NCBI GenBank assembly: GCA_902826635.1
Contig: CADEFQ010000011.1
Coordinates: forward strand, 1-64,000
Direction of reading: 5' to 3'
DNA from: an uncultured Pseudomonadota bacterium
GTDB lineage: Bacteria; Pseudomonadota; Gammaproteobacteria; Steroidobacterales; Steroidobacteraceae
DNA length: 64,000 bases
Made by a program: the position numbers and the translations under genes. Shown piece by piece: positions 1 to 64,000 of this stretch; position 1 is the first letter of the stretch, and each line of letters opens with the position of its first letter. The notes under the pieces are model-generated. The model ran no database searches. It saw only the letters and a list, made by a program, of their open reading frames with translations, and was not told the DNA's origin.

Positions 1-931
1 GCCCATCAGCGCTCTGCGCCTCCGGGGAAACAACCTCTTGAAGCTCCACAGCTAGGTCATGGTACTGGCCGAAGTTCGATGGCTTAAACAGTCGAGTCCC
101 GCGAAAGTAGTGAATTGAATCGCCACGCGTATAGCGAATCTTGGCGTTCGCATTTGGGCTCGGAGCGCTTTGACTGAAGTCCGGGTGAATTACGCCGTAG
201 TCACCAAACGCAAGAGTTCCTGACGTTCCTAATTGCGCCTGAATCTGAGCCCACAAGAGCAACTCTTGCCGGAGCACCGCGAAAGTTCCATTCACTGGGA
301 CTGGGGCAACAGTCTTGAGAGCGCTTGATCCAGCAATCGCAATAGCTCTTGGCTTAAAGCCATTTGGCCGAATAGCTAGAAAGCCCTGCGTTAGCGCGAA
401 TAGCCGTGCCGGTTTGGTGTCCCCGACATACCGAAGGTCAATAACGACATCAACCGATTCGCCTGCCAATTTCATCTGCGCTGAGCGCTCAATGATGTCG
501 CTCCACGATTGTTCCGCCTGATCGTCAAGGTCCTCGATATCTACCCGGAAGCAGAATCCCGTACCGAGTTGCCTTGCGACTGACCCGAGATCACCCCAAA
601 GCGATTCGTTCCGCTGAAACCCATATGTTGGGATGACGCTCAAGCCAGCCGCAGCTACCAGTCGGAAACCTTCGACAGTCGCGTTGACTCCGCTGGCGAC
701 AGACGCATCAGGAAGGAATGAATAGAGATCTACGTACGGCGCTACCGGCCATTTGAACTGAACAAGTTTGGCTAGTAACGCGCGAAGAACCGCGTCGGAA
801 TCGCTTGATCCGTACTCGGCGAGCTCTAGGAGCGGACGAATTGCGTTTCGCTTCGACGGATCGACATCGCCCAACGACGCAATGTCATTCCGCTTCGCTT
901 TAACGATGGGCACATAAATCGCCGCGTTCAT
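1..931 (-). CDS. Beta family protein (PF14350-like), 3' end outside window
   Basis: The reading frame opens at the ATG complementary to 929-931 and stays open to base 1, giving about 310 residues without a stop. The C-terminus lies outside the window. The N-terminus (MNAAIYVPIVKAKRNDI) matches the YvPilkaKxgE start typical of the 'beta family protein' group. A later stretch with FGDYGVIHPDF, then KIRYTRGD and YFRGTRLF, is also family-like. The biochemical role of this family is not established; members are often annotated near ImmA/IrrE-type genes and in defence or mobile regions. The start lies 8 bases after the stop of the HigA-ImmA gene, so the two are probably co-transcribed. Base composition is far less GC-rich than the rest of the window, which suggests transfer. 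Family assignment is by pattern memory, without a search. Confidence 0.72.
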   Translation of the reverse strand, partial: MNAAIYVPIVKAKRNDIASLGDVDPSKRNAIRPLLELAEYGSSDSDAVLRALLAKLVQFKWPVAPYVDLYSFLPDASVASGVNATVEGFRLVAAAGLSVIPTYGFQRNESLWGDLGSVARQLGTGFCFRVDIEDLDDQAEQSWSDIIERSAQMKLAGESVDVVIDLRYVGDTKPARLFALTQGFLAIRPNGFKPRAIAIAGSSALKTVAPVPVNGTFAVLRQELLLWAQIQAQLGTSGTLAFGDYGVIHPDFSQSAPSPNANAKIRYTRGDSIHYFRGTRLFKPSNFGQYHDLAVELQEVVSPEAQSADG

Positions 932-939
932 TATGTCAC

Positions 940-2163
940 CTAACTAAATGTCACTTCCGGAAACAGCCGCCGAACACTTCCAGACCCTAGCATGTTGGTA
1001 AACGTCCTGTAATTCCCGCTTTCAAAGTGGAGCCGCCCAACAACAATGGCGGGGTGAATACGCAGGTCTGCCGCCAGCTCCTGAATCGAATCACGAGTTG
1101 GGCTCAGAAAGGCTTTACTACGCCGCCAAATCGCCCGCGGAATGAAGGCATCCCGCGCGAGCCGATTGGCTTCCTTCTCGCGGTACTCGTCGCTCTCCGT
1201 ATGCTCGAGGCGATCCACAAACGCTTCTCGAGCCGAGGACACGTGCTTCCACAGGTGAACGCATTCGTGCAACAACGTAAACCAAAATGTATCGAGCCGA
1301 TCAAAGCGAATCGACAACCCAATCACCGCTCGCTGCTTTTCCGTCAGCAGCGCCACCCCATCTAGCTGCGTCCTCGGAAGAGCAGGTTCCACAATGAGAG
1401 TAATCCCCGCTTTGGCGAGAAACTCTCTGGCAAGCAAAGGGCCTTCGTCGAAGTAGCTCAGCCGCGCCAAATCACGCAGCACGTCGGCCGAAAAGCGGTC
1501 GGCTGTGAAGACCGGTGTTTCGGTGGCAGTCGGTTTCGCGCGTGAGAGTACGCGTCCAGTCCAGGCAAGAATCGAATACCGGTTCTCGTCCGTCAGGCCT
1601 TCACCATGCAATCGACGACGGTAGAGAGCGAACGCTGGTTCCGCAGTAATTGCCGAGAAGAATTCCTTTACGCGCTGTTCCGCCGGCCGGTCATTTACGC
1701 CTTTGATTCCGCTAAACCACCCGCGCCGTTCCATCTCCTTCGTCGGAAACTTCGTCCAGTCGATGTCATTGTCGGGCTCCAACCTACCGGACTCCTCAGG
1801 CGCTGATTCGCCCACAAGCGTCTTTGCTGGAATCCCAAGAGCATTTGAGAGTGCTCGAATCATCTGCACGGTCAGTGGACGCTTCCCCGCCAGAACCTCC
1901 GAGACCCGACTTCTGCTGCCCAATAGTGGAACAAGATCAGCTTGGCGGAGCCCCTGTTCCTCCATCCGAAAGCGAATTGCGCTAACAGGGTTCGGCGCCT
2001 CGATTGGGAAGACGCGCTTTTCGTAATTCTCGATTAGGAGGCTCAGCAGCTCAAGCCGCTCAGCCTCTGGAGTGCCGACTGCAGGATCGCGAGCAACAAG
2101 GTTCTCGACCACCGCGAGAATGGCTTCGTATTGGTCATCGCTCTTTATAACTTTGTAATCCAT
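940..2163 (-). CDS. higA: HigA-type antitoxin fused to ImmA/IrrE metallopeptidase
   Basis: The protein has 407 residues. Residues 1-60 resemble the HigA N-terminus, ending in YEKRVFPIEAPNPVSAI. Residues 62-118 form an XRE/HigA helix-turn-helix (LGSRSRVSEVLAGKRPLT). Residues about 240-400 form an ImmA/IrrE zinc-peptidase domain with HECVH at 299-303 as the HExxH motif and a likely third ligand, E331, in KEANRLARDAF. The ATG at 2161-2163 was chosen because it begins the HigA-like sequence; the frame upstream codes for nothing recognisable. The toxin gene ends 8 bases upstream. Inferred role: bind and neutralise the HigB-type toxin and repress the operon. In known ImmA/IrrE proteins the peptidase cleaves a partner repressor, so here the domain might control antitoxin stability; that is speculation. 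Low GC compared with neighbours. Confidence 0.85.
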   Translation of the reverse strand: MDYKVIKSDDQYEAILAVVENLVARDPAVGTPEAERLELLSLLIENYEKRVFPIEAPNPVSAIRFRMEEQGLRQADLVPLLGSRSRVSEVLAGKRPLTVQMIRALSNALGIPAKTLVGESAPEESGRLEPDNDIDWTKFPTKEMERRGWFSGIKGVNDRPAEQRVKEFFSAITAEPAFALYRRRLHGEGLTDENRYSILAWTGRVLSRAKPTATETPVFTADRFSADVLRDLARLSYFDEGPLLAREFLAKAGITLIVEPALPRTQLDGVALLTEKQRAVIGLSIRFDRLDTFWFTLLHECVHLWKHVSSAREAFVDRLEHTESDEYREKEANRLARDAFIPRAIWRRSKAFLSPTRDSIQELAADLRIHPAIVVGRLHFESGNYRTFTNMLGSGSVRRLFPEVTFS

Positions 2164-2171
2164 CTCAAGTT

Positions 2172-2456
2172 TTATCCATGGCGGCGCGTGTACTCGGCGT
2201 GCGTACCGACCCATTTCACAAAAACTATTCCAGCTTGGTAAGCAATCTGTGTTTCGAGTCGGTAACGATTGCCTCGCACGTTGAAGATCACAACGTTGTC
2301 TGCGAGAAAGCTTGCGGCAGAGTACCGAGCCTTGATGTCCCGCGGCGCTCGCCACACGCTGCCTTCTACGTCGTCAACCCAGTTGCTGATCCACTCTCGA
2401 CAGTCGGCGTGCCTCTCAGCGAGCGACAACAGCACTTTCTTTCCGAGTACTTTCAT
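2172..2456 (-). CDS. higB: HigB-type toxin (RelE-fold mRNA interferase)
   Basis: This 94-residue protein has the shape of the HigB_toxin family (PF09907). It contains the W-x-x-P-x-DIK segment (VWRAPRDIKARY), the core VVIFNVRGNRYRLETQIAY and the ending VGTHAEY. Family members are ribosome-dependent mRNA endonucleases that stop growth when the antitoxin is lost. The gene precedes the HigA-ImmA gene by 8 bases in the toxin-first order usual for higBA. The ATG at 2454-2456 gives the usual family length. Two dyads lie just upstream (2498-2538) and may be antitoxin operators. The family call is firm on motif grounds; activity is not tested. Confidence 0.87.
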   Translation of the reverse strand: MKVLGKKVLLSLAERHADCREWISNWVDDVEGSVWRAPRDIKARYSAASFLADNVVIFNVRGNRYRLETQIAYQAGIVFVKWVGTHAEYTRRHG

Positions 2457-2497
2457 GCACAGCGTCCCCGATCATGGCGCGGCCTCCGTGAGTATGT

Positions 2498-2538
2498 TCC
2501 CGTACCGGGATTAAACGAAGTGTTCCATAATTGGGAAC
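2498..2538. promoter_or_regulatory. Candidate HigA operators: two inverted repeats upstream of the toxin gene
   Basis: Two dyads lie 42-82 bases upstream of the toxin start. The first is TCCCG-tac-CGGGA (2498-2510). The second is GTTCC-ataattg-GGAAC (2522-2538). Both have perfect 5-bp arms and similar TTCC/GGAA cores. HigA antitoxins commonly repress their own operon through such sites, so autoregulation is the natural reading. On the minus strand a TTGACT hexamer lies upstream of the second dyad and could be a -35 box, but the -10 is ambiguous. Confidence 0.45.
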
Positions 2539-2721
2539 GTCAGTCAAAGGCATTTTGACGATGACCACCCGGAAGCAGCGCGATGCGCCATTGAATCTCT
2601 ACCGAATGTATCCCGACGCTCTTAGAGCGTTGTCTCTATTACGATTTCTGCTTCGCCGGCGAATATTCAGAATAGTCCTCGGCATGCGGCGGGCAACTTT
2701 CCTCCGGGCGATCAGTCCGCC

Positions 2722-3288
2722 TCACTTCAAGTTCATTGCTTCCAACTTCTGTCGATGTGCATCGATCATTTTCTGAGCCAAGGCCCGCTGCTCCTCTGTC
2801 ACGTCCGCAAACGCAGGAAATTTACTGTCAAAGGCACGCCGTCTTTTCTCCATGGCCGGCATCGAAATACCATCGATCATTCCGTTCACCAGAACCAATT
2901 CGAGTATCGGCTCAAATCCCGGCACTACCTCGCCGGTCTTCATGAATCGATTCAGCAGCCAGAGATACGTGTCCGTTATCTGTAGCCCGAACGATTGAAC
3001 ACTCTCTTGAATCTTCAATTGCGCTTCGAGAAAGTGGCTAATTAGCGCTCCCGCGTCCTCGCGAACATCCGCCAAAAATGGATGCGCCAAATATTCAACC
3101 CTTTCGTTTCCGTTGCCTCCTAGTGCCGCCGCCAATTTTGACTGAATTTCGCATGTCTTTACCTGAGCACCATTGAACTGAGTCTGTCGATCGACTGTTA
3201 TGCCACGAGCTGGTATACGCGTCTCGATTTCACACTCAGTGCGCAGTCGAATGCCTGCCCAGGCAAGCATTCGTCTCACTCTTGACAC
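2722..3288 (-). CDS. Hypothetical protein, 188 residues
   Basis: I do not recognise this protein. It reads as soluble and mixed alpha-helical, with no signal peptide or membrane segment. The C-terminal third is charged and helical (KRRRAFDSKFPAF, then RALAQKMIDAHRQKLEAMN). The start is uncertain: a GTG at 3286-3288 opens the frame and an ATG at 3268-3270 would shorten it by six residues. It lies on the same strand as and 265 bases upstream of the toxin gene, in the same low-GC segment. It may therefore belong to the same acquired block. The frame is coherent and lacks the repetitive Arg/Ala composition of shadow frames. Confidence 0.5.
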   Translation of the reverse strand: MSRVRRMLAWAGIRLRTECEIETRIPARGITVDRQTQFNGAQVKTCEIQSKLAAALGGNGNERVEYLAHPFLADVREDAGALISHFLEAQLKIQESVQSFGLQITDTYLWLLNRFMKTGEVVPGFEPILELVLVNGMIDGISMPAMEKRRRAFDSKFPAFADVTEEQRALAQKMIDAHRQKLEAMNLK

Positions 3289-3719
3289 CCAAGTAGCTGA
3301 GGCGAATTGGGGTTTCTTGCCCTGGGCTGCGATTCCGACGCAACCTAACCTAATGGGAGATTCTTTGCTTTCCTCGCGAATAACGAGGTTCCGTGACGCA
3401 AATCGAAGGGCAAGACAAGCTAAGGGCGGGAGTGATCTGCCAATTGGGTCACATTTCGTGTGCGCGCCACGGCGAGCCGCCCTTGCTTTGAGGACGCGAG
3501 ACGACTGCCACTCAGAGGAGGTGCAAGCGCATCAATGCCTTTGCAGCGGACTTTCCTTGGACCAAGATCCGAGTAGATTTCCGGTAGACGTCAAAGCCTA
3601 GATGACGCGGATTTTTCCTGCAGAAAACTGCACGCCATCAATGAGCCTGCTCGCAACCCAGTGTCTTCCACAAGAAGCTTGGGTCGCGACCCCGCCTACA
3701 CGTGGTTGCCGGCCGGTAA
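3289..3719. other. 431-base intergenic stretch at the low-GC/high-GC boundary
   Basis: No convincing gene, tRNA, integrase remnant or direct repeat was seen here. Short frames on either strand have no family features. The composition shifts from the lower-GC block on the left to the high-GC backbone on the right, starting at msrA. This makes it the likely right edge of an acquired segment, although I could not identify an attachment site. Confidence 0.5.
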
Positions 3720-4358
3720 CTACGCGGATTTATAGGCGACTCCGCAGCCGGAGAGGCCGCAGTAGCCATTCGGATTTTTCGCCAGATACTGCTGGTGGTA
3801 GTCCTCCGCGTAGTAGAAGGTCGGCGCGTCGCGGATCTCCGTCGTGATGGCGCCGCGCCCCGCGGCGGTGAGGCGCTCCTGGTACGTGCGCCTCGAGGCC
3901 TCGGCTGCGCGCCGCTGCGCGTCGCTCGCCGTGTAGATCGCGGAGCGATACTGCGTGCCGACGTCGTTGCCCTGGCGCATGCCCTGCATCGGGTCGTGTG
4001 ACTCCCAGAACGCCTTCAGCAGCGCCTCGTAGCTCGTGACGCGTGGATCGAAGATCACGCGCACGACTTCGGCATGGGCCGTGCGGCCGCTGCACACTTC
4101 CTCATAGGTGGGATTCGGAGTATGGCCGCCCGCATACCCGGCGGCGGTCGAGAAGACGCCGGGCAGTTCCCAGAAGAGCCGCTCGGCGCCCCAGAAGCAG
4201 CCGAGCGCGAACACGGCTTCCTCGAGCGGCGCAGCGAACGGTGGCTGGAGCGGATTGCCGTTGACGAAATGCTCCGCGGGCACCGGCAGTGGCGCCGTGC
4301 GGCCCGGCAGCGCTTCGCTTTCGGTCGGCAGAATGGCGGACTTGCGGAACAGGGGCAT
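3720..4358 (-). CDS. msrA: Peptide-methionine (S)-S-oxide reductase MsrA
   Basis: The 212-residue protein reduces methionine-S-sulfoxide in free or protein-bound form using thioredoxin. The catalytic motif GCFWGAE is at 52-58, with the active cysteine at C54. The family blocks GYAGG, HAEVV, GTQYRS and YHQQYL follow in order. The C-terminus [10 protein letters not shown] supplies cysteines that may act as resolving residues. About 45 extra residues precede the catalytic core, as in the longer E. coli-type MsrA. The ATG at 4356-4358 was chosen because GAGGAGG lies just upstream. It is divergent from the following methyltransferase gene and begins the high-GC backbone. Confidence 0.95.
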
Positions 4359-4450
4359 GGCGTCCTCCTCGGGCGTCCTCCTTCGCGATCTTCGAGTCTG
4401 GGGGCGGCCCCTCCGCAACTCAAGGCTCCGTTACAATCCCGCACACCGCC

Positions 4451-5044
4451 ATGACCCGATCCGCCAGCACGCCGCGCCTGCGCCTCACCCTCGGCTACTT
4501 CGTCGCGCTGCTGGTCGCGTCGGCGCTGCTGGCACCGCGCCATCCGCCGGGCGTGGCGCTGCAGATCGTCGCGCTGCTGTGCGTCGCGTTCGCGTGCCTC
4601 GGCCGCATCTGGTGTTCGGTGTTCATCGCGGGCCGCAAGGACACCGCGATCGTCAGCGACGGTCCGTACGCCGTTTCGCGCCATCCGCTCTACTCGCTTT
4701 CATTCGTCGGCGGGCTCGGGCTCGCGCTTGCGACCGGATCCATGACGCTGATCGCCGTCACCGGCGTCGTGCTCGCGATCCTGTTCGGCAGCGCGGCGCG
4801 CCGGGAAGAACGCTGGCTCGGCGAACACCATCGCGAGGCGTGGGCGCGCTACGCGGCGACGACGCGGCGTTGGTGGCCGGATTTCTCAACAGGGTCGCTC
4901 CCCTCCTCGACGCTCGTTCATCCGGCCATCCTGTGGAAAGCCTTCGTCGACGCCGGTGCATTCTTCCTGCTCTACGCGCTGTTGCTCGGCGCGATCGCAT
5001 TGCGCGCCTCGGGCGCGCTACCCACCCTCGCGACCCTGCCGTGA
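4451..5044 (+). CDS. Isoprenylcysteine carboxyl methyltransferase (ICMT/PEMT)-family membrane protein
   Basis: The 197-residue integral membrane protein has several hydrophobic helices (about 12-30, 35-50, 80-105 and 165-190). It has the ICMT/phospholipid-methyltransferase signature GPYAVSRHPLY (71-81) and a downstream EERWL block with the glutamates found in the family SAM site. Family members methylate lipids or isoprenylated cysteines using S-adenosylmethionine, but bacterial substrates are mostly unknown. Its stop overlaps the GTG start of the next kinase-like gene (GTGA), so the two are probably translationally coupled. The N-terminal extension of the longer open frame lies over the msrA promoter and was rejected. 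Confidence 0.8.
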   Translation: MTRSASTPRLRLTLGYFVALLVASALLAPRHPPGVALQIVALLCVAFACLGRIWCSVFIAGRKDTAIVSDGPYAVSRHPLYSLSFVGGLGLALATGSMTLIAVTGVVLAILFGSAARREERWLGEHHREAWARYAATTRRWWPDFSTGSLPSSTLVHPAILWKAFVDAGAFFLLYALLLGAIALRASGALPTLATLP

Positions 5045-5706
5045 CGAGCCCGGCCGTGACCGGGCTCGAACTCAAGCGCGACCACTTCGGCGCGGTCTTT
5101 CTGATGCTGGACGATGCCGGGCAACCGGCGCACGTGTGCCGCGACACCCGCACCGCGCGAATATGGGCGGCGCCGCTCGCGCGCTGGCTCGCCCGCAAGG
5201 AAGCGCGCGCGCTGCGGCGGCTGGACGGAATTTCCTCGGTCCCGCGCCTCCTTTCGCACCGCGCGGGCGTGCTGACCCGCAGCTGGATCGACGGTGCACC
5301 GATGCAGCGCGCGCGCCCCACCGACCCCGCGTACTACCGCGCGGCGTTCGCGCTGCTGCGGCGCCTGCACGTGCGCAAGGTCGTGCACAACGATCTCGCG
5401 AAGGAGCCGAACTGGCTCGTGACGGTGGACGGCGCGCCCGCGCTCGTCGATTTCCAGCTTGCGTGGACGGCGCGGAAGCGCGGGCGGCTGTTTCGCGCGC
5501 TGGCGCACGATGACTTGCGGCATCTTCTGAAGCACAAGCGCACGTATCTGCCGGACCGGCTCACTGCGCGCGAGCGGCGCGTGCTCGCGACGCGCTCAGT
5601 GCCATCGCGCCTGTGGATGCGCACCGGCAAGCGCCTTTATCTTTTTGTCACGCGCCGGATCCTTCACTGGGCGGACCGCGAAGGCGCAGGGGACAGGCGG
5701 TTCTGA
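5041..5706 (+). CDS. Small RIO/lipopolysaccharide-kinase-like protein
   Basis: The 221-residue protein has a minimal protein-kinase-like fold. The catalytic loop is VVHNDLAKEPNWL (about 114-126), with the HND aspartate at D118 and a following asparagine. A DFQLAW motif (about 137-142) takes the place of DFG. This pattern is shared by RIO/ABC1-like and lipopolysaccharide core kinases (Kdo kinase/WaaP clan). The GTG at 5041-5043 overlaps the stop of the membrane methyltransferase, suggesting joint action on an envelope substrate. A lipid or LPS substrate is an inference. The tail is basic (KRLYLFVTRRILHW). Confidence 0.7.
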   Translation: MTSPAVTGLELKRDHFGAVFLMLDDAGQPAHVCRDTRTARIWAAPLARWLARKEARALRRLDGISSVPRLLSHRAGVLTRSWIDGAPMQRARPTDPAYYRAAFALLRRLHVRKVVHNDLAKEPNWLVTVDGAPALVDFQLAWTARKRGRLFRALAHDDLRHLLKHKRTYLPDRLTARERRVLATRSVPSRLWMRTGKRLYLFVTRRILHWADREGAGDRRF

Positions 5707-5721
5707 TACGCTTCGCGCCCG

Positions 5722-5991
5722 ATGGGCATTTCACAACCGCACAATCTCCGGGGTAACCCCGACAGCCGCAACCAGCGTCCGTACGGCCTGCGCGTGAGCC
5801 TTCGCTCAAACGATCCGTTCCGCACGCTCCTCGGCCAGGACTGGAGCAGGACGCACTGGTTCCCGAATGCCGCCGAGCGCGACACGGCGCTCGCGGACAT
5901 GAGCCGCAAGCACGAATACTCGCGCCCCGGCGACACGCCCGCGCTGCGTTTCGAGAAAGTCGAAAAACTCGCGGAAAGCCGCGGCTTCTAG
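5722..5991 (+). CDS. Conserved small hypothetical protein, 89 residues
   Basis: This soluble 89-residue protein resembles a conserved proteobacterial family of unknown function. Recognisable blocks are NPDSRNQRPYGLRV near the N-terminus, a DPFRTLLGQDW segment, and MSRKHEYSRPGD followed by FEKVEK near the C-terminus. It starts 15 bases after the kinase-like gene and could be the last gene of that unit. Its 3' end overlaps the 3' end of the convergent patatin gene by four bases. No catalytic motif is visible. Confidence 0.65.
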   Translation: MGISQPHNLRGNPDSRNQRPYGLRVSLRSNDPFRTLLGQDWSRTHWFPNAAERDTALADMSRKHEYSRPGDTPALRFEKVEKLAESRGF

Positions 5992-8192
5992 AACGACCGC
6001 CCGAGCGACAGGAAATACGCCATGTCGCCGCCGTCGTCGTAGCCGGCACCAAGGTAGAGCGGGCCGAGCCAGCTGTTCACGCCGAAGAACACGCTGAAGT
6101 CGTTGCGGGCGGAGCCGAGGCTGATGTCGCGGCGCCGGTCCCACACGTTGCCGACTTCGTACGCAACGCCGATGTAGGTCGGCAGGTCGAGAATGCCGGT
6201 GCCGCTGCGGCCGATCTGGCGATAGTAAATGGCCCGCGCAATGGCAAAGTGGCGGCCCGCGATCTCGCCGGGCGCAAGGCCCGAGAGATTGAGGAAGCCG
6301 CCGAGCGGAAACAGGTTGCGTACTTCGCCCGGGCCGGAGTCGAGATTGCTGCCGAAGCTTGCCGACAGCACGCCGCGGTGCCGACCGCTGGAACGGGCCA
6401 TCTGCCAATCAACGGTCACGAGGTCGGCGTCCGCGCCCTGGCCCGCCAGGTCGTGCTCGCCGGTCCAGTCGAGAAAAAACGAAGCGCCGCGCCGCGGGAA
6501 GCCCACGTCGTCGAGGCCGTCGTAGGCGATGCGCGCGTAGAACTGTCGCACATCGAATGAATCCGACGGCAGCGTGGGGTCGCCGAGGCGGACGCGAGAT
6601 TCCCCGTCCTCGCGATGCACGCCGGCGCGGATCTCGAAGGAAGACCCGAACTCGCGCCCGACATCAAGGCCGTAGCGCGCGCCTTTCACGCGGTATTCCG
6701 CGAGGCGTCGCCCCGTTGCGTCAAAGAGCGCGACATTGCGCGCCTCGTATTTCGCCTGCGGCAGGACGAACCAGCGACTGCGGTAGGACAGCGGCAGGTA
6801 CACCTCGGTTGCGATGCGGGGCGACTCGCCGACCTGCAGGTCCCAGGTCCATTCGCCGCCGAGCTGGTTCATCTCGGCGAGCACGAATCGTGCGGTCGCG
6901 TTGTAGGCGGAATTGCCCTCGAAATCATCGCCCAGGCTCAACCCGAAACGCATGTAGTTCGGGCCCCAGGAATTGCGCCTCGCAGTGACTTCGAGCCCTT
7001 GCCGCGCCGTGCTGTCCCGCACGACTTGATAGTCGAGCGTTTCGAGATTGCCGAGCCCATAGAGTTCGGTCACGCGCGCGCCGATCGCCTCGCCGTCGAG
7101 CGGCCGGCCCGCGAACTCACCGAACAGGTCGTGGATCGGCCGCGCGTAACGCTCTGAACCCGCGGCGACGCGCACGAAATCGATTTGCGGTGTGCTGCCT
7201 TCCCGCGCCCGCGCGCGCTGCGCGAGCCAGGATCGGTACTCGGGCTCGCGCACCGCGAGGCTCGCGAGGCGCGGTGCGTCGGCGCGAGCCGCCGCGGTTC
7301 CCTTGTCGATCGAGGCCGCGAAATGCCGGAAATCGAACGATGACGCGTTCGCGAGCGCCGGATCGATCAGCACGTCGGCGCCCGACACCGACGCCCGCTG
7401 GATCTCGCTGTTGTGCCTCACGAGAATCGCGATCATCTGGTTCGTGATGATCGGCACGGTGGCGAGCTGGTCGCGATTCAGCAGTGGAAACCCTGCATCG
7501 ACGACGATCAGTACATCGACGCCCATCGAGCGCGCGACGTCGACCGGCAGGTTGTCCGCAAGCCCGCCATCGACGAGCAGCCGCCCCTCGCGCTCGACCG
7601 GCACGAACACGCCGGGCACCGAGAGGCTCGCGCGCATCGCGGTCGTCAGATCGCCGGAGGCGAGCACGACCCGCTCGCCGGACTCGAGGTCGGTCGCGAT
7701 CGCGCGAAAGCGCGTCGGCAACGCGTCGAAGTCGCCGATCGTCGCAACGGGCAGCGTCAGCCTGCGCAGCAGGTCGTTGAGCCTCTGACCCTGCACGAGG
7801 CCCTTCGGCAGGCGAAACTCGCCGCCGTGCAGCCCGAGTGGCAGGCGCACGAGGAAGTTGCGATCTTCTTCCTTGCGGCGAAACGACAGATCGTCGCGCG
7901 GCGGCCGATCGCCGAGGAGCTCTTCCCAGTTCACGGCGCGCAGCGTCGCGTCGATCTCCGCGGCCGAAAGACCGCTCGCATACAGCCCGCCCACCACGGC
8001 GCCCATGCTCGTACCCGCGATCGCATCAATCGGGACGTGCAGCTCTTCGAGCACTTTGAGCACGCCGACATGAGCCGCGCCGCGCGCTCCACCGCCCGAC
8101 AGCACGAGCCCCACGCGCAATCGCGGCTCCGCGGCGGCCGCGATGATCGGCAGGGAAGCGAGCAGCAAGGCAACGAGCCGCGGGAGTTGCAC
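5988..8192 (-). CDS. Patatin-like phospholipase with C-terminal BamA/Omp85 barrel
   Basis: The 734-residue protein starts at a GTG (8190-8192) and has a signal peptide (about 1-21). The patatin domain follows, with oxyanion motif SGGGARG (32-38), nucleophile motif GTSMG (60-64, Ser62) and the DGG aspartate at D208. A short POTRA-like segment with GEAIGARVTELYGLGN sits near 400. The C-terminal half is an Omp85-type beta-barrel ending in LSLGRSF with a terminal phenylalanine, the usual assembly signal. The architecture matches RssA/PlpD-type autotransporters (type Vd), in which the phospholipase A faces outward. Activity and export are inferred from the family. It is divergent from the PQQ dehydrogenase gene across a very short gap. 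Confidence 0.9.
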   Translation of the reverse strand: MQLPRLVALLLASLPIIAAAAEPRLRVGLVLSGGGARGAAHVGVLKVLEELHVPIDAIAGTSMGAVVGGLYASGLSAAEIDATLRAVNWEELLGDRPPRDDLSFRRKEEDRNFLVRLPLGLHGGEFRLPKGLVQGQRLNDLLRRLTLPVATIGDFDALPTRFRAIATDLESGERVVLASGDLTTAMRASLSVPGVFVPVEREGRLLVDGGLADNLPVDVARSMGVDVLIVVDAGFPLLNRDQLATVPIITNQMIAILVRHNSEIQRASVSGADVLIDPALANASSFDFRHFAASIDKGTAAARADAPRLASLAVREPEYRSWLAQRARAREGSTPQIDFVRVAAGSERYARPIHDLFGEFAGRPLDGEAIGARVTELYGLGNLETLDYQVVRDSTARQGLEVTARRNSWGPNYMRFGLSLGDDFEGNSAYNATARFVLAEMNQLGGEWTWDLQVGESPRIATEVYLPLSYRSRWFVLPQAKYEARNVALFDATGRRLAEYRVKGARYGLDVGREFGSSFEIRAGVHREDGESRVRLGDPTLPSDSFDVRQFYARIAYDGLDDVGFPRRGASFFLDWTGEHDLAGQGADADLVTVDWQMARSSGRHRGVLSASFGSNLDSGPGEVRNLFPLGGFLNLSGLAPGEIAGRHFAIARAIYYRQIGRSGTGILDLPTYIGVAYEVGNVWDRRRDISLGSARNDFSVFFGVNSWLGPLYLGAGYDDGGDMAYFLSLGRSF

Positions 8193-8235
8193 ACGGGAAG
8201 GATACCAGTCCCGTGATGGCGGATAATGCCGCCAT
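8192..8235. promoter_or_regulatory. Two inverted repeats in a 41-base divergent intergenic gap
   Basis: Two perfect 7-bp dyads fill the gap between divergent starts. CACGGGA-N10-TCCCGTG spans 8192-8215 and touches the patatin GTG. ATGGCGG-ataatg-CCGCCAT spans 8216-8235 and includes the dehydrogenase ATG. They could be operators or initiation-region hairpins. The gap is too short for two ordinary promoters with full upstream elements, so at least one promoter probably lies inside the neighbouring gene. Confidence 0.4.
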
Positions 8236-10180
8236 GGCACGTACCCTCCTCGTTGCGCTCGCGCTCCTTGCCACCGGCGCCGCCCGGGCCCAGACGCCGA
8301 TGGTGAGCGACTGGGGACACTATGGCGGCGACAGCTTCGCGCAGCGCTATTCACCTTTGCGCGAGATCAACCGCGACAACGTCGCGAAGCTCGAAGTCGC
8401 GTGGACCTACCGCACCGGCGAGCTGGGCCAGGGCTTCGACCGCGCCGACAAGCTCGCGTTCGAAGCGACCCCGGTGCTCGCGTTCGGCAGGCTCTACCTG
8501 TCGACGCCGACCAATATCGTGATTGCGCTCGATCCCGGGACCGGCAAGGAACGCTGGCGCTACGATCCGCGCATCCCGCGCAAGCAGCACTATTCCGAGG
8601 CCACGTCGCGCGGCGTCACCGTCTGGGAGGACCCCGACCCCGCACGCAAGGGCGCCTGCCGCCGGCGAGTGTTCACGGGCACGCTCGATGCGCGGCTCCT
8701 CGCGATCGACGCGGAGAGCGGCAAGCCCTGCGCCGATTTCGGCAGCGGCGGGGCCGTGCAGCTCGGCGTCGATGCGCGCATCACGCAGCCGGGCGAGTAT
8801 CTCGTGACCTCCCCGCCCGCGACCTTCGAAGATGTCGTGATCGTGGGTTCCGCGATCGGCGACAACCGCGGCGTCGAGCTCGAGCGCGGCATCGTGCGCG
8901 GCTTCGATGCGCGCACGGGCGCGACGCTGTGGAAGTTCGATCCGATCCCGGATACGCCCGAGCATCCGACCTTCAGTCGCTGGCGGCCTGAACAGGCGAA
9001 ACGGACCGGCGGCGCCAATGCGTGGGCGCCCATTACCGTCGACCCGGGCCGCGGCCTCGCGTTCATTCCGACGGGGTCCGCGAGCCCCGATTTCTACGGC
9101 GGCGAGCGGCTCGGCGACAACGCGATGGCGAACTCGCTCGTCGCGCTCGACGCGCGCACCGGCGCGGTGCGCTGGTTCCGCCAGCTCATCCACCATGATC
9201 TCTGGGATTACGATCTCGCGGCGCAGCCGACCCTGATTGAAATCGAGAGCGAGACACGCTCGGTCGCCGCCGTGGTGCAGGCGACGAAATCGGGCTTGCT
9301 GTTCGTGCTCGACCGCGAAACCGGCGAGCCGGTTTTCGGGATCGAGGAACGCAAGGTGCCGGCGTCGCGTGTTCCCGGGGAGCAGGCCTCGCCCACGCAG
9401 CCCTGGCCAGCGACGCCGCCGCTCGCCTCGCACGCGCCGATCAAGCGGGAGGACGCATGGGGCCTCACCTTCTGGGATCGCGGCAAATGTCGGGACCTCA
9501 TCGCGAAGTACCGCAACGAGGGGGTTTACACGCCTCCGGATCTCGCCGGCACGATCCTTTTTCCGAGCTACGTGGGCGGGGTGAACTGGGGCGGGGTCGC
9601 GCACGACGTGCGACGCAATCACGTCATCATCGTCGTGAATCACCTCCCCATGGTGGTCACGCTCGCGCCGCGTGAAACCCTGCGCCTGCAGCGCGACTCG
9701 GGCGACTATCCGCACTCGGAGTTCTCGGCGCAAAGCGGCACGCCTTTCGGCATGCGCCGCGAGCCGTTGCTCTCGCCCTGGGGCCTGCCCTGCGTGCGGC
9801 CCCCGTGGGGCACGCTCGTGAGCATCGATCTCGGGAAGAACCGGATCGACTGGCAAGTGCCGCTCGGCAGCACGCGCGGCATCGCGCCGGCCTGGTTGCC
9901 CTCGCGCGATTTCGGCATGCCGAGCCTCGGTGGCGCCGTCGTGACCGCGGGCGATCTCGTGTTCGTCGGCGCTTCGATGGACAGCCGGTTCCGCGCATTC
10001 GATATCGAGACCGGCAAGGAACTGTGGAAGCGCACGCTGCCGGCGGGAGGCCAGGCAACCCCGATGACCTACCGCGCGGGCCCCGATCACCGCCAGTTCG
10101 TCGTGATTGCGGCGGGCGGGCATGGCGGGCTCGGCACGCCGAAGGGCGACTACGTCATCGCCTACGCGCTGCCGCGGTGA
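8234..10180 (+). CDS. PQQ-dependent (quinoprotein) dehydrogenase, glucose-dehydrogenase type
   Basis: The 648-residue exported enzyme has a signal peptide (MARTLLVALALLATGAARA) and a WGHYGGDSFAQRYSPL start typical of PQQ dehydrogenases. Repeated propeller-blade motifs follow (ALDPGTGKERW, GFDARTGATLWKF, ALDARTGAVRWF, FDIETGKELWKR). The HHDLWDYDLAAQP block is characteristic of the membrane-bound glucose/quinate dehydrogenase group. The N-terminal five-helix quinone domain of E. coli Gcd is missing, so it is a periplasmic form. The substrate cannot be read from the sequence. The TonB receptor that follows starts inside its stop codon. The ATG at 8234 gives a clean signal peptide; an in-frame ATG at 8213 would not. 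Confidence 0.9.
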   Translation: MARTLLVALALLATGAARAQTPMVSDWGHYGGDSFAQRYSPLREINRDNVAKLEVAWTYRTGELGQGFDRADKLAFEATPVLAFGRLYLSTPTNIVIALDPGTGKERWRYDPRIPRKQHYSEATSRGVTVWEDPDPARKGACRRRVFTGTLDARLLAIDAESGKPCADFGSGGAVQLGVDARITQPGEYLVTSPPATFEDVVIVGSAIGDNRGVELERGIVRGFDARTGATLWKFDPIPDTPEHPTFSRWRPEQAKRTGGANAWAPITVDPGRGLAFIPTGSASPDFYGGERLGDNAMANSLVALDARTGAVRWFRQLIHHDLWDYDLAAQPTLIEIESETRSVAAVVQATKSGLLFVLDRETGEPVFGIEERKVPASRVPGEQASPTQPWPATPPLASHAPIKREDAWGLTFWDRGKCRDLIAKYRNEGVYTPPDLAGTILFPSYVGGVNWGGVAHDVRRNHVIIVVNHLPMVVTLAPRETLRLQRDSGDYPHSEFSAQSGTPFGMRREPLLSPWGLPCVRPPWGTLVSIDLGKNRIDWQVPLGSTRGIAPAWLPSRDFGMPSLGGAVVTAGDLVFVGASMDSRFRAFDIETGKELWKRTLPAGGQATPMTYRAGPDHRQFVVIAAGGHGGLGTPKGDYVIAYALPR

Positions 10181-12243
10181 GGCGCTGGGGAATCCTCATC
10201 GTGCTCGCGAGCGCGAGCGCGTACGCGGACGACGCGAGCGGCCTTCCGGAACTGACCGTCACGGCCTCGCGCATGCCCGAACCGTTGATCGCCGTGCCGG
10301 CGAGCCTCGGCGTCGTCGATGCGAACGCGCTGGCGCTCACCGGCGCGACGCACTACGCCGAAGCGGTCAACCGCGTGCCCGGCGTCTATGTGCAGCGGGG
10401 CGGCGGCGCGGAAAGCCTGGTCGCGATCCGCTCGCCGGTGCTCACGGGTGCGGGCGCCTGCGGCGCCTTCCTCGCCGCCGAAGATGGACTCGCGATCCGG
10501 CCGGTCGGGTTCTGCAACGTCAACGACCTGTTCGAGGTGAATACCGAGCAGGCCGGCAGCATCGAGGTCTGGCGCGGCCCGGGCCCGGCGATCTACGGCG
10601 CGAGCGCCGTGCACGGCATCATCAATGTGCGCACGCCCCCGGTGGCTGAACTGTCGCGCTTCGGCGTCGGGCTCGAGAGGGGCCCGGACGACTATCGGCG
10701 CGTGCGGCTGGCGGCGGCGACACCCGGCGATCGTCGCGGCTTCGGCGCGTATGGCCTCTACACCCACGACGGCGGCTTCCGCGCCGAGTCGGGCTACGAC
10801 GAGGGCAAGCTCAACCTGCTCTACGACAACCTCGACGTCGCGGGCGGCACGCTGCGCATGCGCGCGGCCGGCACCGTGCTCAATCAGGAAACAGCCGGAT
10901 TCATCCGCGGCTTCGAGGCCTACCGAAACGACGCGATCGCGCATTCGAATCCGGATCCGGAGGCCTTTCGCGATGCGTGGAGCGCACGCGGCTCGGCGCA
11001 CTGGTCACGCGCCCCGTGCGAGGGTTGCAGCAACGATGCGCACTTCATCGTGCGCCGCTCGCAGATGCAGTTCCTGCAGCACTTCCTGCTTGGCAAGCCG
11101 CTCGAAGAGAATGCGCAGTCGAGCGTGATGGCGGGCGCCTCGACGCAACGCGCCTTTGGCGACCGCTGGAACTGGGGCGCGGGCATCGACCTCGAGGCGT
11201 CCGCTTCAATGCTGCGCGAATCACAGGCTGGGCCCACCACCGACGGCTCGCCCGCCGCGAACGCGATCCGGCCCGCGGGCCTGCACTACGACTATCGCGT
11301 CGAAGGTCGCACGGCCGGGGCCTACGCGACGCTCGCCTTCGAGGCGGGCCCGCGATGGCGGGTGGCGGGCGCTCTGCGATTCGAGACGACCCGCTACGAC
11401 TACGACAACCGGATGATCGCGGGCAACACCGATCAGGACGGCGTGCCCTGCGGCGTGAACGGCTGTCTCTACCACCGCCCCGCCGATCGTGTCGACGATT
11501 TCGACAACATCGCGCCCAAGATCGACGTGATGTTTGCGCCGCGCGCCGGACAGCGCCTGTATGCCTCCTGGTCCCGCGGCTTTCGCCCGCCGGAGCAGAC
11601 GGAGCTTTATCGCCTGCAACGCCAGCAGGACCTTGCCGACCTCGACGCCGAGGAACTGCAAGGCGCTGAGCTCGGCTGGCGGGGCGACTACACGCGCATC
11701 GGGTGGTCACTCGCGGCATACGCACTCGAGAAGCGCCACGTGATCCTGCGCGACAGCAACGGTTTCAACGTGAACGGCGGCGCGACGACTCATCGGGGGT
11801 TCGAGTACGAGTGGCAGTGGCGCCCCTCGGTGCACTGGCGCGCGAGCGCCGCGGGCAGCATCGCCTGGCATCGCTACGCTTTCAGCGCGGCCGTCGAGGG
11901 TGGCGAGGCGATACGCAACGGCAAGGACATCGACACGGCGCCGCGCAACCTGCATGCGCTGCGCATCGGCTGGTCGCCGCGCCCCGAATACGATCTCGAA
12001 CTCGAACTGCTCGACGTGGGGCGCTATTGGCTCGATGCCGCGAACGCCCATGAATACGCCGGCCACGCGCTCGCCAACCTGCGCGCCAGTTGGGCGCTGA
12101 CCCCGTCCTGGCGCCTGTCGTTGCGCGCGCTCAACCTCGCCGATACCGCCTATGCCGACCGCGCGGACTTCGCATTCGGCGACTATCGCTATTTTCCGGG
12201 GCGGGGGCGTGCGGTGTTCGTCGAGATTGCCTATCCACGTTAG
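10177..12243 (+). CDS. TonB-dependent outer-membrane receptor
   Basis: The 688-residue protein starts at a GTG overlapping the dehydrogenase stop (GTGA). It has a signal peptide ending near YADD, a TonB-box-like ELTVTASRM, and a plug domain with VNRVPGVYVQ and EVWRGPGPAIYGA blocks. A 22-strand-type barrel follows with SWSRGFRPPEQTELYR and a terminal aromatic-rich strand (VFVEIAYPR). Such receptors import siderophores, cobalamin, sugars or other scarce ligands. Because it is translationally coupled to a PQQ enzyme, PQQ or the enzyme's substrate is a plausible ligand, but the sequence does not prove either. Four cysteines in the extracellular-loop half (APCEGCS; GVPCGVNGC) may form disulfides. 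Confidence 0.9.
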   Translation: MRRWGILIVLASASAYADDASGLPELTVTASRMPEPLIAVPASLGVVDANALALTGATHYAEAVNRVPGVYVQRGGGAESLVAIRSPVLTGAGACGAFLAAEDGLAIRPVGFCNVNDLFEVNTEQAGSIEVWRGPGPAIYGASAVHGIINVRTPPVAELSRFGVGLERGPDDYRRVRLAAATPGDRRGFGAYGLYTHDGGFRAESGYDEGKLNLLYDNLDVAGGTLRMRAAGTVLNQETAGFIRGFEAYRNDAIAHSNPDPEAFRDAWSARGSAHWSRAPCEGCSNDAHFIVRRSQMQFLQHFLLGKPLEENAQSSVMAGASTQRAFGDRWNWGAGIDLEASASMLRESQAGPTTDGSPAANAIRPAGLHYDYRVEGRTAGAYATLAFEAGPRWRVAGALRFETTRYDYDNRMIAGNTDQDGVPCGVNGCLYHRPADRVDDFDNIAPKIDVMFAPRAGQRLYASWSRGFRPPEQTELYRLQRQQDLADLDAEELQGAELGWRGDYTRIGWSLAAYALEKRHVILRDSNGFNVNGGATTHRGFEYEWQWRPSVHWRASAAGSIAWHRYAFSAAVEGGEAIRNGKDIDTAPRNLHALRIGWSPRPEYDLELELLDVGRYWLDAANAHEYAGHALANLRASWALTPSWRLSLRALNLADTAYADRADFAFGDYRYFPGRGRAVFVEIAYPR

Positions 12244-12253
12244 ACTCGCGCCC

Positions 12254-12994
12254 ATGCCACTTCTCATCGGCTCGATCGTCCTTCAGGCGCTGCTGATCAT
12301 CCATTGCATCAAGACCGGCCGGAACCAGATCTGGATCTGGGTCATCGCGCTGTTGTCGTACGCGGGCATCGTCGCCTATGTCGCCGTCGAACTGATTCCC
12401 GATCTGTTGCGCAGCCGTACCGCGACGCGTGCGGCGCGCGGCGTCTCGCGCGCACTCGACCCGGGGCGCGATCTGCGCCACGCCGAAAACCGTGCGCAGG
12501 TTTCGGGAAACGTCGCGTCGCGACAGGCCTATGCCGACGAACTTTCGAAACAGGGTCGGCACGCGGAAGCCATCGGCGTGTATCGCTCGGCGCTGTCGGG
12601 TCTGTACGAATTCGATCCGCGGCTGATGCTCGGGCTCGCGATCGCGCAGTTCGAAAGCGGCGATCCGGCGGGCGCGCGCACGACGCTCGAGCTCCTGATC
12701 GAGAAGAATCCCGATTTCATCAGCCCCGACGGCCACGTGCTGTACGCGCGCGCCGTCGAGGCGACGGGCGACACCGCGAAGGCGCTCGAAGAGTATGCGG
12801 CGCTGGCGGGCTACTACCCCGGGGCGGAAGCCACCGTGCGCTATGCGGCGTTGCTGCGCAAGGTCGGGCGCCACGATGACTCGGCGCGCGTGTTGCGCGA
12901 CCTGCTCGATCAGGCGCGCGTCGCGCCGGCGCACTACCGGCGCACGCAGAAGGACTGGCTCGCCGCGGCCGAGCGCGACCAGGCACTCCGTTAG
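12254..12994 (+). CDS. Membrane-anchored TPR protein
   Basis: The 246-residue protein has two N-terminal membrane helices (about 1-16 and 25-48). A cytoplasmic or periplasmic alpha-helical domain of tetratricopeptide-like repeats follows (SKQGRHAEAIGVYRSAL, then IAQFESGDPAGARTTLELL and ATGDTAKALEEYAAL). It lacks any catalytic motif, so a scaffold or assembly role is the most that can be inferred. It begins 10 bases after the TonB receptor stop and may be co-transcribed with it. Its 3' end overlaps that of the convergent agmatine deiminase gene by four bases. Confidence 0.75.
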   Translation: MPLLIGSIVLQALLIIHCIKTGRNQIWIWVIALLSYAGIVAYVAVELIPDLLRSRTATRAARGVSRALDPGRDLRHAENRAQVSGNVASRQAYADELSKQGRHAEAIGVYRSALSGLYEFDPRLMLGLAIAQFESGDPAGARTTLELLIEKNPDFISPDGHVLYARAVEATGDTAKALEEYAALAGYYPGAEATVRYAALLRKVGRHDDSARVLRDLLDQARVAPAHYRRTQKDWLAAAERDQALR

Positions 12995-14109
12995 CGCGCG
13001 GTGCGGCGCGCGGCGCCCGCCACGGGCACCTGCTGGGTGATGCAGTGGATATTGCCGCCGCCGAGCAGGATCTCGCGCGCCGGCACGCCGACGATCCTGC
13101 GGTCGGGGAAGAGCGTCGCGATCCGCCGCAGCGCCGTTCGATCGGTGCGCGCGTCGAGGAGCGGAACCACAACGCCACGATTGGCGATATAGAAATTCAC
13201 GTAACTTCCGGCAAGACGCTCGCCGGCCCGACGCGCCTTGGCGCCGTCGCGTGTCAGGATGCCGCGAGCCTCGCGCGCGTTCATGCGCAGGGGGCCTGGC
13301 ATCGGGAGTTTCACCACCTCGAGCCGCCGCCCTCGCGCATCGCGCGCGTCCTTGAGTCGTTCCCAGGCGTCGCGCGAGACGCGGTACTGCGGATCACGCC
13401 GTGCATCGCACCACGTGAGCGCGACGACGCCCGGCCGCACGAAGCACGCGAGGTTGTCGATGTGACCGTCGGTTTCGTCGTTGAACACGCCCTCGCCGAG
13501 CCAGATCACCGTGCTGACGCCGAGCCAGGCCCTGAGCTCGGCCTCGAGCTGCGCGCGTGAGAGCGACGGATTGCGGTTGCCGTTCAGCAGGCACTCCTCC
13601 GTGACGAGCAGCGTACCCTCCCCGTCGACATGGATCGCGCCGCCCTCGTTGACGATCGGGGCGCGGTAGCGATCGGCGCGCTCGACCTCGAGCACCTTGC
13701 GCGCGACGAGGTCGTCCTGATCCCACGGAAAGTAGAGGCCGCCGGTGAGGCCGCCCCAGGCGTTGAAGCGCCAGTCGATGCCACGGCGCTCGCCGCGCGG
13801 CCCGACGACGAAGGTCGGACCGACGTCGCGCATCCACGCGTCATTCGAGGAAAGCTCCACGAGGCGGATGTGCGCCGGTACGCGTGCGCGGGCAAATTCG
13901 AACTGGCGCGCGCTGACGCCGATCGTCACCGGTTCGAAGGCGGCAATCGCGTTCGCGACCGCTGCGAACGCCTGCTGCGCCGGGCGCGCGGCGTCGCGCC
14001 AGTTGTCCGGGCGCTCGGGCCACAGCATCCAGCAGCCGGCGTGCGGCGCGAACTCCGCCGGCATCCGGAAGCCGTCGTCCATCGGCGTGGTGGTCAGTGT
14101 GCGACTCAT
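12991..14109 (-). CDS. aguA: Agmatine deiminase
   Basis: The 372-residue enzyme converts agmatine to N-carbamoylputrescine and ammonia. Family motifs appear in order: MPAEFAPHAGCWMLWPERPDNW near the N-terminus, NDAWMRDVGPTFVV around 90, GIDWRFNAWGG, ETDGHIDN with the catalytic His/Asp region, and GGGNIHCITQQVP at the end. The catalytic cysteine is C356. Length matches the peptidyl-arginine-deiminase-like AguA family. No N-carbamoylputrescine amidohydrolase (aguB) is adjacent. The nitrilase-like gene at 21105-21893 belongs to a different branch by its motifs. The gene is divergent from icd. It links arginine breakdown to the putrescine genes further right. Confidence 0.95.
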   Translation of the reverse strand: MSRTLTTTPMDDGFRMPAEFAPHAGCWMLWPERPDNWRDAARPAQQAFAAVANAIAAFEPVTIGVSARQFEFARARVPAHIRLVELSSNDAWMRDVGPTFVVGPRGERRGIDWRFNAWGGLTGGLYFPWDQDDLVARKVLEVERADRYRAPIVNEGGAIHVDGEGTLLVTEECLLNGNRNPSLSRAQLEAELRAWLGVSTVIWLGEGVFNDETDGHIDNLACFVRPGVVALTWCDARRDPQYRVSRDAWERLKDARDARGRRLEVVKLPMPGPLRMNAREARGILTRDGAKARRAGERLAGSYVNFYIANRGVVVPLLDARTDRTALRRIATLFPDRRIVGVPAREILLGGGNIHCITQQVPVAGAARRTAR

Positions 14110-14117
14110 GCGCCTGG

Positions 14118-14134
14118 ATTCTACATGTTAGAAT
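14118..14134. promoter_or_regulatory. Perfect 6-bp dyad between aguA and icd
   Basis: ATTCTA-catgt-TAGAAT lies in the 51-base gap between the divergent aguA and icd starts. Each arm contains TAGAAT read outward, which resembles a -10 hexamer on both strands. It could be a pair of back-to-back -10 elements, an operator, or both. No good -35 match was found. An AAGGAG ribosome binding site for icd lies at 14148-14153. Confidence 0.4.
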
Positions 14135-14160
14135 TGTGAGCTTATTCAAGGAGTCGCTGA

Positions 14161-15468
<1,308 letters not shown>

Positions 15469-17217
15469 GTGACCGCGGACTCCGCGTCAGCCACGGAAGG
15501 CGGGCTCGCCCACGAATGCGCGCGGCACATTGCGGCCGCATTCGCGGACTACAACGCGGAGTTCCGCGCCATCACCCGGCGCGCGCCGCAGCGCTTTGAC
15601 GCTTGCGACTGGAAGGGCAGCCAGCGCGACGCCGTCGAGCGCATCGAGCTCTACGACCGCTGGGTTGACCGGGCGATTGCCGAGACGCGGCTTCGGCTCG
15701 GGGACAACGCCCACGACCGCGAACTGTGGCGCGGGATCCGCCGGCATTTCACCGCGCAGATCGAAGGCTTGCCCGACCGCGAGTTCACCAAGACCTTCTT
15801 CAGCTCGATCACGCGCCGCCTGCACGGCACGGTGGGCGTGGCCCCCGAAATCGAGTTCGTCGCGACCGACCTCGACCCGCTCGCGAGCGTCACGAGCGAA
15901 GTGGTCACGAACACCTATTCGCACCGCGGCTCGCTGCCGCTGCTGTTCGAAGACGTACTGGGCGACCTGCGCTTCGGCTCACCATGGAAGGACTTCGATC
16001 GCAGCGTGGCGCACGTGACGGCGGAAGTCGCCGCACACCTCGCCTCGCTGGGTGAGCGCCGCACGCTCACGCGCATCGACATGATCAGGCCGGTGTTCTA
16101 CCAGGTCACCCGCGCCTTCCTCGTCGGGCGCATGACCGGCCGCGGCTTCACCGTGCCGCTCGTGATCGCGCTCAAGAACACCGAGAGCGGTGTGCACGTG
16201 GACGCGGTGATGCTCGCGGAGGCCGACGTCAGCATCGTGTTCGGCTTCACGCGCTCCTATTTCCACGTGGACCTCGATCGCGTGGGCGAGGCGGTGGTGT
16301 TCCTGAAGGCGATGCTGCCGCGCAAGCCGGTCAGCGAGCTGTTCACGGTGCTCGGCCGCGCGAAGCAGGGCAAGACCGAGCGTTATCGCGAATTGATGCG
16401 CCACATGGAGCACACCACCGACCAGTTCGTGCACGCGGCCGGCGAGCGCGGCCTCGTGATGGTGTGTTTCACGCTGCCGTCGTTCGACGTGGTTTTCAAG
16501 GTGATCCGCGATCGCTTTCCGTACCCGAAGAACGTGCTGCGCGAAGAAGTGCTCGCAAAGTACAGCTATGTCTTCAAGCACGACCGCGCCGGGCGCCTCG
16601 TCGATGCGCAGGAGTTCAAGCGGCTGCGTTTCCCGCGCGCGCGCTTTGCGCCGGCGCTGCTCGATGAGCTTTCCGGGGAAACCGCGAACACGGTGCACTT
16701 CGAGGGCGAGGACGTGATCTTCGACCACCTTTACGTCGAGCGGCGCATGACGCCGCTGAACCTCTACCTGCGCACCGCCTCGGTCGGGCAGGCCGAGCTC
16801 GCCGTGCTCGATTACGGGCAGGCGATCCGCGACCTCGCCTACACCAACATCTTCGCGGGCGACCTGCTGCTGAAGAACTTCGGCGTGACCCGCCACGGCC
16901 GCGTGATCTTCTACGACTACGACGAGCTGTGCCGGGTCACCGACTGCCGCTTCCGCGAGCTGCCACAGGCGACGAACGACGAAGACGAGATGCGCGCCGA
17001 GAGCTGGTTCTATGTCGCCGACAACGACGTCTTCCCGGAAACCTTCATCAACTTCCTCGCCTTCGACGACGCGCAGCGCGCGACGTTCATGCGGGTGCAC
17101 GGCGAAATCCTCACGGCCGACTTCTGGCGCAACGTGCAGCAGCGACACGTCGACGGCGAAATGATGGAAGTGCTGCCCTACTCCATGCACCGGGTACGGG
17201 TGGCGAGCAGCGCCTGA
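15469..17217 (+). CDS. aceK: Isocitrate dehydrogenase kinase/phosphatase
   Basis: The 582-residue protein matches the full length of AceK (578 in E. coli). It has an N-terminal regulatory region and a C-terminal kinase-like domain with ATP-site lysine region FKVIRDRFPYPKN, LAVLDYGQAIRDLAYTN and the metal-binding YDYDELCRVTDCRFR block. It phosphorylates and dephosphorylates Icd to divert carbon to the glyoxylate shunt. It starts at a GTG directly after the icd stop, so expression is likely coupled to its substrate protein. In enterobacteria aceK sits with aceBA instead; no isocitrate lyase or malate synthase gene is in this window. Confidence 0.96.
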   Translation: MTADSASATEGGLAHECARHIAAAFADYNAEFRAITRRAPQRFDACDWKGSQRDAVERIELYDRWVDRAIAETRLRLGDNAHDRELWRGIRRHFTAQIEGLPDREFTKTFFSSITRRLHGTVGVAPEIEFVATDLDPLASVTSEVVTNTYSHRGSLPLLFEDVLGDLRFGSPWKDFDRSVAHVTAEVAAHLASLGERRTLTRIDMIRPVFYQVTRAFLVGRMTGRGFTVPLVIALKNTESGVHVDAVMLAEADVSIVFGFTRSYFHVDLDRVGEAVVFLKAMLPRKPVSELFTVLGRAKQGKTERYRELMRHMEHTTDQFVHAAGERGLVMVCFTLPSFDVVFKVIRDRFPYPKNVLREEVLAKYSYVFKHDRAGRLVDAQEFKRLRFPRARFAPALLDELSGETANTVHFEGEDVIFDHLYVERRMTPLNLYLRTASVGQAELAVLDYGQAIRDLAYTNIFAGDLLLKNFGVTRHGRVIFYDYDELCRVTDCRFRELPQATNDEDEMRAESWFYVADNDVFPETFINFLAFDDAQRATFMRVHGEILTADFWRNVQQRHVDGEMMEVLPYSMHRVRVASSA

Positions 17218-17224
17218 CGGCTGC

Positions 17225-19132
17225 CTACGTGGGCCCGAGATTTTTCCCGAGGAAGTCCACGAGCTTGCGATAGAGCGTCTCGCGCCACTGCGCGCGGGTG
17301 AGACTGTGATCGCCCTTGTCGATCAGCACGAGCTCCGCCGGATGCGCCGTGCGCTCGAGGGCCTTCGCCATGCGCTCGCTGTGCCCGACCAGCACCTGCA
17401 TGTCGTCGGTGCCATGAACGAGCAGTACGGGCACCTGCAGCCGGTCGGCCAGGGCCAGCGGCGAGTTGTCGGCGAGATTTTCAGTGCCGATCTGGTTGCG
17501 CCTGGCGGCGCCGCCGCCGTAGTAGATCTCGCTGTCACGCTGCAGCTTGCCGAGGCTCGTGACGCCCGCAATGCTTGCCGCGCAGCGATAGAGGCCGGGC
17601 TCCCTGATCGCGCCAATGAGGGCCGCATAGCCGCCGTAGCTCCATCCGACGATGCACATCCGCTTCGGGTCCGCGATGCCCTGCTCCACGAGCCAGCGCG
17701 CAGCGCTCGTGATGTCCTCGTGCATGACGGTCCCCCACCCCTGGAAGCCGGCATTCAGCCACGCGCTGCCATAGCCGGTGGAGCCTCGAAAATTGACCTG
17801 GATGACGGCGTAGCCGCGGCTCGCGAGCAACTGCACGAGCGGGTCGTACCCCCATGAGTCGCGGTCGTACGGTCCGCCGTGGGGCAGGACGATCGCCGGC
17901 AGGTTCTTCGGCTCCGCCCCCACCGGCAACGTCAGGTATCCCGGCAGCTTGAGGCCCGCCGGGGTCTTGACCTCGATCGTGCGCATCGGCGCAAGGGTGT
18001 GCTTCGCCAATCGGGTCTCCGAGGCAAGGTGCACTCGACTGCGCGCCTCGAGGTCGAACAGGAAGTACTCGGAGGGCCGAACGTCCGAACCCGCCGATAC
18101 GAGGTAGCGTGCGGACGTGCTCGCCTGGCGCAGCACGACGTTCCTCGTGTCGGGCAGGGAGGCGTCGATGGACGCCTGGGCATGCTGTGCCCCCGGATCA
18201 ATGAAGTGTCGCTGGCGGCGATCGGTCTCGTAGGAAAATCCAACGACCGCGCCCGTCTCGCGCCAGACGATCGCGCCCCGGACATCCACGGTCGGATGCG
18301 CGAAAAGGAGCTGCAGGTCGTCGTGTTCCGAGAGATCCATCTCGAAGACGGCATCGCGCCCATTGTGCTCGACCGACACCATCATGGTGCGGGGTAGCAC
18401 GCCGAACCCGAGGAATTCGAACGGCGCCTCGTCGAATCGTCGGAAGCGCGACAACACCCGCCAGTTGTCGTCCGCCGAGTCGCGCGCGACGAATACCGCG
18501 TTCCGGTCGGAGAAGCCGTAGCCGAAGCGCACCACACCTTCCCGGTCTGCGAACCACCGGAGGATCGGATCGCGCGAACGCATGATCCGCCGCGTCGTCC
18601 CCTTTTCGACGTCGAGCTGATAGACGGCGGGAAAGACTGCGGTGTCTTCCGGATCATCCAGCTGGATGAGGACGTGGGCCGGATCGCCGGGTAGCCAGTG
18701 CAGGATTCGATCCTGCAATTGCGAGCTGCCCAGCGCACCGCCCTGCGCGAGCACCTTTGAATTGCTGCGGTCGGTATTGATGCCGACCAGCCGTGTGACC
18801 GGGAACGGCACGCCCGCTTCGTAACCGACACCCCGGAAGCTGCAGAGCAGTCGCCGGTTGGTCTTGAATCCGCACCAGTTCACCGCGAAGTTGTCGATCC
18901 ATCCCCGCATCACAGCGGCGGAGTCCATCTTCGCCACGTCCATGACCGTGATGATCGGCTCGCCATCGATGAGGGTCGTTCCGACGACCAGGTTGCCGTC
19001 AGGAGACAGGTCCATCGCCGAATAGGAGCCGGCCTTCGGCGCAAAATCCTCGACGGGAATGCGTTCAGCCGCAAGGACCAGCCCGGTCGCCAGCACCGAC
19101 CCTGCGGCCAGCGCCGCTCTTAAAAGTGACAT
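17225..19132 (-). CDS. Exported prolyl-oligopeptidase-family (S9) peptidase
   Basis: The 635-residue protein has a signal peptide (about 1-22), then a beta-propeller-like region to about residue 370. An alpha/beta-hydrolase domain follows, with HGGPYDRDSWGY, GWSYGG (nucleophile S498), HGTDDMQV (D577) and KGDHSL (H609). This order is that of S9C-type acylaminoacyl/dipeptidyl peptidases. It probably cleaves short peptides in the periplasm; specificity is not readable. A strong GGGGGAG site precedes the ATG. It is convergent with aceK, ending 7 bases after the aceK stop. Confidence 0.9.
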   Translation of the reverse strand: MSLLRAALAAGSVLATGLVLAAERIPVEDFAPKAGSYSAMDLSPDGNLVVGTTLIDGEPIITVMDVAKMDSAAVMRGWIDNFAVNWCGFKTNRRLLCSFRGVGYEAGVPFPVTRLVGINTDRSNSKVLAQGGALGSSQLQDRILHWLPGDPAHVLIQLDDPEDTAVFPAVYQLDVEKGTTRRIMRSRDPILRWFADREGVVRFGYGFSDRNAVFVARDSADDNWRVLSRFRRFDEAPFEFLGFGVLPRTMMVSVEHNGRDAVFEMDLSEHDDLQLLFAHPTVDVRGAIVWRETGAVVGFSYETDRRQRHFIDPGAQHAQASIDASLPDTRNVVLRQASTSARYLVSAGSDVRPSEYFLFDLEARSRVHLASETRLAKHTLAPMRTIEVKTPAGLKLPGYLTLPVGAEPKNLPAIVLPHGGPYDRDSWGYDPLVQLLASRGYAVIQVNFRGSTGYGSAWLNAGFQGWGTVMHEDITSAARWLVEQGIADPKRMCIVGWSYGGYAALIGAIREPGLYRCAASIAGVTSLGKLQRDSEIYYGGGAARRNQIGTENLADNSPLALADRLQVPVLLVHGTDDMQVLVGHSERMAKALERTAHPAELVLIDKGDHSLTRAQWRETLYRKLVDFLGKNLGPT

Positions 19133-19171
19133 GCACTCCCCCGAGCCCTTGATGGGCCTCTTGGGGCAAGC

Positions 19172-19849
19172 TTAGCCGATTGCGTCGAGCTGTGCCGCAT
19201 CGATGCCGAGCTCGGCGCCGACGCTGCGCAGGAGTCCCGGCGCGAAGAACTCGGGATGCAGGGCCTCGCTCGCCAGCAGGTGGGCGTAGTACACCACCGC
19301 GGACGCGCGCGACGAAGTGGGCCGGAACTGCCGCCAGGTGCGCAGCACGTCGGCGACCGTCGCCGGCAAGCCCCAGGCGTTGATCAGTTGCTCGGTGAAC
19401 TGCGGCTGGTGCCGTGCGCACAGTTCCGCGCGCGAAGGCGCATCGAGCCGTACCTGCGTACCGGACTCCGCCAGCGCAAGCGCGCGCAGCGCGCAGGCTT
19501 CGCCGGCCCGATGCAGCAGGCCCGCCACACCGACCGTCTCCACCGGAACGGCGAGCAGCTTCGCCAGCGCCAGCGATTTGCTGCGCGTCGCGAGCGCACT
19601 GTCGTGCAACAGTTCCGCTTCGCGATCGCGCCCGACGACGACGAACAGCGTATCGGCGATTTCACGCGCCGCGCTTTCCGCGGGCTCGCCGCGCAGCAGT
19701 GCATCGAGCGCAGCGGGCCTTGCCGGCACCACGAGGCCTTCCGCCGCAAAGCCAGTGAGCAACGATTCGCGAAGTACGAGTGGCAGCGGTGTCGCGACCG
19801 CCGTATTTCCCGACCGCGCGAAACTGCGCTGGGCCGACCGATTGAACAT
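19172..19849 (-). CDS. HDOD-like (HD-related) protein
   Basis: This 225-residue soluble protein looks like a divergent HDOD/HD-related output domain. It has an HDSALATRSKSLALAKLL segment, then VGVAGLLHRAGEACALRAL, and RHQPQFTEQLINAWGLPATVADVL, which resembles the HDOD 'H...GxxLLxxWxLPxxI' helix pair. HDOD proteins serve signalling roles, often without catalysis. Metal-binding HD residues are not clearly conserved. No partner gene is evident: the upstream neighbour is 86 bases away and the downstream one belongs to another unit. Confidence 0.55.
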   Translation of the reverse strand: MFNRSAQRSFARSGNTAVATPLPLVLRESLLTGFAAEGLVVPARPAALDALLRGEPAESAAREIADTLFVVVGRDREAELLHDSALATRSKSLALAKLLAVPVETVGVAGLLHRAGEACALRALALAESGTQVRLDAPSRAELCARHQPQFTEQLINAWGLPATVADVLRTWRQFRPTSSRASAVVYYAHLLASEALHPEFFAPGLLRSVGAELGIDAAQLDAIG

Positions 19850-19935
19850 AAGCCTTGGTCCCGAAATTCGACGGGACCATCAGGCAATGCGGGGCGAAAA
19901 CTGTAAAGCGACGGCACGCAAAACCGCAGAACGGC

Positions 19936-21108
19936 TCACGCTTCCGCGGCGGCGAGCCCCCGATCGACATCCGCCAACAGGTCGTCACGGTCCTCGAGGC
20001 CGATCGACAGGCGCACCGTGCCTTCGGTGACCGCGGAGATCACGAGCTGCTCGGCCGTGAGGTCGCGGGACTTCAGCATCTGCGGCGCCATCACCAGTGA
20101 CTCGGTCGAGCCGAGACTCGCCGTCTTGGCAAAAAGCTGCAGCGCCTCGGTGAAACGCCGCCCCGCCTCGGCCCCGGCGCGCAGATCGAAGCTGACGATG
20201 GTGCCGAAATCGCGCATCTGCGCACGCGCGAGCGCGTGTTGTGGATGAGCCGCCAGCCCCGGATAGCGCACGCGCGCCACGGCCGGGTGCCGCGCCAGCC
20301 GCTCGGCCACCTGGAGCGCGCTGGCGCTCTGCTCGCGATAGCGCACGAAATAGGTCCTGAGTCCGCGCTGGATCAGGAACGCGGCATGCGGATCGAGCAC
20401 GCCGCCCAGCACCGAGAATTCGGCGCGCAGCGGCTTCAGCAATTCGGCGCGCGCGATCACGGCGCCACCCATCACGTCGCCCGAACCCGACGCGTACTTG
20501 GTGAGGCTGTGCAGGAAGTAGTCGACGTCGTACTCGCCATGCTGGTGCAGGCCCGCGAAGGTGTTGTCCATCACGGTCACCGCCCCGTGGCGGCGTGCGA
20601 GGCGGGTGATCGCTTCGATGTCGGCGATCTTCGTGACCGGATTCGTCGGCGACTCGAACATCACGAGCCGCGTGGGCGTGGTCGAGAGCGCATGCTCGAT
20701 CCCCGGCAGGTCTTCGATCGAGAGCAAGGTATGGGTCACGCCGAAGCGCCCCAGCAGGCGCCGGATGATCTGTCGCGTCGGCCCGTAGGTTTCGACGAAG
20801 CCGAGTACGTGGTCACCCTGTTTCGTGAGCCCGATCAGCGTCTGCGCGATCACGTTGACGCCGGACGCTGTCGCAAGGCAGTCGTCGCGATCCTGCAGCG
20901 ACGCGAGCGTGAGCTCGAGCTGGCGCGTCGTCGGGTTTGCGGCACGCATGTAGAAGAAGCCCGGGCGTTCGCCTCGCAGGCTGCGCACCGTTTCCTCCAC
21001 CGACTCGAACTCGAACTTGACGGTCTGGTAGATCGGCGCGACGACCGGGTGGTTGTCGGGAGGCACGTGCACGGCCGGTGGATGATTGACGCGTGTCGGC
21101 TTTTTCAT
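19936..21108 (-). CDS. Cys/Met-metabolism PLP-dependent enzyme (cystathionine/methionine gamma-lyase-like)
   Basis: The 390-residue fold-type I enzyme has the family blocks FFYMRAANPTTRQLE, ATASGVNVIAQ, the aspartate in VTVMDNTFA, and the PLP lysine in SLTKYASGSGD (K204). Family members include cystathionine beta/gamma-lyases, methionine gamma-lyase and sulfhydrylases; the exact reaction cannot be fixed by eye. It is the last gene of a run that also encodes an aminotransferase and omega-amidase, so sulfur amino-acid breakdown is likely. The ATG (21106-21108) has GGAGGAG upstream and overlaps the amidase stop by four bases. Longer N-terminal readings are not supported. Confidence 0.85.
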   Translation of the reverse strand: MKKPTRVNHPPAVHVPPDNHPVVAPIYQTVKFEFESVEETVRSLRGERPGFFYMRAANPTTRQLELTLASLQDRDDCLATASGVNVIAQTLIGLTKQGDHVLGFVETYGPTRQIIRRLLGRFGVTHTLLSIEDLPGIEHALSTTPTRLVMFESPTNPVTKIADIEAITRLARRHGAVTVMDNTFAGLHQHGEYDVDYFLHSLTKYASGSGDVMGGAVIARAELLKPLRAEFSVLGGVLDPHAAFLIQRGLRTYFVRYREQSASALQVAERLARHPAVARVRYPGLAAHPQHALARAQMRDFGTIVSFDLRAGAEAGRRFTEALQLFAKTASLGSTESLVMAPQMLKSRDLTAEQLVISAVTEGTVRLSIGLEDRDDLLADVDRGLAAAEA

Positions 21109-21893
21109 GGTGTCTCCTCCCCCGGCCCGAGCGTGAAGGGATCCGCATCGAGCGCCACCGGAAACCGCGTGCGCAAATCGCGCAGGGCGCCGAGATCGAG
21201 GGTGGCGGTGTCCGTCGAAGCGGCGTCGCCCTGTTCGAGGAGCGGCTGCCCGAGCGGGTCGAGCACCACGCTGCCGCCGGCATATGCAACGCCATTGCCG
21301 TCCGCGCCGACGCGGTTCACGCCGACGACACAGGCTTGATTCTCGATCGCACGGGCGCGCAGGAGTTGCTGCCACGCGTACTGACGGGCGGCGGGCCAGT
21401 TCGCGACATAGACCAGGATGTCGTAGTCGTAGCCCTCGCGGCGTCGACTCCATACCGGAAAGCGCAGGTCATAACACACGAGCGGAGCAATGTTCGCGCC
21501 GCGCCACGCGATCAGGAGCGGCGCGACGCCTGCGGAGTAGTGCTCATGTTCGCCGGCCATGCGAAAGAGATGCCGCTTGTCGTAGTAGGCGATCGTACCG
21601 TCCGGCGTCGCCCAAAGCGCGCGATTGTGTACGCCGGCCGCATCGCGAATGAACGCGCTGCCGAGCACCGCGGCATCGAGGCGCCGCGCCTCGGCGCTGA
21701 GCCACTCGCAGGTCGCGCCGCCCATGGGCTCGGCACGCTCACCGCCTTGCATGTCGAAGCCCGTGGTGAATGTTTCCGGCAGCACGACGAGGTCGGTGGC
21801 GCCTGCGAGCAGCGCGAGCAGCCGCGAAAAGTTCAGGCGATTCGCCTCGCGATCGCCCCACGCGAGGGCCGTCTGGATGAGCGAGATTCGCAT
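21105..21893 (-). CDS. Omega-amidase, YafV/Nit2-type carbon-nitrogen hydrolase
   Basis: The 262-residue nitrilase-superfamily protein carries the catalytic triad: Glu40 in LPETF, Lys106 in YDKRHLF and Cys140 in LVCYDLRFP. The LPETFTTGF and YYDKRHLFRMAGE blocks are typical of YafV/Nit2 omega-amidases. These hydrolyse 2-oxoglutaramate or 2-oxosuccinamate left after glutamine or asparagine transamination. Its stop overlaps the next start. The upstream aminotransferase ends only 9 bases away, matching the known pairing of glutamine transaminase with omega-amidase. Confidence 0.88.
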   Translation of the reverse strand: MRISLIQTALAWGDREANRLNFSRLLALLAGATDLVVLPETFTTGFDMQGGERAEPMGGATCEWLSAEARRLDAAVLGSAFIRDAAGVHNRALWATPDGTIAYYDKRHLFRMAGEHEHYSAGVAPLLIAWRGANIAPLVCYDLRFPVWSRRREGYDYDILVYVANWPAARQYAWQQLLRARAIENQACVVGVNRVGADGNGVAYAGGSVVLDPLGQPLLEQGDAASTDTATLDLGALRDLRTRFPVALDADPFTLGPGEETP

Positions 21894-21902
21894 GCGCGCA
21901 GT

Positions 21903-23084
21903 CTACCGCGCGGCGCGGTCCTCGAACGCGCGCAATCGCCGCGCCGCCTCATCGAGCGTTGCATCCTGCTTCGCGACGCACACGCGCACGAACGGCAGGC
22001 GCGGCGGCTCCAGGTAGAACGGCGACAGCGGAATCGTCGCCACGCCGCCCTCCTCGAGCAGCCGGCGTGCAAACTCGAGGTCGCCGGCGTCCGGAGCGAT
22101 CGCGGAATAGTCGAGCAGCTGGAAATAGCTGCCTTCGGCCGGGTGTGCACCGAAGCCGCTGCCGGTGAGCGCCTGCAGGAAGCGATCGCGCTTCGCTTCG
22201 AAGAAACCGGCGAGCCCCTGCCAGCATTCCGGGTGTTTCGGCAAATAGCGCGCAATCGCCGCCTGCAGCGGTGCGGCAATGCTGAAGGTGTTGAACTGGT
22301 GCACTTTGCGCAGCTCGCGCGTGAGAGCCGCCGGCGCGACGCAATAGCCCGTACGCCAGCCGGTCGCGTGGAGCGTCTTGCCGAAGGAGTACACCACGAA
22401 GCTTTTCGCGCGCAGCTCGGCGTGCGCGAGCGCCGATTGGTGGCGCCGGCCGTCGTAGATCACGTGTTCGTACACTTCATCCGCAAGCAACGTGATCGGC
22501 CGGTCCCGCAGCAGGGCCGCCAGCGCGACGAGATCGCCGGCGCGGGCGACGGTGCACGCCGGATTGAGTGGCGTGTTCAGGATCACGAGCCGCGTGCGCG
22601 GCGTGATCGCGGCCGCGACCCGATCCCAGTCGTAGCGAAAGCGCGGCGGCGCGAGCGGGATGTGCACGGCCCGGCCGCCGGCGAGGCGGATCGCGGGGTC
22701 GTAGGAATCGTAGGCCGGGTCGAACACGATCGCCTCGTCTCCGTGCCCGACCACGGCCTGGATCGCGGAGTAGATCGCCTCGGTCGCGCCGCAGGTCACC
22801 GTGATTTCGGCGAGCGGATCCACTTCGATGCGATGGCTTGTCCGCAACTTGGCGGCGATCGCCTCACGCAGCGCCACGCTGCCTTCCATCGGCGCGTACT
22901 GGTTGTGGCCCTCGGCGACCGCCTCGGCGAGCGCGCCCGCCAGTCGCGGATCGACCGGATAATCGGGAAACCCCTGGCCGATGTTGAGCGCACCGAGCTC
23001 GGCGGCGCGACGCGACATGAGGGTGAAGATCGTCGTGCCGACGTCCGGGAGCTTGCCCTCGGTGCCGCCGTCGCCGACCCTCAT
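21903..23084 (-). CDS. Methionine/glutamine aminotransferase, YbdL/KAT-type
   Basis: The 393-residue fold-type I aminotransferase has NIGQGFPDYPVD near 34-45, TCGATEAIYSAI, LNTPLNPA, and the PLP lysine in SFGKTLHATGWRTGY (K236). These features fit the YbdL/kynurenine aminotransferase/glutamine transaminase K group, which prefers methionine, aromatic residues or glutamine. The ATG at 23082-23084 overlaps the stop of the upstream ROK kinase gene (ATGA). Combined with the omega-amidase next door, it probably transaminates a 2-oxo acid such as 4-methylthio-2-oxobutyrate using glutamine; this is inferred from context. Confidence 0.88.
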   Translation of the reverse strand: MRVGDGGTEGKLPDVGTTIFTLMSRRAAELGALNIGQGFPDYPVDPRLAGALAEAVAEGHNQYAPMEGSVALREAIAAKLRTSHRIEVDPLAEITVTCGATEAIYSAIQAVVGHGDEAIVFDPAYDSYDPAIRLAGGRAVHIPLAPPRFRYDWDRVAAAITPRTRLVILNTPLNPACTVARAGDLVALAALLRDRPITLLADEVYEHVIYDGRRHQSALAHAELRAKSFVVYSFGKTLHATGWRTGYCVAPAALTRELRKVHQFNTFSIAAPLQAAIARYLPKHPECWQGLAGFFEAKRDRFLQALTGSGFGAHPAEGSYFQLLDYSAIAPDAGDLEFARRLLEEGGVATIPLSPFYLEPPRLPFVRVCVAKQDATLDEAARRLRAFEDRAAR

Positions 23085-23812
23085 GCCGCAGCGAGGGCCG
23101 CGCCGATGATCCCTGCGGCGGCGCCGAGCGCGGCCGGCCGGATCGGCGCCCGCGCCTTCAGAAATGGCGCGAAATCGGCAAAGTGCTCGCTGATGCCGCC
23201 GCACAGGATCATCAGGTCCGGCCAGAACAGGCGCTCCATGTGCGCGAGGTATTCGGATACCCGTGCGCCCCACGCCGGCCAGTCGAGTGACAGCTCCGTG
23301 CGAACACGCGCCGAGGCCCACAGCTCCGCCGAACCACCGCGCATTTCGAGGTGCCCGAACTCCGTGTTGGGGAGCAGCTTGCCATCGATGAACGGCGCCG
23401 AGCCGATACCCGTGCCGAAGGTCAGCACGAGCACGGTGCCCGGCACATCCCGCCCGGCGCCGAAGCGCATCTCGGCGAGGCCGGCGGCATCGGCGTCATT
23501 GAGAAACGTGGCGCGGCGCCCGAGCGCCTCCGTCAGCAGCGCCCCGACGTCGGCGCCGATCCACGCGGCGTCGATATTGGCCGCGGTGCACGCCTTCCCC
23601 TGCTTGACGACCGATGGAAATCCGAAACCCACGGCCGCGGCCCCGGGCAATCGCGCATCGATACCGCGAATCACCTCGACGACGGCGTGCGGCGTCGAGG
23701 GGACCGGCGTCGGCACGGAGATCGTCTCGCCGAGACGGCCCCGTTCGACATCAACGAGCCCCGCCTTGATCGAGGAGCCGCCGAAATCGATACCGAGATT
23801 TACGCCTGCCAC
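23081..23812 (-). CDS. ROK-family sugar kinase, polyphosphate-glucokinase-like
   Basis: The 243-residue protein has the phosphate-binding motif GIDFGGSSIKAG (about 7-18), then VPTPVPSTP, GFGFPSVV, FLNDADAAGLAE and LTFGTGIGSAPFIDGKLLPNTEFGHLE. The last block closely resembles polyphosphate-dependent glucokinases of actinobacteria. The CXCGXXXXXGC zinc motif of larger ROK regulators is missing, as expected for PPGK. It likely phosphorylates glucose using polyphosphate or ATP; donor use is not provable here. It starts 9 bases after potI and overlaps the aminotransferase, so it is embedded in the transporter operon. Confidence 0.8.
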   Translation of the reverse strand: MAGVNLGIDFGGSSIKAGLVDVERGRLGETISVPTPVPSTPHAVVEVIRGIDARLPGAAAVGFGFPSVVKQGKACTAANIDAAWIGADVGALLTEALGRRATFLNDADAAGLAEMRFGAGRDVPGTVLVLTFGTGIGSAPFIDGKLLPNTEFGHLEMRGGSAELWASARVRTELSLDWPAWGARVSEYLAHMERLFWPDLMILCGGISEHFADFAPFLKARAPIRPAALGAAAGIIGAALAAA

Positions 23813-23821
23813 GCGCGCAGG

Positions 23822-24676
23822 TTACTTGTTTGCGGCGGCCGCCATCTGCATTTCGCGGTCGCGGCGGCGTTCCTGCCGGCGCATCCAGATCGCGGAGGCA
23901 ACGACGCCGATCGCCACGATCAGCACCATGATGGAGGCGAGGGCGTTGACGTCCGGGCTGACGCCGAGGCGGACTTTCGAGAATATGACCATCGGCAGGG
24001 TCGTCGACCCGGGCCCGGCGACGAACTGAGAAATCACGACATCGTCCCAGGAGAGCGTGAAAGCGAGCAGCCAGCCCGACATGATGGCCGGCACGATCAG
24101 GGGCAGCGTGATCCGGAAGAACACTTTCGCCGGCCGCGCCCCGAGATCGAGCGCCGCCTCCTCGAGCGACTGGTCGAAGCCCGCGAGGCGCGACTGCACG
24201 ACGATGGTCACATAGGCCATCGCGAACGTGATATGCGCGATCGTGATCGTGGTGATGTCACGCCCTTCCGGCCAACCGATCAGCTGCTCGAGGGCGACGA
24301 AAAGCAGCAGCATCGAAAGGCCGGTGATGACTTCGGGCATCACGAGCGGCGCGGTGGTCATGCCGGACAGCAACGCGCGCCCGCGGAAGGGCCCGAAGCG
24401 CGCAAGCACGAGGCCGGCGAGCGTTCCGAGGATCACCGCGCCGCTGGCAGTCATCGCCGCGATGCGGATCGACAGCCACGCGGCGCCGAGGATCTGCTCG
24501 TTGCGAAGCAGCTCGCCATACCACTTGAGCGTGGGCGAGTTCGCCGCGTCCCAGACGGTGACGAGGCGCGAATTATTGAACGAGAACACGATCATCGAGA
24601 TGATCGGCACGTAGAGGAACGCGAGCCCGAACCACAAGCCTGTCTTCGAAAACCAGTGGCGGCCTTTCTTCATCAT
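23822..24676 (-). CDS. potI: Putrescine/polyamine ABC transporter permease PotI
   Basis: The 284-residue inner-membrane protein has about six hydrophobic helices. It has the permease coupling-loop signature EEAALDLGARPAKVFFRITLP (about 190-210) that contacts the ATPase. The N-terminus (FSKTGLWFGLAFLYVPIISMIVFSFN) is typical of PotI/PotC-type subunits. It overlaps potH by four bases and belongs to the potFGHI block. The PotI rather than PotC assignment rests on gene order and overall similarity. Confidence 0.92.
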   Translation of the reverse strand: MMKKGRHWFSKTGLWFGLAFLYVPIISMIVFSFNNSRLVTVWDAANSPTLKWYGELLRNEQILGAAWLSIRIAAMTASGAVILGTLAGLVLARFGPFRGRALLSGMTTAPLVMPEVITGLSMLLLFVALEQLIGWPEGRDITTITIAHITFAMAYVTIVVQSRLAGFDQSLEEAALDLGARPAKVFFRITLPLIVPAIMSGWLLAFTLSWDDVVISQFVAGPGSTTLPMVIFSKVRLGVSPDVNALASIMVLIVAIGVVASAIWMRRQERRRDREMQMAAAANK

Positions 24677-25674
24677 TTGGCGCCCGCCAGTTCACGCGCC
24701 TGGAAGCGCTGGAACACCATGATCGGAATCATCAGCAACACCAGCATCGCGATCGCGACGGCGCTCGCCACCGGCCAGTCGCGGTTGGCGAAGAACTCGT
24801 CGGACAGCACGCGTCCGATCATCAGCTGATCGGTGCTGCCGAGGAGCGAGGGGATCACGTACTCGCCCACCGCCGGGATGAACACCAGCAGCGAACCCGC
24901 GACGATGCCCGGCATGGAAAGCGGCAAGGTGATGCGCAGGAAGGATCTGATGGGCCCGGCGCCGAGGTCGGCCGCCGCCTCGAGCAGTGTGAAGTCGTGC
25001 TTCTCGAGATTGGAATAGAGCGGCAGGATCATGAACGGCAGGTACGAGTACACGATGCCAATGAAAACCGCGAAATCGGTCTGCATCATCGTGATCGGCT
25101 CGTCGATCACGCCGAGCGCCATCAGCGTGTTGTTGATCACGCCGTTGTTCTTGAGGAGCCCGATCCACGCGTAGACACGCAGCAGGAACGAAGTCCAGAA
25201 CGGCAGGATGATCAGCATCAGGTACAGGTTGCGGGTCGCCGGGGACGAGCGCGCCATCGCGTAGGCCATCGGATAGGCGATCAGCAGGCAGAACAAGGTC
25301 GAAATCGCCGCCACTTTCACCGAATACAGGTAGGCGCTGATGTACAGGTCATCGGTAAGGAGGAACAGGTAGTTGCCGAGGTTCAGGTGGACATCGACCA
25401 CCTTTTCGGAGGCCCACTGGAGCAGCGGCGCGTAGGGTGGCATCGCGAGCCGCACTTCCGAGAACGAAATCTTGAAGACGATGATGAACGGGATCAGGAA
25501 GAACAGCAGCAACCACAGGTACGGCACGGCGATGACGAGCCGGCCGCCCGCCCAGTTGTGCCGCATGTAGAGGGTCCAGCGCGGGGGGCCATAGCGGAAG
25601 AACAGCTGCCACCACGGGCCGAGGCGCCCGGCGAGGAGCCTGTGGGGAGGTGATGGCAGCGGAACGCGCGGCAT
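24673..25674 (-). CDS. potH: Putrescine/polyamine ABC transporter permease PotH
   Basis: The 333-residue permease has a cytoplasmic N-terminus, membrane helices from about residue 45, and the coupling-loop motif LEAAADLGAGPIRSFLRITLP. LKNNGVINNTLMALGVI and YSYLPFMILPLYSNLEK are typical of PotH/PotB. It pairs with PotI to form the channel. The chosen ATG (25672-25674) gives about 15 more residues than E. coli PotH, and the start falls 13 bases after the potG stop. An internal ATG at residue 37 is a possible alternative. Confidence 0.92.
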   Translation of the reverse strand: MPRVPLPSPPHRLLAGRLGPWWQLFFRYGPPRWTLYMRHNWAGGRLVIAVPYLWLLLFFLIPFIIVFKISFSEVRLAMPPYAPLLQWASEKVVDVHLNLGNYLFLLTDDLYISAYLYSVKVAAISTLFCLLIAYPMAYAMARSSPATRNLYLMLIILPFWTSFLLRVYAWIGLLKNNGVINNTLMALGVIDEPITMMQTDFAVFIGIVYSYLPFMILPLYSNLEKHDFTLLEAAADLGAGPIRSFLRITLPLSMPGIVAGSLLVFIPAVGEYVIPSLLGSTDQLMIGRVLSDEFFANRDWPVASAVAIAMLVLLMIPIMVFQRFQARELAGAK

Positions 25675-25687
25675 GCGTCGGCGAGCG

Positions 25688-26833
25688 CTACTGCGAAAGC
25701 ACCACGGGACTCGAGCTGTGCCAGGAGAGATACACGTGCTCGTCCCACAGGATGCGTTCGTCGTCCGACAGGCGCTCGATGTTCGGCAGGGTGACGCGCA
25801 CCGTCTTTCCCGAGCCGATCTGCACCAGGTAGATCGACAGGTCGCCCATGTAAGCGATCTCCTTGACGACACCCTTCACGCAGTTCTCGGCCGATTGGGC
25901 CGGCGCGGTACGCGAGAGGTTGATCTTTTCCGGCCGGATCGCCGCCCACACGACGGCGCCGGGCGCCGAGCTGATGCCGTGATCCACATAGACCACGCCT
26001 CCGAGCTCGTGCGACTCGATGCGCACGCGATCCGGCAGGTCCTCGATCAGCCGGCCCTCGAAGGTGTTCACGGAACCGATGAAATCCGCGACGAAGCGCG
26101 TGCCGGGGAACTCATAGATCTCGCTCGGGGTTCCGACCTGGACGATTTCGCCGCGGTTCATCACGCCGATGCGCGAGGCCAGCGTCATCGCTTCCTCCTG
26201 GTCATGCGTGACGACGACGAAGGTGACGCCGAGTCGTTCCTGGATGCTGATCAGCTCGAACTGAGTCTGCTCGCGCAGCTTCTTGTCGAGCGCGCCGAGC
26301 GGCTCGTCGAGCAGCAGCAGCTTCGGACGCTTGGCAAGCGCGCGCGCGAGCGCCACGCGCTGGCGCTGGCCGCCGGACAGCTGGTGCGGCTTGCGCTGCG
26401 CGAACTCCCGCATCTTCACGATATCGAGGATTTCATCGACCCGCTGCGCGATCTCGGCTTTCGGCAGCTTCTCCTGCTCGAGCCCGAAGGACACGTTCTT
26501 CGCCACGCTCATGTGCGGAAAGAGCGCATACGACTGGAACATCATGTTGGTCGGCCGCTCGTAGGGCGGCGTATCGGCCATGTCCTTGCCGTCGATCAGT
26601 ATCCGGCCGGAGCTCGGCGCCTCGAAACCTGCCAGCATGCGCAGCAGCGTCGTCTTGCCGCAGCCCGAGCCGCCGAGCAGGCAGAAGATCTCGTGCTGGT
26701 AGATCTTGAGCGAAACGTTGTTGACCGCGACGAAATCGCCGAAGCGCTTGGTGACGTTCTCGATCTGGATATAGGGCTGGGCTCCGGGGTCGCGCCAGGG
26801 CTCGCGCTTGTTGTCGTTGCGTCGTTCGGCCAC
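25688..26833 (-). CDS. potG: Putrescine/polyamine ABC transporter ATP-binding protein PotG
   Basis: The 381-residue ATPase powers the importer. Walker A GGSGCGKTT is at 54-62, the Q-loop is in MMFQSYALFPHMSV, the signature LSGGQRQR is at 152-159, Walker B LLLLDEP is at 172-178, and the H-loop is in VVTHDQEEAM. A C-terminal TOBE domain follows from about 270 (AIRPEKINLS). The length and domain order match PotG/PotA. The gene lies between potF and potH, all in the same direction. Confidence 0.95.
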   Translation of the reverse strand: MAERRNDNKREPWRDPGAQPYIQIENVTKRFGDFVAVNNVSLKIYQHEIFCLLGGSGCGKTTLLRMLAGFEAPSSGRILIDGKDMADTPPYERPTNMMFQSYALFPHMSVAKNVSFGLEQEKLPKAEIAQRVDEILDIVKMREFAQRKPHQLSGGQRQRVALARALAKRPKLLLLDEPLGALDKKLREQTQFELISIQERLGVTFVVVTHDQEEAMTLASRIGVMNRGEIVQVGTPSEIYEFPGTRFVADFIGSVNTFEGRLIEDLPDRVRIESHELGGVVYVDHGISSAPGAVVWAAIRPEKINLSRTAPAQSAENCVKGVVKEIAYMGDLSIYLVQIGSGKTVRVTLPNIERLSDDERILWDEHVYLSWHSSSPVVLSQ

Positions 26834-26905
26834 GGGCAGCCTTCCAGTGACGAGTCGATCGGCGAACGGGGCGGGCGGGCGTCAGTCGATGCCCGCCCGC
26901 TACGG

Positions 26906-28060
26906 CTACTTGCCGGTCCGGAAACGGGTCCAGGAGCGCGTCAGCTGGCGCGTGAACTCGGGGCTCTCGGCGAGATCGGGCACGATCTTCGCCTTCACTT
27001 CCGGCGTCGGATAGATCGACACGTCGCTCTTGACCGAATCGTCGATCATCGGCAGCGCGGCGGCGTTGTTGCTCGCGAAGTTGACGAAGTTGGTGTTCTT
27101 CGCCGCGACGTCGGGTCGCATCATGTAGTTGATGAAGAGATAGGCGTTCTTCACGTGCTTCGCATCCTTCGGGATCGCGAAGTTGTCGTAGAAGGCGATC
27201 GCGCCTTCCTTCGGGATGTTGTACTTGATCTCGATGCCCTTGCCCGCCTCGTTGGCGCGATCGCGGGCCTGCAGCACGTCACCGCTCCAGCCGAGCGCGA
27301 GGCAGATCTCGCCGTTCGCGAGATCGTCGATGTACTTCGACGAGTTCACGTAGCGCACGAACGGCCGGATCTTCATCAGCACGTCTTCGGCCGCCTTCAG
27401 GTCCTCGGGTTTTTCGCTGTTGGCGTCGCGACCGAGCCAGATCAGCACGGTGCCGAGGACTTCGGACGGAGCGTCGAGCAGCGTGACGCCGCAGTCCTTG
27501 AACTTCGAAATGACGGCCGGATCGTAGAACATCCGCCAGCTGTCGACCGGCGCGTCGGGCATCACTTCCTTGACCTTGGCGACGTTGTAGCCAACGCCCG
27601 AGGTACCCCACATGTAGGTGACCGAATGTTCATTGCCCGGGTCGTGCAGCCCCATGCTCTGGGTCACGGCCGGGTCGGCGTTGACGAGGTTCGGGATCTT
27701 CGACTTGTCGAGCACGAGGAACACGCCCGCCTTGATCTGGCGCGAGAGGAACGATGCGGAGGGCACGACCACGTCGTAGCCGGTGTTGCCCGAGAGCAGC
27801 TTCGTCTCGAGCACCTCGTTCGAGTCGAACACGTCGTAGTTGACCTTGATGCCGGTTTCTTTCTCGAAATCCGGGATCACGGTCGGGTCGACGTAGTCCG
27901 ACCAGTTATAGACGTTGAGGACTTTCTCCGCGTCGGTGTCGAGCACGGGCTTGGCGGCATCGGCCGCTGCGGGGGCCGCGTCCGGCGGCGGCTTGTTGCC
28001 ACACGACACCGCGAAAAGCGCCGTGGCCGAAACGAGCAGGATGCGCATTGAAATCGACAT
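26906..28060 (-). CDS. potF: Putrescine-binding lipoprotein PotF
   Basis: The 384-residue solute-binding protein carries a lipoprotein signal ending in FAVSC (lipidated C20), so it is anchored to a membrane, unlike the soluble E. coli PotF. NVYNWSDYVDPTVI and NYDVFDSNEVLETKLL near the mature start are hallmarks of PotF/PotD. GTSGVGYNVAKV, LGWSGDVLQARDRA and KEGAIAFYDNFAIPKDA follow in the usual order and include ligand-pocket tryptophan and aspartate positions. The ATG at 28058-28060 has AGGGGG eight bases upstream. It follows the SpuC-type aminotransferase by 49 bases. Confidence 0.94.
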   Translation of the reverse strand: MSISMRILLVSATALFAVSCGNKPPPDAAPAAADAAKPVLDTDAEKVLNVYNWSDYVDPTVIPDFEKETGIKVNYDVFDSNEVLETKLLSGNTGYDVVVPSASFLSRQIKAGVFLVLDKSKIPNLVNADPAVTQSMGLHDPGNEHSVTYMWGTSGVGYNVAKVKEVMPDAPVDSWRMFYDPAVISKFKDCGVTLLDAPSEVLGTVLIWLGRDANSEKPEDLKAAEDVLMKIRPFVRYVNSSKYIDDLANGEICLALGWSGDVLQARDRANEAGKGIEIKYNIPKEGAIAFYDNFAIPKDAKHVKNAYLFINYMMRPDVAAKNTNFVNFASNNAAALPMIDDSVKSDVSIYPTPEVKAKIVPDLAESPEFTRQLTRSWTRFRTGK

Positions 28061-28109
28061 TTGGATATCCCCCTGTACCGACAGCGCCATTTATATAACA
28101 GCCGGCGGG

Positions 28110-29486
28110 CTATGCCCAGTGTTGCTTCGCGACGCGCGCCGCCGTCTGATCGAGCGCGCGCGCCACGCGGACGACCAGTTCGTCGATCTCGGCAGGCGTG
28201 ATCACGAGCGGCGGGGCGACGATCATCGTGTCGCGCACCGCCCGCGAAATGACGCCGTTCGCGACGCACAGGTCGCGGCACGCACCGCCAACTTCGCCAC
28301 GATTTGCGAAAAACCGGCGCGACGGTTTCGCCGGCACGAGTTCGAGCGCACCCAGGAGGCCGAGGCTGCGGGTCTCGCCCACGAGCGGATGATCCGCGAG
28401 GCTCCGCCATTTCGCCGCAAAATACCCGGCCAGTTCGTCGCGCACCCGTTCCACGACCTTCTCCCGACGCAGGATGTCGAGGCAGGCCACGGACACCGCA
28501 CAGGCGGCCGGATGGCCCGAGTAGGTGAATCCATGGAAGAACTCGCCGCCCTTGTCGATCAGGACCTGCGCGACCCGATCGGCCACCATCAGGCCGCCGA
28601 TCGGCAGGTAGCCCGAGGACATCCCCTTGGCGATCGGCATCAGGTCGGGGCGCGTGCCGAAATGCTCGCACCCGAACCAGCTGCCGGTACGCCCGAAGCC
28701 GCAGATCACCTCGTCCGACACGAGCAGGATTCCGTAGTGATCACAGATGCGCTGGATCTCGGGCCAGTAGGTCTCGGGCGGAATGATCACGCCCCCCGCC
28801 CCCTGCACCGGTTCGCCGATGAACGCCGCGACGCGGTGCGGCCCGATTTCCTCGATCTTCGCGGCGAGCTCGCGCGCGGCGCGCAGCCCGAACTCGGCCG
28901 GTGACAGATCGCCGCCCTCCTCGAACCAGTAGGGCTGGTTGATGTGCACGATCCCGGGGATCGGCAGGCCGCCTTGCTCGTGCATCGGCTTCATGCCGCC
29001 GAGCGATGCGCCGGCGACCGTGCTGCCGTGGTAACCGTTCCAGCGGCTCACGATCACGTTGCGCGCAGGCTCGCCGCGCAACTGCCAGTAGCGGCGCACG
29101 AGCCGCACCATCGTGTCGTTCGCCTCGCTGCCCGAACCCGTGAAGAACACGTGCTTGAACTGCGGCGGTGTGACCTCGGTGAGGCGCTGCGCCAGCTCGA
29201 TCGCGGGCGGATGCGCGCACTGGAAGAAGCTGTTGTAGTAAGGCAGCTCGAGCATCTGCCGGTACGCCGCGTCCGCCAGTTCCTTGCGCCCGTAACCGAG
29301 CGCCACGCACCAGAGTCCCGACATGCCGTCGAGGATACGATTGCCGTCGGAATCAATGAGCCAGACCCCCTCTGCGCCCGTGATCACCCGCGCACCCTTG
29401 GCCGCGAGCTGCTTGAAATCGGTGAACGGGTGGAGGTAGTGGGCGGAATCGAGACGCTGCAATTCCGCGGTAGAAAGTCGCGACAT
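28110..29486 (-). CDS. spuC: Putrescine-pyruvate aminotransferase, SpuC-type class III
   Basis: The 458-residue PLP enzyme has the class III layout. LHPFTDFKQLAAKGARVI at the start is typical of SpuC. GSEANDTMVRLVRRYWQLRG (about 119-138) and SRWNGYHGST follow. The PLP aspartate is in LVSDEVICGFGRTG (D258) and the Schiff-base lysine in IAKGMSSGY (K287). Members convert putrescine to 4-aminobutanal using pyruvate; some act on other amines or gamma-glutamylated polyamines. Its place directly before potF supports putrescine use. The heptad-repeat hairpin precedes it on the transcript. Confidence 0.9.
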   Translation of the reverse strand: MSRLSTAELQRLDSAHYLHPFTDFKQLAAKGARVITGAEGVWLIDSDGNRILDGMSGLWCVALGYGRKELADAAYRQMLELPYYNSFFQCAHPPAIELAQRLTEVTPPQFKHVFFTGSGSEANDTMVRLVRRYWQLRGEPARNVIVSRWNGYHGSTVAGASLGGMKPMHEQGGLPIPGIVHINQPYWFEEGGDLSPAEFGLRAARELAAKIEEIGPHRVAAFIGEPVQGAGGVIIPPETYWPEIQRICDHYGILLVSDEVICGFGRTGSWFGCEHFGTRPDLMPIAKGMSSGYLPIGGLMVADRVAQVLIDKGGEFFHGFTYSGHPAACAVSVACLDILRREKVVERVRDELAGYFAAKWRSLADHPLVGETRSLGLLGALELVPAKPSRRFFANRGEVGGACRDLCVANGVISRAVRDTMIVAPPLVITPAEIDELVVRVARALDQTAARVAKQHWA

Positions 29487-29500
29487 CAGGAACTCCAGGG

Positions 29501-29611
29501 GCTTAGAGCTAAGAGCTTAGAGCTTAGAGCCAGAGCGTTGGCCAGCCAGCCGGCGCTTCTGGCTCTCCGCTCTTAGCTCTTAGCTCTTAGCTCTTAGCTC
29601 TTAGCTCTTAG
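29501..29611. repeat. Heptad tandem repeats forming a large imperfect hairpin
   Basis: The right arm is six perfect tandem copies of CTCTTAG (29570-29611), preceded by a CTTCTGGCTCTCCG segment. The left arm (29502-29529) is four heptads, CTTAGAG, CTAAGAG, CTTAGAG and CTTAGAG, followed by CCAGAGCG. The arms are imperfectly complementary and flank a GC-rich loop around 29537-29555. The element fills almost the whole gap between the puuA-type ligase and the spuC-type gene, both read leftward. It could act as a terminator or attenuator, an mRNA-stability element, or a dispersed repeat. It is not a CRISPR: units are 7 bp with no spacers. Confidence 0.85.
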
Positions 29612-29613
29612 CT

Positions 29614-30954
29614 TCAAACGTTCAAAAGCAGGTGCTCCCGCTCCCACGAGCTGATCACCTGCAGGAAGACTTCGTACTCGGCCTGTTTCACGATCGTGAA
29701 CGCCGAGATGAACGGCTCGCCGAGCACGCGGATCAGCGGCTGGCATTCGCGCAGCTTCCTGATGCCCTCGTCGAGGGACCGCGGCAACGCGAACGGCAGG
29801 TCGTGCGCGCTCCCCGGGATCGGTTCGGAGGGCTGCAAGCCCTCGATCATGCCGAGGTAGCCGCAGGCGAGCGAGGTGGCGATTGCGATGTACGGGTTCG
29901 CGTCGGCGCCCGAGAGGCGGTTCTCGACGCGGCGCGCCTCGACGTCCGACATCGGCACGCGCAGGCCCGCGGTGCGATTGTCATAGCCCCATTGCACGTT
30001 GATGGGCGCCGTCTGGAAGCGCGTGATGCGCCGGTAGGAATTGACGTTCGGCGCGAGCAGCGCCATCGCGAACGGCAGGTATTTCTGCAGGCCCGCGATG
30101 TGCGAGAAAAACAGCGGGCTCGGCGTGCCGTCGGCGTTCGAGAAGATGTTCTTGCGCGTCTTCAGGTCGATGATGCTCTGGTGGATGTGCATCGCGCTGC
30201 CCGGCTCCTTGGCATGGGGCTTCGCCATGAACGTCGCGTACATCTTGTGGCGCAGCGCCGCTTCGCGCGCGGTGCGCTTGAAAAGGAACGCCTGGTCCGC
30301 CAGTTCGAGCGCATTGCCGTGCAGCAGGTTGATTTCCATCTGCGCGGGGCCGTCCTCATGGATCAGCGTGTCGATCTCGATGTCCTGGTCTTCACAGAAC
30401 TGGTACATGTCGTCGAACATCGGGTCGAACTCGTTGACGGCCGCGATGCTGTACGACTGCCGTCCCGGCTCGGAGCGCCCCGAGCGCCCGATCGGCGGCT
30501 TCAGCTGGTAGTCGGCGTCGGCGTTCGGCTCGACGAGGTAGAACTCGAGCTCCGGCGCCACCACCGGGTCCCAGCCGCGCTGCGCGTAGAGTTCGAGCAC
30601 CTGACGCAGCACGTGGCGCGGCGCCATCGTGACGCGGCGCCCGTCGGCGTAGAAGCAGTCGTGGATCACCTGCGCGGTCGGCTCGGCCGTCCACGGCACG
30701 CGGCGCACGGTTTTCGGATCGGCCTTGAGCACGATGTCGATTTCCGCGGGGCTCATCGCCCCTTCGGGGTCCTCGGGGTAATCGCCTGTCACCGTCTGCA
30801 GGAAAATGCTTTCCGGCAGCCGCATGCCCTCGTCCTCGGCGAACTTCGCCGCCGGCATCACTTTGCCGCGCGCGATGCCCGCCATGTCGGGAATGATCGC
30901 CTCGACTTCGGAAATGCCGTGATCGCGAAAGAATTGCTGGATCTCACCCGTCAT
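29614..30954 (-). CDS. puuA: Gamma-glutamylputrescine synthetase (glutamine-synthetase family)
   Basis: The 446-residue ligase joins glutamate to putrescine using ATP. PDMAGIARGKVMPA near 22-35 and VVAPELEFYLVEPN are typical of PuuA/SpuI-type rather than housekeeping GlnA. HEDGPAQMEINLLHGNALE, FMAKPHAKEPGSAMHIHQS and the ATP/Glu-site NRTAGLRVP and VENRLSGADANPY blocks follow in order. The adenylylation Tyr loop of GlnA is not evident. The gene begins 3 bases after the gamma-glutamyl hydrolase stop, so the two are one unit. A second paralogue lies divergently at 31936-33306. Confidence 0.92.
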   Translation of the reverse strand: MTGEIQQFFRDHGISEVEAIIPDMAGIARGKVMPAAKFAEDEGMRLPESIFLQTVTGDYPEDPEGAMSPAEIDIVLKADPKTVRRVPWTAEPTAQVIHDCFYADGRRVTMAPRHVLRQVLELYAQRGWDPVVAPELEFYLVEPNADADYQLKPPIGRSGRSEPGRQSYSIAAVNEFDPMFDDMYQFCEDQDIEIDTLIHEDGPAQMEINLLHGNALELADQAFLFKRTAREAALRHKMYATFMAKPHAKEPGSAMHIHQSIIDLKTRKNIFSNADGTPSPLFFSHIAGLQKYLPFAMALLAPNVNSYRRITRFQTAPINVQWGYDNRTAGLRVPMSDVEARRVENRLSGADANPYIAIATSLACGYLGMIEGLQPSEPIPGSAHDLPFALPRSLDEGIRKLRECQPLIRVLGEPFISAFTIVKQAEYEVFLQVISSWEREHLLLNV

Positions 30955-30957
30955 AAA

Positions 30958-31713
30958 TCACCTGACCTGGGCGCGCTCGGCGCTCGCGGCACCGAAGGCC
31001 GCAAACAAAGCACGCGAAAAAGACTGGCTCATCACCTGCCACTCGGGGTGCCATTGCACCGCGAGCGCGAAATGCGGCGCCTTCGCGACGCGAAAGGCCT
31101 CGATCAGGCCGTCCGGCGCGCGCGCTTCGACCGTGAGCGCCGGCGCGAGTGTTCGCACTCCCTGCGCGTGGACCGAATTGACCTTGAGTCGATCACTCCC
31201 CGCCAGTGCGCGCAGCACGCCACCCTCGACGAGTTCGACGTCGTGCGCCGGGCCGTACTGCACCTCGAGCGGCTGCGTCTTGTCCTCGCGGTGGTCGGCG
31301 AGGCCTTCCTGCTCCTGCACCTTCTGCCAGAGCGTGCCGCCAAAGGCGACGTTCATCTCCTGGAAGCCGCGGCAGATGCCGAGGACCGGCACGCCGAGCG
31401 CAACCGCGCGCGGAATGAGCGGCAAGGTGGTCGCATCCCGCGCGGGATCGTGGTCCGTGCCCGGCTCGCTCGGCTCGCCCGCATAGCGATGCGGTTCAAC
31501 GTTCGAACGCGCCCCCGTGAAAAGGATGCCGTCGACGTGTTCGAGCAGTTCGTCGGTCCCGATTTCGGCGCCGAGCGCCGGAATCAGCACCGGCAGCGCA
31601 CCCGCCGCGTCGATCACCGCGCGGATGTATTTTTCACCGACGACATGGAACGGATGCTCGCCCAACATGCGGCGATCCGCCGGAATGCCGATCACTGGAC
31701 GCCTCATGGCCAT
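30958..31713 (-). CDS. puuD: Gamma-glutamyl-GABA hydrolase PuuD-type (class I glutamine amidotransferase fold)
   Basis: The 251-residue hydrolase releases GABA from gamma-glutamyl-GABA. The nucleophile motif is LGICRGFQEMNVAFGG and the His-Glu of the triad is in VQWHPEWQ. KVNSVHAQGV is the family loop. Start choice: ATG codons at 31711-31713 and 31705-31707 are both possible (MAMRRPVIG or MRRPVIG) and neither has a strong ribosome site. It is first in the leftward run, facing the second ligase gene across a 222-base regulatory region. Confidence 0.92.
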   Translation of the reverse strand: MAMRRPVIGIPADRRMLGEHPFHVVGEKYIRAVIDAAGALPVLIPALGAEIGTDELLEHVDGILFTGARSNVEPHRYAGEPSEPGTDHDPARDATTLPLIPRAVALGVPVLGICRGFQEMNVAFGGTLWQKVQEQEGLADHREDKTQPLEVQYGPAHDVELVEGGVLRALAGSDRLKVNSVHAQGVRTLAPALTVEARAPDGLIEAFRVAKAPHFALAVQWHPEWQVMSQSFSRALFAAFGAASAERAQVR

Positions 31714-31730
31714 CGGATTACCCGGACGCG

Positions 31731-31748
31731 TGTTTAGGATATTTATCA
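31731..31748. promoter_or_regulatory. Candidate regulator site TGTTTAGGATATTTATCA between puuD and the second ligase gene
   Basis: The sequence lies 18-35 bases upstream of the puuD-type start. Its first ten bases match TGTTTAGcAT at 40933-40942, upstream of the PuuR-like regulator and transaminase genes; 12 of 18 positions agree overall. A shared site at both divergent promoters would fit control by the PuuR-like protein. This rests on two copies only. Confidence 0.3.
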
Positions 31749-31770
31749 CCCGGCCCGTCCGGACCGGGTG
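31747..31770. promoter_or_regulatory. 24-bp imperfect palindrome upstream of puuD
   Basis: CACCCGG at 31747-31753 pairs with CCGGGTG at 31764-31770, and 10 of 12 positions in each half are symmetric overall. No T-run follows on either strand, so it is not a simple terminator. It may be an operator or a leader hairpin in the divergent polyamine promoter region. Confidence 0.4.
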
Positions 31771-31935
31771 CGCACCCATTAGAACACAGCTCGCGCCGGA
31801 GCGGATGGTGCACCGCATCAATGACCCCTGTGGCCTCGTGAGCGCCCCACTTGATTTGCGGCCGGCTTGCGCGCCCGCATAAGCTTGCGCCGCGGCCGCC
31901 CACAACGGGTGTCCAGAATCCTGAACGAGGCCCCC

Positions 31936-33306
31936 ATGTCGAGCGATGCGCGCGCCGAGCTCCAGCGTTTCCTCGAAGCCCACCCCGAGACGCGGCATTT
32001 CGACGTTTTCCTGCACGATCTCAACACGGTCGAGCGCGGCAAACGCCTCGATCGCGGCGGCATCGAGACGGCCTATCGCAGCGGCATGCTCCTGCCCGGT
32101 TCGATGTTCGCGCTCGACGTGCTCGGTGGCACCGTCCAGGCGACGGGGCTCGGTTTCGACGACGGCGATGCCGATCGCCCCTGCCGGCCGATCCCCGGCA
32201 CGCTGGTGCCGGTCCCCTGGCAGAAGGATCACCTCGCCCAACTTCAGGTGACGATGCACGAGCCGGACGGTCGCGCGTTCTACGGCGATCCGCGCCACGT
32301 GCTCGCCTCGGCGCTCGCGCGTCTCACCGCGCTCGGGTTCACGCCCGTCGTCGCGATCGAGTACGAGTTCTACTTCGTCGATCTCGAGCGCGGCGCCGAC
32401 GGCCTGCCCCAGCCGCCCCGCGGTCCGCTCACCGGGCGGCGCGAGTTCCGCACCCAGATCAACGCAATGACGGACCTCAACGAATACTCGGCGGTCCTGT
32501 CGCAGATCACGCGCGACTGCGGCACGCAGGAAGTTCCGGCCACCAGCGCGCTGCCGGAATACGGCCCCGGGCAATACGAGGTCAACCTGCAACACCTGCC
32601 CGATGCGCTCGCCGCCTGCGATCAGGCGCTGCGTTTCAAGCGCATCGTGAAAAGCGTGGCGCGCGCGCACGGGATCGATGCGACTTTCCTCGCGAAGCCC
32701 TATCGCGAAATGGCCGGCAGCGGCCTGCATATCCACCTGAGCCTCCTCGATCGCGAGGGCCACAACATCTTCGCCTGCGACGACCCCGCTGCGCACGCGC
32801 CGCTGCGGCAGGCCGTGGCGGGCCTCCTCGACTCGATGGCCGACGGCATGGCGATCTGCGCACCGGGCCCGAATTCGTTTCGGCGCTTTCGCAGCGAGGC
32901 GTACGTACCGTTGACGCCGAGCTGGTCGATCAACAATCGCGGTTCGGCCGTGCGCGTGCCGGTGAGCGACGCCGCGAACCGCCGCATCGAATACCGGCAG
33001 GCCGGCGCCGACGCGAACCCGTACCTCGTGCTCGCATGGATGCTTGCCGGCATTCACCATGGCCTGACGAAGCGCCTCGAGGCGCCGCCGCCCGTGAGCG
33101 GCAACGCGTACACGCAGGCCGGCGGCGCGCCGCTGCCGACGCATTGGGCCGTCGCCGTCGAGCGCTTCGCGGCGAGCGCGTTCGCGCGCGAGTACCTCGG
33201 CGAGCGCTTCGCGCGGCTCTACGCCACCGTCAAGCGCGCCGAACTCGACGAGTTCAACACCCATGTCACGCCGCTCGAGTGCGCGTGGTACCTGGGTCCC
33301 TTGTGA
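31936..33306 (+). CDS. Second gamma-glutamylpolyamine synthetase-like ligase (glutamine-synthetase family)
   Basis: The 456-residue protein is a glutamine-synthetase paralogue lacking GlnA regulatory features. Blocks include FDVFLHDLNTVERGKRLD, VVAIEYEFYFVDLE, PGQYEVNLQHLPDAL, FLAKPYREMAGSGLHIH and NRGSAVRVP followed by IEYRQAGADANPY. It is clearly diverged from the ligase on the other strand, so it may accept another polyamine or monoamine. It is followed without gap by the PuuB-type oxidase (GTGA overlap), placing it in gamma-glutamyl-amine oxidation. The ATG at 31936 matches the compact family start. Confidence 0.85.
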   Translation: MSSDARAELQRFLEAHPETRHFDVFLHDLNTVERGKRLDRGGIETAYRSGMLLPGSMFALDVLGGTVQATGLGFDDGDADRPCRPIPGTLVPVPWQKDHLAQLQVTMHEPDGRAFYGDPRHVLASALARLTALGFTPVVAIEYEFYFVDLERGADGLPQPPRGPLTGRREFRTQINAMTDLNEYSAVLSQITRDCGTQEVPATSALPEYGPGQYEVNLQHLPDALAACDQALRFKRIVKSVARAHGIDATFLAKPYREMAGSGLHIHLSLLDREGHNIFACDDPAAHAPLRQAVAGLLDSMADGMAICAPGPNSFRRFRSEAYVPLTPSWSINNRGSAVRVPVSDAANRRIEYRQAGADANPYLVLAWMLAGIHHGLTKRLEAPPPVSGNAYTQAGGAPLPTHWAVAVERFAASAFAREYLGERFARLYATVKRAELDEFNTHVTPLECAWYLGPL

Positions 33307-34610
33307 GCGAGGACTACGTCGCCAGCTACTACGCCGCGACGCGCCACGCAGCGCCGACGCACCCGCCGCTCACGGGCGACGTGGAGTGCGACGTGTGCGT
33401 CATCGGCGCGGGGATCGCGGGTTGCTCGGCCGCACTGCATCTCGCGGAGCGCGGCTACCGGGTCGTGCTGCTCGAAGCCGCGCGCGTCGGCTGGGGCGCA
33501 TCGGGCCGCAGCGGGGCACAGGCGCTCTTCGGCCTCGCCGCCGGCGAGGAGAAGACCGAAGCGCTCATCGGGGAAAGCGACGCGCGTCGCGTCTGGGACA
33601 TCACCGTCGAGGGCCTCGCGCTGATGCGCGAACTCATCGCGCGCCATGCGATCGACTGCGACTACGTGCCCGGCCAGATGCACGTGGCGGTCAAGCCGCG
33701 GCAGGTCACGGAACTGCGCCGCTGGACCGAACGCATCCACGATCGCTACGGCTACACGAGCCTGCGTTTCGTGCCGCAGGAAGAAGTGCGCACGCTGATC
33801 GCGAGCAAGCGCTATCTCGCCGGCACCTTCGATTCGCAGAGCGGCCACCTGCATCCGCTCAACTACACGCTCGGCCTCGCCGCGGCGGCGACGGCGGCGG
33901 GCGCGCGCATATTCGAGGGCAGCCGCGCACTCACTTACGAAGCCGGCGCCGGCACGATCGACGGTGCCGGCAGCCGCGGTCCGGTGCGCGTGCGAACGCC
34001 GCAGGGCAGCGTCCGCTGTCGGCACCTGGCGCTCTGCGGCAATGCATGGCTCGGCAGCACGGCGCCACGGATCGCGAAACGCATCATGCCGGTCGGCACC
34101 TATATCGTCGCGACCGAGCCGCTGGGCGAGGCGCGCGCGCGCGAACTCATCGCCAACGATGCCGCCGTCACCGACATCAACTGGGTGCTCGACTACTTCC
34201 GCCGCTCGCGAGACCACCGGCTGCTCTTCGGCGGGCGCGTCAGTTACTCGGGGCTCGACCCGTTCAACACCGCGAACGCGACGCGCGATCGCATGTTGCA
34301 CGTCTTCCCGCAGCTGCGCGGCGCGCGCATCGAGCACAGCTGGGGCGGCTATGTCGACATCACGATGAACCGCGCACCGGACTTCGGGCGCCTCGCGCCG
34401 AACGTGTACTACCTGCAAGGGTTCTCCGGGCACGGCATGGTGCTCACCGGCATCGCGGGGAAGTTGCTCGCGGAAGCGATCGCCGGCACGGCGGAGCGCT
34501 TCGACGTGTTCAGCCGCATCCCGCATCGCGAGTTCCCCGGCGGCGCGCTGCTGCGCAGGCCCGCACTCGTGCTCGCGATGGCGTGGTACCGGTTGAAAGA
34601 CCTGCTGTAA
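33303..34610 (+). CDS. puuB: Gamma-glutamylputrescine oxidase, PuuB-type FAD oxidoreductase
   Basis: The 435-residue DAO-family flavoprotein has the FAD-binding motif VCVIGAGIAGCSAALHLAERG (about 29-49). It also has the E-x-x-x-x-GWGASGRSG segment of PuuB/OrdL proteins and the C-terminal FAD contact YLQGFSGHGMVLTGIAGKL. It oxidises gamma-glutamylputrescine to the aminoaldehyde with H2O2 or an electron acceptor. It starts at a GTG inside the stop of the ligase gene, indicating tight coupling. The C-terminus is a hydrophobic/basic tail, as in the family. Confidence 0.9.
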   Translation: MSEDYVASYYAATRHAAPTHPPLTGDVECDVCVIGAGIAGCSAALHLAERGYRVVLLEAARVGWGASGRSGAQALFGLAAGEEKTEALIGESDARRVWDITVEGLALMRELIARHAIDCDYVPGQMHVAVKPRQVTELRRWTERIHDRYGYTSLRFVPQEEVRTLIASKRYLAGTFDSQSGHLHPLNYTLGLAAAATAAGARIFEGSRALTYEAGAGTIDGAGSRGPVRVRTPQGSVRCRHLALCGNAWLGSTAPRIAKRIMPVGTYIVATEPLGEARARELIANDAAVTDINWVLDYFRRSRDHRLLFGGRVSYSGLDPFNTANATRDRMLHVFPQLRGARIEHSWGGYVDITMNRAPDFGRLAPNVYYLQGFSGHGMVLTGIAGKLLAEAIAGTAERFDVFSRIPHREFPGGALLRRPALVLAMAWYRLKDLL

Positions 34611-35171
34611 CTACAGGAAACGCCAGGCGGCCGTGAGCCACACGGCATCCGCGTCCTCGAACTCGTCGGGATTGACGCGCTCGTATTCGAGCCGCAGGTT
34701 GATGTGCGTACCCAGCATCATGCCGATGCCCGCGCCGTAGGTGATCGAATCCTGGCTGCTGCTCACCTGGATCCGGTCGGTCGCGGTGCGCAGCTCGAAG
34801 CCGGTCGTGTTGATGAAATAGCCGAGTCGCGCGAGCAGCTCGAATTTGCCGATCGGCCACGAAGCGACCAGCCAGGGGGTCACGCCCCGCAGGCCGATGG
34901 TCAGGCGCTCGGCGGCGGAATCGTCCGAGAATTCACCGAAATCCACGTAGCTGGCCTCGAACGCGAAATACGGCGAGAAGCGATAGCCGGCGAATACGCG
35001 CCATGCCGTGTCGTCGGCGTCGATCGCGAACTGGTTCGTGCCGGTGTCGAGTGCCGTACTGGCCTTCGACTTGCCGGCCCCTACGCCGACATACGGCCCG
35101 AAGTTCTCGTAGGCGAGGACCGCGCCCGATGACGCGGCGAGAATGGCGGCCAGAACGAGTGAACGAAGCAT
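34611..35171 (-). CDS. Small outer-membrane beta-barrel protein
   Basis: The 186-residue protein has a signal peptide (MLRSLVLAAILAASSGAVLA). The mature chain is of alternating beta-strands with GPYVGVGAGKSKAS at the start and a terminal phenylalanine-leucine strand (VWLTAAWRFL). It looks like an eight-stranded OmpA/OmpW-type barrel without a peptidoglycan domain. It converges on the PuuB-type gene with no gap. A role in polyamine entry is possible from location only. Confidence 0.78.
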   Translation of the reverse strand: MLRSLVLAAILAASSGAVLAYENFGPYVGVGAGKSKASTALDTGTNQFAIDADDTAWRVFAGYRFSPYFAFEASYVDFGEFSDDSAAERLTIGLRGVTPWLVASWPIGKFELLARLGYFINTTGFELRTATDRIQVSSSQDSITYGAGIGMMLGTHINLRLEYERVNPDEFEDADAVWLTAAWRFL

Positions 35172-35217
35172 GGGACCCCCCAGGCGATTCCGACGCACGC
35201 GCGGCAGTGTATACCCA

Positions 35218-37380
35218 TCAGCTCGTACGAATCTCGAAGCAGCTGTGGATTCGCGGGCTGCGCGCAAAATCCTCCGGAATCGTCGCACGGGTGATGTCGT
35301 TCACCGCAAATCGCGCCCCGAGTGAAGGATCGAGGCGGAACTTCTGCGCATTGGTCGAGAAAACGAGCAACCCTCCCGGCGCGAGCAGGCGCAGGCAGGC
35401 CTCGATCAGCGCCGGATGGTCGCGCTGCACGTCGTGCACGCCCTGCATGCGCTTCGAGTTCGAAAAGGTCGGCGGGTCGAGAAAGACGAGGTCGAACTGC
35501 TCGTGGCGCTGCGCCGCCTCCGCGAGCCACTCGCGGCAGTCGGCGTGCACCAACTGATGCCGGTGGCCCGTGATCGCATTCGCGGCGAGATTCTGCTGCG
35601 CCCAATCGAGATAGGTGTGCGACAGGTCGACGCTGGTGGTCGCGCGGGCGCCGCCCGCCGCGGCGTGCACCGTAGCGCTTCCCGTGTAGGCAAAGAGATT
35701 GAGGAAGCGCTTGCCCGCGGCGGCGGCACGCAGGCGCGCACGCGTGATCCGGTGATCGAGGAAGAGCCCGGTGTCGAGGTAGTCGGTGAAATTCACGCGC
35801 AGGCGCAGGCCCGCTTCCGCGACGACGTGGAACTCGCCGCGCTCCGCCTCCTTCCCGTATTGCTCGCCGCGCGCCGTTCGCCGTCGCATGCGGACATGCA
35901 CGTGGGTGGCCGGCAGGCCGAGCACCTCCGGCAGCACCGACAGCGCTTCGCCGCGCCGCCGCCGCACCGCTTCGAGTTCGATTTCGCGCGGCGCGGCGTA
36001 TTCCTGCACATACGCCCAGCGTGTCGCCGAATCGGCTGCCGTATAAAGATCGATCGCGAATGCGTACTCCGGCATGTCGGCGTCGTAAACGCGGTAGCAG
36101 CCGACGTCGGCCTTCGCGGCCCAGTCACCGAGGCGCTTCGCGTTCTTCGCGAGGCGGTTGCCGAACATCCGCGCGCCCGGGGTATCGCGCAACGTGGGGT
36201 CGATGAGCGGCCGCGGTCGCTTGAAATCACGCACGTTGCCGGCCGCGACTTCGATGCGCAGCAGCCGACATTCGAGCCCACCGTTCCAGATCGTGTGCGT
36301 GCGCTGTGCGCGCAGGCCGATCTCGAGCCCGAGATCCGGGGCCCCCGTGATCACCGCGGCGCGCCAGCCTTCGAAATGCCCGCGCAGCACTGCGCCGAGT
36401 TCGCGATGCCGCGCGCGCGCCGTCTCGCGATCCTCCATGCGCAGGCCGTAGGGCGGGTTCGTGCAGAGGAGCCCCTGCGGCGCTTCGGGCCTCGCCTCCT
36501 CGAGTGACGCGTGCGCGAACCGGGTCCATGCCGCAACGCCGGCCCGCGCGGCATTGTCGCGCGCGACCTGCACGGCGCGGTCATCGAAGTCGCTGCCGCG
36601 CAATCGCGGCGACTCGGGTCCATGGGTCCGCACCCGCGCCGTGGCGGCGGCGTGCAGCCGCTGCCACAACGGGGCGTCGTGCTGCTTCCAGCCGAGAAAT
36701 CCGTAGTAATCCCGTGCGAGCCCGGGCGCGATATCCGCTGCGATCAGCGCACCCTCGATCACGATCGTCCCCGAGCCGCACATCGGATCGAGCAGCTCCC
36801 CGCCTTCGGCCGCCAGCATCGGCCAGCCCGCGCGCAGCAGCATGCCCGCCGCCACGTTCTCCCGCAGCGGCGCCTCGCCCGCCTGCGTGCGGTAACCGCG
36901 GCGATGCAGGCCTTCGCCCGACAAGTCGATCGAGATCGTGACCTCGGGGCCGTGCGCATGCGCGTGCACCCGCACCGAAGGGCGCTCGAGCGAGACATCG
37001 GGCCGGCGACCCTGCGTTTCGCGCAGCGAATCGCAGATTGCGTCCTTCACGCGCTGCGCCCCGTAGCGCGTGTGGTTGATGCCGGGGTGGCGACCGCTGA
37101 AATCGCAGGCGAGCGTGCCGGCGGCATTGACGTGTTCGCTCCAGGGCAGCGTGCGCAGCGCCGCGTAGAGCTCGTCCGCCGTGTCCGCGCGCAACTGCGC
37201 GATCTCGAGGAACACCCGGCTCGCGAGCCGCGACTCGAGGCAGGCGCGATACGCGACTTCAAGCGGCCCCGCGAACGACACGCCGAGCACGCGCTCGCGC
37301 ACCTCGAGCGCGCCGAGCATCGTCAGCTCCGCGGCGAGGAGGTCGCCGAAACCCCGCGGTGCGCTCGCAAGGAAACGCAT
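35218..37380 (-). CDS. rlmL: Bifunctional 23S rRNA methyltransferase RlmKL
   Basis: The 720-residue protein joins two SAM methyltransferases. The N-terminal THUMP plus RlmL part has LLDPMCGSGTIVIEGALIA (about 196-214) and the N2-guanine motif TNPPYG, for G2445 m2G. The C-terminal RlmK part has FLNLFAYTGSATVHAA and DPPTFSNSK, for G2069 m7G. Length and order match E. coli RlmKL (702). The ATG at 37378-37380 overlaps the stop of the exonuclease gene (ATGA). Its presence at the end of a polyamine-regulated unit is unusual. Confidence 0.95.
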   Translation of the reverse strand: MRFLASAPRGFGDLLAAELTMLGALEVRERVLGVSFAGPLEVAYRACLESRLASRVFLEIAQLRADTADELYAALRTLPWSEHVNAAGTLACDFSGRHPGINHTRYGAQRVKDAICDSLRETQGRRPDVSLERPSVRVHAHAHGPEVTISIDLSGEGLHRRGYRTQAGEAPLRENVAAGMLLRAGWPMLAAEGGELLDPMCGSGTIVIEGALIAADIAPGLARDYYGFLGWKQHDAPLWQRLHAAATARVRTHGPESPRLRGSDFDDRAVQVARDNAARAGVAAWTRFAHASLEEARPEAPQGLLCTNPPYGLRMEDRETARARHRELGAVLRGHFEGWRAAVITGAPDLGLEIGLRAQRTHTIWNGGLECRLLRIEVAAGNVRDFKRPRPLIDPTLRDTPGARMFGNRLAKNAKRLGDWAAKADVGCYRVYDADMPEYAFAIDLYTAADSATRWAYVQEYAAPREIELEAVRRRRGEALSVLPEVLGLPATHVHVRMRRRTARGEQYGKEAERGEFHVVAEAGLRLRVNFTDYLDTGLFLDHRITRARLRAAAAGKRFLNLFAYTGSATVHAAAGGARATTSVDLSHTYLDWAQQNLAANAITGHRHQLVHADCREWLAEAAQRHEQFDLVFLDPPTFSNSKRMQGVHDVQRDHPALIEACLRLLAPGGLLVFSTNAQKFRLDPSLGARFAVNDITRATIPEDFARSPRIHSCFEIRTS

Positions 37381-38836
37381 CACGTGGGCGACGCACCGGC
37401 CGGCCGACGCGGCGGCCAAGGCATCACGCCCGACGGCCGGGTCTCGAGATAACGCGTCAGCACGCGATAGGCGTCGACATCAAACCGCGCCACGCCGGGC
37501 GTTTCCGGCCCCCGGCCGCCCGCCGCGAGCGCGTCGCCGTCGTCATCGACGCCTTCGCGGCGCGTCAGCGTTCCGAGATAGCGCCAGCCTTCGATCACGT
37601 GCCATTGCTCGAAGCCGCCGAAGGCGCGCTCGCGGATTGCGACCGAGCCCTCGTAGGGCCAGGGCTTCAGGCGCTGCGCCGCGAGCGCGAGCTTGGTGCG
37701 CGCGAGATGCCGCTCGCGCGGTTCTGCGCCGACACAGGCGCCGCGGCAGCGGTGCAACTGGTACGCGACGCACGAACCCTCGCCCGTTTCGAGCCCGAGC
37801 ACCTTCGCGCAGAGCCCCTGCGTGCGCGCGATGGCTTCGAGCGCGCGGCGCGCCTCGCGCTCGCTGCGATAGAGCCCGAAACAGTCGCCGTCCGGCCACC
37901 CGTCATCGAGGCTGCACAACCGGGGCGTCGCATCCGTATCGTTGACGTGCCAGGTGAGCGCCTCGCCCGCACGCCGCAAAGGGCGGTTGTAAACGGGCTG
38001 CGCCTCGCGAACGCAACGCGACTCGAGCAACAGCGCGCCGAGCTCACCGGCCGTCTCGATCCAGTCGATGCGCGTCGTCTGTGCGGCAATCCGGCTCGCC
38101 TTGACGCCACGCGCCGCGCCGCGCCAGTGCGCGAGCACCCGCTCACGCAGGTTCACGGCCTTGCCGACGTAGAGCAGCGTTTCGCGCGGGCCCGCCTCCG
38201 CCGCGCCGTAGAAGCGATAGACGCCCGCGCTCTCCGGCAATTCGTCCGCGAGTTCGGCGGGCAGCTGCGGCGGAAGCGACACGCGCCGCGTGATCGCGTC
38301 GAGCGCCGCTTCGAGTGCGTCGCGCGGCCAGACTTCGCGCAACCGGCGCCAGAACTGCCACAGCGCCATCGCGTCGGGCAGCGCACGATGGCGCGCTGCG
38401 CACGGCAGGTCGTGACGCGCGATCACCGCGTCGAGGTTGTGGCGTGGCATTTCAGGATAGAGGCGCCGAGACAGCTTCACCGTGCAGGCGAGGCGCGCGT
38501 CGAACGCGCGGCCGCTGCGCCGCAGTTCGTTGCGCACGAAACCGTAGTCGAAGCGCGCGTTGTGCGCGATGAAGAGGCGCCCTTGGAGCCGCGCGGCAAG
38601 TTCGCCCGCGATGTCGGCGAACCGCGGTGCGTCTTGCAGCGATCCCGGGTCGATGCCGGTCAGGTGCCGGATCGTGGCGGGCAACCGGGATTCGGGGTTG
38701 ACGAGCGTGCTCCAGGATTCCTCGTGCACATCGCCGCGCGCGAGCACCACGCCGATCTCGATGATGCGGTGGTACAGCGGGTGCCCGCCGGTCGTCTCGA
38801 CGTCGACGAACGCAAGCGGAACGTCGAGCAATGAAG

Positions 38837-38840
<4 letters not shown>
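37380..38840 (-). CDS. DnaQ-type 3'-5' exonuclease fused to UvrC/Cho-type GIY-YIG domain
   Basis: The 486-residue protein begins with a DEDDh exonuclease: FVDVETTG (D13, E15), FIAHNARFDYGFV and the H/D in ARHRALPDA. A GIY-YIG nuclease domain follows from about 205, with AGVYRFYG, LLYVGKAVNLRERV and the YNRPL block. The C-terminal part carries ETGEGSCVAYQLHRCRGAC, a Cys-rich motif also seen in UvrC/Cho relatives. The fusion is known in proteobacteria and is annotated as an epsilon-like or Cho-like repair nuclease. It overlaps the aldehyde dehydrogenase stop (ATGA) and the rlmKL start, so all three are coupled. Confidence 0.9.
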
Positions 38841-40354
<1,514 letters not shown>

Positions 40355-40373
40355 GCCAGCCTCGTCGGAACAG

Positions 40374-40922
40374 TCAGAAAGTCGGGGGAGCGCTCGCGCT
40401 GATGATCTCACACGGCTCGCGCCCGACGTTCCTGAAACGATGGGGAATCGTGCTCGAAAAATAATAGGCTTCGCCGGGCCCCAGTACGCGCGAGGCGCCG
40501 CCGACCGTCAGCTCGATGCGGCCACGCACGACGACACCGCCCTCCTCGCCGCGATGCGACAGCGCATCGTCACCGGTCGCGGCGCCGGGCGCGTAGCGCT
40601 CGCGCAGGATCGTGAGCTGCCGCGCCGGCCGCCTCGCGGCAACGAGGCGCAACGACACATCGTCGGTGCCGATCTCGACGAGTTCGTCGTCGCCAAAGAA
40701 GAACTGTGGCGCGACGTCGAGGTTGATCGTGAAGAATTCGGCGAGCGACATCGGCACGCCGTCGAGCACCTTCTTGAGCGAGCCCACCGACGGGCTGACG
40801 CGGTTCTGCTCGATCAGTGAAATGAGCCCGTTGGTCACGCCGGCGCGGCGCGCAAGCTCGCGTTGCGAGAGGCCGTAGATCAGGCGCACGCTGCGCAGTC
40901 GCACGCCGACATCGATGCTCAT
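40374..40922 (-). CDS. puuR: PuuR-like HTH-cupin transcriptional regulator
   Basis: The 182-residue protein has an N-terminal XRE helix-turn-helix (residues about 8-62, LSQRELARRAGVTNGLISLIEQ) and a C-terminal cupin (about 105-178, with GRIELTVGGASRVLGPGEAYYF and IPHRFRN). This is the layout of PuuR, the putrescine-responsive repressor, which is 185 residues in E. coli. It leads the unit with the puuC-type gene and diverges from the transaminase. Polyamine sensing by the cupin is inferred. Confidence 0.9.
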   Translation of the reverse strand: MSIDVGVRLRSVRLIYGLSQRELARRAGVTNGLISLIEQNRVSPSVGSLKKVLDGVPMSLAEFFTINLDVAPQFFFGDDELVEIGTDDVSLRLVAARRPARQLTILRERYAPGAATGDDALSHRGEEGGVVVRGRIELTVGGASRVLGPGEAYYFSSTIPHRFRNVGREPCEIISASAPPTF

Positions 40923-40932
40923 GATCCCCGCC

Positions 40933-40950
40933 TGTTTAGCATCATGGACA
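40933..40950. promoter_or_regulatory. Candidate PuuR-like operator TGTTTAGCATCATGGACA
   Basis: This site lies in the 57-base gap between the regulator and the divergent transaminase. It shares TGTTTAGnAT with 31731-31740 in the other divergent polyamine promoter. Its right part ATGGACA resembles the ATGAACA end of the E. coli PuuR box. Support is limited to these similarities. Confidence 0.35.
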
Positions 40951-40979
40951 GATTGAGCTGAATTTCGGCCATTCTCGCC

Positions 40980-42320
<1,341 letters not shown>

Positions 42321-42330
42321 GGGGGCGCTG

Positions 42331-44553
42331 CTAGGTCGCGAGCGGCAGTGTCCGCAGCCGCCTGCCCGTCGCCGCGAAGAGCGCGTTCGCAACCGCCGGT
42401 GCGACGGCCGGCAGCGCCAGTTCGCCGGCGCCGCTCGGCCGGGCGTCACTCCTGACCGGCACGAAATGAATGCGCGGCGCCTGCGACATGCGCAGCAGCG
42501 GGTAGTCGTGGAAATTCGATTGCTCGATGCCGCCACCCTTCACGGTCACGCGCTGCCATAGTGCGGCGGACAGCCCATCGGTCGCGCCGCCCTGCATCTG
42601 CGCCTCGAGGCCCGACAAGTTGACGACGATGCCGCAATCGATCGCGACCCAGAGGTCGGTGACGCGAAACGCGCCGTCCTCGTCCGCCTCGACTTCGGCA
42701 ACCTCGGCGCAGTAGCTGCCGTTCCAGTGACAGGCGGCGATGCCGCGCCCGCGCCGCGCGGGCAAGGCCTTTCCCCAGCCCGACGCATTGGCCGCCGCGC
42801 GCAGCACACCCGCCATGCGGCCCGTGCTGATCGTCAGGCCGCTTTCGGCGTCGTAAGGCAGTTCGCGCGATTCGCCGAGCAGCGCGAGACGAAAGGACAG
42901 CGGATCACGCCCTGCGGCGAGCGCGAGTTCATCGAGGAAGGATTCCACCGCGAAACACGTGACGTTGGTGGCCGGCGCACGCCACGAACCGCGCGGCATG
43001 CCTGAGGCGATCGAAAAGTACTCGAGCCGCAGATTCGGAACGAGCCCCGCGGGGAACTCCGCAGGATAGATCTCCGATTGCCACATTTCGTCCGGCGAAA
43101 CATTGGCGCGCCGGTAATACTTGGACGCGCTCGCGACACGATAGCGCCACGCGCGCACGCCTCCGTCGCCATCCAGCGCGGCCGACACTTCGTGCAGCCC
43201 CCCGGGTCGGTAGAAGTCGTGCCGCATATCATCTTCACGCGACCACACCACCTGCACCGGCGCCTTGGCGGCCATGGACAGCATCACCGCCTCGGCGACG
43301 TAATCGACCGTGAGGCGCCGCCCGAAACCGCCGCCTATCCTCGGCATCCTCACTTCGATGGCAAGCCGATCGAGACCGGTCAGTTGCGCCGCCATTCGAG
43401 ACGCGCTGCCCGGCGATTGCGTCGGCGCGATGATCAGGCAGCGGTCCTTCTGCACGTGCGCGATGCAGTTCTGCGGCTCCATCGTCGCGTGCGCGACGAA
43501 AGGCACCCGATACTGCGCGGTCAGCGTGCGCATCCCGGGTGCCGCCATCGCCGCAGCAAAATCACCCTCCTCGCGCACCCGCCGGCCTTCGCCCTGCAGT
43601 GCGCGATCGCAGGCCGCCTCGAAGCCTTCCGAAGATTCGGTGGCATGCGGGCCGGCTGCCCATTCGACACGCAGCTTCTCGCGCCCGCGCATCGCCGCCC
43701 AGGTGCTATCGGCGAGAACGGCCACTCCACTCGCGAGAATCGTGTACGGCTCGCCGGGCGCTGCGGCCGTCAGCGGCACGACCTGGCGCACGCCGCGCAC
43801 CTTGAGCGCCTCGCTCGCATCGAAACTGCGCACCGTGCCGTCGAACTGCGGGCAACGCGCGACCACGGCGTACAGCATCCCGGGCAAACGGGAATCAAGG
43901 CCGAAAATCGCGGCACCAGATACGAGCGCTCCGCCATCCTGCACCCGCTGACGCGAGCCGATCAGCCGGAAGTCCGCGCGCGATTTGAGCGGCGGATCGC
44001 CGTCGGGTGCGCTCATCGCCGCGGCTTGCGCCGCGAGCTCGCCGTAGCCGAGCGCGCGGCCGCTCGCCGCATGCAGCACGCGACCCTGCGACGTCGTGCA
44101 GCCGTCGGCCGGCACCTTCCAGCGGGCCGCCGCCGCGAGCACCAACAACCGGCGGCAGCGCGCGCCCACCTTGCGCAGCGGCTCCCAGTTCGAGAGCACG
44201 CTGTCGCTGCCCCCGGCGCCTTGCGGCACGCCGTATTTCCACGTGTAGCCCGTGCCCGCCGCGTCGCGCATCACGCCGAGCGGCAGCTGCTCGATCTTGA
44301 CGCGCGACCAGTCGGCATCGAGTTCCTCGGCGATGAGCATCGGCAGCGATGTCCGCACGCCCTGGCCGATCTCGGGCTGGGCCGAGCCGATCACGATCGC
44401 GCCGTCGGGCTCGATGCGCACGAAATGGTCCAGGACGATGGCGTCGCGCGTTGCCGTTGGCAGCGCTGCGGCGCGCGGGGAGGCGCGCGGGATTCCGACA
44501 ACCAGCGCCCCGGCCGCGAGCGCGAACTGCATGACCTGCCGACGCGTCGCCAT
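42331..44553 (-). CDS. Isoquinoline 1-oxidoreductase beta-subunit-like molybdoenzyme (IorB type)
   Basis: The 740-residue protein begins with a Tat-like signal (MATRRQVMQFALAAGALVVG). Molybdopterin-binding repeats of the aldehyde/xanthine dehydrogenase large-subunit family follow. EIGQGVRTSLPMLIAEEL near 60, HATMEPQNC, PRIGGGFGRR, and the active-site glutamate block GAGELALPAVAPA near the end match IorB proteins. Such subunits hydroxylate N-heterocycles or oxidise aldehydes with a small 2Fe-2S partner. No IorA gene is adjacent on either side. The chosen ATG starts the Tat motif. Confidence 0.85.
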   Translation of the reverse strand: MATRRQVMQFALAAGALVVGIPRASPRAAALPTATRDAIVLDHFVRIEPDGAIVIGSAQPEIGQGVRTSLPMLIAEELDADWSRVKIEQLPLGVMRDAAGTGYTWKYGVPQGAGGSDSVLSNWEPLRKVGARCRRLLVLAAAARWKVPADGCTTSQGRVLHAASGRALGYGELAAQAAAMSAPDGDPPLKSRADFRLIGSRQRVQDGGALVSGAAIFGLDSRLPGMLYAVVARCPQFDGTVRSFDASEALKVRGVRQVVPLTAAAPGEPYTILASGVAVLADSTWAAMRGREKLRVEWAAGPHATESSEGFEAACDRALQGEGRRVREEGDFAAAMAAPGMRTLTAQYRVPFVAHATMEPQNCIAHVQKDRCLIIAPTQSPGSASRMAAQLTGLDRLAIEVRMPRIGGGFGRRLTVDYVAEAVMLSMAAKAPVQVVWSREDDMRHDFYRPGGLHEVSAALDGDGGVRAWRYRVASASKYYRRANVSPDEMWQSEIYPAEFPAGLVPNLRLEYFSIASGMPRGSWRAPATNVTCFAVESFLDELALAAGRDPLSFRLALLGESRELPYDAESGLTISTGRMAGVLRAAANASGWGKALPARRGRGIAACHWNGSYCAEVAEVEADEDGAFRVTDLWVAIDCGIVVNLSGLEAQMQGGATDGLSAALWQRVTVKGGGIEQSNFHDYPLLRMSQAPRIHFVPVRSDARPSGAGELALPAVAPAVANALFAATGRRLRTLPLAT

Positions 44554-44652
44554 GGGCCGGACTGTACGCCGCAAGCAGTTCGCCCGGGCGACGAAACACG
44601 GTGGTCGGGCGTGCCGGAAAGTCCGATCGTCGCAGGCGGGCAGACGGGGGCC

Positions 44653-44683
44653 AAAAAAAAGCCCGCCGGATGGCGGGCTTTTT
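44653..44683. terminator. Bidirectional rho-independent terminator
   Basis: The hairpin GCCCGCC-GGAT-GGCGGGC (44661-44678) is flanked by eight A's on the left and TTTTT on the right. On the minus strand it ends the TorF-type porin transcript (stop at 44707) with a run of eight U's. On the plus strand it has a shorter T-run. No plus-strand gene ends just before it. Confidence 0.85.
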
Positions 44684-44706
44684 GCTTCAGCGCGTATCGA
44701 GGCCTG

Positions 44707-45423
44707 TCATTCGCCCCAAGGGAAGGTCGTGCTGACAGAAAACAGCACGCGGCCTTCGTTGTTGAACACGTCGTCGGTCACCTTGTCGGCGCCGCTGTTG
44801 TCGGTGCCCGTGAATTTCAGCGCCAAGCTGAATTTGCCGACGTCGAGGCCGACGGTGGCGCCGTAGTCGAGGTACTCGAAGCCATCGAAAGCGTCACCGT
44901 AGTTGTACCCGGCGTGCAGCGTGATCGAGAAATTCTGCGGCAGCGCGAAGGTGTAGTTCACCTCGGTGTACAGCGCATCATTGCTCGATCCGCCGTAGTC
45001 GATGGCATACCACTGCTTGACGCCGAGGCCCTTCCAGCCGAGCCCGACCGACAGCTCCGGGTACGAGCCGATCTTGGATTTCGTCGCCGTGTTGTCCGAA
45101 CCCGGGTAGGTGTACCAGACGAGGCCCGCGTTCCAGCTGAGGTCGTCGTTGATCGAAGCCTCGTAGCCCGCATACAGGTCGAGCTCCAGCGTTCCATCGA
45201 CATCGTTGCCGTAGTCGATGTTGCTCGCCCACGCACCCAGTGAGAAACCCGTCTCGCCGAAGGCGTAGTCGAGGCTCGCCTGGAGCGCGGGATTCTTGGC
45301 GCTCAGCGAGACGCCGCGAAAGTCGTAGTCGGTGACCCCGGTGACCGTCGAGCTGACCTGCGCCTGTGCCGCACCCGCAACACCAAGCAGCGCAACCAGC
45401 AGGGTTGTTCTTTTGAGCCTCAT
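44707..45423 (-). CDS. TorF-type (Gcw_chp family) putative porin
   Basis: The 238-residue outer-membrane protein has a signal peptide (MRLKRTTLLVALLGVAGAAQA). The mature sequence starts VSSTVTGVTDYDFRGVSLSAKNPALQ, which is the hallmark opening of the TorF/Gcw_chp family. Repeated GG/YG-rich amphipathic strands end in FPWGE. Members are predicted porins; the substrate is unknown. GGGAGG precedes the ATG and a strong terminator follows the stop, so it is probably transcribed alone. Confidence 0.88.
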   Translation of the reverse strand: MRLKRTTLLVALLGVAGAAQAQVSSTVTGVTDYDFRGVSLSAKNPALQASLDYAFGETGFSLGAWASNIDYGNDVDGTLELDLYAGYEASINDDLSWNAGLVWYTYPGSDNTATKSKIGSYPELSVGLGWKGLGVKQWYAIDYGGSSNDALYTEVNYTFALPQNFSITLHAGYNYGDAFDGFEYLDYGATVGLDVGKFSLALKFTGTDNSGADKVTDDVFNNEGRVLFSVSTTFPWGE

Positions 45424-45483
45424 GAAAATCCTCCCAGCATGAAAAGAAGCAAACAGCGTTCGTGCCGCAATTATACGCACCGA

Positions 45484-45840
45484 TCAAGTGTGGGGAACGA
45501 AGATCGCGTAAATCTTGGTGCAATCCTCACGCACGGCCCACGTGCCGGTGTAGCCGGCCGGGACCACGAATGCGTCGCCCGGGCCGAACGTCGCACGCGC
45601 GCCCGACTCGCTGACGAGCTCCACGCGACCCCTGAGCAACACGCACAGCTCGCTCTCCGTGTAGCGCACACGCCACACGCCTCGCGTGCTCGACCAGTGG
45701 CCGGCATGGAACTGCCCGGTCGCGTCGGTGAACGCGTTCCATGCGCGCTGTTCGGGATCACCGGCCACGAGCCGGTCCGCAGCGGGGCGCGAATCCTCGC
45801 CGTCGCCCACCATCGTCACGGGAATGATTTCCGCACTCAT
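45484..45840 (-). CDS. Small cupin protein (DUF861/EutQ-like)
   Basis: The 118-residue single-domain cupin has ELCVLLRGRVELV and FGPGDAFVVPAGYTGTW, the two cupin motifs of the DUF861 group, and a WSSTRGVWRVRY segment upstream. Metal ligands are only partly conserved. Function is not known; these proteins often accompany small-molecule metabolism. Its ATG overlaps the stop of the methyltransferase gene (ATGA), so they are translated together. Confidence 0.82.
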   Translation of the reverse strand: MSAEIIPVTMVGDGEDSRPAADRLVAGDPEQRAWNAFTDATGQFHAGHWSSTRGVWRVRYTESELCVLLRGRVELVSESGARATFGPGDAFVVPAGYTGTWAVREDCTKIYAIFVPHT

Positions 45841-47204
45841 CAGACGTTGATACGCCGACCGGCGTCCTCCTGCATCTTCAACATGAATGCACGCGCCGCG
45901 GGCAGCGCATCCTCGGGTTTCATCAGCCGCTGCTCGACCAGGACCCGCGCGATGTCGTTCAGCGAGCGGCGACCGTCGAGCAGCGACATCATGAACGCGT
46001 GGATGCGGGTCGAGCGCGCATGGGATTGCAGATCGGCGCTCAGCGGGACCGGCAGCGTCGCATCGACGATCCACTCGGGCGGCCCACGTGAGTCGGGCGG
46101 CGCAACCGTCGCGGTCTTGCGCGCGGCCCAGGCGACCGTCGATTCGACGCGGGCGTGGCGGCTCGCGGGGGACTGCATGTACGGCAGCGCCGCCTCGCGC
46201 ACCACCGGCGGCGCGAAGCCTGCGCGCTGCACGAGCTCGAGCGCTTCCTCGAGGCTGTACTGCAGCAGCCGCTGCGTGCTCAGGAATGCGAAGGCGACTG
46301 AGCCGAGGTTGAGCCATCGCCCGCCGTCCGCGACGAGCGAATTGATGCGCGCCGCGAGCGCCGGAAACGGCTCCTCCACGATGTCGATGAACCACGGGGT
46401 GACGACCACGTCGAATGCGCCCGGCTGGAACGGTGCACACATCGCGTCGGCCGCGACCAGCCGCAAGCGCTCGTCCGCCGCGGCAGGCGCCCGCAAGGTC
46501 CGCAGCACGGCGTGCTCGGCCGCGCCCCGCGGCGCGAGCGGGAATTCATGCAACTCGAGCGTGCGGCCGGCATACATCTCCTGCGCGATCGCGAGCAACA
46601 GCGGATTCACGTCCATGGCGACGGTCAGCGCCGGGCCGTGCCGGCGGTGCAAGTCGTAAGCGAGGCGACCGGCGCCGGCGCCGAGCACGAGCACGCGCGC
46701 CCCGGAAAGCGTCTCGGCGCCCCCGCCATCGAGCAGGTCGAGCGAGGCGGCATTCTCCGCGTCGCCCCATGCCCAGTCCCGGTGGGCATTGACGTAATAG
46801 TTCGTCAGGCCCTGCGACACCGGCATGCGGGTGCGCAGCGCACGCAGCGCGTCCCGGTCGGCCGCCCCGACATGCACCTGCAACGGTTCGAGGATCTGGG
46901 TGACGCGTCGACCGTGGTCCTCGAGCGCAGCGCCGAGCCGCGTCAGGCGCTCGCGGGTGGCGGGCAGGAGGCCCTGGCCGGCCAGTGCCGTTGTGACCCC
47001 GTCCGCGTCCGCCCGCAGTTCGGCCAGCAGCAAGGTCAGGCGCGCGCGCCATTCACCGGCGGCACCCTGCGGGTCGCGGAAGAGCCAGGGCAAGCCGCCG
47101 ATGACCGGGAACCCCGCGCTGCATTGCGCGCAGATGTATCCTGCGCGATCCTCGCGTAGCGCGCCGCGATCGCAACGCGGGCACCGCAAAACGTCGACAA
47201 GCAT
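45840..47204 (-). CDS. CARNMT1/N2227-like SAM methyltransferase with zinc-ribbon and winged-helix modules
   Basis: The 454-residue protein has three parts. An N-terminal Trm112-like zinc ribbon carries CPRC (8-11) and CAQC (25-28). A Rossmann methyltransferase domain from about 165 has VLVLGAGAGRLAYDL and AMDVNPLLLA. A C-terminal helical module near 400 (LLDGRRSLNDIARVLVEQ) resembles PqqD-type winged helices. The stretch WFIDIVEEPF, GGRWLNLGSVAF and YSLEEALELVQRAGF parallels the eukaryotic carnosine N-methyltransferase. The substrate is unknown; a histidine-like or peptide nitrogen is a guess. A GntR regulator diverges 34 bases away. Confidence 0.72.
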   Translation of the reverse strand: MLVDVLRCPRCDRGALREDRAGYICAQCSAGFPVIGGLPWLFRDPQGAAGEWRARLTLLLAELRADADGVTTALAGQGLLPATRERLTRLGAALEDHGRRVTQILEPLQVHVGAADRDALRALRTRMPVSQGLTNYYVNAHRDWAWGDAENAASLDLLDGGGAETLSGARVLVLGAGAGRLAYDLHRRHGPALTVAMDVNPLLLAIAQEMYAGRTLELHEFPLAPRGAAEHAVLRTLRAPAAADERLRLVAADAMCAPFQPGAFDVVVTPWFIDIVEEPFPALAARINSLVADGGRWLNLGSVAFAFLSTQRLLQYSLEEALELVQRAGFAPPVVREAALPYMQSPASRHARVESTVAWAARKTATVAPPDSRGPPEWIVDATLPVPLSADLQSHARSTRIHAFMMSLLDGRRSLNDIARVLVEQRLMKPEDALPAARAFMLKMQEDAGRRINV

Positions 47205-47238
47205 ACAACTTGCTCCGGGGCTGGTAAGCTATCGTGCC

Positions 47239-48027
47239 ATGACAAGAAAACGGGGACGACCAAAAGCGAACGGGCTGGCCCTGCACCATCGCCTCTACAT
47301 GATGTTGCAGCAACAGCTTGCCGACGGCACCATCGCGCCCGGCGCGGCGCTGCCGAGCGAACCGGATCTCGCGCACCGGACACACCTGTCGCGCACGACA
47401 GTGCGCCGCGCGCTCGCGCGCCTGGCCGCCGAGGGAATGATCGAGCGTCGCCACGGCAGCGGCACCTACGCGACCACGCAGGGCGCGGTGCGCGCACGAA
47501 GCGCCGCCGCGGTGGACTGCTCGAAGTTGCTCGGCGACCTGCGGGCCATGGCGCGTACCACCACCACGCGGCTGTTGCACCACGCCATGATCGCGACCCC
47601 GCCGAGGGTTCTCGCGGCGTGCCCGGAGCTGGGGCCGCGGGTGCTCATGGTCCAGCGCACGCGGATCTATCGCGGCAAGCCCTTCGTCGTCATCACCCAC
47701 TACCTGCCCGAGCGCCATGCCGCGCTGTTCGCGAAATCACGGCTGAAGAGCCAGCCCACGATCTTCGTTTTCGAGAAAGCGGGCATCACGCCGGCTCGTG
47801 GCGATCAACAGATCACGGCGACGGCGGCGGACCATGTGTTCTCGCGCGAACTCGCCGTGAACATCGGAGCACCGCTGCTCGCCATCCACCGCGCCATGCG
47901 TGACGCCAAGGGCGCGGTCCTCGAATACCACGAAGCGCTCTACGACCCCGAGTTCATCACGGTGCAGATGGAAGTACAGCGCGAGAAAGTCGGCAAGGAC
48001 GGCTTTCGCTGGCGACCGGTGCGCTGA
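47239..48027 (+). CDS. GntR-family regulator with UTRA effector domain
   Basis: The 262-residue regulator has an N-terminal winged helix (about 14-80, LPSEPDLAHRTHLSRTTVRRALARL and ERRHGSGTY). A UTRA ligand domain follows from about 100 to 250 (VQRTRIYRGKPFVVITHYLP; YHEALYDPEFI). UTRA domains sense sugars, amino acids or histidine-related compounds. Only 34 bases separate it from the methyltransferase-cupin pair, so it most likely controls that unit and itself. The short linker MTRKRGRPKANG is AT-hook-like. Confidence 0.9.
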   Translation: MTRKRGRPKANGLALHHRLYMMLQQQLADGTIAPGAALPSEPDLAHRTHLSRTTVRRALARLAAEGMIERRHGSGTYATTQGAVRARSAAAVDCSKLLGDLRAMARTTTTRLLHHAMIATPPRVLAACPELGPRVLMVQRTRIYRGKPFVVITHYLPERHAALFAKSRLKSQPTIFVFEKAGITPARGDQQITATAADHVFSRELAVNIGAPLLAIHRAMRDAKGAVLEYHEALYDPEFITVQMEVQREKVGKDGFRWRPVR

Positions 48028-48066
48028 GCGCCACGACGCTGTAGCCATCCTTCGGGTTACTTCCCG

Positions 48067-49467
48067 ATGCCGCCACGCACACGCAGACCTGCAGCGCAGT
48101 TCCGCAAGAACCTGCTCGAAGACGCCGCGCAGCGTGCCGCGCGTTATCTCGACGAACTCGACACACGCGCCGTCGCGCCGCTCCCCGCTGCGATCGCACG
48201 ACTCGACGATCTCGACACGCCCATGCCCGCCGCGCCCACGGATCCCGCGAGCGTGCTCGCGCGCCTCGACGAGATCGTGGGCCCCGCGACCATGGGCATG
48301 GCGGGCCCGCGGTTCTTCGGCTTCGTGATCGGCGGCGCGCTCCCCGCGACGGTGGCGGCCAACTGGCTCGCGACCGCGTGGGACCAGAATGCGGCGCTCG
48401 CGACGGCGACGCCCGGCGTTTCACGCATCGAAGCGGTCGCCCTCGGCTGGCTGATCGACATTCTCGGACTGCCCCCAACGACGCAGGGCGCGTTCGTGAC
48501 CGGCGCCACGATGGCGAACTTTACCGCGCTCGCCGCGGCCCGCCATCAGGTGCTCGAGCGGGCCGGCTGGTCGGTCGAAGCGGATGGCCTCTTCGGCGCG
48601 CCGCCGATCACCGTGATCGTCGGCGATGAAGCGCACCCGACGCTGATCAAATCCCTCGGCCTTCTCGGCCTGGGTCGCAATCGCGTCGTACGCGTACCGG
48701 TCGACGGCCAGGGTCGCATGCGCGCCGACCGGCTGCCGCGCATTGAAGGTCCTACGATCCTGTGCCTGCAGGCCGGCAACCTGAACACCGGCGCCTTCGA
48801 TCCCTTCGATGACCTCTGCGCCGCCGCGCACGCGGCGGGCGCGTGGTGTCACATCGACGGCGCCTTCGGCCTGTGGGCATCCGCCTCGGCGCAGCTCGCG
48901 CCGCTCGCCCGCGGCATCGGGCTGGCGGACTCGTGGGCCACCGATGCGCATAAGTGGCTCAACGTACCCTACGACAGCGGCATTGCGTTCGTGCGCGAGC
49001 CGGGCGCGCTGCCGGCGGCGATGGCGATCTCCGCGGAGTATCTGCCCGTCGGCGACGGCGCCCGCAATCCCGCGGACTTCACGCCGGAACTGTCGCGCCG
49101 CGCGCGCGGCATCGAAGTGTGGGCGGCACTTGCATCGCTCGGCCGCAGCGGTCTCGCGGAGATGTTCGAGCGCAATTGCCGTGGCGCCCGCAGGTTTGCG
49201 GCGGGCCTCGCCGCCGCCGGCTACGAGGTCCTGAACGACGTCGTGCTGAACCAGGTGCTCGTCTCCTTCGGCACACCCGGCGTCACGGAGCGCGTGGTGC
49301 AGGCCGTGCAGTCCGACGGCACCTGCTGGTGCGGCCGCACGGTGTGGCAGGGCCGCACGGCGCTGCGCATCAGCGTGTGCTCGTGGGCGACGACCGATGA
49401 CGATATCGAAATGAGCCTCGAGGCGATGCTGCGCATTGCGGCCACCGTGCCCACCGCCGTGCGCTGA
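48067..49467 (+). CDS. Group II PLP-dependent amino-acid decarboxylase
   Basis: The 466-residue fold-type I enzyme is of the DOPA/glutamate decarboxylase family. GPRFFGFVIGGALP near 80, TGATMANFTALAAARH, the aspartate in WCHIDGAFG (D264) and the PLP lysine in ATDAHKWLNVPYDSG (K296) are in the usual order. Substrate cannot be read; DOPA, aspartate or tyrosine decarboxylases share this pattern. It starts 39 bases after the GntR gene and may be part of its regulon. It converges on the MFS gene, with 9 bases between stops. Confidence 0.88.
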   Translation: MPPRTRRPAAQFRKNLLEDAAQRAARYLDELDTRAVAPLPAAIARLDDLDTPMPAAPTDPASVLARLDEIVGPATMGMAGPRFFGFVIGGALPATVAANWLATAWDQNAALATATPGVSRIEAVALGWLIDILGLPPTTQGAFVTGATMANFTALAAARHQVLERAGWSVEADGLFGAPPITVIVGDEAHPTLIKSLGLLGLGRNRVVRVPVDGQGRMRADRLPRIEGPTILCLQAGNLNTGAFDPFDDLCAAAHAAGAWCHIDGAFGLWASASAQLAPLARGIGLADSWATDAHKWLNVPYDSGIAFVREPGALPAAMAISAEYLPVGDGARNPADFTPELSRRARGIEVWAALASLGRSGLAEMFERNCRGARRFAAGLAAAGYEVLNDVVLNQVLVSFGTPGVTERVVQAVQSDGTCWCGRTVWQGRTALRISVCSWATTDDDIEMSLEAMLRIAATVPTAVR

Positions 49468-49476
49468 TCCTGCGGC

Positions 49477-50742
49477 CTACGCGTCCACCGCTCCGTACCA
49501 CTCGCGATCGAGGCGCCTCGACGCCGCCCAGAACAGCGCGCCGCTCACGAGATAGAAGGCCGTAGCGATCAGGATCGAGTACCGCAGTGCGTCGCTGCCG
49601 AATCGCGGCGCGAGAAAATCCGACAGCGCGCCGACGAACAAGGTGCCGCCACCGATGCCGATCAGGTTGATCATGAAAAGGAAGATCGCCGACGCCGTGG
49701 CGCGCATCCGCGGTGCGACGAGGTGCTGCATCGCTGTGTAGACGGGCCCGGTCCAGCTCGCACTCAAGGTCATGGGCACGCAGAAGAGCACACAGGCGAG
49801 GATCAGCGACGGCGCCAGCACCGCCGCGGCAAGGAAAGGCGCGATCGCGACCAGCATCACGCCGGGCAGGATGGCGTAGGCCGCCTTGCTTCGCGCGCCG
49901 AGCCGGTCGCCCGCCCAGCCGCCGAGCCAGATCCCCGCCACACCGAAGACCAGCGTCCCAAGGCCTACGAACCACGCCGTCTGCGCCAGCGTGAGGCCGT
50001 GACTGCGGATGAAGAACGACGGCGTCCAGAAGAGGAGCCCGTAGCCGATCACCGACGAACTCGACGCGCCGAGCGCGAGCAGGAAGAACGAAGGCTTGCG
50101 CGCCAGCACGCGCAGCACCTCGGTGAACGAACCGTTCGCCGGCGGGGGCGCGGCCGCGTACACATCGAGCGCGCCGCGCACGGGCTCACGGACCGTGAGA
50201 CGAAACACCGGCGCGAGCAGCAAGCCGCCAATACCGACCGTGAGGAACGCGACACGCCAGTCGACGGCGCTCGCGACGAGCCCTCCGAACAGCGTGCCGA
50301 GGCCGCTGCCGATCGGGATGCCGAACGAGAACACCGCAAACGCGCGCGCGCGCTGCTGCGGTGGAAAGTAGTCGCTGATGAGCGAAAACGCGGGCGCGAC
50401 GCCGCCCGCCTCGCCGACGCCGACGCCAACACGGGCGAGCAGCAGTTGCGCGAACGACTGCGCCTGGCCGCAGAGCGCGGTGAACCCGCTCCAAACCGCG
50501 AGCGCACCGGTCATGATCCAGGTGCGGCTCCTGCGATCCGCGAGGCGCGCGATCGGAATGCCGAGGACGGTATAGAAGAGCGCGAACGCCGCGCCGCTCA
50601 TCAGGCCGAGCTGCGTATCGGTGAGGCCCAGATCCCGCTTGATCGGCTCGGCGAGTATCCCGACGATCACGCGATCGACGAAATTGAAGGTGTAGACGAC
50701 GACGAGGATGAAAAGGACGTAGGCTCGATAGAGCGGGCTCAT
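49477..50742 (-). CDS. MFS transporter, Spinster-like
   Basis: The 421-residue protein has about 12 hydrophobic segments. The MFS loop motif appears in IPIARLADRRSRTW between helices 2 and 3. VDRVIVGILAEPIKRDLGLTDTQLGLM near the start and GVGVGEAGGVAPAFSLISDYFP are typical of Spinster-type transporters. The substrate is unknown. Its ATG overlaps the anti-sigma stop (ATGA), so it is in the ECF sigma operon. Confidence 0.9.
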   Translation of the reverse strand: MSPLYRAYVLFILVVVYTFNFVDRVIVGILAEPIKRDLGLTDTQLGLMSGAAFALFYTVLGIPIARLADRRSRTWIMTGALAVWSGFTALCGQAQSFAQLLLARVGVGVGEAGGVAPAFSLISDYFPPQQRARAFAVFSFGIPIGSGLGTLFGGLVASAVDWRVAFLTVGIGGLLLAPVFRLTVREPVRGALDVYAAAPPPANGSFTEVLRVLARKPSFFLLALGASSSSVIGYGLLFWTPSFFIRSHGLTLAQTAWFVGLGTLVFGVAGIWLGGWAGDRLGARSKAAYAILPGVMLVAIAPFLAAAVLAPSLILACVLFCVPMTLSASWTGPVYTAMQHLVAPRMRATASAIFLFMINLIGIGGGTLFVGALSDFLAPRFGSDALRYSILIATAFYLVSGALFWAASRRLDREWYGAVDA

Positions 50743-51491
50743 CGGTGCCTTTCCCAGCTGCGCGCGCGCGCGTCGGCCTCTTCATTGGCATCGAGCGCGT
50801 CGCCCGCTATCCGTTCACCGACGAGCGCTGCTAGCGCCGGCGGCAGTCCGCTGGCGGAGGTGTAATCGCCGCTGCGTTCGCCGCCCGCAGTCATCACCGC
50901 GTCGACCTGCCAGCGGCCCCCTCGCCGGCAGGCGAGGCCCGCGAGCGCTTCGCCGCCGCGCAGGTCGAACGTGCGACAGTACTCACCACTGCCCGAGCGA
51001 AAACTGACGCCGATGTGCGCGGGCTCACTGCCGGTCTGTGTGCTTGCAAGCTGCGTATCCAGCGCGGCCGCGAGCGAGCCTGCCGCCACGAGTCGCCCGT
51101 CCTGCGTCGTGATCGTTCCCGGCCGCGACAGGAGTCGCGGGCCGAGCAGGAGACCAAGCACGAGGCTCGCGGCGAGCGCGCCCCATTGCGGCCACGACCA
51201 GCCGGCCGCGCGCGCGGCGGGGAATATTGGCCGCGCCGCGCGAGGCGCCGGCAGCGGCTGCACATTGGCCGGCGCGGGCCGCCCGTGCGCGGCCGCGACG
51301 AGTCGCTCAGGCACCGGTTCCGCAAGCACGGGGTCGAAGGCGCGCGACAGCGTGGTACGCAGGCGCCGCGCCGCCTCGACGCGTTGCGCGAGTGCCGGAT
51401 CGCGCGCGAGCGCTGCCTCGAATTCGCTGCGCGCCGTCGTGTCGAGCTCGCCATCGACGTACGCCATCAAAGTTTCGTCGGACGGTGTCAT
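50739..51491 (-). CDS. Membrane-anchored anti-sigma factor
   Basis: The 250-residue protein has an N-terminal anti-sigma domain (LMAYVDGELDTTARSEFEAAL, about 8-28). One transmembrane helix is near 100-118 (WGALAASLVLGLLLG), followed by a periplasmic domain of about 130 residues with paired cysteines (GEYCRTFDL, LACRRGG). It lacks the HxxxCxxC zinc motif of ZAS anti-sigmas. It overlaps the sigma gene stop and the MFS start. It should hold the sigma factor at the membrane until a periplasmic signal arrives. Confidence 0.85.
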   Translation of the reverse strand: MTPSDETLMAYVDGELDTTARSEFEAALARDPALAQRVEAARRLRTTLSRAFDPVLAEPVPERLVAAAHGRPAPANVQPLPAPRAARPIFPAARAAGWSWPQWGALAASLVLGLLLGPRLLSRPGTITTQDGRLVAAGSLAAALDTQLASTQTGSEPAHIGVSFRSGSGEYCRTFDLRGGEALAGLACRRGGRWQVDAVMTAGGERSGDYTSASGLPPALAALVGERIAGDALDANEEADARARSWERHR

Positions 51492-51991
51492 GGAGTGGGT
51501 CCTCGCCCGCCGAGCAGTGTCATCAACGTGTCGCGGCCGCGTGCGAGTCGGCTCGTGAGTGTCCCGATCGGTACATCCATTACCGCAGCCGCCTCCTTGT
51601 ACGACAGGCCCTCGACGAGCACGAGACCGACTGCTAGCCGCTGCTCATCAGGCAGCCGCGTCATGGCGGCCTCGACAGACAGCAGGTCTGCATCACCGTC
51701 GCCCGCCGGGTCCCGAAGCTCCTCGACATCGACATCACCGGCGAGCGAGCGGCGGCGCCGGCTCCGGGCTCGCGTCTCGTCGATCCACGCGTTGCGCATG
51801 ATGCCGAATATCCAGTGTGCCAGTGGCGAACCGGGCCGCCACTGATCGCCGTGCGTCAGCGCGCGCTCGACGGCGATCTGCACGAGATCGTCGGCGTCGT
51901 GCGGATCACGCGCAACGGTACGCGCAAAGCGCCGCAGCCTCGGCAGCAATGCAACGATCTCGCGGCGGACAGTGGCGGGGCCGGAACTCAT
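51488..51991 (-). CDS. ECF RNA polymerase sigma factor
   Basis: The 167-residue protein has sigma region 2 (about 20-85, DPHDADDLVQIAVERAL and HWIFGIMRNAWIDETRARSR). Region 4 (about 110-160, LPDEQRLAVGLVLVEGLSYKEAAAVMDVPIGTLTSRLARGRDTL) follows. No extra C-terminal domain is present. Its anti-sigma follows with an ATGA overlap. The exported subtilisin is divergent and is a plausible target, but no clear ECF promoter was identified. Confidence 0.93.
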   Translation of the reverse strand: MSSGPATVRREIVALLPRLRRFARTVARDPHDADDLVQIAVERALTHGDQWRPGSPLAHWIFGIMRNAWIDETRARSRRRRSLAGDVDVEELRDPAGDGDADLLSVEAAMTRLPDEQRLAVGLVLVEGLSYKEAAAVMDVPIGTLTSRLARGRDTLMTLLGGRGPTP

Positions 51992-52082
51992 CTCTCCATG
52001 AGCCTACGACCGGGACCGCGATTTTCTTCCATTGGTCTCCTGACCCGACACCGCGCGGATGCCTTGGGGCATCATCAGCGTC

Positions 52083-53369
52083 ATGGGACATGATGGCATA
52101 AGGCAGCTCGCGCTCGCCGCGCTCGTGGTGACCGTCCTTGCGCCACCGGGTGCGGGCGCGCAGGTGTCCCTGCCGACTGTGCCCAAGATCGAGGTCCCGG
52201 GCCTGCCGACATTGGACGTTCCCGGGGCGGCAACAGGCCTCGCGAGTGACGTCGCCACCGACGCACGACGCCTGCGCATCCGCAATCTCCTGCGTCTGCA
52301 TCCGCGCGAGCTCGATCGCGACCCCGCGGGCGAGCTGATCGTGCTCGGCGAGATCCTCGCGTTCTCACCCACCGGGGAATCGCTCGCGCGCCTGCGCGGC
52401 GCGGGCTTCACCGTCCTGCGCGAGAGCGTGCTCGCGAGCCTCGTCGCGCGCATCGTCGTGTTGTCAGCGCCGGCGGGTGTTTCAACCCGCCGCGCGCTCG
52501 CGCTCGTGCGTCGGGCCGACGCGGCCGGCCTCTACGATTTCAATCACGTGCATCTCGACGCCGGCACGGCGGGCACGGGTATCGGCACCGCGCCGGCGAC
52601 GACGACGGAACCGGCGCTGGCCGCCGTTCGCGCCGGTGCGCCCGTTCGCATCGGCCTCATCGACACGGGTGTCGACAGCACGCTTGCCGTGTTCGCGCGC
52701 GCAACGATCCACCGCGACGGCTGCAACGGAGCGCCCGTCCCTGCGCCGCATGGGACAGCGGTCGCCTCGTTGCTGGTCGATAGCTTTCCCGATGCGACAC
52801 TTTATGCGGCCGATGTGTTCTGCGAGAGTCCCGCGGGCGGCGCATCGGACCGCATTGCCGCTGCGCTCGACTGGATGGCGCGCGAGCACGTTGCGATCGT
52901 CAACGCGAGCCTCGTCGGCCCCCGCAACCTCATGGTCGAAGCCGCGACTCGCCTGCTGGTCGCGCGCGGTGTGCTGATCGTCGCCGCGGTCGGCAACGAC
53001 GGTCCGGCCGCACTGCCGCTCTTCCCGGCGGCGTATCCAGGCGTCGTCGGCGTAACTGCGGTCGACGCAAAGAACAAGGTGCTCCCGGAAGCCTGTCGCG
53101 GCGAGCAAGTCGACTTCGCCGCGCGCGGTGCCGATCTAGCGGCGTTCGGTGGGGCGGGCGATCGCGTGCCCGTGCGCGGGACTTCGTTTGCGGCGCCGCT
53201 CGTGGCCGCGCGTCTCGCCGCGCTCTTGGGGGCGCCCGATCCGGCGGCAGCCGCCGCCGCCGTGGCGACTCTCTCGCACGAGGCCGTCGACCTCGGTCGC
53301 AAGGGACGCGACATAATCTACGGAGACGGCTATCTCGCACCTCTCGTGGATCTCGCGGGAAGAAAATAG
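52083..53369 (+). CDS. Exported subtilisin-like (S8) serine peptidase
   Basis: The 428-residue protein has a signal peptide (MGHDGIRQLALAALVVTVLAPPGAGAQ) and a Pro-rich start (VPKIEVPGLPTLDVPG). A propeptide-like region of about 120 residues precedes the catalytic domain. Asp is in RIGLIDTGVD, His in PHGTAVASLL, and Ser in VRGTSFAAPLVAA; the oxyanion Asn is in VAAVGNDGP. An in-frame ATG at 52059 would add eight residues. It diverges from the ECF sigma gene and is followed by the Ala-rich exported protein, suggesting a cell-surface or regulated-proteolysis role. Confidence 0.9.
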   Translation: MGHDGIRQLALAALVVTVLAPPGAGAQVSLPTVPKIEVPGLPTLDVPGAATGLASDVATDARRLRIRNLLRLHPRELDRDPAGELIVLGEILAFSPTGESLARLRGAGFTVLRESVLASLVARIVVLSAPAGVSTRRALALVRRADAAGLYDFNHVHLDAGTAGTGIGTAPATTTEPALAAVRAGAPVRIGLIDTGVDSTLAVFARATIHRDGCNGAPVPAPHGTAVASLLVDSFPDATLYAADVFCESPAGGASDRIAAALDWMAREHVAIVNASLVGPRNLMVEAATRLLVARGVLIVAAVGNDGPAALPLFPAAYPGVVGVTAVDAKNKVLPEACRGEQVDFAARGADLAAFGGAGDRVPVRGTSFAAPLVAARLAALLGAPDPAAAAAAVATLSHEAVDLGRKGRDIIYGDGYLAPLVDLAGRK

Positions 53370-53434
53370 CGGGCCCGGACGTTCTCTCCACATGAAGGCC
53401 GCGGATGGACCACGGCCACCAGTGAGGAGTCGTC

Positions 53435-54055
53435 ATGAAGAAGCACATCTTTGCGGGTCTCGCCACGACAGCGGCGCTGCTCGTCTTCTCGGGCGGTGCA
53501 CAGGCCCAGCTGATCGGCGGCGCCGTCAACGGCACGGTGAACGGCAGCCTCGGCGGATCAATCGGCGCCGACACGTCGATGATCGGTTCGGCGCACGATC
53601 GCGCGATGGCGCCGGTCGGTCGCGTGAAGGACCGCGCCGGCGACACTGTAACGACGCAGCGCGCACGCGCCGAAGGCGCGGCTCGTGGTGCAGCCGGCAC
53701 GGCGGTCAGCGCCGCCAGTACCGCACGGGGTGCGGCTGCCGGTGCCGCGAGCACGGCCGGGCAGGCAGCGGATGCCTCTGCGTCGGCTGCGGCGGCGGCG
53801 GCGGCTTCGGGTGCGGCCGACGCCTCGGGCGGCAAGGATCGCGACATGCCTGCGCCGTTCACGCCGGCGGATCCCGCGGCACCGGAGTCGCCGCTGTTCG
53901 ACGTGGGCGCCGGCGGCAGCGCGAGTGCCGACGCGGCCTTCGAGGCGAACGACACGCGCGTCGCGCCGCAGGCGACAACGCCGACGCCCGCCGCCGAATC
54001 GACCGACAAGCCAGCCGCGAAGCCAGCTCGCGATCGCGACAGCGACGTGCGCTGA
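53435..54055 (+). CDS. Exported alanine-rich hypothetical protein
   Basis: The 206-residue protein has a signal peptide (MKKHIFAGLATTAALLVFSGGAQA). The low-complexity mature part is rich in Ala, Gly, Thr and Asp. The middle (about 75-130) is an Ala-rich segment likely to be helical or disordered, and the end is charged (KPARDRDSDVR). AGGAG precedes the ATG. I do not recognise a family. It follows the S8 peptidase by 65 bases, so a substrate or partner relation is possible. Confidence 0.65.
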   Translation: MKKHIFAGLATTAALLVFSGGAQAQLIGGAVNGTVNGSLGGSIGADTSMIGSAHDRAMAPVGRVKDRAGDTVTTQRARAEGAARGAAGTAVSAASTARGAAAGAASTAGQAADASASAAAAAAASGAADASGGKDRDMPAPFTPADPAAPESPLFDVGAGGSASADAAFEANDTRVAPQATTPTPAAESTDKPAAKPARDRDSDVR

Positions 54056-54136
54056 TTGCCGGTCGTGACCCGTGATGACAGCGCGGCGGGGATCCCGATC
54101 CCCGCCGCGCTAGAATCACCGGATGAGACACACCCG

Positions 54137-54655
54137 ATGACGACCATCACGATCCGGCGCGCGACCATTGCCGACGCGTTCAGGCTGAGCGAGATCGGTG
54201 CGGCGACGTTCACCGATACTTTCGGCCACCTGTACCCGCCGGAAGATCTCGCGGCTTTCCTGCACATCGCCCACACGCCGGAGGTCTGGAGCCGCCGCCT
54301 GCACGATGCGCATGTCGCCGTGTGGCTCGTGGAAGCGAAGGACGGCGCCGTCGCCGGCTATGCCTCCGCCGGTCCGTGCAAGTTGCCGGTGCCCGACCTC
54401 GAATCGAATGCCGGCGAGCTGTTCCAGCTGTACGTGCGCGATACCTATCGCGGCGGCAAACTCGGCTCTCGCCTCCTGGAAGCCGCGCTCGCCTGGCTCG
54501 AGGCGCGCGGATTCGCTCCGCTCTATCTCGGGGTGTGGAGCGGCAACGAGGGCGCCCAGCGACTTTACGGGCGCTTCGGTTTCACACGCTGCGGCGAGTA
54601 CGAGTTCCCGGTCGGCGCGCAGCGCGATCACGAATTCATCCTGCGCCGCGCATGA
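54137..54655 (+). CDS. GNAT-family N-acetyltransferase
   Basis: The 172-residue acetyltransferase has ITIRRATIADAFRLSEIGAATF at the start, then FQLYVRDTYRGGKLGSRLLEAAL with the acetyl-CoA motif A (about 97-115). LGVWSGNEGAQRLYGRFGF is motif B. The substrate is unknown. The ATG at 54137 begins the domain directly. Its stop overlaps the next aminotransferase start (ATGA). Confidence 0.88.
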   Translation: MTTITIRRATIADAFRLSEIGAATFTDTFGHLYPPEDLAAFLHIAHTPEVWSRRLHDAHVAVWLVEAKDGAVAGYASAGPCKLPVPDLESNAGELFQLYVRDTYRGGKLGSRLLEAALAWLEARGFAPLYLGVWSGNEGAQRLYGRFGFTRCGEYEFPVGAQRDHEFILRRA

Positions 54656-55809
54656 GGGGCCCGAGCATCACCCCGTTTCACGCGGGCGCCATCGGTAGCC
54701 GCGGCGCGATGCGCGTGCGCGCGGGCGAGTCCTTCATCGCGATGCACTACGGTCAACCGTCGGCGGGTGCGCCGGCGGCGGCGATCGCCGCGGCGCACCG
54801 CGTGCTCGATCGCGATCCGCTCGGTTACACGGAGCTGCTCGAGTTGCGCGAGAAGATCGCCGCACACTATTCGTCGACATACGGCGTCGAGATCGAGATC
54901 GAACGCATCCTGCTCACCGCGGGTGCGAGCGCCGGGCTCGTCGCCGCGTACGCCGCGATGTTCCGCCCCGGCGATCGCGTGGCGATGCTGCGGCCCGGCT
55001 ACCCGGCGTATCGCAACACACTCGCCGCGCTGCGCCTCGAGCCGGTCGAGATCCATTGCGGACCGGAGCAGAATTTTCGCCCGACACCGGCGCAGCTCGC
55101 CGCGCTCGATCCCGCCCCGCAGGGCTTCGTGATCGCGAGTCCCGCGAATCCGACGGGCGCGATGCTCGATGCGGCGCAGCTCGGCGCACTGCTCGCGACC
55201 TGCCGCGACCGTGGCATCCGCGTGATTTCGGACGAGATCTACCACGGCATCAGTTTCGGCAAGCCCGCCGTGACCGCGCTCGAGATCGATCCGCGCACCG
55301 TCGTGATCAACAGCTTCTCGAAGCTCTATCGCATGCCGGGCTGGCGTCTCGGCTGGATGATCGTGCCGGCCGACTGGGCCGCGCAGATCCACGCTTACCT
55401 GATCAACATGTTCCTGACGCCCGCAACACTCTCGCAGCACGCGGCGATGGCGGCGATGGACGAGCACGAGGACCTCGGGCGCTGGGTGCGCATCTACGAG
55501 CGCAACCGGTCACGCCTCACCGAAGGCCTGATGAAGCTCGGCTTCCGGCGCATCGTGCCACCCGATGGCGCGTTCTACCTGTACGCGGACATCGGGCATT
55601 TCACGCAGGACAGCATGCAGTTCTGCCTGCGCGCCGTGGACGAGATCGGCGTCGGCCTCGCGCCGGGCATCGATTTCGACCCGCAGGACGGCCATCGGTT
55701 CGTGCGCTTCTCGTTCGCCGTCAATCCGGATGAGATCGAGCAGGCACTCGAGCGGCTCGCGCGCTGGCTGCCGCGCTACGCGGATCAGGGGCCCGCTGCG
55801 TCCGCGTAG
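54652..55809 (+). CDS. Class I/II PLP-dependent aminotransferase
   Basis: The 385-residue enzyme has MHYGQPSAGAPAAAI near the start, LTAGASAGLVAAYAAMF, SPANPTGAMLD, SDEIYHGISFG, and the PLP lysine in INSFSKLYRMPGWRLGW. It belongs to the aspartate-aminotransferase superfamily (subgroup I-gamma-like). The amino donor is not readable. It overlaps the GNAT gene and its end overlaps the convergent AcvB/VirJ-type gene by 25 bases. Confidence 0.88.
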   Translation: MRGPSITPFHAGAIGSRGAMRVRAGESFIAMHYGQPSAGAPAAAIAAAHRVLDRDPLGYTELLELREKIAAHYSSTYGVEIEIERILLTAGASAGLVAAYAAMFRPGDRVAMLRPGYPAYRNTLAALRLEPVEIHCGPEQNFRPTPAQLAALDPAPQGFVIASPANPTGAMLDAAQLGALLATCRDRGIRVISDEIYHGISFGKPAVTALEIDPRTVVINSFSKLYRMPGWRLGWMIVPADWAAQIHAYLINMFLTPATLSQHAAMAAMDEHEDLGRWVRIYERNRSRLTEGLMKLGFRRIVPPDGAFYLYADIGHFTQDSMQFCLRAVDEIGVGLAPGIDFDPQDGHRFVRFSFAVNPDEIEQALERLARWLPRYADQGPAASA

Positions 55810-57239
55810 TCGATGATGCGTCGCGCGAGCGCGGCATAGTCGCCGTCGAAATGATGCCCGCCGTCGAGTTCCTCCACCTTGACGCCGGGGCCGCGCGCGG
55901 CGGGGCACGCCGAGTGCTTCTCGTCGGCGCCGTAAAGGCACAACACGCGCGCGCCGGCGCCGAGCGCCGCAATTTCCGGCACGGTGGGTCGGCCCGCGCC
56001 GCCGCTGCCTGGAATCCAGTCCGATAGATGGAACTCGAAGGTCGCCGTGTCGCTGAGGCCAAGGAGACTGATCGATCGCACGCGCTCGCGCATTTCCTGC
56101 GGCAGCCGGTTGTAGAGGAACGGCAGCACGTCCGCGCCGAACGAATAGCCGATCAGGAGCACCCGGTTCCGCTTCCAGCGCTCGCCGTAGGCGCGCACGA
56201 TCTGATCGAGATCGCGGGCAGCCTCTTCCGGCGTGCGTGCGTGCCAGTAGTACTTGAGCGAATTCAGCGCGACGACGGGAATTCCGCGCGCAGCGAGCGA
56301 GCCGGCCACGTCCTGATCAAGGCCGGTCCAGCCGCCGTCGCCCGTGAGCAGCACCGCGAAGCTCGCCCGGTCTCGCGGGCTGTCGGCACCGGCAGTCTCC
56401 GCCGCCGCGGGGACTTCGATCAGCGGCAAACCCTGCAGCTGGGGCGGCGACGGCGGTGGCCGCACGGCGCCCGCGGCGAGCGCGAGCTGCGCTTGCCTGA
56501 ACTGCGGCAGCCAGTTGCGCTCGACCCCGAAGCCGTGACCGACCTTCGGCAGCGATACGAGTTCGCCGTGCCCGGTCGCCGCGACGAACTCGCCGGTCGC
56601 CGCGGGATCGCACACTTTGTCCACATCCCCCTGAAATACGATCCAGCGCGTGCGGTTCGAGGATGCGGGGCGATAGACGAGGCCTTTCGGTTTGGCCGCT
56701 GCACCCTGCATCACGTATTCGAGCCCGCTGCCCCGGCATGGCCGCCGCACGAGATCGAGGTCGGGGCAGAATCCGAGGCTCAGGACGCCCGCATACGTGC
56801 CGGGCGGAGACTGCACCATCACCGCGTAGGCGAGCGTGGCACCGGACGAGTAGCCCGCCAGCACCGGCAGATGGTATTCCTCGAGCTTCAGGCGACGTTG
56901 CACGGCGTGCGAGAGTTCCTCGAAATCCGCGCCGTAGTATCGGCACTCGTCGCCGGGCGCATTGACCGCCGCCCGATAGGTACGCACGTCGACGCCGACG
57001 ACGACCATGCCCGCCTCGACCATGTGCCTCGCCATGCCGACGACACCGAGGTGCCAGCCGCCGTCGCCTGAAATGAAGATCACCACTCCCGCGGGCTTCG
57101 ACACGGGCTGGTACACGACCACCTTGCCGAAGCGGCCCATTTCAAGGGTCTGTTCGGCGGCCGCTGGCGCCGCCCAGACCTGCGCGACACCGCACAGCGC
57201 GACGAGGCCCAACATCAACACTTCGAGCCGGGTCTTCAT
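55785..57239 (-). CDS. AcvB/VirJ-type exported hydrolase
   Basis: The 484-residue protein has a signal peptide (about 1-24) and two related alpha/beta-hydrolase segments. The first has FISGDGGWH and GYSSGATLAY; the second has LLTGDGGWTGLDQ and LIGYSFGADVLPF (nucleophile serine) and ends with DGGHHFDGDY. This matches the 'virulence factor' family of Agrobacterium AcvB and VirJ. AcvB has been described as hydrolysing lysyl-phosphatidylglycerol made by the MprF homologue LpiA. Here it overlaps the mprF gene by four bases, in the same lpiA-acvB order. Confidence 0.88.
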   Translation of the reverse strand: MKTRLEVLMLGLVALCGVAQVWAAPAAAEQTLEMGRFGKVVVYQPVSKPAGVVIFISGDGGWHLGVVGMARHMVEAGMVVVGVDVRTYRAAVNAPGDECRYYGADFEELSHAVQRRLKLEEYHLPVLAGYSSGATLAYAVMVQSPPGTYAGVLSLGFCPDLDLVRRPCRGSGLEYVMQGAAAKPKGLVYRPASSNRTRWIVFQGDVDKVCDPAATGEFVAATGHGELVSLPKVGHGFGVERNWLPQFRQAQLALAAGAVRPPPSPPQLQGLPLIEVPAAAETAGADSPRDRASFAVLLTGDGGWTGLDQDVAGSLAARGIPVVALNSLKYYWHARTPEEAARDLDQIVRAYGERWKRNRVLLIGYSFGADVLPFLYNRLPQEMRERVRSISLLGLSDTATFEFHLSDWIPGSGGAGRPTVPEIAALGAGARVLCLYGADEKHSACPAARGPGVKVEELDGGHHFDGDYAALARRIIDYADAAGP

Positions 57240-59812
57240 TTCGTGACGAGCTCCTTCAGGCCACCGGAAATCAGGGTCGAGACGTCGTAGAGCGCCCGTG
57301 CGAGCTGCAATCCGCCCGGCGAGGCGAGATAGCGCGGCTCCCAAACCGGCGCGAACTTCTCCTTGTAGCGACGCAAACCCTCGAAGTTGTAGAACGACTC
57401 GCCATGGCGGTAAAGGAAACCGCCCATGCGGTGCCACAGCGGTGCGAGCGCGCGCGCCTCGAGCCCCGACAGCGGCGCCATGCCGAGGTTGAACCAGCGG
57501 TAACCCTGCGAACGCCCCCACAGCATCAGTTCGATCAGCAGATAGTCCATGGCGCCGGCCGGCGCGTCGCGACCGAAACGCATCAGGTCGATCGACAATT
57601 CCTCGCGCGTCGCGGTCGGCCACAGGTTCGCAAACGCCACGACACTGCCCTCGAGGCGCACGATCGCGACCGCGAAGTGGCGCAGGTAGGGTTCGCTGAA
57701 CGCGCCGACCGAAAAACCCTTCTCCGCGGTCGCCTTGTCTTCGAGCCAGGCGTCCGAAATCGCGCGCAGCTGTGGCAGCAGTTTCTCGTCGCCCGGCGGA
57801 GCGACTTCGAAGGTGGCGCCCGCGCGCTCCGCGCGCCGGCGCGCCTGGCGAAGTTCGGCCCGCGCGCTGCCCTCGATGCCGAAGTCCGCGAGCGGAATAC
57901 GGGCTTCCTCACCGAGTTTGACGAGGGACAGCCCGAGATCGACATAGAGCGGCAGACTCGCGGCGCCCACCTGATAGAACACCGTGCGCCCGCCCCGCCG
58001 ATCGACGAGCTCACGAAACGTCCATACGAGATCCTGCTGCTTCGGCGCCGCCCCCACGGGATCGCCGAGTGCGATCCAGCTGTGGCCGGACACCTGGTAC
58101 ATCAGGAACGCATCACCGTCGCCGTGGAACAGCACGCGCTTGTCGCCGGCGAACACGGCGTTCGCAAGGCTCGCGTCCGCACGCGCGAGCGCCGCGCCGA
58201 TGCGCGCGGTGTCCGGCGCCTGCGACACGTGCGGCTCGGCCGGCGACGGGCGCAGGAGATTCGCGGCCACGAGTCCCGCAAGCACCACGACCACGGCGAG
58301 CGACGCGCGCAGCATGCGCGGCGCATCGCCGTGCATCGCGAATGTCCACCACAGTTCGTTCGAGTACGGCACGTGACGGTTGGCGAGAAAGCCGATCCAG
58401 ACCGACAGCACGACGATGATGCCGGTGCTCGCAAGCCAGCCCGGCGTGAAGCGCTGGCTCATCACGGACGCCGGTCGATAGAACGCCGCGCCCGACAGCA
58501 GCGTGACGAGCAACACGACCGTGAGGTACGACGCCTCCTCGAAATCCAGCCCCTTGAGCAGCGACGCCGCGATGCCCGCGACCAGCAGCCACACAGTCAG
58601 GTGCCACGCGGCGCGCAGGCGCCGGAACAGGCCGCGCGCGAGCGCGAGCAGCCCGACACCGATCACGCTGCCCGCCAGATGGGACACCTCGAGCAGCGGC
58701 AGCGGCACGACGTGGCGAATTTCCCGGATGCGATCGTCGAGCGCCGGCGTCGCACCCGAGACCAGCAGCACCGCGCCGGCGACGAACACGAGCACGCCGA
58801 TCAGCTGGGGCGCGATCGGCAGCAGCAGCGGCGTGATCCAGCTGCCCGCTGCACGCCGCACGTGCGCAAGACGCGAGCGCTGCAGGTAAAGTTCGTGCAC
58901 CAGCAGCGCCGTCGCGGCGACCACGAGCGGCGCGAGATAGTAAAGGCCACGGTACGCGAGCAACGCGCCGAGCAGTTCCGGCGTCGGTACGTGCGGAAGC
59001 GCGAGCAGCAGGATCGCTTCGAACACACCGAGCCCGCCGGGCACCTGGCTCACGATACCGCCGACCACCGCAATCGCGTAAATGCCGGCGAACGTCGGGA
59101 AATCGATCCCCGCTGTCTGCGGCAGCAACACCCACAGCACCGCCGCCGCGGCCGACAGGTCCACGACTCCCACGGCCAGCTGTGCGCCGGCGAGGCGCGC
59201 ACCGGGCGGGCGCACTTCCCACGGCCCGAGGGCCAACGGGCGCCGTGCGAGCGACGCCCACGCGAGATACGTCGCGGCGAGCCCGAGCAGCACGACGCCG
59301 AAAAGCTGTGACCAGATATGCCCAAGGTGCAGCGCCGTCGAGCCCGGCACGGCGTAGAGCGCCGCAATGCCGCCGAGCACGCCGAGACCGATCGCCGTGG
59401 TCAACGCGCAGAACGACGCGATCGTCGCGACATCGATCGCCGTGAGTCCCTGCGTCGAGTAGATGCGATAGCGGATCGCCGTGCCCGTGAAGGCCGCGAG
59501 GCTGAAGTTGTGGCCGAAGGCGTAAGCGACGAACGAGGTCATCGCGATGCGGCTGTACGGCACCGGCTTTCCGAGGTAGCGCACGCCGAGGGTGTCGTAG
59601 AGAGTCAGCAGGAAGTAGCTCGAGGCCGTGAGCGCCGCGGCGGCGGCCAGTGCGGGCGCGGGAATCTTCCGCAGCTCCACGACGATGTCATGCAAATGGT
59701 ACTTCGCGAGCGCGTGGTGCAGGACCAGGATCACGAGCGCAAAGGCGAGCAGCGAGACCGCGGGAGCAAACCACCTGCGCCAGGCGGCGGCGGAGTCGAC
59801 TGCGTGCAACAT
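57236..59812 (-). CDS. mprF: Phosphatidylglycerol lysyltransferase/flippase MprF
   Basis: The 858-residue protein has an N-terminal flippase region with about 14 membrane helices (to about 530), including FGHNFSLAAFTGTAIRYR and SQVPGGLGVFEAILLL. The C-terminal cytosolic aminoacyltransferase domain (DUF2156) has FHGDGDAFLMYQVSGHSW, LADFGIEGSARAELRQARRRAERAG and MDYLLIELMLWGRSQGYRWFNLGMAPLSG. It transfers lysine from Lys-tRNA to phosphatidylglycerol and flips the product outward, lowering surface negative charge. Length and layout are standard. The hydrolase partner follows. Confidence 0.93.
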   Translation of the reverse strand: MLHAVDSAAAWRRWFAPAVSLLAFALVILVLHHALAKYHLHDIVVELRKIPAPALAAAAALTASSYFLLTLYDTLGVRYLGKPVPYSRIAMTSFVAYAFGHNFSLAAFTGTAIRYRIYSTQGLTAIDVATIASFCALTTAIGLGVLGGIAALYAVPGSTALHLGHIWSQLFGVVLLGLAATYLAWASLARRPLALGPWEVRPPGARLAGAQLAVGVVDLSAAAAVLWVLLPQTAGIDFPTFAGIYAIAVVGGIVSQVPGGLGVFEAILLLALPHVPTPELLGALLAYRGLYYLAPLVVAATALLVHELYLQRSRLAHVRRAAGSWITPLLLPIAPQLIGVLVFVAGAVLLVSGATPALDDRIREIRHVVPLPLLEVSHLAGSVIGVGLLALARGLFRRLRAAWHLTVWLLVAGIAASLLKGLDFEEASYLTVVLLVTLLSGAAFYRPASVMSQRFTPGWLASTGIIVVLSVWIGFLANRHVPYSNELWWTFAMHGDAPRMLRASLAVVVVLAGLVAANLLRPSPAEPHVSQAPDTARIGAALARADASLANAVFAGDKRVLFHGDGDAFLMYQVSGHSWIALGDPVGAAPKQQDLVWTFRELVDRRGGRTVFYQVGAASLPLYVDLGLSLVKLGEEARIPLADFGIEGSARAELRQARRRAERAGATFEVAPPGDEKLLPQLRAISDAWLEDKATAEKGFSVGAFSEPYLRHFAVAIVRLEGSVVAFANLWPTATREELSIDLMRFGRDAPAGAMDYLLIELMLWGRSQGYRWFNLGMAPLSGLEARALAPLWHRMGGFLYRHGESFYNFEGLRRYKEKFAPVWEPRYLASPGGLQLARALYDVSTLISGGLKELVTK

Positions 59813-59941
59813 GGTGGCCTAGCGTACGGCACGAACCGCCCCCGATCCTTAACTTTCTGTAATGCCCGGAACGGTGCGGATTTCCGGCACTCCAACACAG
59901 CACGCGGCCACCACGGTTGGCCGTTCCATCGGAGACAGGCC

Positions 59942-60418
59942 ATGGTGATGAGACAGTGGGTTTTGCCGGCAGCGCTCGCTGCGGCCGTTCTCGCCGGTTG
60001 CGCCACGTCGGGCCGTGGCTACGGAGTGGCCCGATCCGGTGGCGGGCACGTCGATTTCACCTGGCAATCGAAGGGCGGCAACGAAGGAGACATGACCGCG
60101 ACACTCGCCGATGGCGCGGTCTACAGTGGCCCGTACTTCCAGATCACCCGGGACTCGACCGTCGAGCGCCTGCAGCCGCTGTGGTTCGGCTGGCATGGAC
60201 CGTGGCGTGGCGCGCCGTATTGGGGTGCGTATCCGGACGTCGCGTTTGTCACCCACTACTCGGGCCGTGTCGTTGCCAATCTTGCCGGCCCCGACGGTAT
60301 GCACATGCGCTGCCACTTCCGGCTGAAGAATCCTTCGGCGGCCATGGCGGGCGGCGGGATGGGCAAATGCCAGCTCGCCAAGGGGCAGACGATCGACGCA
60401 CAGTTTCCCGCCGCTTAG
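59942..60418 (+). CDS. Putative lipoprotein, 158 residues
   Basis: The signal ends in the lipobox VLAGC, giving a lipidated cysteine near residue 20. The mature part is small and beta-rich, with GGHVDFTWQSKGGNEGDMTATL and two internal cysteines (MRCHFRLK; GKCQLAKG). ATG 59942 has GGAGA six bases upstream; ATG 59948 is in frame. Function is unknown. Confidence 0.75.
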   Translation: MVMRQWVLPAALAAAVLAGCATSGRGYGVARSGGGHVDFTWQSKGGNEGDMTATLADGAVYSGPYFQITRDSTVERLQPLWFGWHGPWRGAPYWGAYPDVAFVTHYSGRVVANLAGPDGMHMRCHFRLKNPSAAMAGGGMGKCQLAKGQTIDAQFPAA

Positions 60419-60427
60419 GCGCGTCCG

Positions 60428-60781
60428 ATGAACGCCGCTGCACGATTGATCGCTGCCGCGATCGCGGGCGCCATCTTCATGCTGGCGCTGTATGCCTTCA
60501 TCCAACCCGTGCATGTGCCACCACCTGCCGAGGACCAGCTCGTGCAGTTCGTCGATCTCCGGAGCATCGCCTCCTTCAGCCCCGTCGACGAGCGGACCTT
60601 CGACGTGGTGGATGAAGCGGGCAAGCACTACCGGATGGAATTCACCGAAGCGTGCCCCGGACTGTCCGGGGCGAAGACGTTCTCGCTCGTGACCGAAAAC
60701 TACCGCGACCTCGACAAGTTCACGGGCATCGTTCTGGACGGCCGGGTTTGCACCTTCAAGGACTTCTCGCCGCGACACTGA
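60428..60781 (+). CDS. Small membrane-anchored protein (DUF6491-like)
   Basis: The 117-residue protein has one N-terminal membrane helix (about 5-25). The exported beta-rich part has VDLRSIASFSPVDERTFDVVDEAGKHYRMEF, EACPGL and GRVCTFKDF, which resembles the DUF6491 pattern with two conserved cysteines. Function is unknown. It begins nine bases after the lipoprotein stop and is probably co-transcribed. Confidence 0.65.
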   Translation: MNAAARLIAAAIAGAIFMLALYAFIQPVHVPPPAEDQLVQFVDLRSIASFSPVDERTFDVVDEAGKHYRMEFTEACPGLSGAKTFSLVTENYRDLDKFTGIVLDGRVCTFKDFSPRH

Positions 60782-60807
60782 TACGGGACTTGGTACCATG
60801 CAGCCCG

Positions 60808-61614
60808 ATGACCAACGACATCGGCTCGGCGGTGCGCGAAGTCTGCCTCTCGTTCCCGGAGGTGGAAGAGGTTCTTTCGCACGGCTCGCCGAATTTTCGG
60901 GTGCGCGGCAAAACCTTCGCGAGCTATATCGTGAATCATCACGGCGATGGCCGGGTCGCGCTGTGGCTCAATGCCCCCGATGGCGCGCAGGCGTTCCACA
61001 CGCGTGACGAGCCCGGGCAGTTCTTCGTCCCACCCTACGTCGGACCACGCGGCTGGCTCGGCGTGCGCCTCGACCGGGGCCTTGCGTGGAAACGTATCGC
61101 CCTGCTCGTGCGCGCCGCCTACGAGAAAGTCGCGCCCGTGAAGCTTCGCGCGTCGATCGGGCGCACGATCGACATCCCGCCGCCGAAGCGCATGCTGAGT
61201 GCGATCGAAATCGACCCGCTGCAGGCGCCGGCGGCACAGCGGTTGCTGGACGTGCTGCGCGGGATCTGCCTCACGTTCCCGGAAACGTCGGAAGGGCTGC
61301 AATTCGGCCACCCGGTGTGGCGCGCGGGAAAGCGGACTTTCGCGTGGGCGTATGACGTCGGCGCATCGGTGAAATTTGCATTCTGGGTCGGGGTCGACCG
61401 GCAGGGGCTGCTGGTGTCCGACCGGCGTTACACGATGCCCGTCTATCTCGGCCACCTCGGCTGGATCGAACTCGACGTTACGAAGGGCTGCAACCGTACC
61501 GAAGTGCGTGCGCTCGCACTCGAGAGCTACCGGCATTTCGCACTGAAGCGGATGCGCGACCGCCTGACACCCGAAGCGGCGCCGTTGCGCCAAAGCGCGC
61601 GTTCAGCGCGATGA
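60808..61614 (+). CDS. Duplicated MmcQ/YjbR-domain protein
   Basis: The 268-residue protein carries two tandem MmcQ/YjbR-like units. The first (about 8-118) has CLSFPEVEEVLSHGSPNFRVRGKTFASY. The second (about 145-250) has CLTFPETSEGLQFGHPVWRAGKRTFAWAY. Both end in a region with GWLGVRLD or GWIELDV and a following helix. MmcQ/YjbR domains have a cyclin-like double-wing DNA-binding fold, but their role is not defined. The usual protein is a single domain of about 115 residues, so duplication and fusion are notable. Confidence 0.8.
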   Translation: MTNDIGSAVREVCLSFPEVEEVLSHGSPNFRVRGKTFASYIVNHHGDGRVALWLNAPDGAQAFHTRDEPGQFFVPPYVGPRGWLGVRLDRGLAWKRIALLVRAAYEKVAPVKLRASIGRTIDIPPPKRMLSAIEIDPLQAPAAQRLLDVLRGICLTFPETSEGLQFGHPVWRAGKRTFAWAYDVGASVKFAFWVGVDRQGLLVSDRRYTMPVYLGHLGWIELDVTKGCNRTEVRALALESYRHFALKRMRDRLTPEAAPLRQSARSAR

Positions 61615-61668
61615 GCCGTTCATCGACGCCCGGCGGACACGGCCGGCGCGGCGCTATGGTGGCGCTCC

Positions 61669-62967
61669 ATGCGAAACCTCGCGGCCCTGTTCGCCCTCGT
61701 TGCAGCCTCGGGATCACCTGCCCAAGGTACGTTTCACGGTAACGCCGCGCGTACCGGCGTCTACGCCTCGGCCGGGCCCTCCGAACTGCATGGCGTGCGG
61801 TGGTCCTTCGACACCGGCGGGCCGATCTATGCCTCACCGGTTCTTGCGGGCGATGTCGTGTACATCGCGAGCGGCAGTGGCGCCCTCTTCGCGCTCGATC
61901 GCGCGACGGGCGCGGAGAAATGGAAATTTACCTCGCGGATGCCGATCGCCTCGACGCCTGCGATCGGAGGCGGCCGCCTCTACTTCGTGTCCTCGGCCGG
62001 TTCGCTCGTCGCGCTCGATCTCGCGTCGGGGCAACCGGCCTGGGTATTCGCCACCGAGTACGAGCGCAAGTTCGAGGCGAAGGGCCTGCACGGCTACGGA
62101 CCCTCCGGGCAAACGATGCCCGACGCATGGGATGTCTTCACATCTTCGCCCGCGATCGCAGCGGGCACGGTGTATTTCGGCAGCGGCGACGGCAACGTCT
62201 ACGCAGTCGATGCCGCGAACGGCGCCTTGCGATGGAAATTCCCGATGCGTGACGTGGTGCACGCCTCGCCATCGATCGCCGACGGCACGGTGTACGTCGG
62301 CAGCTGGGGCGGCGACTTCCACGCGATCGACGCCGCCAGTGGCGAGGAGAAGTGGCTCTTCCAGGCGGGCGTCGATCCCGCCATCCACAATCAGGTCGGG
62401 TTTCAGTCCTCGGCGGCCGTCGTCGACGGCGTCGTCTATGTCGGCTGTCGTGATGCGCACGTGTACGCGCTCGACGCGAAAACGGGCCGCAAGAAATGGG
62501 ACTATCCGACCAGCAAGTCCTGGGTGAACGGCACGCCCGCCGTACGCGACGGCGTCGTCTACGTCGGTACGTCCGACAGCTCGCGCTTCATGGCGCTCGA
62601 CGCGAAAACGGGCAGGCTGCGCTTCAACTACGACACGAAGGCGTACGTCTTCTCGTCGGCCGCCTTGGCGGGCACTCTCGCGTACGTCGGCAGTCACAAC
62701 GGCAAACTCCAGGCGATCGATGCGAAGACGGGCAGGCTCGCGTGGGAATTCCGGACCGAGGCATCCCGGCGCGATCCGATGAAGGTACTCAACGAGGACG
62801 GCAGCCTGAACGCCGCCGCCTTCGCGCCCGTGTTCCATGACTTTCAGGATATGTACGTCGACCTCTACCGTTTTCGCTCCGTCGGCGCCATCCTGTCATC
62901 GCCGGTCGTCGACGCCGGCGTCGTGTACGTCGGCAGCCTGGACGGGCATCTCTACGCGCTCCATTGA
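61669..62967 (+). CDS. Exported PQQ-like beta-propeller protein
   Basis: The 432-residue protein has a signal peptide (MRNLAALFALVAASGSPAQG). Repeated propeller blades share the AxDxxTGxxxW pattern: ALDRATGAEKWKF, AVDAANGALRWKF, AIDAASGEEKWLF, ALDAKTGRKKWDY and AIDAKTGRLAWEF. About seven to eight blades are visible. No catalytic residues of PQQ dehydrogenases are apparent, so it is more likely a BamB-like scaffold or binding protein. It precedes the epimerase-like gene by 14 bases. Confidence 0.85.
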   Translation: MRNLAALFALVAASGSPAQGTFHGNAARTGVYASAGPSELHGVRWSFDTGGPIYASPVLAGDVVYIASGSGALFALDRATGAEKWKFTSRMPIASTPAIGGGRLYFVSSAGSLVALDLASGQPAWVFATEYERKFEAKGLHGYGPSGQTMPDAWDVFTSSPAIAAGTVYFGSGDGNVYAVDAANGALRWKFPMRDVVHASPSIADGTVYVGSWGGDFHAIDAASGEEKWLFQAGVDPAIHNQVGFQSSAAVVDGVVYVGCRDAHVYALDAKTGRKKWDYPTSKSWVNGTPAVRDGVVYVGTSDSSRFMALDAKTGRLRFNYDTKAYVFSSAALAGTLAYVGSHNGKLQAIDAKTGRLAWEFRTEASRRDPMKVLNEDGSLNAAAFAPVFHDFQDMYVDLYRFRSVGAILSSPVVDAGVVYVGSLDGHLYALH

Positions 62968-62981
62968 AAGGATCGACCCCG

Positions 62982-64000
62982 ATGACGACTCGCCGTGATG
63001 CAATCCAGATGGGCTTCGGCGCCGCTGCGCTCTCCGTATTTCACCGCACGCTCGCCGCGGAGCGCGCGCCACGGAGCCTGCTGATCCTCGGTGGAACGGG
63101 GTTCCTGGGCCCGCATCTCACCGAAGCGGCGCTGAAGCACGGCTGGAAGGTCACGCATTTCAACCGAGGCAAACGCGACGCGGACGGCGTCGCGGGCGTG
63201 GAGACGCTGCACGGCGATCGCAAGGGCCAGCTCGACGCGCTGCGCGGGCGGCAGTGGGACGCCGTCGTCGACAACACCGGCTACATTCCAAAGTACGTGC
63301 GGCAGTCCGCGGAGTTGCTCGCGCCGAACACCGGCTACTGCCTGTTCGTGTCGAGCATCTCGGCGTACGCGAGTTTTGCGCAGCCGAACCACGAGGCCTC
63401 GCCCACCGGCAAGCTCGCAAACATCGAGGAAGAGAAGGTTACCAACGATACCTACGGGCCGATGAAGGCGCTCTGCGAGGAGTACACGATGCAGGCGTGG
63501 CGCGATCGAGCCAGCGTCGTACGCCCGGGATACATCGTCGGGCCCCTCGATCCCACGGATCGCTTCACCTATTGGCCCGTGCGCGTGGCGCGGGGCGGCG
63601 AGATGCTCGCGCCGGGGACGCGCGAGGATCCGGTCCAGGTCATCGACGCGCGCGATCTCACGGCCTGGATGCTGACGCTCGTGGAAAAACGCGCGACGGG
63701 CTACTTCAACGCCGTGACTGCGCCGCGCGAGTACACGATCGGCGATCTGATCCGCGCCTGCCAGGACGCGTCGCCGGGAAACAGCACGAAAGTCACCTGG
63801 GTCCCGGAGAGCTTTCTTTTCAAGCAGTGGAAGCCTGAAGAAGTCGATCTGCCGCCGTGGTCCCCGATGAGCCGAGAGTATGCCGGCGCTTCGCTGACCT
63901 CGAACGATCGCGCGCGTGCCGCAGGTCTCACGACGCGCCCGCTCGCCGACACCGTGCGCGACACGCTGCAGTGGTTCCGCACTTTGCCGGCCGAACGCCA
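62982..64000 (+). CDS. Tat-exported NAD-dependent epimerase/dehydratase-like protein, 3' end outside window
   Basis: About 339 residues are visible and the frame continues past the window. A Tat-like signal (TTRRDAIQMGFGAAAL) precedes the Rossmann motif LLILGGTGFLGPHL, followed by HFNRGKRD, VVDNTGYIP and SSISAYASF. A Y-x-x-x-K element sits in TYGPMKALCE. The C-terminal end has a TRPLADTVRDTLQWF segment typical of isoflavone-reductase-like epimerases. Signal-bearing members of this family occur in bacteria, but their substrates are unknown. An AAGGA site precedes the ATG. Confidence 0.85.
   Translation, partial: MTTRRDAIQMGFGAAALSVFHRTLAAERAPRSLLILGGTGFLGPHLTEAALKHGWKVTHFNRGKRDADGVAGVETLHGDRKGQLDALRGRQWDAVVDNTGYIPKYVRQSAELLAPNTGYCLFVSSISAYASFAQPNHEASPTGKLANIEEEKVTNDTYGPMKALCEEYTMQAWRDRASVVRPGYIVGPLDPTDRFTYWPVRVARGGEMLAPGTREDPVQVIDARDLTAWMLTLVEKRATGYFNAVTAPREYTIGDLIRACQDASPGNSTKVTWVPESFLFKQWKPEEVDLPPWSPMSREYAGASLTSNDRARAAGLTTRPLADTVRDTLQWFRTLPAER

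Follow-up and report, generated by a model that had tools for sequence, protein, structure and literature searches.

The three genes at the start of the window (the whole stretch of DNA analysed here, 64,000 nucleotides) are identified by their sequences as a PD-Lambda-2 anti-phage operon, which makes the unit an already known kind of system and not a new one. It appears to be a little-studied version of PD-Lambda-2 in which the toxin-like first gene seems not to have been damaged, and we consider it fairly likely that this canonical-HigB subtype works as a switchable toxin–antitoxin (TA)-like abortive infection system by the mechanism proposed below. The genes, referred to as A, B and C, follow one another head to tail on the minus strand within bases 1–2456 (Table 1). 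The A/B and B/C spacers, read directly together with the start and stop codons, are 8 bases each (AACTTGAG and GTGACATA). A sequence-only reading made earlier had described three genes in the order HigB, HTH-M78 and Beta with 8-base gaps, and the coordinates, the Pfam matches and the codon check bear this out; the peptidase and HTH that it had seen in B are likewise present, with HECVH at residues 299–303 and a match to HTH_3. It had also called the DNA low in GC, which holds relative to its own genome (55% versus 68%) but not in absolute terms. The unit has a GC content of 55.3% compared to 68.0% for the remaining window, and none of 288 windows of equal size is as low; for this reason the unit fits an acquired island. 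Upstream of the operon, this low-GC stretch also holds a 188-aa frame (2722–3288, minus strand) with no Pfam match, and no tRNA was found in the window. Contig C11 ends at base 1 and thereby truncates gene C, of which 310 aa are present and about 65 C-terminal residues are missing, so that C may not be intact. When the assembly itself was searched for the missing 3′ end, the best match was not significant (E 0.14).

Table 1. Genes and predicted regulatory features of the unit, in window coordinates.
Feature	Position	Strand	Evidence
Gene A, HigB-like protein, 94 aa	2172..2456	minus	PF09907, E 8e-23; PADLOC PD-Lambda-2_A (PDLC03981), E 7e-42
Gene B, Xre-type HTH + M78 (ImmA/IrrE) metallopeptidase, 407 aa	940..2163	minus	Pfam; PADLOC PD-Lambda-2_B
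Gene C, Beta protein (PF14350), first 310 aa	2..931	minus	Pfam PF14350, E 3e-32; PADLOC PD-Lambda-2_C
Putative -35 box TTGACT	2547-2542	minus	Alignment with relatives
Putative -10 box AACACT	2524-2519	minus	Alignment with relatives
Operator-like palindrome 1, GTTCCCAATTATGGAAC	2522..2538	minus	Between -35 and -10; aligned relatives and family-wide count
Operator-like palindrome 2, TCCCGGTACGGGA	2498..2510	minus	Exact TCCC-N5-GGGA match

All three genes match the PADLOC models for PD-Lambda-2 in the right order: A matches PD-Lambda-2_A (Table 1), B matches PD-Lambda-2_B (PDLC03982) with E 4e-157 over 398 of 402 positions, and C matches PD-Lambda-2_C (PDLC03983) with E 5e-96 over 301 of 374 positions, the rest lying beyond the contig end. 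The layout is also that of PD-Lambda-2, as the genes are on the same strand and practically touching, with 8-base gaps and the same order in the relatives. PD-Lambda-2 has been detected across many genomes. The system was found in a functional selection in E. coli, where it stops lambda by abortive infection; B is toxic on its own, A counters this toxicity and rescues the cells, and C is dispensable for the neutralisation, whereas defence against lambda vir requires it (Vassallo et al. 2022, PMC9519451). The proposal of the sequence-only reading, a tripartite anti-phage system with an essential third gene, was right in outline, as shown for E. coli PD-Lambda-2. Its assignment of HigB as the toxin and the HTH-peptidase as the antitoxin is the reverse of what the E. 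coli measurements gave, and its view of Beta as a protein without an established function has been overtaken by the finding that lambda defence requires C (PMC9519451). The window unit shares with PD-Lambda-2 the gene order, the three families, the HTH-M78 fusion and Beta as the third gene. It differs in that window A keeps the GTHxEY end of HigB, whereas the E. coli-type A examined here lacks it, and in that window C is incomplete. Furthermore, window B is only ~47% identical to E. coli-type homologues; therefore, the roles may differ in the window unit. In a literature search that left preprints and most subscription journals outside, we found no paper from after 2022 on the mechanism of PD-Lambda-2, and none that treats PF14350 as a module.

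The first gene sets the window unit apart from its E. coli counterparts. Window A belongs to the HigB family by sequence, with its PF09907 match and an alignment of the solved E. coli-type HigB structures 5ifg/5ycl over residues 3–89, and it keeps the C-terminal motif whole (NVRGNRYRLE...GTHAEY; the family motif is FNxxGNxYRL ... GTHxEY). The motif is lost from every A in a 32-row clade with Pantoea, Enterobacter and E. coli strain C, the last assigned to the clade by near-identical DNA, and both E. coli versions of A that we examined lack it. Outside this clade, 22 of the 24 Beta-bearing loci keep the motif, as does the window. These comparisons suggest that A in the motif-lost branch is probably no longer a nuclease, which would offer a simple reading of why A acts as an antitoxin in E. 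coli. HigB in the branch of the window may still be an active mRNA interferase. One could instead suppose that B, as a toxic protease, is the sole effector in the window subtype too, with A purely its inhibitor and HigB catalysis irrelevant. Such roles are those measured in E. coli PD-Lambda-2 (PMC9519451), and A stays paired with B throughout the clade after the motif is lost, so it must have a role there other than that of an RNase. However, the retention of the motif in nearly all Beta-bearing loci outside the clade and in the window suggests selection for HigB function, and we regard B as the only effector here as rather unlikely. Motif-intact and motif-lost HigB form a natural pair for asking which protein does the damage. 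E. coli strain C, which is widely used in laboratories, has a complete PD-Lambda-2 in which HigB has lost the motif (L224:8041-10655); the unit is flanked on one side by a resolvase-like recombinase gene and on the other by a SIR2 gene adjoining a tyrosine integrase.

In gene B, Pfam finds HTH_3 and Peptidase_M78, each with E 2e-6. Residues H299, E300, H303 and E329 are identical in 91 of 91 B proteins, with or without Beta, and E329 is a candidate third metal ligand by comparison with the M78 family. A profile of B run over bacterial genomes gave the 80 nearest loci, 79 of which have HigB directly upstream of B and 54 of which have Beta directly downstream; another 22 have room downstream but no Beta, and four more are cut by contig ends. 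The A-B-C order is, on this comparison, not due to chance, because the same order is found in 54 of these 80 loci. A-B also occurs as a two-gene form, and the 22 HigB-B loci without Beta argue that A-B has a role of its own. A common substitute for the third gene in Beta-less loci was considered and rejected, the downstream genes scanned at L061, L063, L064, L066 and L067 being mutually unrelated. When 95 B proteins were placed on a quick tree, the presence of Beta required 7 changes, compared to 29.7 for shuffled labels. The clade of the window (99% support) comprises 49 B rows, 45 of them with Beta, and no row of a separate group of 24 has it, apart from one row cut by a contig end. Judged from this tree, Beta is an inherited part of one B branch and not a chance neighbour.

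These data also bear on the possibility that the unit is a plain HigBA type II TA pair, in which A would be the only toxin, B the antitoxin and Beta a hitch-hiker, serving element maintenance or a stress response. The intact C-terminal motif of A, its match to solved HigB toxins and the many A-B loci without Beta would all fit such a pair. In contrast to HigA, which is small and has no enzyme domain, B has 407 aa with an invariant M78 HExxH metallopeptidase site; moreover, the published PD-Lambda-2 roles are reversed and C is required (PMC9519451), and Beta is retained in nearly the whole clade of the window. A plain TA pair is, in our view, improbable. That the unit is a decayed island remnant with a broken C, no longer working, would agree with C running off the contig, with its 3′ end not being found elsewhere in the assembly and with low-GC DNA beside a contig break, which is typical of a mobile or repeated region, but none of the three reading frames is interrupted before the contig end, and A, B and C retain their conserved residues, so we consider it very unlikely.

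A consensus promoter scan found no promoter. The assignment in Table 1 comes from an upstream alignment of the window with its three nearest relatives, which points to two boxes and two palindromes, one of them between the boxes. Allowing at most one mismatch, the palindrome TTCCCAnnnTGGGAA (TCCC-N5-GGGA) is present upstream of higB in 86 of 93 loci, compared to 2.7 in shuffles; the exact TCCC-N5-GGGA form is present in 61 of 93 distinct upstream regions, compared to 0.13 in shuffles. Given the HTH of B, these palindromes are putative binding sites for B itself. A short overlapping frame (2475-2416, minus strand) begins with an ATG at 2475, just upstream of the HigB start and in another frame, and has a better-placed GGAGG; short frames of this kind also seem to be present in L072 and L074. 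It is a possible leader frame or means of translational coupling.

To model Beta, we used the Collimonas relative L073, with a model built on 54 relatives, and obtained a predicted (β/α)8 TIM barrel with a mean pLDDT of 94.1 and a pTM of 0.93. The best solved Foldseek matches are TIM barrels with modest scores, and VIA-align matched the model to tRNA-guanine transglycosylase with Z 13.7 over 287 residues at 4.6 Å, tied with aldolases and other barrels. The tied matches therefore support the fold and name no specific function or ligand. Comparison of Beta with PDB sequences gave nothing significant, and viral contigs scanned with window Beta alone gave no matches. The most strongly conserved residues, D71, R132, D169, R225 and D248 (L073 numbering), are located at the C-terminal ends of strands or just beyond them. 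In TIM barrels, these strand ends form the catalytic or ligand face. The likeliest role of Beta would be that of a ligand sensor or an enzyme triggering B.

In the mechanism that we favour, A and B would be made together and form a silent complex, and the HTH of B would bind the TTCCCAnnnTGGGAA palindromes over the promoter and keep the operon repressed, as the conserved operator suggests. During infection, Beta, a predicted TIM barrel with a conserved charged pocket, would receive a signal and change the state of the zinc peptidase of B. The unleashed proteolysis, either of B itself or of cell proteins, would then release the block on the effector, and growth would stop before any phage is produced. 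As others showed for the system, in the E. coli branch it is B that does the damage, and the degenerate HigB only restrains it; in the branch of the window, HigB keeps the family motif, so that mRNA cleavage by HigB probably still contributes. A signal in the form of infection or DNA damage has a precedent by analogy, since ssDNA activates the M78 peptidases PprI and CapP (PMC10904395).

We compared the unit with other known systems. Like window B, PprI/IrrE-DdrO and CapP-CapH join an M78 peptidase to an HTH regulator with an operator, and the capP/capH models match related M78-Beta loci weakly. In those systems, the peptidase and the repressor are separate genes controlling other genes, whereas the window has one protein that sits in a TA-like operon with Beta. 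RosmerTA (RmrA in PADLOC) also has an HTH-M78 protein in a TA-like defence pair, with weak cross-matches of related loci, but window B matches only PD-Lambda-2_B in PADLOC and not RmrA. The toxin-antitoxin-chaperone systems HigBAC and CmdTAC resemble the unit in having three genes, HigB/HigA-like proteins and a third gene that is needed; the third gene of the window is, however, Beta (PF14350) and not a SecB-like chaperone. Finally, gop-beta-cII of satellite P4 has a toxic first gene and a published defence role (Rousset et al. 2022, PMC9122126), and P4 Beta and window C are of the same family. P4 has no M78 gene, a convergent cII (sce7726) and, before beta, Gop, a small membrane-like protein with an N-terminal hydrophobic stretch, whereas the genes upstream of Beta in the window are HigB and HTH-M78 and not gop. 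The idea that P4 Gop might be an M78 peptidase was dropped, as it has no Pfam M78 match.

Starting from Beta, a different neighbourhood emerges. In a phylum sample of 398 genomes, PF14350 has 16 matches in 13 genomes, with an M78 gene adjoining 11 of the 16 and HigB only 3; Beta is therefore coupled to the peptidase and not to HigB. The sequence-only reading had proposed, as a check, conserved adjacency of Beta with the HigB and peptidase genes, which holds from the side of B, where Beta is the usual neighbour (54 of 80, plus the four cut loci), but not from the side of Beta, where HigB is in the minority. Other first genes before M78-Beta encode a GNAT protein (L056 and the prophage contigs L187, L191, L196 and L204), a DUF4917 protein with a weak SIR2-like match (L055) and DUF6932 (L048, with L233 looking similar by sequence); one- or two-segment membrane proteins stand beside a short M78 and Beta at L050, L053, L054, L057, L059 and L236. 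Since Beta follows M78 genes with such varied first genes, M78-Beta looks like a constant switch with exchangeable effectors, and Beta looks like a widespread sensor-like family paired elsewhere with many different candidate toxins. With slightly more doubt than confidence, we propose that M78 and Beta together act as a general switch that senses infection, can be transferred and has repeatedly been combined with different effectors (HigB, GNAT, DUF4917, DUF6932 and small membrane proteins), often with a convergent sce7726 gene; that PD-Lambda-2 and P4 gop-beta-cII may be two branches of one defence superfamily; and that HigB may have turned into a pure inhibitor in one clade while remaining the ancestral toxin in the branch of the window. 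The M78 peptidase, Beta and the operator stay constant, and the first gene can be exchanged or may be left without its toxin motif, which predicts that Beta and the peptidase are the sensor-switch. This comparative picture is of more interest than the window unit itself. It ties PD-Lambda-2 to P4 gop-beta-cII and points to GNAT-M78-Beta in prophages, DUF4917-M78-Beta and membrane protein-M78-Beta as further candidate systems.

The GNAT-like operons with M78 and Beta on viral (prophage) contigs lie at L187:877-3491, L191:5087-7716, L196:1-2603 and L204:5030-7664, those of L191 and L204 with an extra small Xre gene in front, and we found no literature on GNAT-M78-Beta operons on prophage contigs. 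In genome G440, M78-Beta is duplicated in tandem behind a membrane/coiled-coil gene (L236:4596-8694).

Most non-HigB loci have a convergent gene of the sce7726 family, to which P4 cII belongs, at the 3′ end of Beta, as do at least 10 HigB-type entries among those listed, two of which are the same locus. In the phylum sample, sce7726 is above the cut-off in 13 genomes and faces Beta in 10 of them. The proteins have an invariant E, D and ExK, and their model (pLDDT 89.8) is most like 3dnx, with weaker matches to several nucleases; we read them as PD-(D/E)XK-like. The convergent gene is apparently a fourth component common to Beta loci and P4 cII. A search of the window's own assembly gave no sce7726 match, the window DNA ending inside Beta. 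The gene is likely absent from the window locus, whose 3′ side lies beyond the contig end, because L073 and L074, its nearest relatives with a complete C, do not have it. A sce7726-family gene with the E...D...ExK pattern touches or overlaps the 3′ end of Beta at L104, L106, L129, L131, L132, L138, L145, L150, L169, L187, L191, L196, L204, L232, L233 and L239 and in P4 (L071). Strong sce7726 matches are also present in genomes G014, G392 and G259 (L241, L243 and L244), which have no Beta match in the phylum sample.
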